Assembly: GCA_004298115.1 (NCBI GenBank) | Contig: SCRJ01000003.1 | Span: 1 to 35,817 of the forward strand | Length of the DNA: 35,817 nt | Direction: 5' to 3' | Source: Acidobacteriota bacterium | GTDB taxonomy: Bacteria; Acidobacteriota; Thermoanaerobaculia; Thermoanaerobaculales; Thermoanaerobaculaceae | Shown: piece after piece, positions 1 to 35,817 of the stretch | How the letters are laid out: every line of letters starts with the position of its first letter | Position numbering within the stretch: position 1 is the stretch's first letter | Program-made: the position numbers and the translations under genes | The notes under the pieces: generated by a model | The model's database searches: none | What the model was told of the DNA's origin: nothing | What the model saw: the letters and a program-made list of their open reading frames with translations, nothing else

Positions 1-2
1 CC

Positions 3-791
3 ATGGCTCGAGGGCACCTGATGGTCAGGCTTCCTCCGGGCCGCAACGACGAACTCGGCGCCCTCACCCGGGAGTTCAACCGGATGGCCGACGAGATCCG
101 CAACACGTATCTCGCGTCGATCTCGACGCTGGCCGAGGTCGTCGAGGCCAAGTCGCGCTACACCCGGGAGCACGTGGAGCGCGTCGAGGCGCTCGTCCTC
201 GCCACCGTCGAGGTCCTCGAGCGCCGCGGTTGGGTGCGCTTCTCGAGCCATCAGCGCTTCCTCCTCTCCGTCGCGGCGATCCTGCACGACGTGGGCAAGA
301 TCGCGATCGGCAACGAGATCCTGAACAAGTCCGGGCCCCTCGATCCGGCGGAGCGGCAACAGATCCTCACTCACCCCGAGGTCGGCGCCCTCATCGTGGA
401 ACGGATGGGCAAGCTCGAGCGCGCGGCCGAGATCATCCGTTGCGCCCACGAGCATTTCGACGGCTCGGGCTATCCCCGGGGTTTGCGCGGCGAGGAGATA
501 CCGCTCGAGTCCCGGATCATCCTCGCGGTCGACGCCTTCGACGCGATGACGATGAACCGCCCGTACTCGAACGGGCGGCCGCTCGCGGACGCGGTTTCCG
601 AGCTGCGCGCCGAGGCCGGCCGCCAGTTCGACCCGGTGGTCGTCGAGGCGCTGATCGAGGTGGTGACGACGCAGGAGGCGCCGACGTCGTCGGCGCCGCA
701 GGCGGACAGCGGCCTTTACCGCGCCATCCAGTCCCCCGGGAACGGCGCGATCAGGCCTGATGACCCTCGTCGGCAGGGTGACCGAGGATAG
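3..791 (+). CDS. HD-GYP domain phosphodiesterase, C-terminal part (5' truncated)
   Basis: This is the C-terminal 262 residues of a signalling protein whose start lies left of the window. The first ~35 residues match the end of a HAMP linker (DELGALTREFNRMADEI, about residues 16-32), so a periplasmic or membrane sensor part is probably missing and the ATG at base 3 is unlikely to be the true start. An HD-GYP domain follows: the metal-binding HD pair at H95-D96 (HDVGKIAI), then HPEVGALI, then the HEHFDGSGYP signature near residue 150. Members of this family hydrolyse cyclic di-GMP (or cGAMP) at a di- or tri-iron/manganese site in the cytoplasm. The key metal ligands visible here are intact, so activity is plausible. 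The 3' end overlaps the convergent phosphomannomutase gene by 41 bases. The substrate and sensed signal cannot be judged from this fragment. Confidence 0.9.
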   Translation: MARGHLMVRLPPGRNDELGALTREFNRMADEIRNTYLASISTLAEVVEAKSRYTREHVERVEALVLATVEVLERRGWVRFSSHQRFLLSVAAILHDVGKIAIGNEILNKSGPLDPAERQQILTHPEVGALIVERMGKLERAAEIIRCAHEHFDGSGYPRGLRGEEIPLESRIILAVDAFDAMTMNRPYSNGRPLADAVSELRAEAGRQFDPVVVEALIEVVTTQEAPTSSAPQADSGLYRAIQSPGNGAIRPDDPRRQGDRG

Positions 792-2118
792 CGAGCACCT
801 TCGCCTTGCCGGCCGCGAGGGTCTCGGGCGTCCGCGCCTCCATGACGAGGCGCAGGAACGGCTCCGTGTTCGACGGCCGGACGTTGAACCACCAGTCGGG
901 GTACTGCACGGTGATGCCGTCGATGTAGTCGATGGCGCCGTCGCCGAACTCCCCGGCCAGCCGCCGGATGACGCCGTCCTTGTCGTCGACGCGAAAGTTG
1001 ATCTCGCCCGTGCCCGCGTACCGCCGGTGGGGGGCGAGCAGCGCCGCGAACGAGCGGCCCGCGCGCCGCACCTCGTTGAGCACCTCGATCGCGGTGATCA
1101 GCGAGGAATCGGCGAAGTAGTTCTCGCGGTAATAGAAGTGGCCCGCCAGCTCGCCGCCGAAAGGACTGCCGATGCGGCGCATCGTCGCCTTCATGAACGA
1201 GTGCCCGACACGCTCGCGCACCGGCTCTCCGCCCGCCGCGGCGATCGCCTCGCGCGTTGCCCACGAGGAGCGGATGTCGTACACGATCGGCGCGCCCGGG
1301 AAGCGCTCGAGGATCGGCCCGGCCAGCAGCGCGGTGATCATGTCGGCGCCCACCGCCCCGGCCAGGTCGTCCACGAAGATGGCCCGGTCGGCGTCGCCGT
1401 CGAACGCGATGCCGAGCGCGCAGCCGTTCTCCCGCACGGCGCGCTGCAGGTCGACCAGGTTCTCGGGCTTGAGCGGGTTTGCCTCGTGGTTCGGGAAGCT
1501 CCCGTCGAGCCCGAAAAAGAGCGGGACGAGGTCGATGTTGAGTTCCTCGAGGAGAGAGCGGTAGAGCGTCGCCATGCCGTTGGCCACGTCCACGGCCACT
1601 CGCAGGCGCGGCTCCGAACGGCGGACGAACCCCAGAACATGGGTGCGGTAGGCCGGTGCGATGTCGGCGGTCTCCATCCCGGCGCGGGACGGGCCGGACG
1701 GCGCCGCCGACCCCCGCACCAACTCCTCGAGCCGGGCGATGCCGGTTTCGCTGCTCACCGGGATCGCATCGCGGCGCGAGAACTTGAGCCCGTTGTACCG
1801 CGCCGGGTTGTGGCTCGCCGTCACCTGAATGCCGCCGGACGTTCCGAGGTGTCCGATGGCGAAGTAGTTCATCGGCGTGGTCGCCAGGCCGATGTCCACC
1901 ACGGCGAGGCCCGAGGCCCGCAGGCCGTCGGAGAGCGCGGTCGCGAGCGGGAGCGACGAACCCCTCATGTCGCGGCTCACCACGACCCGCGCCCCGCGGG
2001 CGAGGTCCTCCGCCTCGAGGATGCCGCGAAAGTGGTATCCGATCGCGTAGGCCAGGCCCTCGTCGATCTCGCCCGGGTAGACCCCGCGCACGTCGTACGC
2101 CTTGAACACACCGCCCAT
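751..2118 (-). CDS. manB: Phosphomannomutase/phosphoglucomutase
   Basis: 455-residue alpha-D-phosphohexomutase, which interconverts hexose 6- and 1-phosphates and supplies mannose-1-P or glucose-1-P for nucleotide sugars, polysaccharide and LPS. All four family signatures are visible: the phosphoserine loop TASHNP (catalytic S102), the Mg-binding loop DGDADR (residues 240-245), the sugar-binding loop GGELAGH, and the C-terminal phosphate-binding RPSNTEP. The length is normal for the ManB/AlgC group. The ATG start is preceded by GGAGG with 6-base spacing (complement of 2119-2131), with a possible -10 TATCCT further up. It lies alone on the minus strand, convergent with the HD-GYP gene and divergent from the aminotransferase. 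Whether mannose or glucose phosphate is preferred cannot be told from sequence. The nearby glycosyltransferase fits a role in glycan supply. Confidence 0.95.
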   Translation of the reverse strand: MGGVFKAYDVRGVYPGEIDEGLAYAIGYHFRGILEAEDLARGARVVVSRDMRGSSLPLATALSDGLRASGLAVVDIGLATTPMNYFAIGHLGTSGGIQVTASHNPARYNGLKFSRRDAIPVSSETGIARLEELVRGSAAPSGPSRAGMETADIAPAYRTHVLGFVRRSEPRLRVAVDVANGMATLYRSLLEELNIDLVPLFFGLDGSFPNHEANPLKPENLVDLQRAVRENGCALGIAFDGDADRAIFVDDLAGAVGADMITALLAGPILERFPGAPIVYDIRSSWATREAIAAAGGEPVRERVGHSFMKATMRRIGSPFGGELAGHFYYRENYFADSSLITAIEVLNEVRRAGRSFAALLAPHRRYAGTGEINFRVDDKDGVIRRLAGEFGDGAIDYIDGITVQYPDWWFNVRPSNTEPFLRLVMEARTPETLAAGKAKVLAILGHPADEGHQA

Positions 2119-2201
2119 TCGCTACCTCCGCCGGCGCAGGATAGACCAGGGGCGGCGCGAAGCCAACGGTCCAAACCTCGCGATCGAGGACTCCCCCGGG
2201 C

Positions 2202-2207
2202 TACACT
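2202..2207 (+). promoter_or_regulatory. Candidate -10 element (TACACT), leaderless start
   Basis: TACACT ends 6 bases before the GTG start codon at 2214. Transcription starting 6-7 bases downstream of a -10 would begin at or next to the start codon, and no Shine-Dalgarno sequence is present. No convincing -35 is visible. The same arrangement recurs at several genes in this window. Confidence 0.45.
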
Positions 2208-2213
2208 TGCGCC

Positions 2214-3092
2214 GTGGCTGGGAAATCCCAGGATCCGGGTTGGGCGTGGTTCGGCGGGCGGCTGGTTGGGTTCTCGGAAGCGCGCGTCCCGCTCGAGGAT
2301 CGCGGCCTGCAGTTCGGCGAGAGCCTGTACGAGGTGGTGGCCGTGGTCGCGGGCGAGCCGTTCCGCCTGCCCGATCACGTCGAGCGCATGGCGGCCGGCG
2401 CGCGCGAGATCGGCCTGGGGGGAGGGGTTCCCGATCTTTCCAGGTGGAGGGGGCTCATCGCGCAGCTCTACCGCCGCGAACCTCACCGGACCGCCGTCTT
2501 GTACGCGCAGCTGACCGGGGGAACCGCGCCCCGCCGCCACCTCCCCCCCGACCGCCCGGAACCGTTGTTCTTCGCCTACCTCCGCCGCTTCAGCTTCCCC
2601 GTCCCCGCGGAGACCGCCAAAGGGATCGCAGCGATCACGGTGCCGGAGACCCGCTGGCAGCGCCGCGACGTCAAGGCGACGATGCTGCTGCCGGCGGTGC
2701 TGGCCAAGAAGGACGCGGCGGACCGCGGCGCCGACGAGGCGATCTTCGTGGGTCAGGATGGTTTCGTCGACGAGGGCGCCTCGAGCACGGTGTTCGCGGT
2801 GCACGGCCGCACCGTCAGCACGCCTCCACCCACCCAACGGATCCTCCCCGGGGTGAGCACGAAGGCGGTCGAGGCGATCTGCGGCGACCTCGGGGTCGCA
2901 TTCGCCGCGCGGCCGATGACGCTCAGCGACCTCCACCGAGCCGACGAGGTCTTCGTCGCATCCACGACGCTCCTGCTCATGCCCGTCGTACGCCTCGACG
3001 GCAACCCCGTGGGGAACGGGGCGCCGGGGAGCGTGACGCTCCAGCTCGCCTATCACTTCCAACGCCAGTTCTGGGGGCAGCCCGGACCGTGA
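2214..3092 (+). CDS. Class IV aminotransferase (D-amino acid / branched-chain type)
   Basis: 292-residue PLP-dependent fold-type IV aminotransferase, the family of D-alanine transaminase (Dat), branched-chain aminotransferase (IlvE) and aminodeoxychorismate lyase (PabC). The PLP lysine is K154 in RDVKATMLL, matching the RD(I/V)K motif of the family. The conserved glutamate that contacts the PLP ring nitrogen is E187 in VDEGASSTVF, and a C-terminal ASTTLLLMPV stretch matches the cofactor phosphate-binding loop. The overall pattern is closest to D-amino acid transaminases, which make D-Glu or D-Ala for peptidoglycan, but IlvE-like or other specificities are possible. The start is a GTG with no Shine-Dalgarno sequence; a TACACT -10 sits 6 bases upstream, which supports this start as leaderless. 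The gene is divergent from phosphomannomutase and convergent with the downstream reductase. Confidence 0.85.
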   Translation: MAGKSQDPGWAWFGGRLVGFSEARVPLEDRGLQFGESLYEVVAVVAGEPFRLPDHVERMAAGAREIGLGGGVPDLSRWRGLIAQLYRREPHRTAVLYAQLTGGTAPRRHLPPDRPEPLFFAYLRRFSFPVPAETAKGIAAITVPETRWQRRDVKATMLLPAVLAKKDAADRGADEAIFVGQDGFVDEGASSTVFAVHGRTVSTPPPTQRILPGVSTKAVEAICGDLGVAFAARPMTLSDLHRADEVFVASTTLLLMPVVRLDGNPVGNGAPGSVTLQLAYHFQRQFWGQPGP

Positions 3093-3110
3093 CCGGATCG
3101 CGACGCGACC

Positions 3111-3140
3111 CGCCGCGGCCGCATCCGGGCGACCGCGGCG
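3111..3140. terminator. Stem-loop between convergent genes
   Basis: Perfect 8-base inverted repeat: CGCCGCGG (3111-3118) and CCGCGGCG (3133-3140), with a 14-base loop, in the 63-base gap between the convergent aminotransferase and reductase genes. There is no T-run, so it would be an atypical, possibly bidirectional, terminator or an mRNA 3'-end stabiliser. Confidence 0.4.
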
Positions 3141-3155
3141 CGAGGACGGCCCGCC

Positions 3156-3881
3156 TCAGGAACCCAGCCCGCCGTCGACGCGCAAGGTCGTACCCGTGAT
3201 GTAGGAGGCCGCGTCCGAGAGCAGGAACGCCACGGCCGCCGCCACCTCCGCGGGCCGGCCGAACCGGCCGAGGGGGATGCTGGCGACAGCGCGCGCCCGC
3301 CGCACCCCGCCGAGCCCTTCGACGAGGTCGGTGTCCACCCACCCCGGCACCACGGCGTTGACCGTGATCCCGTACCTTCCGACCTCACGGGCCAACGCCT
3401 TGCCGAAGGCGTGCAGGCCTCCCTTGGCGGCGGCATAGTTCGCCTGGCCTGCCTGGCCGGTGACGCCGGCCAGCGAGCCGACGTTCACGATCCGCCCGGC
3501 GTGGGCGTGCAGCATCGGCCGCATGAAGGCACGTGTGAGGCGGTAGGCCGCGGTCAGGACCGTGTCGACGACGACGTCCCAGCGCGGCTCGTCCATGAGG
3601 AGGAAATGTCCGTCGCGCAGGACGGCGGCGTTGTTCACGAGCGCGTAGATGCCGTCGCCGGCGATCGCCTCGACGACCGTCTCCACGGCCCGGGGGTCCG
3701 TGACGTCGCAGCGGTGCGCGACGGCCTCCCCTCCGTTCGTCGCGACGAGATCGGCCACGGTCCGGGCGGCGTCGTCGCGGCAGCGGTAGAGGAAGTGGAC
3801 GCGGTACCCGTCGGCCGCCAGCCGCTCGACGACGGCGCGTCCGATCCCCCGCGAGCCTCCGCTGACCACCGCGTTCAGCAT
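3156..3881 (-). CDS. SDR-family oxidoreductase, FabG-like
   Basis: 241-residue classical short-chain dehydrogenase/reductase. The N-terminal cofactor motif is SGGSRGIGR (residues 7-15), the adenine-ring motif is NNAA, the catalytic serine lies in NVGSLAG, and YAAAKGG holds the Tyr-x-x-x-Lys pair. The C-terminal ITGTTLRVDGGLGS is typical of FabG. The family reduces 3-oxoacyl-ACP or related ketones with NAD(P)H. A dedicated fatty-acid role is not shown because no fab or acp genes are adjacent, so it could act on another ketone, sugar or polyketide substrate. The ATG at 3881 is chosen over a TTG 12 codons upstream because the fold begins directly after it and a TACTCT -10 element lies 6 bases upstream. 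It follows the glycosyltransferase on the same strand with a 64-base gap. Confidence 0.88.
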   Translation of the reverse strand: MLNAVVSGGSRGIGRAVVERLAADGYRVHFLYRCRDDAARTVADLVATNGGEAVAHRCDVTDPRAVETVVEAIAGDGIYALVNNAAVLRDGHFLLMDEPRWDVVVDTVLTAAYRLTRAFMRPMLHAHAGRIVNVGSLAGVTGQAGQANYAAAKGGLHAFGKALAREVGRYGITVNAVVPGWVDTDLVEGLGGVRRARAVASIPLGRFGRPAEVAAAVAFLLSDAASYITGTTLRVDGGLGS

Positions 3882-3887
3882 CGCCTC

Positions 3888-3917
3888 AGAGTAGACCGGA
3901 TCGCGCCGCGGCCGCAA
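3888..3917 (-). promoter_or_regulatory. Candidate promoter for the SDR gene (leaderless)
   Basis: Read on the minus strand: TTGCGG (3917-3912), an 18-base spacer, then TACTCT (3893-3888), ending 6 bases before the ATG at 3881. The predicted transcript would start at the start codon. The -35 is a partial match. Confidence 0.4.
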
Positions 3918-3945
3918 TGGCGGGGCGCCACGGCGAGGTGGGCTC

Positions 3946-4698
3946 TCAAGCGAGAGCGCTCGTCATCGGCGCAACCACCGCCGGTGCGCTCACCAGGCGC
4001 TTCCAGGCCTCCGGCCCGGGGTCGTTGCGGAGGTCGCCCTCGTCGACCTTGAACCGGGCGGCCGAGAGCACGATGTGCACCGTATCCTGCATCGGCCGGT
4101 AGTGGGACGCGGCGCCGTCGTAGATCACCCTGACCGGGACGTGAGCGAAACGCGCGCGCAGCTTTCCCGCCCGGACGATGATCTCGGTGTCCACGGAGTA
4201 CCGGTTGCCGACCAGACCCATCCGCCGCAGGAACGGGGACGCCACCAGGCGGTAGCCGCACTGGGAGTCCTCCAGCGGAAACCCGGTCATCAGCTGCAGA
4301 GCGCGGGTGCCGATGAAATTGGTCCAGAAACGCCGCGCCGGGATCGCCTCGCGGTTCCAGAGCCGGTTTCCGAGCACGAAGTCGGCCTCCGGCGCGGCCT
4401 CGAGAAAGCGCTGGGCGTCGTCCGGGTCGTGCTGCCCGTCCGCGTCGAGCATCAAGATGTGCGAGTACGCCTGCCCGAGCAGGACGGCGAGGCCGGAGCG
4501 GACCGCCGGGCCCTTGCCGCGGTTCGCGGGATGAACGACCAGGCTCGCGCCGGCCGCGCGCGCCGCGTCGCCGGTACCGTCGGTGGAACCGTCGTCCACG
4601 ACGAGGACGTCCGGAACGTACTTGCCGACGCCGCGCACCACGCTCCCGACGCGGTCGGCACAGTTATACGCGGGGATCAGGGCGGCGATCGAGAGCAT
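3946..4698 (-). CDS. Family 2 glycosyltransferase (polyprenyl-phosphate sugar synthase-like)
   Basis: 250-residue GT-A fold glycosyltransferase. It shows IPAYNCADRVGSVV at the N terminus, VVDDGSTDGT (nucleotide binding), NRGKGPAVRSG, and the metal-binding DADGQHD (D85, D87), followed by a QCGYRL segment like the acceptor-side motif of dolichyl/undecaprenyl-phosphate mannosyl- or glucosyltransferases. Such enzymes move a sugar from a nucleotide sugar to a polyprenyl phosphate at the cytoplasmic face of the membrane. No C-terminal membrane helices are seen, so it resembles the short, single-domain DPM1 type. Donor and acceptor are not determined. The ATG at 4698 is preceded by an in-frame GTG at 4701; a TACACT -10 (complement of 4711-4716) sits 9 bases upstream of that GTG, so either start gives a very short leader. 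Phosphomannomutase nearby could feed its donor pathway. Confidence 0.85.
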   Translation of the reverse strand: MLSIAALIPAYNCADRVGSVVRGVGKYVPDVLVVDDGSTDGTGDAARAAGASLVVHPANRGKGPAVRSGLAVLLGQAYSHILMLDADGQHDPDDAQRFLEAAPEADFVLGNRLWNREAIPARRFWTNFIGTRALQLMTGFPLEDSQCGYRLVASPFLRRMGLVGNRYSVDTEIIVRAGKLRARFAHVPVRVIYDGAASHYRPMQDTVHIVLSAARFKVDEGDLRNDPGPEAWKRLVSAPAVVAPMTSALA

Positions 4699-4719
4699 CA
4701 CGAGCGTTCAAGTGTAGCA

Positions 4720-5928
4720 TCAAGACCGCTCGGAATCCTGCCGGTCGGCGCCGGTCGAGCCGACCTCCTGCCGCCCACGGCTGCCCTCGTAGAGGTCAAA
4801 GCGCAGGAGCCGGCACTCGATCGGTCCGTTGAAGAGGACGATCCGGCGGGACGGGCGCAGCCCGACGGCCTTCGCGAGGTCGGGGTTGCCGACGAGCAGC
4901 CACGCCGTCGCGCCGGCCCCATGACGTTTGAAGGCGTCCCCGAGGCCGCGGTAGAGCGCCCGCAGGGCGGCCGTGTCGCCGAGCCTCACGCCGTACGGCG
5001 GGTTGGCGACGATGAGGGCGCCCGGCCCGGGCAGCGCGAGGTCGAGCGCGTCCTTCTGCACCACCTGGACCGCGTCATCCACGCCGGCCTCGAGCGCGTT
5101 GCGACGCACCGCCGCAACCGCCGCGGGGTCGCGATCGCCGGCCACGATCGGAGCCGCCGCCTTCCGCCGCAGGCGCGCCGCCCCATCGCGCTCGGCTGCG
5201 AGGAGCGACGGCTGGTGCCGTGGCCAGCGCTCGCACGCGAACGCGCGGCGCGCGCCGGGCGCGCTGCGGGTCGCGATCAGCCCCGCCTCGATTGCGATCG
5301 TACCGGTGCCGGCCATCGGGTCGAGGAGCGGTTGTGAGCCGTCGTACCCGGCGAGCAGGAGCACGCCGGCGGCCAGCGTCTCCGCCAGCGGCGCGGGTCC
5401 GCCGCGCGGGCGATAGCCGCGGTGCGACAGCGGCTCCCCGGAGCTGTCCAGCGCAATGCCGGCGCGCTCCCCCGTCAAGTGCAGGTGGACGAGGAGGTCG
5501 GGCCGCTCGCGGGCGACGTCCGGCCGCGAACCCCAGCGGGCGCGCAGCCGGTCCACGATCGCGTCCTTGACGATCAGGGCCGCGAACGCCGCGCTGGCGA
5601 ACCCGCTTCCCCGCCCCGCCGACTCCACTGCGAAGGTCATCCCCCGGGCGAACATCTCCTCCCACGGCACCGTGGCCGCCAGCTCGTAGAGCGAGTCGCG
5701 GCCCGCGGCCGGGCCCTCCGCCAGGGTGCGGAGCACCCGCATCGCGGTGCGCAGCCGGAGGTTGGCGCGGTACACGGCGGCCAGATCGCCGCGGAAGCCG
5801 ACGACGCCGCGGCCGCAGCGGGCCTCGTCGTGGCCGAGGCCGGTGAGCTCGCGCCGCAGCACGTCCTCCAGCCCGCGCGTGCAGGTGGCGACGAGTTCCC
5901 AGCCGCGGTCGGGCGCGGGCGTTCGCAT
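4720..5928 (-). CDS. RlmL-like THUMP class I rRNA methyltransferase
   Basis: 402-residue protein of the RlmL-N/YpsC group (COG0116), which methylates a guanine N2 in 23S rRNA. An N-terminal ferredoxin-like plus THUMP region (about 10-165) is followed by a Rossmann methyltransferase domain. It carries the SAM-binding DPMAGTGT (203-210) and the catalytic N-P-P-Y motif at 309-312 (NPPYG), typical of N2-guanine or N6-adenine methylation. E. coli RlmL is a longer fusion with RlmK; this length equals the single-enzyme version. The ATG at 5928 is chosen because an upstream extension would run into rarA and has no family similarity. It lies 34 bases after rarA on the same strand and is probably co-transcribed with it. 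The exact target nucleotide is inferred only by family. Confidence 0.87.
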   Translation of the reverse strand: MRTPAPDRGWELVATCTRGLEDVLRRELTGLGHDEARCGRGVVGFRGDLAAVYRANLRLRTAMRVLRTLAEGPAAGRDSLYELAATVPWEEMFARGMTFAVESAGRGSGFASAAFAALIVKDAIVDRLRARWGSRPDVARERPDLLVHLHLTGERAGIALDSSGEPLSHRGYRPRGGPAPLAETLAAGVLLLAGYDGSQPLLDPMAGTGTIAIEAGLIATRSAPGARRAFACERWPRHQPSLLAAERDGAARLRRKAAAPIVAGDRDPAAVAAVRRNALEAGVDDAVQVVQKDALDLALPGPGALIVANPPYGVRLGDTAALRALYRGLGDAFKRHGAGATAWLLVGNPDLAKAVGLRPSRRIVLFNGPIECRLLRFDLYEGSRGRQEVGSTGADRQDSERS

Positions 5929-5962
5929 CGCCGTCAGCGTACCTCGCTTCCCGCGCCGCCCG

Positions 5963-7294
5963 TCACTTCGAGCCCGGTTCCCGCTTCCGCGCGCGCAGCT
6001 CGGCGAGCCGCTCCCGGATGCGCTTCTCCCAGCCCTCCTCGGTGGGCTCGAAGTAGCTCGCGCCGGCAAGCTGCGGCGGGAGGCACGCCATGTCCGCGAC
6101 CTTGCCCTTGGTGTCGTGCGCGTAGACGTAACCCTCGCCGTACCCGAGGTCCTGCATCAGCTTGGTCGGGGCGTTGCGGATGTGGAGCGGCACGGGGTAC
6201 GCCGGCTGGTCGGCGACGGCGCGCTGGACGCGCCCGTACGCCAGGTACAGCGCGTTGGACTTGGGGGCGAGGGCGAGGTAGACCGCGGCCTGCGCGAGCG
6301 CGAGGGCGCACTCGGGCATCCCCATGTGCTCGACGGCGTGCGCCGCCGCCCCGGCCTGCTCGAGCGCCCTGGGGTCCGCCATCCCGACGTCTTCCGACGC
6401 GACGCGCAGCAGCCGCCGCGCGATGAAGCGGGGGTCCCCGCCCCCCTCCAGCATGCGCCCGAGCCAGTACAGCGACGCGTCCACGTCCGAGTTGCGGATC
6501 GACTTGTGCAGCGCGGAGACGAGGTTGTAGTGCTCCTCCCCTTCCTTGTCGTACTTGGCCAGGCGCCGCTGCGCGGTTCGGCGCACCAGGTCGGCGGTGA
6601 CGGCGCCCCCGGGTCCCGCCGCGTCGGCGGCCACCTCGAGCAGGTTGTACGCGACCCGGGCGTCGCCGCCGGCGAGGCGGACGATCCCGTCGAGGGCCCC
6701 TTCCCCGACGGTCAGGCCGCGGTCGCCGACGCCCCTGCCGGCATCCGCCAGCGCGCGCTCGAGGAGCAGACGGACGTCGGCGTCGCCGAGCGCCTCGAGG
6801 ACGTAGACCTTGACCCGCGAGAGCAGGGCGGCGTTGAGCTCGAACGAAGGGTTCTCGGTGGTGGCGCCGAACAGCACGATGTCGCCGCTCTCGACGAACG
6901 GGAGGAAGGCGTCCTGCTGCGACCTGTTGAAGCGGTGCACCTCGTCGACGAAGAGCACGGTGCGGCGGCCGGTGGCGGCGCGCAGGCGCCGCGCCGACTC
7001 CATGACGGCGCGCGCCTCCTTCACGCCCGAGAGCACGGCGGAGAAGGTCACGAACTCGGCGTCACACGCCGCGGCCAGCACCCTCGCCAGCGTCGTCTTG
7101 CCGCTGCCGGGCGGGCCCCAGAAGACGAGGGACGGCAGCTCGCCGCGCCCGAGAAGCCGGCGCAGCACGCCCTCCTCCCCGACCAGCGTGCCCTGCCCCA
7201 CGACCTCGGCGAGGGAGCGCGGCCTCATCCGCTCGGCGAGCGGCGTGCCGGGCGCGAAGCCGTCGCTGCCTCCGAACGGGAGCCTGCCGCTCAT
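5963..7294 (-). CDS. rarA: Replication-associated recombination protein A (AAA+ ATPase)
   Basis: 443-residue RarA/MgsA/WRNIP1 family clamp-loader-like ATPase acting at stalled or gapped replication forks. Visible features are the N-terminal PLAERMRPRSLAEVVGQ, Walker A GPPGSGKTT (60-68), Walker B FVDEVHRFN (D117, E118), sensor 1 GATTENPSFE, and the family C-terminal region with LHKSIRNSDVDASLYWL, RRLLRVASEDVG and the signature PVPLHIRNAPTKLM. Length matches the family (about 440). The ATG at 7294 overlaps the stop of the upstream class II aldolase gene by 4 bases (ATGA), which fixes the start and suggests translational coupling. In-frame sequence upstream of it is Arg-rich shadow of the aldolase gene. 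Confidence 0.96.
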   Translation of the reverse strand: MSGRLPFGGSDGFAPGTPLAERMRPRSLAEVVGQGTLVGEEGVLRRLLGRGELPSLVFWGPPGSGKTTLARVLAAACDAEFVTFSAVLSGVKEARAVMESARRLRAATGRRTVLFVDEVHRFNRSQQDAFLPFVESGDIVLFGATTENPSFELNAALLSRVKVYVLEALGDADVRLLLERALADAGRGVGDRGLTVGEGALDGIVRLAGGDARVAYNLLEVAADAAGPGGAVTADLVRRTAQRRLAKYDKEGEEHYNLVSALHKSIRNSDVDASLYWLGRMLEGGGDPRFIARRLLRVASEDVGMADPRALEQAGAAAHAVEHMGMPECALALAQAAVYLALAPKSNALYLAYGRVQRAVADQPAYPVPLHIRNAPTKLMQDLGYGEGYVYAHDTKGKVADMACLPPQLAGASYFEPTEEGWEKRIRERLAELRARKREPGSK

Positions 7295-7872
7295 ATCGTC
7301 ACCGTCCGGTCGACGGCCGCGAGCGCGACGGCCGCGAGCGACTCCAGGACCTCGACCCGCTCCAGCGCGCGCCAGACGTCGTCGCCGGCGCACAGCACGC
7401 CGTGGCGGGCAAGGACCGCGGCGGGCGCCCGCTCGATGGCGCGGGCGCACGCTGCGGCCAGCTCAAGACTGCCCGGCGCGACCGCGGGGACCCGCTCGAT
7501 CCGCGGCACCAACGCCGTGCCCTCCTCGAGCGCGCCCGGGTCCGGCAACCGCCCGAGCGCGGCCAGCGCCAGCACGCGCCGCGGGTGCGCGTGGACGAGG
7601 GCGTTTACGCCCGGGCAGGCGCGGTAGACCGCCAGGTGGGCCGCCGCCTCGGAGGACGCACCGGCGGGAGCCGGCTCGGCCAGGCGGCAGCGCACGAGGT
7701 CGGTCGCGACGAGGCGACCCTTGTCGGCGCCGCGGGGGGTCACGAGCACCGCCCCGTCATCGAACCGGCAGGACAGGTTGCCCTCCCGGCCGCAGATCAG
7801 ACCGCGGCGGGCCAGGACGGCGCCGGCCGCGACCAACTCGGCGCGCCGCAACGCCTCGATCCAGATCGTCAT
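7291..7872 (-). CDS. Class II aldolase/adducin family protein
   Basis: 193-residue zinc enzyme of the L-fuculose-1-phosphate aldolase (FucA), ribulose-5-P epimerase (AraD) and MtnB superfamily. The phosphate-binding segment GREGNLSCR, the loop TPRGADKG, acid/base E75 (SSEAAAH), and zinc ligands H94 and H96 (HAHP) and H157 (RHG) are all present. The spacing is the same as the E73/H92/H94/H155 set of E. coli FucA as I recall it, so an active lyase is likely. The substrate is not identifiable: no fucose, arabinose or methionine-salvage genes are adjacent. The ATG at 7872 is preferred to a GTG at 7890. The gene overlaps rarA by 4 bases and probably shares its transcript. Pairing a sugar-phosphate aldolase with rarA looks like operon convenience rather than a pathway link. 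Confidence 0.85.
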   Translation of the reverse strand: MTIWIEALRRAELVAAGAVLARRGLICGREGNLSCRFDDGAVLVTPRGADKGRLVATDLVRCRLAEPAPAGASSEAAAHLAVYRACPGVNALVHAHPRRVLALAALGRLPDPGALEEGTALVPRIERVPAVAPGSLELAAACARAIERAPAAVLARHGVLCAGDDVWRALERVEVLESLAAVALAAVDRTVTI

Positions 7873-7928
7873 CGCCCCACCCCAAGACACCGCCCGGCGG
7901 GAGCCCGGCGCCAGACGGAGGGACTGCA

Positions 7929-7950
7929 GGCGCCGCCGGCCGGCGGCGCC
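7929..7950. repeat. 22-bp perfect palindrome between TPR and aldolase genes
   Basis: A perfect, spacer-free palindrome with left half GGCGCCGCCGG and right half CCGGCGGCGCC lies in the 85-base gap between the TPR gene stop (7958) and the aldolase start (7872), both on the minus strand. It could be a dimeric-protein operator or an RNA hairpin that attenuates read-through. No T-run follows. Confidence 0.5.
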
Positions 7951-7957
7951 GTCTCGG

Positions 7958-8584
7958 TCACTTCGTCCTGCGGGCGATCTCGCCCTCGAGTCCGGTCAGG
8001 TCGGGGATGTTCGGAACCGTGCCCTTGAGCTGCTGCAGCTTGTCGAGCTCCTTCTTGGCCCCGGCGGGATCGTTGAGGTCGAACAGGCGCACGACCGCGG
8101 CGTTGTACCGCGACTGCCAGTGCTCCGGGTGCAGGTCGGCGGCCCGGTCGAAGAGCTCGAGCGCTTTCTTCGGCTGCCCGGTCTCCTTGTAGCAGACCCC
8201 CAGGTCGGTCATCACGTCGGGCGAGTCGTCCTTGATCGCACGCGCCTTCTCGTAGTAGTCCACGGCCTTGACGAAGTCGTTGAGGTCGTACTCGGTGTTG
8301 GCCATCTGCACGAGATGGTCGTAGTTCTTGGGGTCCTTTGCGAGCAGGCCCTCGAGTTCGCGGGCCTGTTCCATGAGCCGTGGGTTGGCCGTGGCGGCGG
8401 TGCGGCCGCCTTCCGGAGGTTTGGCCGCCTCGCCCGAGAGCGGGGGCGCGCCGGGGACGCCGGCGTGCGGGTTGACCGCCGCCGACGGCGCCGGCGTCAC
8501 CCGCGGACCCTGGCCGATGAGGTAACCGACGAAAAAGCCGAGCAAGACGCCGATGACGGCGGTGACGACAGGGTTCTTCCACAT
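7958..8584 (-). CDS. Membrane-anchored TPR protein
   Basis: 208-residue protein with one N-terminal transmembrane helix (about residues 5-24, with GVLLGFFVGYLIGQG), a Pro/Ala-rich linker (27-65) and about three to four tetratricopeptide repeats (about 70-190). Examples are the segment YDHLVQMANTEYDLNDFVKA and the repeats centred on PDVMTDLGVCYKETG and WQSRYNAAVVRL. This layout resembles the TPR part of cytochrome c maturation protein CcmI/NrfG and many periplasmic scaffold proteins, with the repeats most likely outside the cytoplasm. No specific partner can be named. It lies 25 bases downstream of the secreted coiled-coil protein gene, so the two probably share an operon. Confidence 0.8.
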   Translation of the reverse strand: MWKNPVVTAVIGVLLGFFVGYLIGQGPRVTPAPSAAVNPHAGVPGAPPLSGEAAKPPEGGRTAATANPRLMEQARELEGLLAKDPKNYDHLVQMANTEYDLNDFVKAVDYYEKARAIKDDSPDVMTDLGVCYKETGQPKKALELFDRAADLHPEHWQSRYNAAVVRLFDLNDPAGAKKELDKLQQLKGTVPNIPDLTGLEGEIARRTK

Positions 8585-8609
8585 CGCTTATCTCTCCTGG
8601 TTTCTCTTC

Positions 8610-9338
8610 TCAAGGATTCGCTTCGCGCCGTCCGACCCACGTGCCCGAGCCGGGCATGCCGACGGCGAGGTTCGTCGATTCCCAAGTTCCTTCGAGCCGC
8701 TTTTCATTCCCGCGTGCGACGAGCCGCCCGGTGTAGACGGCGACGAAACCCTGCTGCGCGTCGATCCGTTCGAGGCGAACGTCGCTGCCGACGAGCGTCC
8801 CGCGCAGCGATCCCCTCCACCCGCCGGAGATCTGGTAGACGCCGGTCACGAGGGTCCCGTCGAGGCGGAGGTCGAAGACGCCGGTGAAGCCTCCCGGCTC
8901 GATGGCGACCGTCCAACGGCCCGACAGCTCGTCACCCACGGCCTGGGCCGCCTCCTCCATGCGCCGGATCTCGGCCTGCACCTGTTCGAGGTAGGCCCTC
9001 CGGGCCCCGACCGTGGCGCGGAGCTGGCTGGCGGCGCCGAGCAGGGTCGTGACTTCCGACTCCGCGTGGCGGAGGTCGGACGATCGCGCGGTGAAGCCGC
9101 CGAGGTCCTCACCGTCCTTTTGGGCGCGCAGCAGGTCGTCGCCGAGGCGGACGAGCCGGTCGCAGGCCCCTCGGATCTGGTCCTGGACCCGTTCGAGCGT
9201 GGCGAGGTCCGCCGCCATCAGGCGCTTCTCGATGTCGCGCTGCGTCTTGAAGACTTCCAGGGCGGTCTCGTGACCCTGCCCGAACACCGCTGCGCCCAGG
9301 AGGAACGCCGCCGCCGCCAGTGCCGTGACTCGTCTCAT
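8610..9338 (-). CDS. Exported coiled-coil protein of unknown function
   Basis: 242-residue protein not recognised as a named family. It begins with a Sec-type signal peptide (MRR then a hydrophobic Ala/Leu core, cleavage after about residue 20, near FGQG). Residues ~25-135 are rich in heptad-like Leu/Ala/Glu/Arg and should form a helical coiled coil. The last ~100 residues, from SGRWTVAIEPGGFTG onward, alternate hydrophobic and polar residues with many glycines (DLRLDGTLVTGVYQISGGW), which looks like a small beta-barrel or lipocalin-like domain. It is probably periplasmic. It is the first gene of the leftward run that continues with the TPR protein. Its start is divergent from the thioesterase gene across a 157-base gap. 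Confidence 0.72.
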   Translation of the reverse strand: MRRVTALAAAAFLLGAAVFGQGHETALEVFKTQRDIEKRLMAADLATLERVQDQIRGACDRLVRLGDDLLRAQKDGEDLGGFTARSSDLRHAESEVTTLLGAASQLRATVGARRAYLEQVQAEIRRMEEAAQAVGDELSGRWTVAIEPGGFTGVFDLRLDGTLVTGVYQISGGWRGSLRGTLVGSDVRLERIDAQQGFVAVYTGRLVARGNEKRLEGTWESTNLAVGMPGSGTWVGRREANP

Positions 9339-9483
9339 GGCCTCATCTCCCGCACCATCCGCGGCCGTCCCCCGCGGGCGGCCTGCCGCCTCGAACGTCC
9401 CACCGGCATACGGTTTCGGCCGCGCGCGCGTCCATCTCCCGTGCAGGTAACACTAGCACAGACCATCCGTCACCCACCTTGTC

Positions 9484-9489
9484 TAGAAT
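9484..9489 (+). promoter_or_regulatory. Candidate -10 element (TAGAAT), leaderless start
   Basis: TAGAAT ends 6 bases before the ATG at 9496. There is no Shine-Dalgarno sequence between them, and the predicted transcription start falls at the start codon. No convincing -35 is visible at the expected distance. Confidence 0.45.
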
Positions 9490-9495
9490 GCCGGT

Positions 9496-9882
9496 ATGAC
9501 CATCCCAGAGACGCGTCAACCCGCGATCCGCGTCAGCCTCATGCCCCGCGACACCAACCCGCACGGCACCATCTTCGGCGGGGTGATCCTCTCGTACATC
9601 GACCAGGCGGGCGCGATCGAGGCCCGCCTGCACGGCGCGGACAAGGTGGTCACGGTGGCGATGGAGAAGGTGGTGTTCCACGCGCCCGTCCGGGTCGGCG
9701 ACCTGGCCTCGTTCTACGGCGAGCTGGTGCGGTTGGGCCGCACGTCGATCACGGTCAAGGTCGTGGTCGAGGTCGCGCCGGCCCGGGAGGGGGCGGCGCC
9801 GACCAGGGTGACCGAGGCCGAGATCACCTATGTCAACGTCGACGGCGCCGGGCTGCCCACCCCCATCCGCCCCGCCGGTTGA
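9496..9882 (+). CDS. Acyl-CoA thioesterase, YciA-like hotdog fold
   Basis: 128-residue single hotdog-domain protein. The N-terminal family motif NPHGTIFGG (residues 21-29) is followed by the helix with the presumed catalytic D36 (SYIDQAG), then VFHAPVRVGDL and a VTEAEITYV strand. This matches the YciA/BACH acyl-CoA thioesterase group, which hydrolyses acyl-CoA to free acid and CoA in the cytoplasm, usually as hexamers. Length is normal. Chain-length preference cannot be inferred. The ATG is placed by the motif and by the -10 element 6 bases upstream. It is followed after 81 bases by the NfeD-like gene. Confidence 0.88.
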   Translation: MTIPETRQPAIRVSLMPRDTNPHGTIFGGVILSYIDQAGAIEARLHGADKVVTVAMEKVVFHAPVRVGDLASFYGELVRLGRTSITVKVVVEVAPAREGAAPTRVTEAEITYVNVDGAGLPTPIRPAG

Positions 9883-9952
9883 CCGGTCGGCGTTCGCCTC
9901 GGCCGCGGGAGCCGCGTCGACCGTTCCCGGCGGGCTTGCGCGGCAACAGGCA

Positions 9953-9958
9953 TACAAT
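9953..9958 (+). promoter_or_regulatory. Candidate -10 element (TACAAT), leaderless start
   Basis: TACAAT ends 5 bases before the GTG at 9964. No ribosome-binding site is seen. The arrangement implies a leaderless or near-leaderless transcript for the NfeD-like/maf pair. Confidence 0.4.
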
Positions 9959-9963
9959 GGGAT

Positions 9964-10476
9964 GTGACCTGGGAGTTCTCCTACGTCGCCGTCTTCATCG
10001 TGGGCCTGGCGCTGGCGGCCGTCACCGGGCTGATCAGCGACCTGCGGTCGCTCGCCCGCCACCACCTCGTCCTCCCCCACTCCGACCTGCACCGCCCGTT
10101 CCTCGCCCTGCTCGGCCGCCGCCTGGCCATCGGTTTCGGACTGTTCGGCCTCGTCGGGCTGGTGATCAACGCCCAGCGCGACGCCGATCCGTCGACGACC
10201 TTGCTGATCGCCGCCGTCGCGGGCGTGGCCGGCGTCGTCGCGGCCAGCGTCGTGTTGCGGCGACCCTGCGCGATCGCGCTCGACAGCGAGAGGGCGACCG
10301 TCGTCCGCGAGATCCAGCCTGGGGCGTACGGGCAAGTGAGGATCGAGAGGAACGGCCTGACCGTGGTGATGGCGGCGCAGAGCGTTGACGCCGGGACCAT
10401 CCCGGCCGGCGCCGAGGTCGAGGTCGTGGACTGCAGCCGTTCGGTGCTCACCGTGCGACTGCACCCCGAGGCATGA
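9964..10476 (+). CDS. Membrane protein with NfeD-like C-terminal domain
   Basis: 170-residue protein with two to three predicted transmembrane helices (about residues 6-24, 55-70 and 80-98) and a C-terminal soluble domain (about 112-170). The soluble part resembles an NfeD OB-fold: IQPGAYGQVRIERNGLTVVM, then AGAEVEVVDCSRSVLTVRL. NfeD proteins normally pair with SPFH/stomatin or ClpP-like proteases, but neither is adjacent here. The start is a GTG because the ATG at 9962 reads straight into a stop. Its stop overlaps the maf ATG (ATGA), so the two are co-translated. The role is probably in envelope or membrane organisation; this is inference from the fold only. Confidence 0.65.
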   Translation: MTWEFSYVAVFIVGLALAAVTGLISDLRSLARHHLVLPHSDLHRPFLALLGRRLAIGFGLFGLVGLVINAQRDADPSTTLLIAAVAGVAGVVAASVVLRRPCAIALDSERATVVREIQPGAYGQVRIERNGLTVVMAAQSVDAGTIPAGAEVEVVDCSRSVLTVRLHPEA

Positions 10477-11117
10477 GCGGAGCGGCTGCCGCACTGGTTC
10501 TCGCCTCGGGCTCGCCGCGGCGTCTCGAGTTGCTGGCGCGGCTCGGCATCGCAGTGACCGTGGCGGCGCAGGACGTCGACGAGAGCGCGTCTGCAGACGA
10601 GGCGCCGGGCGTCCACGCCATGCGCGTCGCGCGGCTGAAGGCGATGGCCGCGGCGCGGCGCTACCCCCGTCGCCCGGTGCTCGCGGCCGACACGGTCGTG
10701 GCGCTCGGCGAGCGGATCCTCGGCAAGCCTCGCGACCGTGCGGACGCCTTCGCGATGCTCGCCGACCTGGCCGGCAGGACTCACACGGTGCTGACCGCGC
10801 TGGTGCTTGTCTGGAACGGCCGCGAGGCGGCCCACCTCGAGCAGGCCCGCGTCACGATGGCGCCGTTTCGCCGCGAGCTCGTCCGCTGGTACGCCGACAC
10901 CGGCGAGGGGGACGACAAGGCGGGCGCCTATGCGGTCCAGGGAAAGGGAGCGCTGCTGGTGGAACGGGTCGAGGGCAACGTGCAGGCGGTGGTCGGCCTC
11001 CCGCTCGCGGCGCTCCCCGACCTGTTCGGGCGCGTGGGCCTGCTCCTCGTCGCGTCCGGCGCCGGCCTCGCTCTCACAGCGCGCGACGGACCGCCCCGCC
11101 GAGTTGGGCGACCCTGA
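10473..11117 (+). CDS. maf: Maf-like nucleoside triphosphate pyrophosphatase
   Basis: 214-residue Maf/YhdE family protein. It shows the N-terminal LASGSPRRLELLARLG, the nucleotide/metal-binding ADTVVA, GKPRD, DKAGAYAVQGKGA and the C-terminal GNVQAVVGLPL. Family members hydrolyse dTTP, UTP and modified pyrimidine nucleotides to monophosphates as a house-cleaning function and can delay cell division when overproduced. All key motifs are present. The C terminus runs about 20 residues past the usual end (VASGAGLALTARDG and following), with no recognised function. The ATG overlaps the preceding stop by 4 bases. Confidence 0.94.
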   Translation: MSGAAAALVLASGSPRRLELLARLGIAVTVAAQDVDESASADEAPGVHAMRVARLKAMAAARRYPRRPVLAADTVVALGERILGKPRDRADAFAMLADLAGRTHTVLTALVLVWNGREAAHLEQARVTMAPFRRELVRWYADTGEGDDKAGAYAVQGKGALLVERVEGNVQAVVGLPLAALPDLFGRVGLLLVASGAGLALTARDGPPRRVGRP

Positions 11118-11132
11118 CGTTCGCGAGCAGGA

Positions 11133-11158
11133 CCGGATCGGAGCCGGCCGGGATCCGG
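11133..11158. terminator. Stem-loop between convergent maf and alkyltransferase genes
   Basis: Perfect 7-base inverted repeat CCGGATC (11133-11139) and GATCCGG (11152-11158) with a GC-rich 12-base loop, in the 94-base gap between convergent genes. No T-run, so termination is possible but not typical. Confidence 0.35.
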
Positions 11159-11211
11159 GAGGAGCGCAACGGTGGGCGGCGGCCGCGCCTCGTCCCTTCG
11201 GGCCCCGGCGT

Positions 11212-11697
11212 TCAGGATGCGGCGCGCGCCCGCTCGAGCTCGAGCAGTTCCTTCTTCATCGCCACGCCGGCGGCGAAACCGGTCAACGCGCCGTTGCCGC
11301 CCACGATGCGATGGCACGGCACCAGGATAGGGACCGGGTTGGCGCGGCACGCGGTGCCGACGGCCCTGGCCGCCCGCGGCTTGCCGAGCTCCGCGGCGAT
11401 CTCCCCGTACGTCCGCGTCTGGCCGTAGGGAACGGCGCCCAGCCGACTCCAGACCGCCTGTTGGAACGGCGTGCCTTCGAGCACGACGGTCACCGAGAAC
11501 GTCCGCAACCCACCCTCGAGGTAGGCCAGGATCTCGGCCTGTGCGGCGCGCGCGAACGCCAACGCCGCCCCGTCCCCGACCTCGCGCGCTTTGCCGCGCG
11601 CCCCGAGGCGCACGCGGGTGATCCCGGCGTCGGCTGACTCGACCTCGACGAGCCCGAGTGGAGATGAGAAACAAACGGTTGCGGCGTGACGCGCCAT
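11212..11697 (-). CDS. ogt: Methylated-DNA--protein-cysteine methyltransferase
   Basis: 161-residue Ogt/Ada-C type suicide repair protein that transfers alkyl groups from O6-alkylguanine (and O4-alkylthymine) in DNA to its own cysteine. The active-site PCHRIV motif has C128. Upstream are FQQAVWSRLGAVPYGQTRTYGEIA (helix-turn-helix and arginine-finger region, about 84-107), and downstream is the GFAAGVAMKKELLELE tail. The N-terminal ~75 residues are poorly conserved, as usual. ATG at 11697 is chosen because upstream in-frame sequence is Arg-rich and lacks similarity. A TAGAAT -10 (complement of 11720-11725) lies 22 bases upstream with a G-rich stretch between. Convergent with maf. Confidence 0.94.
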   Translation of the reverse strand: MARHAATVCFSSPLGLVEVESADAGITRVRLGARGKAREVGDGAALAFARAAQAEILAYLEGGLRTFSVTVVLEGTPFQQAVWSRLGAVPYGQTRTYGEIAAELGKPRAARAVGTACRANPVPILVPCHRIVGGNGALTGFAAGVAMKKELLELERARAAS

Positions 11698-11799
11698 GCT
11701 GACCCCCGGTGCGGCGGGGATTCTAGCACCGCCGCGCAGCCGGGCTCGCGGCGACCGGCGCCGGGCCGGTCGCGAAGGCCGTCGGCCCGTGCCGCCGCC

Positions 11800-11828
11800 T
11801 TGACACCCGTGGGGGCGAGCGATAAGGT
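11800..11828 (+). promoter_or_regulatory. Promoter of the Cys-rich gene / cus-type operon
   Basis: TTGACA (11800-11805), a 17-base spacer, and TAAGGT (11823-11828), followed after 6 bases by a GTG at 11835. The -35 is consensus. The predicted transcription start coincides with the GTG, so the first gene would be leaderless. The 17-base spacer is unlike the 19-20 bases of MerR/CueR-activated promoters. Confidence 0.6.
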
Positions 11829-11834
11829 CGGGCC

Positions 11835-12167
11835 GTGCGTGGTCCGATGGCTCTGGCGCTGGCCGGGTGGTTCGCGGTGGTGACGCCGTGCGTTGCCTTG
11901 GCGCAGTGCGCCGCGTCCGCCCCCGTGCGGTCGTGCTGCTGCAAGTCGGGAGCGGCTTGCTGCTGCCGTGGGAGCGAGCGCGGCACGCCCGCGCCCGCCC
12001 CTGCGATTCCCGCGGCGAAGGTTGCTCCCGACCAGGCCGCGGAGCTGCCGGCCGTCGGAGGCGGCGTCGCGACGGCGGCCTTGGCGTGCCAGCTCGCCGC
12101 CGCCCTCGTCGTCGCCGCGCCGGTCGTTCCACCCGCCTACCTCAGCGCCTGCTCGTTCCGCTGCTAG
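11835..12167 (+). CDS. Small cysteine-rich exported protein
   Basis: 110-residue protein of unrecognised family. It has a short hydrophobic N-terminal signal (MALALAGWFAVVTPCVALA from residue 5) and then two cysteine clusters, CCCKSGAACCCRG (about 34-46). A Pro/Ala-rich spacer and a second hydrophobic stretch (about 80-100) follow, and it ends in CSFRC. Twelve cysteines in 110 residues suggest metal or disulfide chemistry in the envelope. The GTG at 11835 is taken as start because it sits where the promoter predicts the 5' end; ATG at 11847 is the alternative. It lies 75 bases before the TolC-like gene of the copper efflux system and probably heads that transcript. Metal binding is inferred from composition and context, not from a known family. 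Confidence 0.55.
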   Translation: MRGPMALALAGWFAVVTPCVALAQCAASAPVRSCCCKSGAACCCRGSERGTPAPAPAIPAAKVAPDQAAELPAVGGGVATAALACQLAAALVVAAPVVPPAYLSACSFRC

Positions 12168-12242
12168 CGACCCCTTCCGGGAGAGGTGTGTCTGCACTCG
12201 TGTGGGTGTAGCCTCGTTGTCGCAGAAATCCTGGAGGATGTC

Positions 12243-13526
12243 GTGAAACAGCTTCCCGTTGCTGTGTCGTTGTGCGTTCTATCCCTCTTTTTTCCCCGGG
12301 GCGCTCGTGCCGCAGCCCCGCCCGCGGCTCCGTCGGCCGGTATGGCGCTTGCGCCACCGGTCGAAACGCTGGTCGCCGCCGCCCTCGAGCGGGCCCCGTC
12401 GCTCGCGGCGCTGCGCTCGCGTCTGGCGGCCGCCCGCGAGCTGGTCGCGCCCGCCGGCGCGCTCCCCGACCCCATGGTCGAGATCGTGCTGCAGGACATG
12501 AGCTTTCCCAAGTGGACGGTCGGCAGCGACCAGATGTCGATGATCGGCCCCGAGGTGCGCCAGGACCTGCCCTGGCCCGGCAAGCGCGAGGCCCGGCGCG
12601 CGGCGGCCCGCGCCGCTGTCGCGTCGCGCGGTGCCGACGTGGAGCAGCTCAGACGCCAGGTCGCGATGCAGGTGCGCACGCTCTACGCCCGTGTCTTCGC
12701 CCTCGATCGCGAGCGGGCGTACCTCGACGCGGCGCGCGAGATGCTCGACATGCTGGCCGCCACCGCGGCGAGCCGATACTCGGCGGGCGAAGACAACCAG
12801 GAGCCGGTGCTCAAAGCCCAACTCGAGGCGTCCCGCCTCGGTGAGCGGACCGACGACCTGGCCGCCGAGCGGGCCACGCTCGTCGCGGCGCTCGACCGCC
12901 TGCTGGACCGCGACGGGAGCGAGCCTCTCGGCGGGGTGGCGTCGCTGCCCTCCGTGACGCCTCCCGCGCCTCCCTGGGATGAGCTGGCCGTCGCGCACTC
13001 CCCCGAGGTTGCCGTCCGCCAGGCGGAGGTGGCGGCAGCCGAGCGCCGGGCCGCGGTCGCGCGCCTCGACCTCAAACCCGACCTGACCACAGGGGTGGCG
13101 GTCGGCCTCAGAGGGGGTTTCGACCCCTCGGTGACGTTGAGTTTCGGTATGACACTGCCGGTATGGCGCCAGGAGAAGCAGGCGCCGCTGGCCCGTGCTG
13201 CAGACCTGGAGACCGAAGCCGCCCGCGCCGACCTGGAGGACGCCAAGATCCAAGCCCGCGCCGAGGCGGCCCGCGTTGCGGCCGAGTGGGACCGGGCCGG
13301 TCGCCAGGTCGAGCGCTACCGACAGGCGATCGTGCCACAGAGCTCCGCCACCGTGGACGCCGCCCGCGCCGCCTACCTCACCGGCCGGGGCGACTTCCTC
13401 ACGGTGGTCGACGACTTCAACCGCTGGCTGGACGCGCGCGTCCAGCTCGCCGCCCGCGAGGCGGACAGGTACTCGGCCTGGGCCCAGTTCCAGGCGCTCG
13501 CCGGCAGCACCGAGAAGGAGAACTGA
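12243..13526 (+). CDS. cusC: CusC/CzcC-type outer membrane efflux protein (TolC family)
   Basis: 427-residue outer-membrane factor that would form the trimeric exit duct of a tripartite metal pump. A signal peptide (residues ~1-24, hydrophobic core AVSLCVLSLFF, then ARA) is followed by two OEP repeats with long helical stretches. These include LVAAALERAPSLAALRSRLA, the IGPEVRQDLPWPGKRE segment typical of heavy-metal OEPs, and the second-repeat counterpart VTLSFGMTLPVWRQEKQAP. The GTG at 12243 is chosen because GGAGG lies 5 bases before it; sequence upstream in frame does not look like a signal peptide. The next gene (adaptor) begins 2 bases after the stop. Substrate is assigned from the CusA partner. 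Confidence 0.87.
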   Translation: MKQLPVAVSLCVLSLFFPRGARAAAPPAAPSAGMALAPPVETLVAAALERAPSLAALRSRLAAARELVAPAGALPDPMVEIVLQDMSFPKWTVGSDQMSMIGPEVRQDLPWPGKREARRAAARAAVASRGADVEQLRRQVAMQVRTLYARVFALDRERAYLDAAREMLDMLAATAASRYSAGEDNQEPVLKAQLEASRLGERTDDLAAERATLVAALDRLLDRDGSEPLGGVASLPSVTPPAPPWDELAVAHSPEVAVRQAEVAAAERRAAVARLDLKPDLTTGVAVGLRGGFDPSVTLSFGMTLPVWRQEKQAPLARAADLETEAARADLEDAKIQARAEAARVAAEWDRAGRQVERYRQAIVPQSSATVDAARAAYLTGRGDFLTVVDDFNRWLDARVQLAAREADRYSAWAQFQALAGSTEKEN

Positions 13527-13528
13527 AC

Positions 13529-15070
13529 ATGCTTCCCTCACGCTCGCTTCGCTCGATGGCCATGCCAGCCGCACTGGTCGCCGTCCTCGTTCTGTTCGTC
13601 ACTGCCTGCGGCGGGGGCGCTCAGACTTCCGCTCCGCCCGAGCGCAAGGTCCTCTTCTACCGCAACCCGATGGACCCGAAGGTCACCTCGCCGGTGCCGG
13701 CGAAGGACCAGATGGGTATGGATTACGTCCCGGTCTACGCCGACGAGGCGCCTCCCCAGAGCAGGACCGAAAGCAGGAAGGTCCTCTTCTACCGCAACCC
13801 GATGAACCCGAAGATCACCTCGCCGGTGCCGGCCAAGGACCAGATGGGCATGGATTACGTTCCGGTCTACGCCGACGAGGCAACTCCCCAGAGCGGGACC
13901 GAAAGCAGAAAGGTCCTCTTCTACCGCAACCCGATGGACCCGAAGGTCACCTCGCCGGTGCCGGCCAAGGACCAGATGGGCATGGATTACGTCCCGGTCT
14001 ACGCGGACGAGGGCGCGGCCCAGGGCCAGGGTATACCGGGTCTGGCCGCCGTGGAGGTAAGCCCCGAAGGTCTGCGCCTCGCGGGCGTGCAGGTGGTGGC
14101 CGCGGTCCGCGAGCCGCTCGCCCGCACAATCCGCACGGTGGGAACGGTCGTCCCCGACGAGACCCGAATCCGGCACTTCCACACGCGGGTGACCGGGTGG
14201 GTCGAAAAGCTCTACGTCGACTTCACCGGGCAGTACGTCCGGGAGGGGCAGCCGGTGCTGTCGCTCTACTCGCCGCAGCTCCTGGCGAGCCAGGAAGAGT
14301 ACCTGCAAGCCCGCGCGACGGCGGCACGCTTCGCCTCCTCCGACCTCCCGGAGGTCCGCAAAGGGGGCGAGGACCTGGTCGCGGCGGCACGCCGGCGCCT
14401 GCAGCTCCTCGACGTCCCCGACGACCTCATCGCCGAGATCGAGCGCACCGGCAAGCCCCAGCGCGACATCACGCTCCTCGCGCACGCCTCGGGGTACGTG
14501 ACGGCCAAGGGCATCTACCAGGGCCAGCAGGTCGACCCCTCGATGATGGACCTGTTCACCATCACCGACCTTTCGACCGTGTGGGTCGAGGGGCAGTTCT
14601 ACGAGTACGAAGCCCGCGCCGTGCACCTGGGCGAGGACGCGGTGGTCACGCTTCCGTACGACCCGGGCACGCGCCTCGCCGGTCGCGTGAGCTACGTCGA
14701 CCCCACACTCGATCCCCAGACCCGCACCCTGCGGGTACGCTTCGCCTTCGCCAACCCTGCCCTGGCGCTCAAGCCCGGGATGTTCGCCAACGTCGAGCTC
14801 GCGGTGGACGGCCACGAAGGGGTCGTGATCCCCGACTCCGCGGTGATCGACACCGGCCTGCGAAAGCTCGTGTTCGTGAGCCTGGGCAGCGGTCGCTTCG
14901 CGCCGCGCCAGGTCACGCTCGGCGTGCGCGGCAACGGCAAGGCCGAAGTGCTTTCGGGCGTCGCGGCCGGCGAGGAGGTTGTCGTGGGAGCGAACTTCCT
15001 CCTCGACTCCGAGTCGCAGCTCCGCGCCGCGATCGCCGGCGTCAGCGGCGCCGCCGGAGGCCCGCGATGA
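13529..15070 (+). CDS. cusB: CusB-type RND periplasmic adaptor with three heavy-metal-binding domains
   Basis: 513-residue membrane-fusion protein. It starts with a lipoprotein signal (hydrophobic AALVAVLVLF and lipobox VTAC, modified Cys at about 25). Three tandem 44-residue copies of a heavy-metal-binding domain (HMBD) follow at about 40-83, 84-127 and 128-165, each with YRNPM(D/N)P then KDQMGMDYVPVY. After them come the beta-barrel, lipoyl-like and alpha-hairpin parts of HlyD/CusB adaptors (ARTIRTVGTVVPDE; VTGWVEKLYVDFTGQYV; YSPQLLASQEEYLQA; LKPGMFANVELAV). In CusB the N-terminal Met-rich segment captures periplasmic Cu(I)/Ag(I) and hands it to CusA, and the repeated GMD-VP methionines here fit that. 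One HMBD is usual; three nearly identical copies are not. The start codon overlaps no gene, and the stop overlaps the cusA ATG. Confidence 0.92.
   Translation: MLPSRSLRSMAMPAALVAVLVLFVTACGGGAQTSAPPERKVLFYRNPMDPKVTSPVPAKDQMGMDYVPVYADEAPPQSRTESRKVLFYRNPMNPKITSPVPAKDQMGMDYVPVYADEATPQSGTESRKVLFYRNPMDPKVTSPVPAKDQMGMDYVPVYADEGAAQGQGIPGLAAVEVSPEGLRLAGVQVVAAVREPLARTIRTVGTVVPDETRIRHFHTRVTGWVEKLYVDFTGQYVREGQPVLSLYSPQLLASQEEYLQARATAARFASSDLPEVRKGGEDLVAAARRRLQLLDVPDDLIAEIERTGKPQRDITLLAHASGYVTAKGIYQGQQVDPSMMDLFTITDLSTVWVEGQFYEYEARAVHLGEDAVVTLPYDPGTRLAGRVSYVDPTLDPQTRTLRVRFAFANPALALKPGMFANVELAVDGHEGVVIPDSAVIDTGLRKLVFVSLGSGRFAPRQVTLGVRGNGKAEVLSGVAAGEEVVVGANFLLDSESQLRAAIAGVSGAAGGPR
13646..14041 (+). repeat. 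Three tandem 132-bp repeats encoding HMBD units
   Basis: In-frame tandem repeat with an exact 132-base period; the equivalent GTC codon falls at 13649, 13781 and 13913. Copies 1 and 2 differ at about nine positions by eye and include the linker (PQSxTESR). Copy 3 keeps the domain but diverges in the linker. This indicates recent duplication of a whole domain-plus-linker unit. Confidence 0.9.
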
Positions 15071-18000
15071 TCAAGAGGATCATCGAGTTCTCCGCCAAGA
15101 ACAGGGTCATGGTCCTGCTCGGCGTGGCCGTGCTCGGCGTCCTCGCCGTCTACACCTTGAAGGAGATCCGCCTCGACGCCCTCCCCGATCTCTCGGACAC
15201 CCAGGTCATCATCTACTCGCGCTGGGACCGCTCCCCCGACATCATCGAAGACCAGGTCACCTACCCGATCATCTCGGCGCTGCTCGGCGCGCCGGACGTC
15301 AAGGCGATCCGCGGCTTCTCCGATTTCGGGTTCTCGTACGTCTACGTGATCTTCAAGGACGGCACGGACCTCTACTGGGCGCGCTCCCGCGTCCTCGAGT
15401 ACCTCTCGAAGATCCAGGCCCGCCTGCCCGAGGGCGTGCGGACCGAGCTGGGGCCCGACGCCTCCGGTGTCGGTTGGGTCTTCCAGTACGCGCTCGTCGA
15501 CCGCTCGGGCACGCACTCCCTCGACCAGCTGCGCTCGTACCAGGACTGGACGCTGCGCTACGCCATCCAGGCGGTACCCGGCGTGGCCGAGGTCGCCTCG
15601 ATCGGCGGCTTCGTCAAGCAGTACCAGATCACGGTGGACCCCAACCGCCTCGCCGCGTACGGCCTCCCCCTCGATCGGGTCATCGACGCGATCCGCAAGT
15701 CGAACAACGAGGTGGGCGGACGCCTGCTGGAGTTCTCCGGCGCCGAGTACATGGTGCGGGGCGAGGGCTACGCCCGGTCGCTCGCCGACTTCGAAAAGGT
15801 GGTCGTGAAGGTCGGGCCCGGGGGGGTGCCGGTGCTGCTCCGCGACATCGCCCGCGTCGAGTTGGGCCCGGAGATCCGACGCGGCATCGCCGACCTCGAC
15901 GGCCTCGGGGATCACGTCGGCGGCATCGTGGTGATGCGCCAGGGCGAGAACGCCCTCAACGTCATCGACCGGGTCAAGGCCAAGCTCAAGGACCTCGAGC
16001 CCTCGATGCCCTCCGGGGTCCAGGTCGTCGCCACCTACGACCGCTCCGACCTGATCACGCGCGCCATCGACACGCTCAAGCACGAGCTGACCGTCGAGAT
16101 GATCATCGTCGCTCTCGTCATCCTGCTCTTCCTCTGGCACATCCCCTCGGCGCTGGTGCCGATCTTCACCATCCCGGTCTCGGTCCTGCTCGCGTTCATC
16201 CCCCTCTACTACATGGGGGTGACCGTCAACATCATGTCGCTGTCCGGGATCGCGATCTCGATCGGGATCCTCGTGGACGGCGCCATCGTCGAGGTCGAGA
16301 ACGCCTACAACAAGCTGCATCAGTGGGAGGCCGGAGGCCGCAAGGGCGACTTCCACGCGGTCCGCCTGGAGGCTCTCAAAGAGGTCGGCCCGTCGGTGTT
16401 CTTCTCGCTGCTGGTGATCGCGGTGGCGTTCCTGCCGGTGTTCGCGCTGGTGGACCAGGAGGGCCGGCTGTTCAAGCCGCTCGCCTACTCCAAGAACCTG
16501 GCGATGGCGATCGCCTCGCTGCTCGCCATCACCCTCGACCCGGCGATGCGGATGCTGTTCACGCGCATGGACCCGTTCACCTTCAAGCCGCGGTTCCTCT
16601 CGTGGTTCGCGACCAAGGCCTTCGTAGGCACCTACTACGCGGAAGAGAAACACCCGATCAGCCGCGTCCTGTTCGCGGTCTACGAGCCCGCCTGCCGGTT
16701 CGTGCTGCGGTTCCCCAAGGCGGTCATCGCCACCGCCATCGCTCTGGTGGCGATCAGCGTCCCGTTCTACTTCAAGCTCGGGACGGAGTTCATGCCCCCG
16801 CTCAACGAGGGCACGATCCTCTATATGCCGACGACGCTGCCGGGGATCTCGGTGCAGCAGGCCGGGGAGCTGCTCAAGTCGGAGGACAAGGTCCTCAAGT
16901 CGTTCCCGGAGGTCGAAAGGGTCTTCGGCAAGGCCGGGCGCGCAGAGACCTCCACCGACCCGGCGCCGTTCTCGATGATGGAGACGACGGTGGTCCTCAA
17001 GCCCGAGGACCAGTGGGAGCCGAAGACGCGGTGGTACTCGTCGTGGGCGCCGGGCTGGTTCAAGTCGGTCGCGCGACCGATCTGGTCCGACCACATCTCC
17101 TGGGAAGAGTTGGTCGCCAAATTCGACCGCGCGCTGAAGATCCCCGGCGTCACCAACGCCTGGACGATGCCGATCAAGGCGCGCATCGACATGCTTTCCA
17201 CCGGGGTGCGGACACCGGTCGGCATCAAGATCTTCGGCGCGGACCTCAAGGAGATCGAGCGCATCGGCGAGCAGCTCGAGGGCATCCTCCGCAACGTCCC
17301 GGGAACGCGCAGCGTGTTCGCCGAGCGCGTGGCCGGCGGGTACTTCGTGGACATCGTGCCGCGGCGCGACGAGCTGGCCCGGTACGGCCTCACCATCGGC
17401 CAGGTGCAGGACGTGATCCAGAGCGCGGTGGGCGGCGAGAACGTCACCACCACGATCGAGGGGCGCGAGCGCTACCCCGTCAACGTGCGCTACCCGCGGG
17501 AGCTGCGCGACAACGTGGACCGCCTCGGCCGGGTGCTCGTGACGGCGCCCGGCGGCGCCCAGATCCCGCTGGCGCAGCTCGCCGACATCCAGCTCGTCCA
17601 GGGCCCGGCGATGATCCGCGACGAGAACGGCTTCCTCGCCGGCTACGTCTACGTCGACATCGCCGGCCGCGACGTCGGCGGCTACGTGGAGGAGGCCAGG
17701 AAGCTGGTGCGCGACAAGCTCGCCCTCCCCCAGGGGTACGTCCTTTCCTGGTCGGGCCAGTACGAGAACATGATCAGGGTGCGCGAGCGTCTCAAGGTCG
17801 TCGTGCCGATCACGCTGGTGTTGATCTTCGTGCTCCTGTATATGAACACTAAGTCCGCGTTCAAGGCGGCGGTCGTCATGATGGCGGTGCCGTTCTCGGC
17901 GATCGGCGCGATCTGGCTCTTCCACTTCCTGCATTACAACGTCTCGATCGCGGCGTGGGTCGGAATGATCGCGCTCCTCGGCCTCGACGCCGAGACCGGC

Positions 18001-18321
18001 GTGTTCATGCTCCTCTTCCTCGACCTGTCGTACGACGACTACAAGCAGCGCGGGCTGCTCCGTACCCGCGCCGACCTCGACGAGGCGATCGTGCACGGCG
18101 CGGTCAAGCGGGTGCGGCCGAAGATGATGACCGTCACCGCCGCGTTCGCCGGCCTGCTGCCGATCATGTGGTCCACCTCGGCGGGCGCGGACGTCATGAA
18201 GCGCATCGCCGCCCCGATGATCGGCGGCCTCGTGACCTCGTTCCTCCTCGAGCTGCTCGTCTACCCCGCGATCTACAAGCTGTGGAAGGGCCGCACGGTC
18301 GTCGGCGAGGTCACCTCATGA
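15067..18321 (+). CDS. cusA: CusA-type heavy-metal RND transporter
   Basis: 1084-residue HME-RND inner-membrane pump that drives Cu(I)/Ag(I) export with the proton gradient as a trimer. It begins with MIKRIIEFSAKNRVMVLLG (TM1) and DALPDLSDTQVI, and contains two large periplasmic loops and 12 TM segments. The methionine triad known from E. coli CusA (M573, M623, M672) is matched in context by M587 (LYMPTTLPG), M637 (FSMMETT) and M709 (RIDMLSTG), which points to Cu/Ag rather than Zn/Co/Ni. Proton-relay acids are kept in ILVDGAIVEVENA (TM4) and LDAETGVFML (TM10). About 23 residues are inserted between the second and third methionine regions relative to E. coli, including a WYSSWAPGWFK stretch. 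ATG overlaps the cusB stop (ATGA). Confidence 0.95.
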   Translation: MIKRIIEFSAKNRVMVLLGVAVLGVLAVYTLKEIRLDALPDLSDTQVIIYSRWDRSPDIIEDQVTYPIISALLGAPDVKAIRGFSDFGFSYVYVIFKDGTDLYWARSRVLEYLSKIQARLPEGVRTELGPDASGVGWVFQYALVDRSGTHSLDQLRSYQDWTLRYAIQAVPGVAEVASIGGFVKQYQITVDPNRLAAYGLPLDRVIDAIRKSNNEVGGRLLEFSGAEYMVRGEGYARSLADFEKVVVKVGPGGVPVLLRDIARVELGPEIRRGIADLDGLGDHVGGIVVMRQGENALNVIDRVKAKLKDLEPSMPSGVQVVATYDRSDLITRAIDTLKHELTVEMIIVALVILLFLWHIPSALVPIFTIPVSVLLAFIPLYYMGVTVNIMSLSGIAISIGILVDGAIVEVENAYNKLHQWEAGGRKGDFHAVRLEALKEVGPSVFFSLLVIAVAFLPVFALVDQEGRLFKPLAYSKNLAMAIASLLAITLDPAMRMLFTRMDPFTFKPRFLSWFATKAFVGTYYAEEKHPISRVLFAVYEPACRFVLRFPKAVIATAIALVAISVPFYFKLGTEFMPPLNEGTILYMPTTLPGISVQQAGELLKSEDKVLKSFPEVERVFGKAGRAETSTDPAPFSMMETTVVLKPEDQWEPKTRWYSSWAPGWFKSVARPIWSDHISWEELVAKFDRALKIPGVTNAWTMPIKARIDMLSTGVRTPVGIKIFGADLKEIERIGEQLEGILRNVPGTRSVFAERVAGGYFVDIVPRRDELARYGLTIGQVQDVIQSAVGGENVTTTIEGRERYPVNVRYPRELRDNVDRLGRVLVTAPGGAQIPLAQLADIQLVQGPAMIRDENGFLAGYVYVDIAGRDVGGYVEEARKLVRDKLALPQGYVLSWSGQYENMIRVRERLKVVVPITLVLIFVLLYMNTKSAFKAAVVMMAVPFSAIGAIWLFHFLHYNVSIAAWVGMIALLGLDAETGVFMLLFLDLSYDDYKQRGLLRTRADLDEAIVHGAVKRVRPKMMTVTAAFAGLLPIMWSTSAGADVMKRIAAPMIGGLVTSFLLELLVYPAIYKLWKGRTVVGEVTS

Positions 18322-18455
18322 TCGGGCGGCTGCGACGAGCCTCCGGTCGCCATCCGCTGCGGGTCATGAATTCCGCCTGTGCCGTGCGCGGCTCGAGCGA
18401 GAAGCCGCCTGGATGCGGCCGGGATCCAAGCGGACGGAGTGGAAGGGATTCCGGC
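18322..18455. other. Intergenic stretch after cusA
   Basis: Together with the doubtful ORF that follows, this is the only region above 300 bases without a confident gene (18322-18706). An open frame does run from an ATG at 18318 that overlaps the cusA stop, but its first 46 codons are Arg/Ser/Gly-rich and look non-coding. No hairpin or promoter stood out. Confidence 0.4.
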
Positions 18456-18710
18456 ATGGCGAACGACGAGAAGCGATCACAGAAGGGGCCCGTCGGGGAC
18501 GACACCTCATCTCCGATGACGCGCTGGCTCACGAATGCTCCGTGGCTCCTGCTGGTTGCCGGGATGTTCCCCAGCGTGATCGTCGCCGTGACCGCGATCG
18601 CGACGCTGCCGCCGCTCCCAGCCAGACCTGACCGTGCCCCGAGGTGTGTCGCCGCCGCGACGCTCTCCTGCCGCGCGTCATGTCGCCTACCTTGGGTGGC
18701 GCAGACATGA
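18456..18710 (+). CDS. Small putative membrane protein (doubtful)
   Basis: Possible 84-residue protein: a charged N terminus (MANDEKRSQKG), one likely transmembrane helix (about 30-50, WLLLVAGMFPSVIVAVTAIA) and a Cys-containing tail (CVAAATLSCRASC). No family is recognised. A purine-rich GGAAGGGA lies upstream of the ATG, and the stop overlaps the kinase ATG at 18707 (ATGA), which argues for coupling. The same frame is open back to an ATGA overlap with cusA at 18318. The tail after residue ~55 looks poorly coding. It may be a real small gene, a decayed one, or chance. Confidence 0.3.
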   Translation: MANDEKRSQKGPVGDDTSSPMTRWLTNAPWLLLVAGMFPSVIVAVTAIATLPPLPARPDRAPRCVAAATLSCRASCRLPWVAQT

Positions 18711-19909
18711 CAGAGCCGATCGTCATCTCGGCGTTCGGTGGTCTCGAGTCCCGCCGCGACCACGCGGAGACGGTCGGCCGCGACGGGCGAGACGATCCGT
18801 CCCCCGGACGGGGAGGTGGTTCACACGGAGCGGTGCAGCTACGGCACAACGCGCTCCTGACGGCCCTCTACGCTGTTTTCGGGCTGGCCTTCGGGTTTGC
18901 CGTGCTCCACCCGGTCTCGATGATTATCTTTCGCTGGTTCGACCCGCGCCTTTCGGGCTCGATGACGAACCCCTCCGAATCGATTCTGACGCCGTTCTTT
19001 CACGCCTTTCAGCCAGACATGGCACCGATGGGACTCGTCTTCGGCCTGTTCAGCGCCGGGATCGCGGTGATCGACGGCGTCTATCGCCTCCGCCTGGCCC
19101 GGCAGCGAGACCGTCTCGCCGCTCAGCTCCTCGTCAACCGTCGCTATCGCAACGAGCTGCTGCAACAAGCAAACCTCCTTCGGCGGCAGAACGAGCGTCT
19201 GTCGGCGATGGAGGAAGCCAACCGCCGGCACACCCGTTTCATGGTTCACGATTTCAAGGGTCACCTGCAAACGATCTTGGGCTTCTCGGAGGTACTGCTC
19301 AGCAAGGTCAAGCCCGAGGACGATCCTTCCACGACCGATGCCCTGCGTCGCATCCGCCAGCAAGCCAACAAGATGTCCGGGGCCGTGATGGACCTGCTGG
19401 AGTTCTCGAGGCTGAGGGAGTCGCAGCAGCTCCAGCTGCGGTTCGTCGAGGTCGAAGGACTCGTTCGCGAGTCGGCAGCCGACGGTTGCCTGCCGACCCA
19501 TCTCGGATCCGTGGAAGTTGGCCCTGCAAGGGCGAGCTGCCCAGGTGTGATGGCTGATCCCGACCTTCTGCGACGCGTCCTCGTCAACCTCGCCGCAAAC
19601 GCCCTCAGGCACAACCGGCCGGGGACCCGGGTCGTGCTCGACGCCGAAGCGACGCCACGGGGAGAGGTGGTCTTCTCGTGCACGGATGACGGACAGGGAG
19701 TTCCGCCGGAGATCAAGGAGCGGTTGTTTCGGGATTATGCCAGGGGGGATCGCTCGGTCGATCGTGAATCGACCGGGCTCGGTCTTGCGTTCTGCAAGGC
19801 GGCGGTTGAGGCCCATGGCGGGCGCATTTGGCACGAGAGCCCCGGAGGCCAGGGCGCACGCTTCCTCTTCACCATTCCGCAGGGGCGAAAGGACATTGAA
19901 AATGACTGA
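18707..19909 (+). CDS. Sensor histidine kinase
   Basis: 400-residue kinase with two transmembrane helices (about 49-72 and 108-126) separated by only ~35 residues, so the extracytoplasmic sensor loop is very small. A coiled coil (~130-178, LLQQANLLRRQNERLSAMEE) links to the HisKA domain with the phospho-accepting H181 (MVHDFKGHLQTI). The ATPase domain shows the N box (NLAANALRHN), G1 (DDGQGVPPEI) and G2 (GLGLAFCKAAVEAHGG). It should phosphorylate the response regulator whose start codon lies 8 bases inside its 3' end. Position behind the copper pump suggests metal or envelope sensing, but no metal-binding motif is evident in the loop. ATG at 18707 is chosen; 18680 is an alternative. Confidence 0.9.
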   Translation: MTEPIVISAFGGLESRRDHAETVGRDGRDDPSPGRGGGSHGAVQLRHNALLTALYAVFGLAFGFAVLHPVSMIIFRWFDPRLSGSMTNPSESILTPFFHAFQPDMAPMGLVFGLFSAGIAVIDGVYRLRLARQRDRLAAQLLVNRRYRNELLQQANLLRRQNERLSAMEEANRRHTRFMVHDFKGHLQTILGFSEVLLSKVKPEDDPSTTDALRRIRQQANKMSGAVMDLLEFSRLRESQQLQLRFVEVEGLVRESAADGCLPTHLGSVEVGPARASCPGVMADPDLLRRVLVNLAANALRHNRPGTRVVLDAEATPRGEVVFSCTDDGQGVPPEIKERLFRDYARGDRSVDRESTGLGLAFCKAAVEAHGGRIWHESPGGQGARFLFTIPQGRKDIEND

Positions 19910-20333
19910 TGGAAAGCAGCCCACCATTCTCGTCGTCGATGATGACGTCGACTTCGTCGCGTTCGTTGCGACGGTGCTCGACGGCGCAGGGTTCAGGGTA
20001 ATCACCGCGTATGACGGCGTCGAAGGTCTCGAACGGGCCAGGGAGACCCTGCCGGACCTCGTGACTCTCGATATCCAGATGCCGCGCAAGACCGGTGTGC
20101 TGTTCTATCGCCAGTTCAAAGCGGACGCTCGGCTGCGTTCGGTTCCGGTCGTGATCGCCACCGGCTTGCGCCAGGCGAATTCGTATGCTGCGCCGTTCGT
20201 CGATGCCTTCTTCGAGTTCAACGATCCCGCGATCCCCAAGCCGGATGCCTTTCTGGACAAGCCCTTCGACAAGGAGTCGTTGCTGTCGCTCGTGCGGGCG
20301 AAGCTCGCGGCGCCTAGGAAGCCGGAGCCATGA
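19902..20333 (+). CDS. Receiver-only response regulator
   Basis: 143-residue single receiver domain with acidic pocket DDD (about 12-14), phospho-acceptor D57 (TLDIQMPRKTG), T87 and K120 (LDKPF). No DNA-binding or enzymatic output domain follows. The distance from the conserved Thr to the Lys is 33 residues against 22 in CheY, so the alpha4 region carries an insertion of about 11 residues (PFVDAFFEFNDPAIPKPDA). The ATG lies within the last codons of the kinase gene (8-base overlap), showing that the two form a pair. Output must be through protein contact, for example with a second regulator or phosphorelay not present here. Confidence 0.9.
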   Translation: MTDGKQPTILVVDDDVDFVAFVATVLDGAGFRVITAYDGVEGLERARETLPDLVTLDIQMPRKTGVLFYRQFKADARLRSVPVVIATGLRQANSYAAPFVDAFFEFNDPAIPKPDAFLDKPFDKESLLSLVRAKLAAPRKPEP

Positions 20334-20361
20334 TCCCGCGGGCAACATGGACTGCAGCACA

Positions 20362-20378
20362 TTCGGGTGGGGTCCGAA
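20362..20378. promoter_or_regulatory. Short inverted repeat upstream of the cytochrome gene
   Basis: TTCGG (20362-20366), a 7-base spacer, CCGAA (20374-20378), in the 160-base gap between the response regulator and the cytochrome c gene. It may be a weak operator or a hairpin. No clear promoter hexamers were found in this gap. Confidence 0.2.
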
Positions 20379-20493
20379 CTAGTGGGCGAGCAAACCGGGG
20401 CTGGACGATCGAACCTCGCCACTCGCGACCTCGATTCTTCGCCGTGGTTGCACCCGGCCGCAGGCGGCGAGTCTGGCAACCAGGGGAGGAGCC

Positions 20494-21114
20494 GTGAGGA
20501 AACTTGGAGCCGTTTTCGCGGCGCTGGCCCTCGTAGCGCTGGCCGCCGGGGCTGTTGCTCTGAAGCTCACGCTTGACCACGGATTCAGCGCCAGGGACAA
20601 GCCCACCGCCGTGGAGAAACTCATCGCGCGGCGCTTGCGCTACATGTCCATTCCCCGGGCCCACACGCTGGCCAAGAACCCGGTACCCCTGACTCCGGAG
20701 GTCCTGGAGCGGGCCCGGGCCCACTTCGCGGACCACTGCGCGTCCTGCCATGGCAACGACGGCAGGGGAAACACCACCATCGGCCGGAACCTGTACCCAA
20801 AGCCCCCGGACATGACGCTGAAGGACACGCAGGACCTGCCCGACGGGCATCTCTTCTACATCATCAAGAACGGCGTGCGTCTCACCGGGATGCCGGCCTG
20901 GGGGCAGAACACGCCCGAGGACGACCGCGAGACGTGGGAGCTCGTCCACTTCATCCGTCACCTCCCGCACATCACGGACAAAGAACTGGCGCAGATGGAA
21001 GAGCTCAACCCCAAGAGCCCACAGGAGTGGGAACAAGAGGAGGCAGAGAAAAGGTTCTTGGCTGGGGGGAGCGCAACGCCGCCCTCACCCCGAGGAACGC
21101 TTGATCAGCACTAG
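20494..21114 (+). CDS. Membrane-anchored monohaem cytochrome c
   Basis: 206-residue class I-like cytochrome c. An uncleaved signal anchor or signal peptide (residues ~5-25) is followed by the haem-binding C82-A-S-C85-H86, and the likely axial ligand is M133 in TGMPAWGQ. A charged C-terminal tail (ELAQMEELNPKSPQEWEQEEAEKR split by helices) extends past the haem fold. It resembles the c-type subunits that accompany periplasmic oxidases or act as small electron carriers. The GTG start has a strong GGGGAGGAG Shine-Dalgarno sequence immediately upstream (20485-20490 area). Next to copper-handling genes it might accept electrons from, or be exposed to, a periplasmic cuprous/cupric couple, but this is inference. 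Confidence 0.88.
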   Translation: MRKLGAVFAALALVALAAGAVALKLTLDHGFSARDKPTAVEKLIARRLRYMSIPRAHTLAKNPVPLTPEVLERARAHFADHCASCHGNDGRGNTTIGRNLYPKPPDMTLKDTQDLPDGHLFYIIKNGVRLTGMPAWGQNTPEDDRETWELVHFIRHLPHITDKELAQMEELNPKSPQEWEQEEAEKRFLAGGSATPPSPRGTLDQH

Positions 21115-21129
21115 GAAAGGGAGAGCACC

Positions 21130-21441
21130 ATGAAGAGGATCGCCGCAAGTCTGGCCTTTGTTGCCGCCCTCACCGTCCCGGCTCTGTTGCTGGCGCACGA
21201 AGGGCACACCCATCATGTCATGGGCACCGTCAACGCAATATCCGCAACCAACATCGACGTGAAGGACTCGAGCGGCAAGGTGGTGTCGTGTCAGCTCACC
21301 ACCGACACCAAGTTCCGTCGCGAGGAGGCGAACGTGACCGCGGCCGACGTCATGGTGGGCGAGCGTGTCGTCGTCGAAGCCGCCGAAGCGGACGGCAAGA
21401 TGATCGCCAAGCTGGTCCTGCTTGGGAAGATGAACATGTAG
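21130..21441 (+). CDS. Small exported His-rich protein (DUF5666-like)
   Basis: 103-residue protein with a Sec signal peptide (MKRIAASLAFVAALTVPALLLA) whose predicted mature end starts with the His cluster HEGHTHHVMG. The remaining ~75 residues form alternating strands (VMGTVNAISATNIDVKDSSG; TTDTKFRREE; VGERVVVEA) like the small OB-type DUF5666 domain, ending in KMNM. Periplasmic metal binding by the N-terminal histidines and methionines is plausible from sequence but unproven. It follows the cytochrome gene by 15 bases with an AAGGGAGAG ribosome site, so the two are probably one transcript. Confidence 0.78.
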   Translation: MKRIAASLAFVAALTVPALLLAHEGHTHHVMGTVNAISATNIDVKDSSGKVVSCQLTTDTKFRREEANVTAADVMVGERVVVEAAEADGKMIAKLVLLGKMNM

Positions 21442-21518
21442 GAGCCGACCAGGTGAGTCACTCCCCTGCTCCAGATTGACGGCGTCCGATCGGCGCAGGG
21501 CGGCGGTTGTTTCTCTAG

Positions 21519-21547
21519 TTGACTTTGAAGAGATATGGTGTCAGTAT
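21519..21547 (+). promoter_or_regulatory. Candidate promoter before the Met-rich propeller gene
   Basis: TTGACT (21519-21524), 17-base spacer, CAGTAT (21542-21547), in a relatively AT-rich 178-base gap. The octamer ATGGTGTC occurs twice, at 21535-21542 and 21560-21567 (25 bases apart), one copy in the spacer and one just past the predicted start of transcription, as an operator pair might. Confidence 0.4.
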
Positions 21548-21619
21548 CCCAACGCGAGATGGTGTCGCGTTCTCTCCAACGCCGTACGGGACGGATTTAT
21601 GGAAGACGAGAGGTCCATC

Positions 21620-22309
21620 ATGAACAGGTTGAAGTTCTTTGCACTCGCAGCGGCCACCGCGCTGCTGCCGTTGCTCGCCTCGGCGCAGGGGATGATGAGC
21701 GGCGGGGCCGGGACGCCGAACGGGACGGGGATGGTGACCGTCGCCAGCGACGGCTCGGTGCTGGTGACGCAGATGGGGATGACGATGATGGGCAGCCCCG
21801 GCGGTAGTGGCAGCGCGTCGCTGCAGCGCGCGGTCGTCGACCTGGGGGCGACCGGCAGCCAGCGCTGGCGGGCGACGTTCACGAACGGCTGGCCGATGAT
21901 GGCGGGCTCCAACGGCGACCTCGTCGTGGTCGTCGTCCTCAACAACGCCTGGATGTGGCGCTCGCTCTCCGGCATGGGGTGGTTCCCGTTTGGCACCACG
22001 CCGCCGAGTGGTACGCAGGCCGCCTCCCTCGTCGGGCTCGACCTCGCGACCGGCGCCCAGCGCTGGAGCACGACGCTCCCCGGCGACATGGGCTCGTACC
22101 CGCAGTTCTCCACCGACGGCAGCCGGATCTACACCTCGGTCACCAGCTTCGGGCAGGCCGGCATGATGGGGAGCGGTTCCATGATGCAGGGAGACACGGG
22201 CAACTGGGCGACCCAGATGACCAACACGATCGTCGCCCTCGACCGCTCCGGAAACATTCTGTGGACGACCGACCTGTCGCAGTCGGGCGGCGGGATGATG
22301 ACGCCATGA
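21620..22309 (+). CDS. Exported Met-rich PQQ-type beta-propeller fragment protein
   Basis: 229-residue exported protein. A signal peptide (about 1-22, ending LLASAQG) leads into a Met/Gly-rich mature N terminus (GMMSGG; then TQMGMTMMGSPGG). Next come blade-like repeats that alternate GLDLATGAQRWSTTLPG and IVALDRSGNILWTTDL, typical of PQQ/quinoprotein-like propellers. There are at most three to four blades, too few for a closed 6-8-blade ring, so it is either a short member or acts as a multimer. Met clusters recur (GQAGMMGSGSMMQG; GGGMMTP) and could bind Cu(I). ATG at 21620 is preceded by AGAGG. The stop overlaps the next gene's ATG (ATGA). Confidence 0.7.
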   Translation: MNRLKFFALAAATALLPLLASAQGMMSGGAGTPNGTGMVTVASDGSVLVTQMGMTMMGSPGGSGSASLQRAVVDLGATGSQRWRATFTNGWPMMAGSNGDLVVVVVLNNAWMWRSLSGMGWFPFGTTPPSGTQAASLVGLDLATGAQRWSTTLPGDMGSYPQFSTDGSRIYTSVTSFGQAGMMGSGSMMQGDTGNWATQMTNTIVALDRSGNILWTTDLSQSGGGMMTP

Positions 22310-23103
22310 CGACGCCCCGCACCTTCCGGCGCAGCATCCTCGCCCTCGCGGGAGCGGCTGTCCTCGCGGCGCTCCCCGCGGCGGCGGCCCCGGCCGGCCA
22401 CCTCGAGGGCTACGTCCTGGCGGCCGCCCACCTCCCCGGCTACTCCGGCTCGTACTGGACGACGGACCTCTGGATCTACACGGAGTCGGCCACGACCATC
22501 GACCTCTGGTACAACCGCAGCGGCAACGACAACACCAGCGTGCAGAGCGTCGTCATCCCCCTCACCCAGCCGGTGACGTTCCTGCCGGACGTCGTGGCCA
22601 ACACGTTCCACGCCGCCGGTACGAAGGGGTCGGTCCATTACCTCGCGAACGGGCTGGTGGAGGTCGTCGCCAAGACGTGGACTCCCGGGCCGACCGGGGG
22701 CACGTTCGGGCAGGTCGCCGACGGGATGCCGGTGGCGCTGGCGTCCACTCCCGGCGCCGGGCCCGACGGCTCGCTGCGGATGTTGGTCAACCAGACGCCG
22801 AGCTCCCGCGTCAACCTCGGCCTCGTGAACGTGACCGGGAGCCCGGTGACCGTGAGCGTGGAGATCGACACCGCCGACGGCCAGCCCGCGCCGGGGACCT
22901 CCACGTTCACCGTGAACCTGCAGCCGTACGACATGCAGGAGAAGGACAAGATCCTCGCCGGCCTCACCGCGGCGACGAGCCAGGGCTTGATCGTGCGCGC
23001 CGGCGTCAGTTCGGGGAACGGCGCGTTCCTCGCGTATCTGTCGGAAGTGGACAACACGACCAACGCCCCGGCGACCCAGGAAGGTTTCAGGTTCGGCTAC
23101 TGA
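22306..23103 (+). CDS. Exported beta-rich protein of unknown function
   Basis: 265-residue protein with a signal peptide (about 1-28, ending PAAAAPAG) and a body of short beta strands with YSGSYWTTDLWIYTESAT and LVNVTGSPVTVSVEIDTADGQ. This two-sandwich layout resembles uncharacterised exported proteins common in Acidobacteriota (my recollection, not searched). No catalytic or metal motif is visible; only one cysteine or none is present in the mature part, unlike its neighbours. Its ATG overlaps the stop of the Met-rich propeller gene, so the two products are made together and may interact. Confidence 0.68.
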   Translation: MTTPRTFRRSILALAGAAVLAALPAAAAPAGHLEGYVLAAAHLPGYSGSYWTTDLWIYTESATTIDLWYNRSGNDNTSVQSVVIPLTQPVTFLPDVVANTFHAAGTKGSVHYLANGLVEVVAKTWTPGPTGGTFGQVADGMPVALASTPGAGPDGSLRMLVNQTPSSRVNLGLVNVTGSPVTVSVEIDTADGQPAPGTSTFTVNLQPYDMQEKDKILAGLTAATSQGLIVRAGVSSGNGAFLAYLSEVDNTTNAPATQEGFRFGY

Positions 23104-23155
23104 CGGCGCCGCGGCCCGCGCCGCCGCGCCCGGGAACAGGAAGGACGACCTCGAG

Positions 23156-23608
23156 ATGAGGAACAGAATCGTTGCAGTGGCGGCGGCGGCCGTGATGCTT
23201 GCGGCCGTCGCCATCGCCGCGGGCACCCCGGCCGCGGCACCGCCTCCCAAGCCGCAGACCACCTGCCCGGTCACGGGCAAGCCGATCGACCCGAAGACCA
23301 GCCCGCACGTCGACTGGCAGGGGCAGCGGATCTACTTCGCCGATGCGGCGGCCGCGGGCACGTTCCGCGAGGACCCCGAGAAGGTGTTCGCGGCGATCGC
23401 GGCGGAGGGCGTCACCCTGCAGAATATCCAGACCGTCTGCCCGGTCTCCGGCGAGAAGCTCGAGGGCGGCGAGATGGGCGAGCCGGTGAGCCTCGTCTAC
23501 AAGGGGCGCACGATCCGCTTCTGCTGTCCGATGTGCCCGCCCCAGTTCGAGAAGGACCCCGCCAAGTACCTGGCGAAGTTGCCGGGCGAGCAGAACGGCG
23601 CGAGGTAG
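23156..23608 (+). CDS. Exported double YHS/TRASH-like Cys protein
   Basis: 150-residue exported protein. After a signal peptide (about 1-22) it carries two YHS/TRASH-like units: TCPVTGKPIDPK with HVDWQGQRIYFAD (about 36-65) and VCPVSGEKLEGG followed by YKGRTIRFCCPMCPPQFEKDP (about 97-140). YHS/TRASH domains bind metals through paired cysteines in copper and heavy-metal proteins. The second unit has the full CP..G / FCCPxC pattern, while the first has lost its second Cys pair. It is likely periplasmic and a candidate metal sink or chaperone. AGGAAGG precedes the ATG. It ends the rightward exported-protein run before the CDF-like gene. Confidence 0.78.
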   Translation: MRNRIVAVAAAAVMLAAVAIAAGTPAAAPPPKPQTTCPVTGKPIDPKTSPHVDWQGQRIYFADAAAAGTFREDPEKVFAAIAAEGVTLQNIQTVCPVSGEKLEGGEMGEPVSLVYKGRTIRFCCPMCPPQFEKDPAKYLAKLPGEQNGAR

Positions 23609-23654
23609 GCCCCGGTGCCGGTGGCGGAGGCCGCTCGGGTTACGGGGCCGGGCC

Positions 23655-24380
23655 GTGACGGGTGAAGGGCACGATGCCGCGGTGCGTCCCCCCCGGGTCG
23701 GAGCGCGGGCGAGTCGCGTGCGTTGGCCCGGCGCCGCGGGGAGTCGCGATGCCTGGGTCGGATGGGCTGTCGCGCTCGCCTGGGCCACCGTCGTTTTCAA
23801 CGTGGCCGAGGGGCTCCTGTCGCTGGGGTTCGGAGCCGCGGACGGTTCGATCGCCCTTCTCGGCTTCGGCGCCGACAGCTTCATCGAGGTCGGCTCCGCG
23901 CTGCTGGTCTTGTGGCGGCTGCGCGACAGCACCGGGGACCGGCCGGGCGACGACCTCAGGAGAGAACGCCTCGCGACGCGCGGCATCGGCCTCCTCCTCG
24001 CGCTCCTGGGTCTGGCCACGGCGGTGGGCGCGGCGCTGCAAGTCGTGGCGCGCCGGCATCCGGATACCGCGCGCCCCGCGCTGCTGATCTCCCTCGTCTC
24101 TCTCCTCCTCATGTTCGCCCTCTGGAGAGCGAAGCTGCGGGTGGCCCGAGCCCTGGACAGCATGGCGCTGGCGAGTGACGCCGCGTGCAGCCTCGCCTGC
24201 ATGAAGCTCTCCTGCGTCGTCCTGGCCGGCAGCCTGATCTTCGTCCTCCTGCCCGCCTTCTGGTGGGCGGACGCGGCGGCGGCGAGCGTCCTGGCCGGCC
24301 TCATCGGACTTGAGGGTTGGGGGATGGTGCGAGCGTCCCGGAAGCCCGGCTTCGCGGGCGGGTGCGGCTGCGCCGAGTAG
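23655..24380 (+). CDS. CDF-like cation transporter lacking the cytoplasmic domain
   Basis: 241-residue, roughly six-helix membrane protein. The helix with GFGADSFIEVGSALLVLW and the later DSMALASDAACSLACMKLSC resemble TM2 and TM5 of cation diffusion facilitators, where paired HxxxD/DxxxD sites bind Zn, Co, Fe or Mn. Here the TM2 site reads DSFIE and the TM5 site is DAACSLAC, with cysteines in place of the usual acid. The last helix (WWADAAAASVLAGLIGLEGW) fits TM6. The ~80-residue C-terminal cytoplasmic domain is missing; instead it ends GGCGCAE. The cysteines could select a thiophilic ion, but this is inference. The start (GTG at 23655) is uncertain, since the first ~30 residues look non-membrane and Arg/Gly-rich. 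Confidence 0.68.
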   Translation: MTGEGHDAAVRPPRVGARASRVRWPGAAGSRDAWVGWAVALAWATVVFNVAEGLLSLGFGAADGSIALLGFGADSFIEVGSALLVLWRLRDSTGDRPGDDLRRERLATRGIGLLLALLGLATAVGAALQVVARRHPDTARPALLISLVSLLLMFALWRAKLRVARALDSMALASDAACSLACMKLSCVVLAGSLIFVLLPAFWWADAAAASVLAGLIGLEGWGMVRASRKPGFAGGCGCAE

Positions 24381-24408
24381 CTGTTACGCGGCGACCGCCC
24401 CACGAGGG

Positions 24409-24437
24409 TTGACATTCCCCGCACATGGTACGATACT
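24409..24437 (+). promoter_or_regulatory. Promoter of arsR-arsM-arsP
   Basis: TTGACA (24409-24414), exact 17-base spacer, GATACT (24432-24437). This is the best sigma-70-type promoter in the window. The predicted start is about 24444, giving a leader of roughly 12 bases before the ATG at 24456. Confidence 0.7.
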
Positions 24438-24454
24438 TCGCGTGGAGACGAAGT
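24435..24454. promoter_or_regulatory. Candidate ArsR operator
   Basis: Inverted repeat ACTTCG (24435-24440), 8-base spacer, CGAAGT (24449-24454). It overlaps the -10 element and the predicted transcription start, the usual place for ArsR-family autorepression. No other dyad was found in this promoter. Confidence 0.5.
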
Positions 24455-24455
24455 G

Positions 24456-24887
24456 ATGGCCAACCCTCTCGACCGGCTGATCCGCATCCACAAGGCGCTT
24501 GCCCACCCGGCGCGCGTCCGCGTCCTCGCCATGTTGCGCCGCGGCGAGCTGTGCGTTTGCCAGATCAACGCCGTGATCGGCCTCGCCCCCTCGACGATGT
24601 CCGCCCATCTCCGCGAGCTCAAGGACGGCGGTCTCGTCGCCGAGCGCAAGGCGGGCCGCTGGGTGCACTACGGCCTCGCCGCTGAGGGCGCCGCCGCCGA
24701 GGCGCTCGCCGCGCTGTGGCCGGCGCTGGAGGGAGACCCCCAGGTGGCCCAGGATGCCGCGTTCCTCGCCGGCCTCACGGAACTCCCCGTCGAGGCGATC
24801 TGCCGTCCCGATTTCGACCTGGCCGGCCTGCGGCGGGCGTGCTGCGCCCCGCGCCGGTCGGCTCCCCGAACCGCGAAAGGAAGGTAG
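24456..24887 (+). CDS. arsR: ArsR-family arsenic-responsive repressor
   Basis: 143-residue winged-helix repressor. The ArsR metal box ELCVCQ contains C33 and C35, as in the ELCVCDL box of E. coli-type ArsR. The recognition helix region IGLAPSTMSAHLRELKDGGLVAERKAGRWVHY (about 41-70) and wing follow. A C-terminal tail carries AICRPDF and a CC pair (RRACCAPR) that may supply the third As(III) ligand. As(III) binding should release it from the operator at 24435-24454. It leads arsM by 3 bases. ATG at 24456 is preferred over GTG at 24453. Confidence 0.92.
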   Translation: MANPLDRLIRIHKALAHPARVRVLAMLRRGELCVCQINAVIGLAPSTMSAHLRELKDGGLVAERKAGRWVHYGLAAEGAAAEALAALWPALEGDPQVAQDAAFLAGLTELPVEAICRPDFDLAGLRRACCAPRRSAPRTAKGR

Positions 24888-24890
24888 GCG

Positions 24891-25730
24891 ATGTCAAATC
24901 AGGAGATCAAGAGCTCGGTGCGCGCGCACTACGCGTCGATTGCCCGGCAGAGCACGGGCTGTTGCGGCCCGGCCGGCTCCGGCGGTGGCTGCTGCGGCAC
25001 CTCGGCCCCGGTCGCGATCAGCAAGGAGGTCGGCTACACCGACGCCGACCTGGCCGCCGTTCCGGAGGGGTCGAACCTGGGCCTCGGCTGCGGCAACCCC
25101 CTCGCGTTCGCCGCGCTCGCCGCCGGCGACGTCGTCGTCGACCTCGGCTCCGGGGCCGGCTTCGACTGCTTCCTCGCCGCCCGCCGGGTGGGGGCGAACG
25201 GCCGGGTGATCGGCGTGGACATGACGCCGGAGATGCTCGACCGGGCGCGCCGCAACGCCGCGCTGGACGGCGTCGCCAACGTCGAGTTCCGCCTCGGGGA
25301 GATCGAAAACCTTCCGGTCGCGGACGCGACGGCCGACGTCGTGATCTCGAACTGCGTCATCAACCTCTCGACCGACAAGCCGCGCGTCTTCCGCGAGGCG
25401 CTGCGGGTGCTCAAGCCCGGCGGGCGGCTCATGGTCTCGGACCTGGTGCTCGCCCGTCCCCTCCCGGACAGCGTGGCGCGCTCGGTGGCCGCATATGCGG
25501 GCTGTATCGCGGGGGCGATGCTCAAGGACGACTACCTCGCCGCCATCCGCGCCGCGGGTTTCGTGGATGTGGAGGTGCTGGCGGAATCGGGCTACGACAT
25601 CGGCGGCGCGAACGCTGACGACACTGAGACGGCACTGCTCGAGGCCACGGGAACGACCCCGGAGGAAGCGCGCGCGGCGGCGGACGCGGTGCGCAGCGTC
25701 AAGGTCTCGGCGAGGAAAGGAGCGCTTTGA
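24891..25730 (+). CDS. arsM: Arsenite S-adenosylmethyltransferase ArsM
   Basis: 279-residue SAM-dependent enzyme that methylates As(III) to mono-, di- and trimethyl arsenicals in the cytoplasm. The three conserved As-ligand cysteines of the family are present: C67 (GLGCGNP), C155 (SNCVINLS) and C205 (YAGCIAGA). The SAM motif is VVDLGSGAGFDCFLAA. The N-terminal cysteine clusters STGCCGPAG and GGCCGTS (about 22-37) may hand over arsenic. Length is as expected. It starts 3 bases after arsR and its stop overlaps the arsP ATG (TGATG), so all three genes are one operon. Confidence 0.96.
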   Translation: MSNQEIKSSVRAHYASIARQSTGCCGPAGSGGGCCGTSAPVAISKEVGYTDADLAAVPEGSNLGLGCGNPLAFAALAAGDVVVDLGSGAGFDCFLAARRVGANGRVIGVDMTPEMLDRARRNAALDGVANVEFRLGEIENLPVADATADVVISNCVINLSTDKPRVFREALRVLKPGGRLMVSDLVLARPLPDSVARSVAAYAGCIAGAMLKDDYLAAIRAAGFVDVEVLAESGYDIGGANADDTETALLEATGTTPEEARAAADAVRSVKVSARKGAL

Positions 25731-26806
25731 TGGCGGCGTCCGCCGGTGCGGTGGCGGCGGTCGCTCACGACCGGGCCGCCCGATGGCGAAGGCGGCTCGT
25801 CGGAGCGGCCTTCGCCTTGCTGGGAGCCGCGCTCTGGGCGGGGCTGTACGTCATCCTCGCTCCCATCGCGCGTGCCCTGACCTACCGGCTCTTGGCGCTG
25901 GCCCCGGGATCCCATCTCGCCTTGGCGGTGGAGTTCTTCGCCTTCGAGGCGCCCAAGGTGCTCATGCTCCTCCTCCTCGTGGTCTTCGGGGTGGGCGTCG
26001 TGCGCTCGTTCTTCACGCCCGAGCGCACCCGGCGGATCCTGGCCGGCACGCACGAGTCGGTCGGCAACGTGCTCGCGGCCCTGCTCGGCGTCGTGACTCC
26101 GTTCTGCTCGTGCTCGGCCGTGCCGCTGTTCATCGGCTTCGTGACCACCGGCGTTCCGCTCGGCGTGACGTTCTCCTTCCTGGTGGCGGCACCGATGATC
26201 AACGAGGTCGCTCTCGTGCTCCTGTTCGGCCTCTTCGGCTGGAAGGTCGCCGCCGTCTACATGGGGACGGGCCTGGCCATCGCCATGGGCTCGGGTTGGG
26301 TGATCGGCCGCCTGCGGATGGAGCGCCACGTGGAGCCGTGGGTGTACGAGATGAAGTCCGGGGCCGCCGCCGACGGCGCCGGCCCGACCACCTGGGCCGA
26401 CCGTGCCCGTTTCGGGCTCGAGGCCGTGCGTGAGATCGTCGGCAAGGTGTGGCCGTACGTGCTGGCCGGGATCGCCGTCGGGGCCGGCATCCACGGGTGG
26501 GTGCCGACGAACTTCATGGCCTCGTTCATGGGCAAGGGCGTGTGGTGGGGGGTGCCGCTCGCCGTGTTGATCGGCGTCCCGATGTACTCCAACGCCGCCG
26601 GTATCATCCCGATCGTCAGCGCGCTGCTCGAGAAGGGCGCCGCCCTCGGCACCGTGCTCGCCTTCATGATGGCGGTCATCGGCCTCTCGTTCCCGGAGAC
26701 GATCATCCTGCGCAAGGTGCTGCGCCCGCGTCTGATCGCGACGTTCGTCGGCGTCGTCGCCGCCGGCATCCTGACTGTCGGCTTCCTGTTCAACGCCCTG
26801 TTCTAG
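25730..26806 (+). CDS. arsP: ArsP-type organoarsenical permease
   Basis: 358-residue permease of the DUF318/YraQ/ArsP family with about eight to ten transmembrane helices. The signature TPFCSCSAVPLF has C126 and C128, and a second loop reads IGVPMYSNAAGIIPI. ArsP exports trivalent methylarsenite and aromatic arsenicals. Because arsM makes methylarsenite, placement directly after arsM is the expected partnership and strengthens ArsP over other YraQ-family roles. The ATG at 25730 shares its A with the arsM TGA stop. The 3' end overlaps the convergent hydrolase by 17 bases. Confidence 0.9.
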   Translation: MAASAGAVAAVAHDRAARWRRRLVGAAFALLGAALWAGLYVILAPIARALTYRLLALAPGSHLALAVEFFAFEAPKVLMLLLLVVFGVGVVRSFFTPERTRRILAGTHESVGNVLAALLGVVTPFCSCSAVPLFIGFVTTGVPLGVTFSFLVAAPMINEVALVLLFGLFGWKVAAVYMGTGLAIAMGSGWVIGRLRMERHVEPWVYEMKSGAAADGAGPTTWADRARFGLEAVREIVGKVWPYVLAGIAVGAGIHGWVPTNFMASFMGKGVWWGVPLAVLIGVPMYSNAAGIIPIVSALLEKGAALGTVLAFMMAVIGLSFPETIILRKVLRPRLIATFVGVVAAGILTVGFLFNALF

Positions 26807-27701
26807 GCGACGACCCGGTACCGGGCCGCCGCGCGGCCACCGCGGGGACGGGCAGATCGAGGAAACGCAGGAGGCGCTCCGCGAAACCGGGCTCGAGGTG
26901 GGGGTCGGAGTGGCCGCGCCCCGCGATCCGCCACACCTCGGCGCCGGCCCCGGCGGCACGCGCGAGGCGCTCGACGTTCTCCACCGGCACGGTCTCGTCC
27001 TGCTCGCCGTGGATCAACAGCAGCCGCCCGTCGATGCGCCCCGCATGGCGCTCCGGCGCCAGGTCGTCCAGGCGCACCCCGACGCGCCATTCGATATAGC
27101 GGAGGGTCAACGGCATCGCCGGTGCAAGCAGCCACGAGGCGACGCCCAGGCGCCGCATCGCGTCGCCCGGGTGCGCGAACGCCCCGACGGTCGCCACCGC
27201 GCGGATGCGCGGTTCGTGCGCGGCCGCGTGGATGGCGGCGGCGCCGCCGATCGACAGCCCGACGACGGCGAGCTCGCGCAGATCGGCGTCGGGCCTGGCG
27301 GCGACGAAATCCACCACGGCCCGGATGTCCTCGGAGAACTTCTTCATCGAGGCGTGGCCGTCGGCGTCGGAGAGCCCGTGGTGGCGGGCGTCGAACGCCA
27401 GCAGGTGGACGCCCGCCGGGTGGAGGATCGTCGCGTACGGGAGCATCCGCTCCGTGTTCCGGCCCCACCCGTGCACGAGCACCACCACGCGCCGGCGCCC
27501 CTCCCCTCCGGGGATCCACCAGCCGTGCAGCCGCCGGCCGTTGGCCGTCGGGATCCAGACATCGGCGTACTCGAGGCCCAGCGCCGCGGGCGTGCGGCGA
27601 GGCTCGACGCGCGTCCGGGTCCACGCCACCCTCATCACGGCGATCACCGCGATCTGGTACACGATCACGGCGCCGCAACCGGCGAGAAGCCAAGTCGTCA
27701 T
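26790..27701 (-). CDS. Membrane-anchored alpha/beta hydrolase
   Basis: 303-residue alpha/beta-hydrolase with one N-terminal membrane helix (about 4-24, WLLAGCGAVIVYQIAVIAV). The oxyanion strand VVVLVHGWGRN (about 72-82) leads to the nucleophile elbow GLSIGG, the acid in GEQDETVP and the histidine in GRGHSDP, so the triad is complete. It resembles serine aminopeptidase S33/BEM46-type esterases or lipases. The substrate is unknown. A TAGACT -10 (complement of 27708-27713) ends 6 bases before the ATG, another leaderless-type start. It is convergent with arsP and divergent from the Crp-type regulator. Confidence 0.85.
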   Translation of the reverse strand: MTTWLLAGCGAVIVYQIAVIAVMRVAWTRTRVEPRRTPAALGLEYADVWIPTANGRRLHGWWIPGGEGRRRVVVLVHGWGRNTERMLPYATILHPAGVHLLAFDARHHGLSDADGHASMKKFSEDIRAVVDFVAARPDADLRELAVVGLSIGGAAAIHAAAHEPRIRAVATVGAFAHPGDAMRRLGVASWLLAPAMPLTLRYIEWRVGVRLDDLAPERHAGRIDGRLLLIHGEQDETVPVENVERLARAAGAGAEVWRIAGRGHSDPHLEPGFAERLLRFLDLPVPAVAARRPGTGSSPRTGR

Positions 27702-27707
27702 GAGCGG

Positions 27708-27713
27708 AGTCTA
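27708..27713 (-). promoter_or_regulatory. Candidate -10 element (TAGACT), leaderless start
   Basis: On the minus strand TAGACT ends 6 bases before the hydrolase ATG at 27701, without a Shine-Dalgarno sequence. No clear -35 is seen at 17-18 bases. Confidence 0.4.
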
Positions 27714-27770
27714 GTCCAGAGCGTCGGGCCGCCTTGCGGCCGGCGACGCCAGGGAGCAGAATCCGCAGCG

Positions 27771-28487
27771 ATGAAGGAACCCCGAGCGGCAGGCTCCGAC
27801 GCCCCCGTCGTCGAGTTGCTCCGCGCGACCCCGTTCGCCGAGCTCGGTGAGAGCGCGCTGACCGCGGTGGCGCCCCTGTTCGTCCGCCGGCGCGTGGCGA
27901 AAGGCGCCGTGGTCTTCCTCGAAGGCGACGAGGGCGACCGCTTCTTCGTCGTCGTCGGTGGACGGCTCAAGGCATTCCGCCACGCCGCGTCGACGCGCGA
28001 CGTCACCGTGTTCACCCTCGCTCCCGGCGACTTCTTCGGTTTCCTGCCGCTGCTCGACGGCGCTCCGTTCCCGCTCTCGGTCGCCGCGCTCACGGCCGCG
28101 GACCTGCTGGTCCTGCACCGCCGGCAGTTCCTGCGCTTCGTCGACGACAACCCGCGCTTCTGCCTCGCGCTCGTGGCGCACCTCGCCCGCCGCCTGCGCG
28201 GCTGCTTCGACCAGGTGGAGAGCATGGGGCAGCCCAGCGCGGTCGCGCGCGTCGCCCACGGCCTGCTGCACCTGGCGCCCCCGAACCTGGGCCCGGACGC
28301 GGCGACCGACGTGACGCTGCCGTTCACCCAGGCGGAATTCGCACAGTTCCTCAACATCACGCCGGAGAACCTCTCGCGGGCGTTGACGCGGCTGCGCCGC
28401 GCGGGGGCGATCGCGCGTCTCGGCCGCGGCCGTTTCCGCATCACCGGCGTCGCCGCCCTGGCTGCGTTCGCCGAGCCTTCCGGATGA
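27771..28487 (+). CDS. Crp/Fnr-family transcription regulator
   Basis: 238-residue regulator with a cyclic-nucleotide-binding-like domain (about 18-125, with VFLEGDEGDRFFVVVGGRLK and LAPGDFFGFLPLLDG), a dimer helix, and a C-terminal winged helix (TQAEFAQFLNITPENLSRALTRLRRAGAI, about 181-210). The Glu and Arg that bind cAMP in CRP are not in place (FGFLPLLDGAPFPLSV instead), and no N-terminal cysteine set for an FNR iron-sulfur cluster exists. The inducer is therefore unknown and may be redox, NO or a haem ligand. ATG at 27771 lies 8 bases after CAGAAT, a weak -10. It is followed after 13 bases by an MFS gene, which it may control. Confidence 0.9.
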   Translation: MKEPRAAGSDAPVVELLRATPFAELGESALTAVAPLFVRRRVAKGAVVFLEGDEGDRFFVVVGGRLKAFRHAASTRDVTVFTLAPGDFFGFLPLLDGAPFPLSVAALTAADLLVLHRRQFLRFVDDNPRFCLALVAHLARRLRGCFDQVESMGQPSAVARVAHGLLHLAPPNLGPDAATDVTLPFTQAEFAQFLNITPENLSRALTRLRRAGAIARLGRGRFRITGVAALAAFAEPSG

Positions 28488-28500
28488 GGGCGCGCCGATC

Positions 28501-29736
28501 GTGCCCCTGATCCCCGCGGCGGTCTCCGCGCTGCCCCGCGACGTCCGCGTGCTGATGGCCGCGCGCGCGGCGCGCAGCGTCGGCCAGGGCGCGATGGTGG
28601 CGGCGTTCGCGCTCTATCTCCACGCGCTCGGTTTCACCGCCAGCGCGATCGGCGCGGTCCTCGCCGCCGGCGCCCTCTTCGGGGCCCTGCTCACCGCGGT
28701 GGTCGGCCCCTTGAGCGACCGGCGCGGCCGGCGCGGCCTGCTCCTCGTGTACGAGACGATGACCGCCGCGACCGCCGCGGTCGCGCTCGCGACCGCCGAC
28801 ACGCACGTGCTGGTGGCCGCCGCCGTCATCGGCGGGTTCGGCCGCGGCGCCAACGGCGCCGCCGGGCCGTTCGCGCCGGTCGAGCAGGCGTGGCTCGCGC
28901 GCCTGCTCCCGCGGGCGCAGCGCGGCCACGTCTTCAGCCTCAACAGCGCCCTCGGTTTCGCCGGCATGGCGATCGGCGCGGTGCTCGCGGCCGGGCTGCA
29001 CCTGGCGCTCGGGGGTGCGAGCCTGGTCAACGTGGACCGGGCGCTCTTCGCCCTGCCCTTGGCCGGCGCGATCGCGAGCTTCTTTTTGGTGCTCGGCGCG
29101 GAGGACCCCGCCCTCGCGCCGCTGGCCGCGTCGGCCGCCGAGCAGACCGCCCGCCGCCGGCGCGAGAACCGCCACCTCGCCGTACTTGCCGCCGCCAACG
29201 GCCTCAACGGCTTCGGCATCGGCATGGTGGGGCCGCTGATGGCGTACTGGTTCGCGCGGCGCTACGGTCACGACCTCGCGTCGATCGGCCCGGCGATCGC
29301 CCTCAGCTTCGTGCTGGGCGCCGCGGGGTCCGTCCTCGCGGGCCGCATGGTTCTCCGTCACGGCGTCGTGGGCACGGTGTGGCGGATGCGCCTGGTCGGT
29401 CTGGTGCTTCTGGCGCTCACCCCGCTGTCGCCGAGCTTCGGCCTCGCCGTGGCGTTGTACGCCGTGCGCGCGGCGTTCAACCAGGGCACCGCCGGGGTGC
29501 GCCAGGCGTTGGCCGCAGGCCTCACCGATGCGCGCCGGCGCGGCCTCGCCTCGACGCTCAACAACCTCTCGCTGCAGATCCCGCGGGCGGCCGGGCCGCT
29601 GCTGGCCGGCGCGCTCCTTCACCGCGGGCATCTCGAGCTGCCGTTCTTCATCGCGGCCGCGTTCCAGCTCGCCTATCTGATCGTCTATACGCGCGCGTTC
29701 CGGTACCAGGACACGGCGCCTGCCGACGCCGACTGA
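28501..29736 (+). CDS. MFS transporter
   Basis: 411-residue major facilitator with about twelve helices. Motif A after TM2 is GPLSDRRGRRGLLL, and the central loop is charged (EQTARRRRENRH). The substrate is unknown; the family includes drug, sugar and organic acid exporters. It starts with GTG 13 bases after the Crp-like regulator, so the two are probably co-transcribed and functionally linked. Other in-frame starts exist (Met at residue 18). Confidence 0.88.
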   Translation: MPLIPAAVSALPRDVRVLMAARAARSVGQGAMVAAFALYLHALGFTASAIGAVLAAGALFGALLTAVVGPLSDRRGRRGLLLVYETMTAATAAVALATADTHVLVAAAVIGGFGRGANGAAGPFAPVEQAWLARLLPRAQRGHVFSLNSALGFAGMAIGAVLAAGLHLALGGASLVNVDRALFALPLAGAIASFFLVLGAEDPALAPLAASAAEQTARRRRENRHLAVLAAANGLNGFGIGMVGPLMAYWFARRYGHDLASIGPAIALSFVLGAAGSVLAGRMVLRHGVVGTVWRMRLVGLVLLALTPLSPSFGLAVALYAVRAAFNQGTAGVRQALAAGLTDARRRGLASTLNNLSLQIPRAAGPLLAGALLHRGHLELPFFIAAAFQLAYLIVYTRAFRYQDTAPADAD

Positions 29737-29754
29737 GCCGGCCGGGACCGGTAC

Positions 29755-29783
29755 GGACACCCGAATTGACAGCCTTGGACACC
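29755..29783 (+). promoter_or_regulatory. Direct repeat GGACACC flanking the HTH-EIIA promoter
   Basis: GGACACC occurs at 29755-29761 and again at 29777-29783, 22 bases apart (about two helical turns), bracketing the -35 element at 29766-29771. A related GACACC lies at 29818-29823. TGGACA (29776-29781) also pairs with TGTCCA (29804-29809) across the predicted start. A regulator binding site, possibly for autoregulation, is likely. Confidence 0.4.
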
Positions 29784-29795
29784 ATGTCGTAGGAT
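29766..29795 (+). promoter_or_regulatory. Promoter of the HTH-EIIA/hyf operon
   Basis: TTGACA (29766-29771), 18-base spacer, TAGGAT (29790-29795). It predicts a start near 29802 and a leader of about 35 bases with a G-rich ribosome site (GGGGGG at about 29826-29831) before the GTG at 29837. Confidence 0.6.
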
Positions 29796-29836
29796 GGCAT
29801 TGATGTCCACTGCGTGAGACACCACGGGGGGCCAGG

Positions 29837-30544
29837 GTGCAGTTGACAGTTCGCGACGTGGCACAGCTTCTCGCGGTTTCCGAGAAGACCGTCTACCGCT
29901 GGGTCGGCCAGCGCAAGCTCCCCGCCTACCGCGTCAACGAGCAGCTCCGCTTCAACCGCGCCGAGCTTCTCGAGTGGGCCAGCGCCAACAAGGCCCAGGT
30001 CTCCCCGGAGCTGTTCGCCGAGCCCGAGAGCGTCGCCACGCCGGCGCCGTCGCTCGCGCAGGCGCTGCGCGAGGGAGGAATCCACTACCGGGTGGGCGGC
30101 GACGACACCCAGGGCGTCCTGCGCTCGGTGGTCGAGCTGATGCGCCTCCCGGAGGAGGTGGACCGCGGCTTCCTGCTCCAGGTGCTGCTGGCGCGCGAGG
30201 CGCTGCAGTCCACCGGGATCGGGGACGGCGTCGCCATCCCGCACCCGCGCAGCCCGATCGTCCTCCACATCTCGCGCCCCTCGGTCACGCTCTGCTTCCT
30301 CGAGAAGCCCGTGGAGTTCGGCGCCCTCGACGGCCGCCCCGTGCACGCCCTGTTCACCCTGGTCTCGCCGACGGCGCGCGCCCACCTGCAACTCCTCTCG
30401 CGCGTCGCCTACGGCCTCCGCGACGAGGCGTTCCGGGTCCTGATCGCACGGGTGGCCGCCCGCGACGAGATCCTCGCCGCCGCCGCCCGCGTCGACGGTG
30501 ACGTCGCGGCGCATGCCGCCGCCGCGCCGGCCGCGGAGGTCTGA
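29837..30544 (+). CDS. HTH DNA-binding / PTS EIIA(Ntr)-like fusion regulator
   Basis: 235-residue fusion. Residues 1-50 form a MerR/excisionase-type helix-turn-helix (LTVRDVAQLLAVSEKTVYRWVGQRKLP then LRFNRAELLEW). Residues ~72-220 are a PTS EIIA domain of the fructose/nitrogen (Ntr) class, with the conserved LLAREALQSTGIGDGVAIPHPR and the phosphorylatable H136. The domain order suggests a DNA-binding switch read out by PTS phosphorylation or by EIIA-type protein contact. No PTS EI or HPr genes are in the window. Its TGA is directly followed by the GTG of hyfB with no gap, so it is the first gene of that operon. A weakly acid C-terminal tail is Ala-rich. Confidence 0.85.
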   Translation: MQLTVRDVAQLLAVSEKTVYRWVGQRKLPAYRVNEQLRFNRAELLEWASANKAQVSPELFAEPESVATPAPSLAQALREGGIHYRVGGDDTQGVLRSVVELMRLPEEVDRGFLLQVLLAREALQSTGIGDGVAIPHPRSPIVLHISRPSVTLCFLEKPVEFGALDGRPVHALFTLVSPTARAHLQLLSRVAYGLRDEAFRVLIARVAARDEILAAAARVDGDVAAHAAAAPAAEV

Positions 30545-32527
30545 GTGGGCGCGTTCCTGGCGGCGTTGGGTTTGGTCGTCGCGGGCGGCGTGGCGTCGCT
30601 CCTTACGGGCCGCCGCTGGCGGTCGCGCGTCGCCGTCGCTGGGATCGCGGCGGGCAGCCTCTGCGGCCTTCTCGCCGCGTTGCGCGTCCTCGCGGGCGCC
30701 GCGACCGTTGCGCTGCACGTCCCGTGGCGGGTCCCCTACGGGTCGTTCTCGCTCGCGATCGATCCTCTCTCCGCGCTCTTCCTCGCGCCGCTGTTCGTGC
30801 TCGCGCCGGCGGCTGCCGTGTACGGCGGCCGCTACCTCGAGGAGGAGCACGGCGGGGGGGCGATCGGCGGGGTCTGGCTCTTCACCAGCCTGCTCATCGT
30901 CGGCATCGCGGTGGTCTTCACCGCCCGCAACGGCGTGCTGTTCCTCCTCGCGTGGGAGGTGATGTCGGTCGCCGCGTACTTCCTGGTGACGTTCGAGCAC
31001 CACCGCGACGAGGTCCGCGAGGCGGGGTGGACGTACCTGGTCGCGACGCACCTGGGCACGGCGTTCCTGATCGCCATGTTCCTGCTCATGGCACGGGCCG
31101 GCGGATCGCTGGATTTCGACCGGATGCGGCTCGGTCAGGCCTCGCCGGCGCTCGCCGGTCTCCTGTTCGGCCTCGCCGTCGTCGGCTTCGGCACCAAGGC
31201 CGGCCTCGTCCCGTTCCACGTCTGGCTCCCCGAGGCGCACCCGGCGGCGCCGTCCCACGTCTCGGCCCTGATGTCCGGCGTCATGATCAAGGCCGGCATC
31301 TACGGGCTCCTCCGCGTGCTGCTGCTGCTGCCGCCGCCGCCGGCGTGGTGGGGCTGGCTGCTGGTCGCCATGGGTCTCGTCTCCGGCGTCGGCGGCGTCC
31401 TCTACGCCCTGGCTCAGCACGACCTCAAACGGCTGCTCGCCTACCACAGCGTCGAGAACATCGGCATCATCACGCTCGGCCTCGGGGTCGGCCTGGTCGG
31501 GGCGCACGCCGGGCTGCCGTTGGTGGCCCTGGCGGGTTTCGCCGGCGCCCTCCTCCACGTGCTCAACCACGCGCTGTTCAAGGGCCTCCTCTTCCTCGGG
31601 GCCGGAGCCGTCGCGCACGCGGCCGGGACCCGCGACCTCGACCACCTCGGCGGGCTCGGCAAGCGCATGCCGTGGACCGGGGCCGCCTTCCTGATCGGTT
31701 CCGCCGCGATCTCGGGGTTGCCGCCCCTCAACGGCTTCGTGAGCGAATTCCTCATCTACTTGGGCGCGGCCGCGGCCGCCCTGACCGGGCGGGGAGCCAC
31801 CCTCGCAGCCGCCGTCGCCGGCGGCGCCGGGCTGGCGCTGATCGGCGGGCTCGCCCTGGCCTGCTTCACCAAGGCGTTCGGCTCGGTATTCCTCGGCGAC
31901 CCCCGCAGCCCGCACGCCGCGCACGCCGTCGAGGTTGCGGCCGCGCTGCGCCTGCCGATGGCGGCCCTCGCGGCTGCCTGCGTCGCCATCGGTCTCGGCG
32001 CCCCACTCGTCCTGACCGGGATGACGGGCGTTCTCGCCCAGCTGGCGCAGGGATTCGGCTTGCCCGCGCCCGACGCGCAGATCGCGACGCTCCGGAGCGC
32101 GCTGGCCTGGGTTGCGCTGGCCTCGCTGACGCTCCTCGCCGCCGTCGCCCTCGCCGTCCTCGCCCGGCGCTTCCTGTTGCGCGGGCGAACGGTCACGGCA
32201 GCGCCGACGTGGGGCTGCGGCTACGCCGCGCCCACGGCGCGGATGCAGTACACCGCCTCCTCGTTCGCCCAGCCGCTGGTGGACCTGTTCCGACCGGTGC
32301 TGAGGACCGCGGCGTTCGGGACGCCGCCGTCGGGAGCATTCCCGGGCCCGGCCTCCTTCGCGTCAGCAACGCCCGACCCGGTCGACCGGGGCCTCTACCG
32401 GCCGCTGTTCGCCGGCGCCGCGGCGTTGTTCGGCCGCCTGCGCTGGGTGCAGCACGGCCGCATCCAGCTCTACCTGCTCTACCTCGTCGCCACGCTGCTC
32501 ATCCTCCTGCTGTGGAAGGTGAGGTAG
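30545..32527 (+). CDS. hyfB: Hydrogenase-4-like subunit B (NuoL/Mrp antiporter-type)
   Basis: 660-residue polytopic proton/cation pump subunit of the NuoL/HyfB/HycC family. It carries the proton_antipo_M core with LLAWEVMSVAAYFLVTFEHH (the key Glu-bearing TM5), GTKAGLVPFHVWLPEAHPAAPSHVSALMSG (the key Lys region), DLKRLLAYHSVENIGII and HALFKGLLFLGAGA. It ends with a CGY-containing HyfB-type tail (TWGCGYAAPTARMQYT). Length and tail fit HyfB/HycC better than NuoL. It starts with GTG immediately after the EIIA fusion stop and is followed by hyfC after 2 bases. Confidence 0.88.
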   Translation: MGAFLAALGLVVAGGVASLLTGRRWRSRVAVAGIAAGSLCGLLAALRVLAGAATVALHVPWRVPYGSFSLAIDPLSALFLAPLFVLAPAAAVYGGRYLEEEHGGGAIGGVWLFTSLLIVGIAVVFTARNGVLFLLAWEVMSVAAYFLVTFEHHRDEVREAGWTYLVATHLGTAFLIAMFLLMARAGGSLDFDRMRLGQASPALAGLLFGLAVVGFGTKAGLVPFHVWLPEAHPAAPSHVSALMSGVMIKAGIYGLLRVLLLLPPPPAWWGWLLVAMGLVSGVGGVLYALAQHDLKRLLAYHSVENIGIITLGLGVGLVGAHAGLPLVALAGFAGALLHVLNHALFKGLLFLGAGAVAHAAGTRDLDHLGGLGKRMPWTGAAFLIGSAAISGLPPLNGFVSEFLIYLGAAAAALTGRGATLAAAVAGGAGLALIGGLALACFTKAFGSVFLGDPRSPHAAHAVEVAAALRLPMAALAAACVAIGLGAPLVLTGMTGVLAQLAQGFGLPAPDAQIATLRSALAWVALASLTLLAAVALAVLARRFLLRGRTVTAAPTWGCGYAAPTARMQYTASSFAQPLVDLFRPVLRTAAFGTPPSGAFPGPASFASATPDPVDRGLYRPLFAGAAALFGRLRWVQHGRIQLYLLYLVATLLILLLWKVR

Positions 32528-32529
32528 GC

Positions 32530-33441
32530 GTGAACTGGGCCCCTCTCCTTCTCTACCTCGCGGCGATCGCGTTGGCGCCCCTGCTCGGCGGCGTGATCGC
32601 CAAGACCAAGGCGTTCTTCGCCGGGCGAACCGGCGCCCCGCTGCTGCAGGGCTACTTCGACCTCGCCAAGCTGCTGCGCAAGGGGGCGGTGTACTCCGCC
32701 ACCACGAGCTGGGTCTTCCGCGCGGGTCCCGTCCTCAGCATCGGCGCGGTCGCCGTCGCGCTGGCGCTCGTCCCGATGGGCGGGACGCCGGCCCCGCTCG
32801 CCTTCCCCGGGGACTTCCTCGTGCTCGCCTACCTCCTCGCCCTGGCGCGCTTCTTCACCGTCATCGCGGCGCTCGACACCGGGTCGGCGTTCGAAGGAAT
32901 GGGGGCCAGCCGGGAGGCTCAGTTCTCGGCGTTGGCGGAGCCGGGGCTCGTGCTCTGCTTTTTCGCTCTGGCCCGCAACGCGGACGCCCTCTCGCTCTCG
33001 GCCGGCCTGGGAGCGCTGTCGCCGGGCGCCTGGCGCTCGCACGCGGCGGTCCTCGCCTTGGTCGCGGCCGCGCTCTTCATCGTCTTCCTCGCCGAAAACG
33101 CCCGCATCCCGGTCGACGACCCGACCACCCACCTCGAGCTGACGATGATCCACGAGGTGATGGTGCTCGACCACGGCGGTCCCGACCTGGCGCTCATCGA
33201 GGCCGCGTCCTGGTTGAAGCTGTGGGTGCTCGGCGCCCTCGTCGTGGGCGTGGTGGTTCCGGTGCGGACCGGCGTCCCCGTCATGGACGGCGGCGTGTTC
33301 GTGGCGGCGATGCTGCTGCTCGGCGTGGCCGTCGGCGTCGTCGAGTCGGCGATGGCGCGGCTGCGGCTGCTGCGCGTGCCCCAGCTCCTGGTGGCCTCCG
33401 GCGTCCTCGCCGCGCTCGCCACGGTGCTGATCTCGGGATGA
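32530..33441 (+). CDS. hyfC: Hydrogenase-4-like subunit C (NuoH-like)
   Basis: 303-residue membrane subunit of the NuoH/HyfC/HycD family, which anchors the catalytic arm to the membrane. Recognisable parts are GRTGAPLLQGYFDLAKLLRK near the N terminus, the HyfC signature FEGMGASREAQFSALAEP, and ENARIPVDDPTTHLELTMIHE (about 191-211), the amphipathic loop that shapes the quinone or equivalent site. Eight helices are expected. GTG start, 2 bases after the hyfB stop. The stop overlaps the next ATG (ATGA). Confidence 0.9.
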   Translation: MNWAPLLLYLAAIALAPLLGGVIAKTKAFFAGRTGAPLLQGYFDLAKLLRKGAVYSATTSWVFRAGPVLSIGAVAVALALVPMGGTPAPLAFPGDFLVLAYLLALARFFTVIAALDTGSAFEGMGASREAQFSALAEPGLVLCFFALARNADALSLSAGLGALSPGAWRSHAAVLALVAAALFIVFLAENARIPVDDPTTHLELTMIHEVMVLDHGGPDLALIEAASWLKLWVLGALVVGVVVPVRTGVPVMDGGVFVAAMLLLGVAVGVVESAMARLRLLRVPQLLVASGVLAALATVLISG

Positions 33442-34100
33442 CGGCCATGTTCGAGATCAACACCCTGCTCGTCGGCCTGCTGCTCGTCGACTTCGTGCTG
33501 CTCGGCGCCAGCCGCCTCGGCACCAGCGTGCGGCAGGTCGCGGCGCAGGGGGCGCTGCTCTCGCTCCTCACCCTGGCCGAGCACGCCGGTTGGGGCGCGC
33601 CGTGGCGGGTCTGGCTGCTCGCGCTCGGCAGCGGCGTGGTCAAGGCGGTCGTCTTCCCGTACTTCCTGCGCCGGGCGCTGCGTGAGGCCGACGTCCGGCG
33701 CGAGATGGCGCCCTACGTCGGCTTCACCGCCTCGGTCCTCGTCGGGGTCGCGGCGCTGGCCGCCTCGCTCTGGTTGGCGTCGCGCCTGCCGCTCCCCGGC
33801 CCCGTCCCGTCGCCGTTGCTCGTGCCGGTGTCGCTGTTCACCGTGCTGGTCGGCATGTTCCTCCTCGTCAGCAGGCGCAAGGCGCTGACCCAGGTCGTCG
33901 GCTACCTCGTCGTGGAAAACGGCGTGTTCTGCTTCGGCCTCGCCCTGCCCGAGGACGCTCCGCTCCCGGTCGAGGTCGGCATCCTGCTCGACATCTTCGC
34001 CGCGGTCTTCATCATGGGCATCATGATCTACCAGATCAGCCGCGAGTTCGACGACATCGACACCGGCCGGTTGACCAGCCTTCGGGACGAGGCGTCATGA
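33438..34100 (+). CDS. hyfE: Hydrogenase-4-like subunit E
   Basis: 220-residue membrane protein whose C-terminal half is NuoK-like (SRRKALTQVVGYLVVENGVFCFGLALP). This fits HyfE, which in E. coli couples to the antiporter-like subunits. About six helices and the ending YQISREFDDIDTGRLTSLRDE are typical. ATG overlaps the hyfC stop by 4 bases; a second ATG is 9 bases further in. No separate HyfD is found between hyfC and this gene. Confidence 0.85.
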   Translation: MTAMFEINTLLVGLLLVDFVLLGASRLGTSVRQVAAQGALLSLLTLAEHAGWGAPWRVWLLALGSGVVKAVVFPYFLRRALREADVRREMAPYVGFTASVLVGVAALAASLWLASRLPLPGPVPSPLLVPVSLFTVLVGMFLLVSRRKALTQVVGYLVVENGVFCFGLALPEDAPLPVEVGILLDIFAAVFIMGIMIYQISREFDDIDTGRLTSLRDEAS

Positions 34101-35572
34101 TCGCGGCGTTGGTCCTCGTGCCGGCGTTCGCCGGAGTGCTGGCGCTGTTGCTGCGCCGCGATCGGCTGCGCCGCGCGCTCCTGGTGGCGACGGCCTTGAC
34201 CCATCTGGGCCTCGTGGCGGCGGTGTGGCGGGCGACGCCCGCGGCGCCGCCAACCGCATGGCTCCGCCTCGACCCGGTCGGGACGCTCGTCCTCGGCGTC
34301 ACCAGCGTCCTCTTCGCGGTCGCGGCGATCTACGCGGTCGGCTACCTCGCGCACGAGGTGCGCGCCCCCAGACCGGACATGGAGGAGGACGCCCTCTTCG
34401 CCAACGGGCCCGAGGCCGTGTTCACCGCGTGCCTCCTGTTCTTCCTCGCCACCATGACCCTGGTGACGGTCAGCCAGAACCTCGGGGTCCTCTGGGTGGC
34501 GGTCGAGGCGACCACGTTGGCGAGCGCGCCGCTGATCTTCTTCCACCGCCACCACCGTTCCCTCGAAGCAACCTGGAAGTACCTCCTGATCTGCTCGGTG
34601 GGGATCGCGGTGGCGCTACTCGGCAACTTCTTCCTCGCGTTCGCGGCGTCGTTCGGACCGGCCGGCTCCGGCTCGCTGGTCCTGAACGAGCTCATCGCCG
34701 GCGCCCCGGGCCTGCACGTCCGTTGGCTCAAGGCGGCGTTCGTCCTCCTGCTGGTCGGGTACGGGACGAAGATGGGGCTGGCCCCCCTGCACACCTGGCT
34801 GCCCGACGCCCACGCCGAGGCGCCCTCCGTTGTCTCCGCGCTGCTCTCCGGCGCGCTCCTCAACTGCGCGTTCCTCGGAATCGTGCGCGCCTATCAGGTC
34901 CTTTCGGCCGCCGGCCAGGGGCGCTTTGCCGGCGATCTCCTCATCGACATCGGCCTGTTCTCGATGGCGCTGGCCGCGGTGTTCATCGTTGCGCAACCCG
35001 ACTTCAAGCGGCTGCTGGCCTACTCGTCGGTCGAGCACATGGGCATCCTCGCGGTCGGGATGGGTCTCGGCGGCGGCGCCGTCTTCGGCGCGCTGCTGCA
35101 CCTCGTCAACCACTCCCTGGCCAAAGGGATGCTGTTCCTGCTTGCGGGCAACATCCTCGCCGCCTACCGTTCGAAGTCGACCGCCGGCGTCCGCGGGGTG
35201 GGTGCGGCGTTGCCCGTGACGGCCGCGCTGTGGGTGGCGGGCCTGCTCGCGATCACCGGCTCGCCTCCGTTCGGACCGTTCCTCTCCGAGCTGGTCATCG
35301 TCAAGGGTGCGATCGACCAAGGTCACCCGGTCGCCACCGTCCTGTTCCTCCTCTTCCTGGCGGCGGCGTTCGTCGGCATGGCCCGGCCGATGCTGACCAT
35401 GGTCCAGGGCGAGCCTCTCGCCTCGCTGCCCCCGTCCGGCCGCGACCGCTGGCTGGCCGTGGCGCCGCCGGCCGCGCTCGGCCTCGCCGTCCTCCTCCTC
35501 GGCCTCTGGGTTCCGTCGTGGCTGAACGACGTGCTCCGCGCCGCGGCCCGGGTCGTGGGGGGCGGGTCATGA
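34097..35572 (+). CDS. hyfF: Hydrogenase-4-like subunit F (antiporter-type)
   Basis: 491-residue antiporter-like subunit of the NuoM/HyfF family. Key parts are LWVAVEATTLASAPLIFFHRHHRSLEATWKY (Glu in TM5), GYGTKMGLAPLHTWLPDAHAEAPSVVSALLSG (Lys region), PDFKRLLAYSSVEHMGIL and HSLAKGMLFLLAGNI. These proton-channel residues are all present, so it should pump or conduct cations. ATG overlaps the hyfE stop (ATGA), and its stop overlaps the ATG of the next gene in the same way. Confidence 0.92.
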   Translation: MIAALVLVPAFAGVLALLLRRDRLRRALLVATALTHLGLVAAVWRATPAAPPTAWLRLDPVGTLVLGVTSVLFAVAAIYAVGYLAHEVRAPRPDMEEDALFANGPEAVFTACLLFFLATMTLVTVSQNLGVLWVAVEATTLASAPLIFFHRHHRSLEATWKYLLICSVGIAVALLGNFFLAFAASFGPAGSGSLVLNELIAGAPGLHVRWLKAAFVLLLVGYGTKMGLAPLHTWLPDAHAEAPSVVSALLSGALLNCAFLGIVRAYQVLSAAGQGRFAGDLLIDIGLFSMALAAVFIVAQPDFKRLLAYSSVEHMGILAVGMGLGGGAVFGALLHLVNHSLAKGMLFLLAGNILAAYRSKSTAGVRGVGAALPVTAALWVAGLLAITGSPPFGPFLSELVIVKGAIDQGHPVATVLFLLFLAAAFVGMARPMLTMVQGEPLASLPPSGRDRWLAVAPPAALGLAVLLLGLWVPSWLNDVLRAAARVVGGGS

Positions 35573-35817
35573 GCGGGCCCGCGACGCTCTTCAACGGCGA
35601 GCGGCTGCCGCGGGCGGCCCTGCCGGTGTTGCAGTGGGATCGGTTCGCGGGCACCGTCGTCGCGAGGGTCGCGTCCGGAGCCCGGGTGGCCGCCATGTTC
35701 GGCCTCGAGCGCGGGGCCGGCGTCGAGATCGTGGCGGTGCTGGCCGATCCCGCCTCCGGCAGCTTCGCGCTGTGCGCCGCGGCCGTGGAGGGTGCGTTCC
35801 CCTCGCTGACGCCCGCC
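35569..35817 (+). CDS. hyfG: Hydrogenase-4-like large subunit N terminus (NuoC-like), 3' truncated
   Basis: First 83 codons of a gene cut by the window edge. The start overlaps the hyfF stop (ATGA). The visible part, SGPATLFNGERLPRAALPVL then GVEIVAVLADPASGSFAL, fits the NuoC-like domain at the N terminus of HycE/HyfG. The nickel-binding CxxC pairs of a true hydrogenase lie further on, outside the window, so whether it is a hydrogenase or a hydrogenase-related subunit cannot be judged here. Confidence 0.75.
   Translation, partial: MSGPATLFNGERLPRAALPVLQWDRFAGTVVARVASGARVAAMFGLERGAGVEIVAVLADPASGSFALCAAAVEGAFPSLTPA

Follow-up and report, generated by a model that had tools for sequence, protein, structure and literature searches.

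Copper defence is known mostly from Pseudomonadota, and the described systems closest to the locus analysed here are CusCFBA of E. coli, the clusters of CopA/PcoA multicopper oxidase (MCO) and CopB, and the histidine-brace copper proteins, which include CopC, DUF1775/YcnI and DUF6702. In the E. coli pump, the Cu(I) ligands of CusA are M573, M623, E625 and M672 (PMC8092243). The window, meaning the whole 35,817-nucleotide stretch of DNA analysed, is a contig of a 3.97 Mb Acidobacteriota MAG (G000; 96% complete), with Acidobacteria bacterium 37-71-11 among its nearest named relatives. Like CusCFBA, it has a CusCBA pump with the Met triad kept, adjoined by genes for small exported copper-binding candidates. 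Unlike CusCFBA, none of the five proteins encoded beside the pump (P1 to P5) matched the CusF family (CusF_Ec profile, no match at E ≤ 1), P2, P3-P4 and P5 standing instead, and its regulator has no detected DNA-binding domain. The genes are arranged as follows:

CusC-like TolC-family outer-membrane channel: 12186..13526, + strand (Pfam OEP, E 6e-38)
CusB-like periplasmic adaptor: 13538..15070, + strand (HlyD_D23, E 6e-74)
RND permease of CusA type, Met triad conserved: 15070..18321, + strand (TIGR00914)
Membrane histidine kinase: 18710..19909, + strand (Pfam HisKA and HATPase)
Response regulator, receiver-domain match only: 19899..20333, + strand (Pfam Response_reg)
P1, exported or anchored monohaem cytochrome c, module 1: 20494..21114, + strand (Cytochrome_CBB3)
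P2, small exported DUF5666-like protein, module 1: 21130..21441, + strand (His predicted at the mature N-terminus, HEGHTHHVMGTV)
P3, Met-rich exported propeller of BamB/PQQ type, short (3-4 blades), module 2: 21620..22309, + strand (PQQ_2)
P4, exported two-domain beta protein, module 2: 22306..23103, + strand (adjacency to P3; unmatched in Pfam and NCBIfam)
P5, exported double YHS protein with a degenerate first YHS, module 3: 23156..23608, + strand (YHS, E 1e-9)

The CusCBA pump and the five genes beside it

An earlier note on this DNA had placed five consecutive rightward genes for exported proteins between a Cu(I)/Ag(I) RND pump and arsenic genes. All five ORFs are present at 20494-23608, with CusCBA upstream and CDF, ArsR, ArsM and ArsP_1 genes downstream, and most of its descriptions of single proteins were borne out. 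P1 is a haem c protein, with a CASCH haem-c motif, a GMPAWG axial-Met region and a Cytochrome_CBB3 match (E 1e-12), and the proposed HEGHTHH start of mature P2 agrees with the predicted mature sequence, signal-peptide cleavage sites having been read by eye from the sequence. P3, called a short propeller with Met clusters, starts at the ATG at 21620, matches PQQ_2 (28.5 bits, just above the cut-off of 27.6) and contains 8.7% Met, no Cys and no His, most neighbours having 1.4-3.4% Met; P4 is coupled to it by an ATGA overlap at 22306-22309. The ArsP_1 permease (25730-26806) adjoins arsR and arsM, and its nearest models, SaoE and SO_0444 Cu/Zn efflux, were both below cut-off. A sigma-70 promoter scan gave no signal above chance, and a tRNA scan of the window found none.

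The window CusA scored 1081 bits against TIGR00914 (cut-off 701), and its residues M586, M636, E638 and M708 align with the four E. coli Cu(I) ligands M573, M623, E625 and M672, respectively. Because of this score and these aligned ligands, the pump is, by its sequence, a true CusA of the Cu(I)/Ag(I) type. The CusB-like adaptor reached 195 bits against CusB NF007303, below the cut-off of 390; at its N-terminus (~13640-13990) lie three near-identical tandem repeats (VLFYRNPMDPKVTSPVPAKDQMGMDYVPVYADE) resembling heavy-metal-binding domains. The kinase pair noted beside the pump is present as histidine kinase and response regulator genes, but Pfam found no DNA-binding output domain in 19686-20333. 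Response_reg was the sole Pfam match of the regulator, and its best NCBIfam model, DVU0259, was below cut-off. With a receiver-domain match only, the regulator is therefore no transcription factor of the CusR kind. The membrane N-terminus of its partner kinase is unusual.

Comparison with relatives splits the gene set beside the pump, and the five genes are therefore three separately inherited copper-linked modules, not one cassette. Gene content, modularity, copper-gene linkage, residue conservation and the CusA ligands were all computed. A periplasmic copper/silver role is likely for the modules, for which we infer a chemistry of metal binding, electron transfer and delivery to the pump. In broad terms the function proposed by the earlier note holds up, but its grouping of the five genes as a unit does not. 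We consider it fairly probable that the stretch at 20494-23608 consists of three independently inherited periplasmic copper/silver defence modules stacked on the CusCBA pump. If confirmed, this would add three protein modules to the copper defence of a major, poorly cultured soil phylum and would make a widespread cytochrome and His-first protein pair directly testable as a unit that oxidises or relays copper. The DUF5666-like, Met-rich short propeller and double YHS families, whose link to copper is absent from the parts of the literature covered by our searches, would also gain functional leads.

Copper neighbourhoods of the P3-P4 pair

P3 shares detectable profile and fold similarity with BamB and PQQ-type propellers, but differs from them in amounting to only about half a propeller, in its Met/Gly-rich loops and in adjoining a metal pump. 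Its structure model (pTM 0.65, 11 strands) matched, at Z 13-15, BamB as well as fragments of designed propellers with 3 or 4 blades, the structure models being of middling confidence (pLDDT 66-69). Because of the 11 strands and the match to BamB and to 3- or 4-blade fragments, P3 looks like a half-propeller in this model, and may pair with itself. No report of a Met-rich propeller in copper resistance was found in the literature searched.

Searches with each of P1 to P5 covered 60 relatives. P3 was present in 15 genomes (G000 included), belonging to two families of one order, and in 15/15 of them P3 was followed directly, on its own strand, by the best P4 match. A 297-genome sample of the phylum yielded P3 in the same order only, barring one weak stop-containing match, and none was found on plasmids. 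A CusA-family (TIGR00914) gene lay within 5 kb of P3 in 9 of the 13 testable loci, with G004, G007, G017 and G033 taken as failures; the naive binomial probability of such linkage by chance is ~1e-11 to 1e-10, with the relatedness of the loci ignored. In the second family, P3-P4 was accompanied by CusA and/or DUF3347 genes, sometimes by DUF302, and P5 was absent.

In the three-module reading, the Met-rich loops of the secreted half-propeller P3 would act as a Cu(I)/Ag(I) buffer close to the pump, and P4 would be a beta-sandwich that scaffolds or partners P3. A somewhat unlikely alternative restricts the copper proteins to P5 and P1-P2 and takes P3-P4 as an envelope-associated pair, a BamB-like propeller with an ASRT/TM1070-like sandwich, that rides in resistance islands, the Met richness of P3 reflecting flexible Gly/Met loops. 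The P3 orthologues bear on both readings: their Met content ranges over 4-11% and falls in some, down to 9 Met in L034, as the alternative would have it, but Met 38, 52 and 93 are invariant and Met 94 and 157 nearly so. The neighbourhoods are likewise divided, since the stretches read around P3-P4 in G004 and G033 revealed no CusA-family gene, but the pair adjoins CusA-family genes in two families and DUF3347 genes as well in the second, which argues for a tie to copper.

A further point for an envelope role comes from P4, a member of a large generic exported family. P4 had no Pfam or NCBIfam match, and P4-like proteins are far commoner than P3, with 14 copies in G000. Because of these 14 paralogues, together with the lack of Cys and the few Met or His residues, P4 is probably structural as judged from its composition, and it was set aside as a metal protein. 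The earlier note had Met, His and Cys ligands recurring in otherwise unrelated proteins of the block; P4 is an unlikely metal binder. The N-domain of the P4 model (pLDDT 66) resembled TM1070 (ASRT-like fold) at Z 11.3 over 111 residues (rmsd 4.3), and the C-domain gave generic fold matches only. RbmA, among the top Foldseek hits, was set aside as a fold relative (TM 0.18), and a PDB sequence search with P4 returned no credible match.

Several further observations were made on these families. P4-like beta domains form an exported family that reaches 35 copies in relatives, and at times several repeats share a single long frame; no Pfam family was found for those tested. Second-family P3 orthologues (L033-L040) mostly carry AHGGGM after the signal peptide, so that a mature N-terminal His may occur there too. 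In L032, an exported protein that seems to resemble P3 but is devoid of the Met clusters (3394-4068) shares a contig with a P3-P4-P5 block. A 54-bp coding tandem repeat (AFIAAAKDQNFEALVKNP) occupies positions 1-259 of L030, at the contig start and ~5 kb before a P3-P4-P5 block.

The P1-P2 pair and the multicopper oxidase

P1 and P2 form a separate phylum-wide pair that recurs beside copper genes. The P1-type cytochrome, with the conserved pattern GFSARD..CASCHGNDG..GMPAWG, was found in 46 of 396 phylum genomes; a His-rich C-terminal tail is frequent in P1 relatives and is down to one His in the window P1. Forty of the phylum-survey loci and 7 loci from the class made up the P1 locus set (n=47), and in 36 of these a short exported His-first ORF lay directly 3' of P1, frequently with an ATGA overlap, a His-first start having been no criterion when that ORF was picked. 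Within the 42 loci of at least 10 kb from other genomes, 30 had a copper gene (MCO, CopB, CusA or CopA ATPase) within ~8 kb and 12 had none of those tested; of 40 control stretches, taken from these or comparable genomes, 2 had such a gene (Fisher p=1.6e-10, kinship ignored). On plasmids of Methylophaga and Legionella, too, P1-like cytochromes lie in copAB/cus clusters.

The predicted mature N-terminus of P2 follows the motif HxG[HM]xHxMGT, and A22 and H23, between which the cleavage site was placed by eye, were invariant in 10/10 aligned orthologues. P2 scored 24.3 bits against DUF5666 (PF18914), below the gathering cut-off of 27, and its orthologue in L128 reached 31.5 bits, above it. A relationship to CusF found no support when the P2 profile was compared with that of a CusF-domain protein (4% probability, no match), and a PDB sequence search with P2 found no credible match. 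Titles and abstract openings of the DUF5666 papers found contain no mention of copper. Like the histidine-brace proteins CopC, DUF1775/YcnI and DUF6702, P2 is small and exported, has a conserved predicted mature N-terminal His and occurs in copper gene neighbourhoods; unlike them, it is DUF5666-like rather than cupredoxin-like, DUF1775 or DUF6702. A DUF1775 gene lies close to two P1-P2 loci, and the DUF1775 protein YcnI binds Cu(II) via its N-terminal His (PMC8424229).

As for CopA/PcoA multicopper oxidase-CopB clusters, relatives of P1-P2 in other Acidobacteriota immediately follow MCO and TolC genes or stand near CopB and CopA ATPase genes. L086, L087 and L091, from other families of the class, show an MCO gene followed directly by P1 and then by P2. 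Unlike in such clusters, no PF07732 MCO was found here or in most same-genus relatives, and the cytochrome and His-first protein are kept alone. PF07732 (Cu-oxidase_3) proteins numbered zero in G000, G003, G005 and G007, and G006, of the same genus, had two matches. As none was found in G000, P1-P2 is therefore kept there without its frequent companion oxidase. The supposed lack of copA, pcoA and cueO genes was accordingly right for multicopper oxidases genome-wide, but a CopA-type P-type ATPase is encoded on another contig of G000.

In the three-module reading, exported P2 would bind copper through its mature N-terminal His and the following His/Met residues, and P1 would take up the electron on Cu(I) oxidation and pass it to respiration. 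In relatives with a multicopper oxidase, P1-P2 probably serves that enzyme; in the window genome, where no oxidase was found, the pair may work alone. We offer only tentatively, as an unlikely reading, that P1-P2 is a minimal cuprous-oxidase module, the His-first DUF5666-like protein binding periplasmic copper and a dedicated cytochrome c taking the Cu(I) electron. If true, copper would be detoxified by oxidation with neither a multicopper oxidase nor direct use of oxygen, and such detoxification would be spread across Acidobacteriota. That the modules instead supply copper to cuproenzymes, for example to load respiratory oxidases, is quite unlikely: P1 resembles respiratory cytochromes c, and DUF1775/YcnI, found among the neighbours, is linked to copper uptake (PMC8424229), but the neighbouring CusCBA, CopA ATPase, MCO and CopB genes are export or resistance genes.

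P5 and the inheritance of the modules

P5 matches YHS (PF04945) with 38.6 bits (cut-off 30.3). Its description as a double YHS Cys protein held for the two YHS-like halves but not for all of the Cys, as the first half has lost the CC motif in this genus (FCC -> FAD). The second domain keeps C95, C123, C124 and C127 and so shares the Cys pattern of YHS/TRASH metal-binding domains, from which P5 differs in being an exported tandem with a degenerate first domain in this genus. In the three-module reading, the intact second YHS domain would hold Cu(I)/Ag(I) by Cys and hand it to the CusBA pump. P5 is widespread in the family and is often the gene that directly follows cusCBA, whether or not P3-P4 is present; in G008, G011, G014 and G016, where P3 is absent, it sits right after cusA or no more than 2.5 kb from it.

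The order cusCBA-HK-RR-P1-P2-P3-P4-P5 of G000 is repeated in G005 from cusA onwards, where the contig starts, and in G007 a CopA-ATPase-HK-RR stretch precedes P1-P2-P3-P4-P5. Genomes G003, G006 and G010 show the order cusCBA-P3-P4-P5, and the second family shows cusCBA/DUF3347-P3-P4. The co-occurrence with cusCBA expected by the earlier note was thus recovered module by module, with P3-P4(-P5) beside a CusA-family gene in two families, P5 beside one even without P3-P4, and P1-P2 linked to copper genes across the phylum, but not for the block as a unit, as all five genes occur together only in G000, G005 and G007 among the 60 relatives. A single dedicated copper-delivery cassette, working as one functional unit with the pump, is very unlikely: the genes are consecutive in G000 and G005 and in order in G007, with close spacing and the ATGA overlap, but the modules are inherited apart and each travels alone elsewhere, with P3-P4-P5 lacking P1-P2 in G003, G004, G006 and G010, the second family having P3-P4 but no P5, many genomes having P5 by itself and P1-P2 standing alone across the phylum. 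In another phylum, a TolC-RND-multicopper oxidase cluster on the Phycisphaera plasmid pPSMK1 (L106) is immediately preceded by a gene for a double-YHS protein.

Follow-up and report, generated by a model that had tools for sequence, protein, structure and literature searches.

We have found that, in an Acidobacteriota contig, a gene encoding a winged helix-turn-helix (HTH) fused to an EIIA domain of the phosphotransferase system (PTS) heads an operon for an energy-converting-hydrogenase-related (Ehr) complex, and that the linkage between this fusion and Ehr is real and widespread. The protein is probably a PTS-responsive transcription regulator that controls the Ehr operon of which its own gene is the first. 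The window analysed is the whole of contig C71 (SCRJ01000003.1; 35,817 nt), which ends inside hyfG, and its relevant features are collected in Table 1. The domains, both active-site histidines, the linkage across phyla, the operator, the tie between operator and recognition helix, and the presence of EI and HPr were computed from sequence.

Ehr complexes are widespread, and their partners and control are not established. PTS relays that are 'incomplete', lacking sugar permeases, are in turn common, and few of their outputs are known. A regulator with a defined operator would give the regulatory PTS a specific output and offer a handle on the timing of the pump. A search of open-licence PMC papers returned no description of an HTH-EIIA fusion associated with Ehr or hyf.

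Table 1. Position of the features discussed in this work within the window.
Feature	Position	Strand	Basis or remark
Predicted sigma70-like promoter TTGACA-N18-TAGGAT	29766..29795	+	1 found vs shuffles mean 0.0; -10 TAGGAT at 29790-29795
Predicted operator	29766..29809	+	TTGACA 29766-29771, TGGACA 29776-29781, TGTCCA 29804-29809
HTH-EIIA fusion gene	29837..30544	+	ORF, 235 aa, GTG start; 79 related loci; AF2 model
HTH_17 / excisionase-type winged HTH, residues 3-51	29843..29989	+	Pfam PF12728, TIGR01764
PTS EIIA-2 domain, residues 83-214	30083..30478	+	Pfam PF00359; PtsN entries in PDB matched in both sequence and fold
H136 codon CAC, predicted phospho-histidine, in IPHPR	30242..30244	+	Sequence; His kept in Ehr-linked homologues
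H183 codon, second EIIA active-site His	30383..30385	+	Invariant in 41/41 Ehr-linked homologues
hyfB-like antiporter-type membrane subunit	30545..32527	+	PF00361; NF005086 617.9 bits, under equivalog cut-off 667
hyfC-like (NuoH-type) membrane subunit	32530..33441	+	PF00146
hyfE-like membrane subunit	33438..34100	+	NF008556; PF00420 below cut-off
hyfF-like antiporter-type membrane subunit	34097..35572	+	PF00361, NF005044
hyfG-like (EhrL) large subunit, start, cut by contig end	35569..35817	+	Continues on G000:C158

Domain architecture of the fusion protein

An earlier note on this DNA had described the protein as a MerR/excisionase-type HTH fused to an EIIA(Ntr) domain with an intact H136, encoded immediately before hyfB. 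The fusion is borne out by scores above the Pfam cut-offs for both domains, HTH_17 (PF12728) giving 57.5 bits against a cut-off of 27 (E 1.7e-15) and PTS_EIIA_2 (PF00359) 80.9 bits against 27 (E 1.2e-22). In NCBIfam, the HTH belongs to the excisionase family TIGR01764 (48.3 vs a cut-off of 28.8) and falls below the curated cut-off of the BldC family NF033787 (23.2 vs 77); its recognition helix reads SEKTVYRW. AlphaFold2 modelled the protein as two confident domains (mean pLDDT 87.8), and Foldseek matched the EIIA part of the model to the solved PtsN 3urr (target TM 0.82), PtsN proteins being the nearest solved relatives of this domain by sequence as well as by fold. The fusion scores below the curated cut-off of the PtsN equivalog TIGR01419 (58.4 vs 138.7 bits); the domain is thus EIIA-2-like and, judging from this score, not a PtsN equivalog. 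H136 is indeed intact, and the TGA stop codon of the fusion (30542-30544) is followed directly by the GTG of hyfB, so that the spacing is zero.

The complex encoded by the operon

The exact 90-bp identity between the end of the window and the end of contig C158, which holds the rest of hyfG and hyfI, establishes the order of the operon as HTH-EIIA, hyfB, C, E, F, G, I. The previous description of these genes as a Hyf-like operon was right in that hyfB, C, E and F, and then the first part of hyfG, follow on the same strand, but the complex is of the Ehr type and not a Hyf hydrogenase. In its large subunit LAGDSTVAH replaces the N-terminal CxxC motif (L1 = LAGDxT..H, no Cys), and the C-terminus, DFPLCNKSFNLSYCGHDL, is without CxxC; the NiFe Cys of L1/L2 are likewise missing from the large subunit in most of 70 orthologues. 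A [NiFe] hydrogenase of group 4 (Hyf/Hyc) was therefore rejected, the four L1/L2 Cys ligands being absent, and the complex was classed as Ehr, with a Hyf/Ech-like set in the order HyfB, C, E, F, G, I and a large subunit free of NiFe ligands. Among the subunits, Pfam recognised a 49-kDa/30-kDa protein of the complex I type and an Oxidored_q6 subunit that also has Fer4. By analogy with its family, the Ehr complex of the window would be an ion-translocating redox complex.

Variation was seen among related operons. The antiporter-type subunit HyfB is tandem-duplicated in about half of loci L062-L140 (e.g. L076, L081, L104), which may alter how many ions are pumped for each electron pair. A decaying Ehr operon is present at L048:4688-7329 (genome G014), with a frame-broken HTH-EIIA and a HyfI-like remnant, and HyfB was not detected there.

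Association of the fusion with Ehr across genomes

A scan of named genomes yielded 425 relatives, from which the best 79 loci were used for the linkage count. HyfB directly follows the fusion, on its strand, in 77 of these 79, a figure that covers the most similar relatives and describes this clade, not all HTH-EIIA proteins. The best 79 loci carry a dozen deposited phylum names, their record titles naming Acidobacteria, Planctomycetota, Verrucomicrobia, Deltaproteobacteria, Spirochaetaceae, Latescibacterota, Fibrobacteria, Elusimicrobia, Eisenbacteria, GN15, Omnitrophota and others.

In 297 genomes belonging to the phylum of the window, a profile search (fusion threshold E<=1e-25) detected the fusion in 24; the Ehr large subunit was present in 67 of the 297, and 22 of the 24 fusion carriers have both. 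In 16 of these 22 double carriers a few kb separate the two genes on a shared contig; in the other six they are on separate contigs, and the five inspected (all but G184) show the fusion adjoining HyfB at a contig end. The remaining two of the 24 carriers have weak paralogues, that of G266 sitting before a ClC-like protein gene; in the other, G312, nuoL/M/N-like complex I genes are directly followed by a lone EIIA gene (L168:4556-8671). Among 199 Planctomycetota genomes, most strong fusion matches again precede HyfB, with a few orphans. The survey of HTH-EIIA genes beside hyfB that had been proposed as a check thus shows that their neighbours are not random.

Many Ehr operons lack the fusion (e.g. 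family f33), close HTH-EIIA orphans occur in G466 and G489, and the L132 copy precedes a SulP gene instead. When all other ORFs nearby were clustered, no other recurrent partner was found near the operon; no mobile-element gene therefore accompanies it, and a mobile-element excisionase was rejected on this ground and on the fixed place of the gene in the operon.

Departures from the usual arrangement were also noted. About 1.5-1.7 kb separates HTH-EIIA from HyfB in L250 (G360) and L251 (G497), the spacer of G360 holding one gene, with the product MPTTALPVTLSSP... The Ehr operon begins with a tandem pair of HTH-EIIA genes in L044, L045, L047, L116, L118 and L096; in L044, L045 and L047 the EIIA of the first copy is diverged, yet this copy has kept the EKTVYR helix and the operator.

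A conserved predicted operator upstream of the fusion

Shared motifs were sought in the 160 bases that precede each of 98 distinct Ehr-linked genes. The 7-mer ATGTCCA occurs in 47 of these sequences, where 2 would be expected. Counting half-site pairs with at most one mismatch, direct repeats at exactly 10 bp were found 32 times for TGTCCA (0.0 expected) and 21 times for TGGACA (0.05 expected), and inverted TGTCCA/TGGACA pairs 18 times at 28 bp and 16 times at 38 bp (0.05 expected). At least one module is present in 58 of the 98 upstream regions versus 8 of 8926 background windows from the same loci, the module spacings having been picked from the same data, and background and controls scored by the identical rule. 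The 40 copies without operator at the stringency used include some with diverged helices or second tandem copies, and others in which none is visible. In Ehr operons for which no upstream regulator was found, 0 of 21 regions preceding hyfB (500 bp at most, shorter at some contig ends) contained a module.

With second tandem copies excluded, the modules are confined to copies with the recognition helix EK[TS][VI]YR (62/89 vs 0/22; Fisher p 5e-10, a value made optimistic by phylogenetic relatedness), and the association was repeated in additional Planctomycetota loci, most of them not in the initial set. Three loci with tandem paralogues have the operator in front of the first HTH-EIIA copy, and the SulP-linked homologue L132 also has a TGTCCA operator.

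In the window, the conserved predicted operator falls in 29750-29830, the region that the earlier note had named for binding assays, and overlaps the -35/-10, its half-site TTGACA doubling as the -35 box. The three-part pattern occurs once in the 4-Mb genome. In many relatives TGTCCA-N4-TGTCCA stands directly after the -10, a position typical for repressors. Exact TGTCCA-N4-TGTCCA sites number 22 in 40 genomes (4 for the reversed control), 9 being upstream of HTH-EIIA and about 8 belonging to an ATCYGTG-type repeat; a wide regulon was rejected, no second target family appearing among these sites of the 40 genomes. The 10-bp direct repeat would fit the mode of binding of BldC, a MerR-like winged HTH that occupies direct repeats in a head-to-tail manner (PMC5859096). 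The conserved promoter operator predicted here before these genes, made of TGTCCA/TGGACA half-sites, is new, and the putative targeting of DNA by the fusion is strongly supported.

PTS components and conservation of the active-site histidines

EI is present in 49 of 49 and HPr in 48 of 49 genomes tested, most of them carriers. The genome of the window has an EIIA-Man-HPr-EI cluster on contig C90 and, just upstream, an HprK-like ORF recognised by reading of the sequence. EI is also found in same-genus genomes without the fusion; its co-occurrence is therefore necessary and not specific, and was rejected as proof. The PTS_EIIC permease (PF02378, the only profile tested) is missing in 34 of 42 carriers, the window's own genome included, which points to a regulatory PTS and not to sugar uptake as the input. 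Control by a sugar PTS is accordingly disfavoured, and 'sugar or nitrogen status', formerly put forward as the signal, was too specific. Groups with a regulatory EI were mostly devoid of PTS transporters in a phylogenetic survey of the system (PMC2405797). Judging from these gene sets, the input signal is likely to be PEP/pyruvate through the regulatory PTS.

H136 is kept in 39 of 41, and H183 in all 41, Ehr-linked homologues from sets not chosen by motif; the 79-locus set was left out of this count because it had been selected with a pattern containing H136. In two Ehr-linked homologues (L049, L153) H136 is replaced by Q or R, and in both the recognition helix has diverged and the operator is missing, which suggests a changed or relaxed regulator.

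Proposed regulation and alternative explanations

According to our proposal, the winged HTH would bind TGTCCA half-sites, 10 bp (one helical turn) apart and inverted, around the core promoter (29766-29809), and in the simplest mode would act by default as a repressor of the promoter common to the fusion and hyfB-C-E-F-G-I. The EIIA domain would be phosphorylated at H136 by HPr, itself charged by EI and PEP, with H183 assisting, and this phosphorylation would alter the DNA binding or the oligomer state of the regulator. The PEP/pyruvate (energy) state would thereby set the expression of the ion-translocating Ehr redox complex, a phospho-control that, like the sign of the response, we infer from sequence features. 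Given the half-site, its spacing and the helix presumed to read it, a single protein and an 80-bp DNA fragment would suffice for a direct test of the idea.

The EIIA domain might instead act mainly after translation, docking on membrane or peripheral subunits of Ehr and gating pumping or electron transfer, with the HTH serving for autoregulation only. There is a precedent for docking in the action of unphosphorylated PtsN on YcgO (PMC11808508), and in the wider family HTH-EIIA genes lie directly before genes for ion translocators of the ClC (L188-L191), Kef-type (L198) and SulP (L132) classes; the mean pairwise identity of the regulator, 0.61 versus 0.60-0.62 for HyfG/HyfI and 0.48 for HyfB, would also agree with it. 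Nevertheless, EIIA distances track the structural subunits weakly (r 0.23-0.40 vs 0.65-0.76 among subunit pairs tested, in a set whose EIIA variance is lowered by having been chosen by EIIA similarity). Such weak co-divergence does not suggest a tight structural partner and speaks mildly against docking, which the strong conservation of the HTH and its operator also disfavours, and we consider this explanation unlikely. The fusion as a structural subunit of the complex was rejected on the same weak co-divergence.

It is less probable again that the protein is a DNA-binding autoregulator whose EIIA is a dimerisation or ligand-binding module and no PTS phospho-acceptor in vivo, the operon answering some other signal. 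Both histidines are conserved outside the motif-selected sets (39/41 and 41/41), and EI and HPr occur in nearly all genomes tested; the presence of EI does not, on the other hand, tell carriers from non-carriers, and natural Q and R variants at H136 exist within the operon context, although these two His-less cases also have diverged helices and no operator. A chance or hitch-hiking neighbour, either a mobile-element excisionase-like gene or an unrelated ptsN-like gene abutting hyfB, is very hard to reconcile with the linkage across phyla (77/79 and 22/24), with the conservation of the operator together with the gene, and with the lack of any other recurrent neighbour and so of a mobile-element gene; the excisionase type of the HTH is what would speak for it. 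A transcription regulator responding to the PTS is thus the reading we prefer.

The wider HTH-EIIA family

HTH-EIIA genes of other clades were found directly before ClC chloride-channel genes in L188-L191 (about 2150-3690, PF00654) and, by sequence, before a ClC-like gene in L162 (about 6250-8040). A Na/H exchanger gene (PF00999, Kef-type) follows HTH-EIIA at L198:2147-3628, and a SulP permease with a STAS domain at L132:7018-8673. In a sister family (L053, L055, L051), HTH-EIIA has the helix AERTLVRL and an FLHARRR motif and adjoins a small AAA/kinase-like gene; a ClC gene is also near sister-family HTH-EIIA in L053, L055 and L059. The position of HTH-EIIA before ClC, exchanger and SulP genes, together with the control of an antiporter by PtsN (PMC11808508), suggests an ion-translocator switch as a common theme. 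HTH-EIIA proteins could then be, as a tentative generalisation for which we would not claim even chances, a general class of PTS-responsive switches that act locally on membrane ion translocators, with Ehr, ClC, Kef-type and SulP clades. If true, the permease-less PTS would couple a PEP/pyruvate energy signal to membrane energisation and ion flux in many bacterial phyla.

Elsewhere in the window (24453-26806), genes for an ArsR-like regulator, an ArsM-like methyltransferase and an ArsP_1 permease stand in a row, with a Pfam match (PF03773) for the permease only; this is likely to be an arsenic-resistance cluster.

Comparison with known systems

Examples of Ehr have been reported in Geobacter sulfurreducens (GSU0739-45; PMC7894505) and in Margulisbacteria (PMC6349859). 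Both resemble the complex of the window in having NuoL-like, HyfE-like and hydrogenase-like large and small subunits without NiFe ligands, and differ in that our search of the two papers found no regulator named. A locus-tag search for the gene upstream of the Geobacter Ehr operon returned nothing.

In E. coli, the binding of PtsN to YcgO, a K+/H+ antiporter, is governed by the phosphorylation state of PtsN (PMC11808508). PtsN (EIIA-Ntr) has in common with the window's protein the EIIA-2 fold and the active-site His, and it is a case of an EIIA phospho-state governing an ion-translocating membrane system, as we propose for the fusion. It is, however, a stand-alone protein without DNA-binding domain that works by protein contact, whereas the EIIA of the window is fused to an HTH, is encoded in its presumed target operon and is preceded by a conserved predicted operator. 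BldC (PMC5859096) likewise has a MerR-like winged HTH without coiled coil, and its direct-repeat binding has a parallel in the predicted 10-bp direct repeat; unlike the fusion, it is about 68 aa long, has no sensor domain and uses the half-site AATTxxxxC instead of TGTCCA.

The chlamydial ptsN_2, annotated as 'PTS IIA protein + HTH DNA-binding domain' (PMC5723314), is alike by annotation alone. No characterised function was found for it in our search. To our knowledge, there is no Ehr operon in Chlamydia.

MtlR and LicR combine a DNA-binding domain with an EIIA-type domain, and transcription is altered by their PTS phosphorylation; they are large multi-domain regulators (PRDs, EIIB, EIIA) of sugar-PTS operons. 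The protein of the window differs from them as a minimal HTH_17-EIIA on a respiratory-type complex, found mostly in permease-less genomes. The fusion would be the PTS-controlled EIIA-domain type of regulator applied to a respiratory-type complex.
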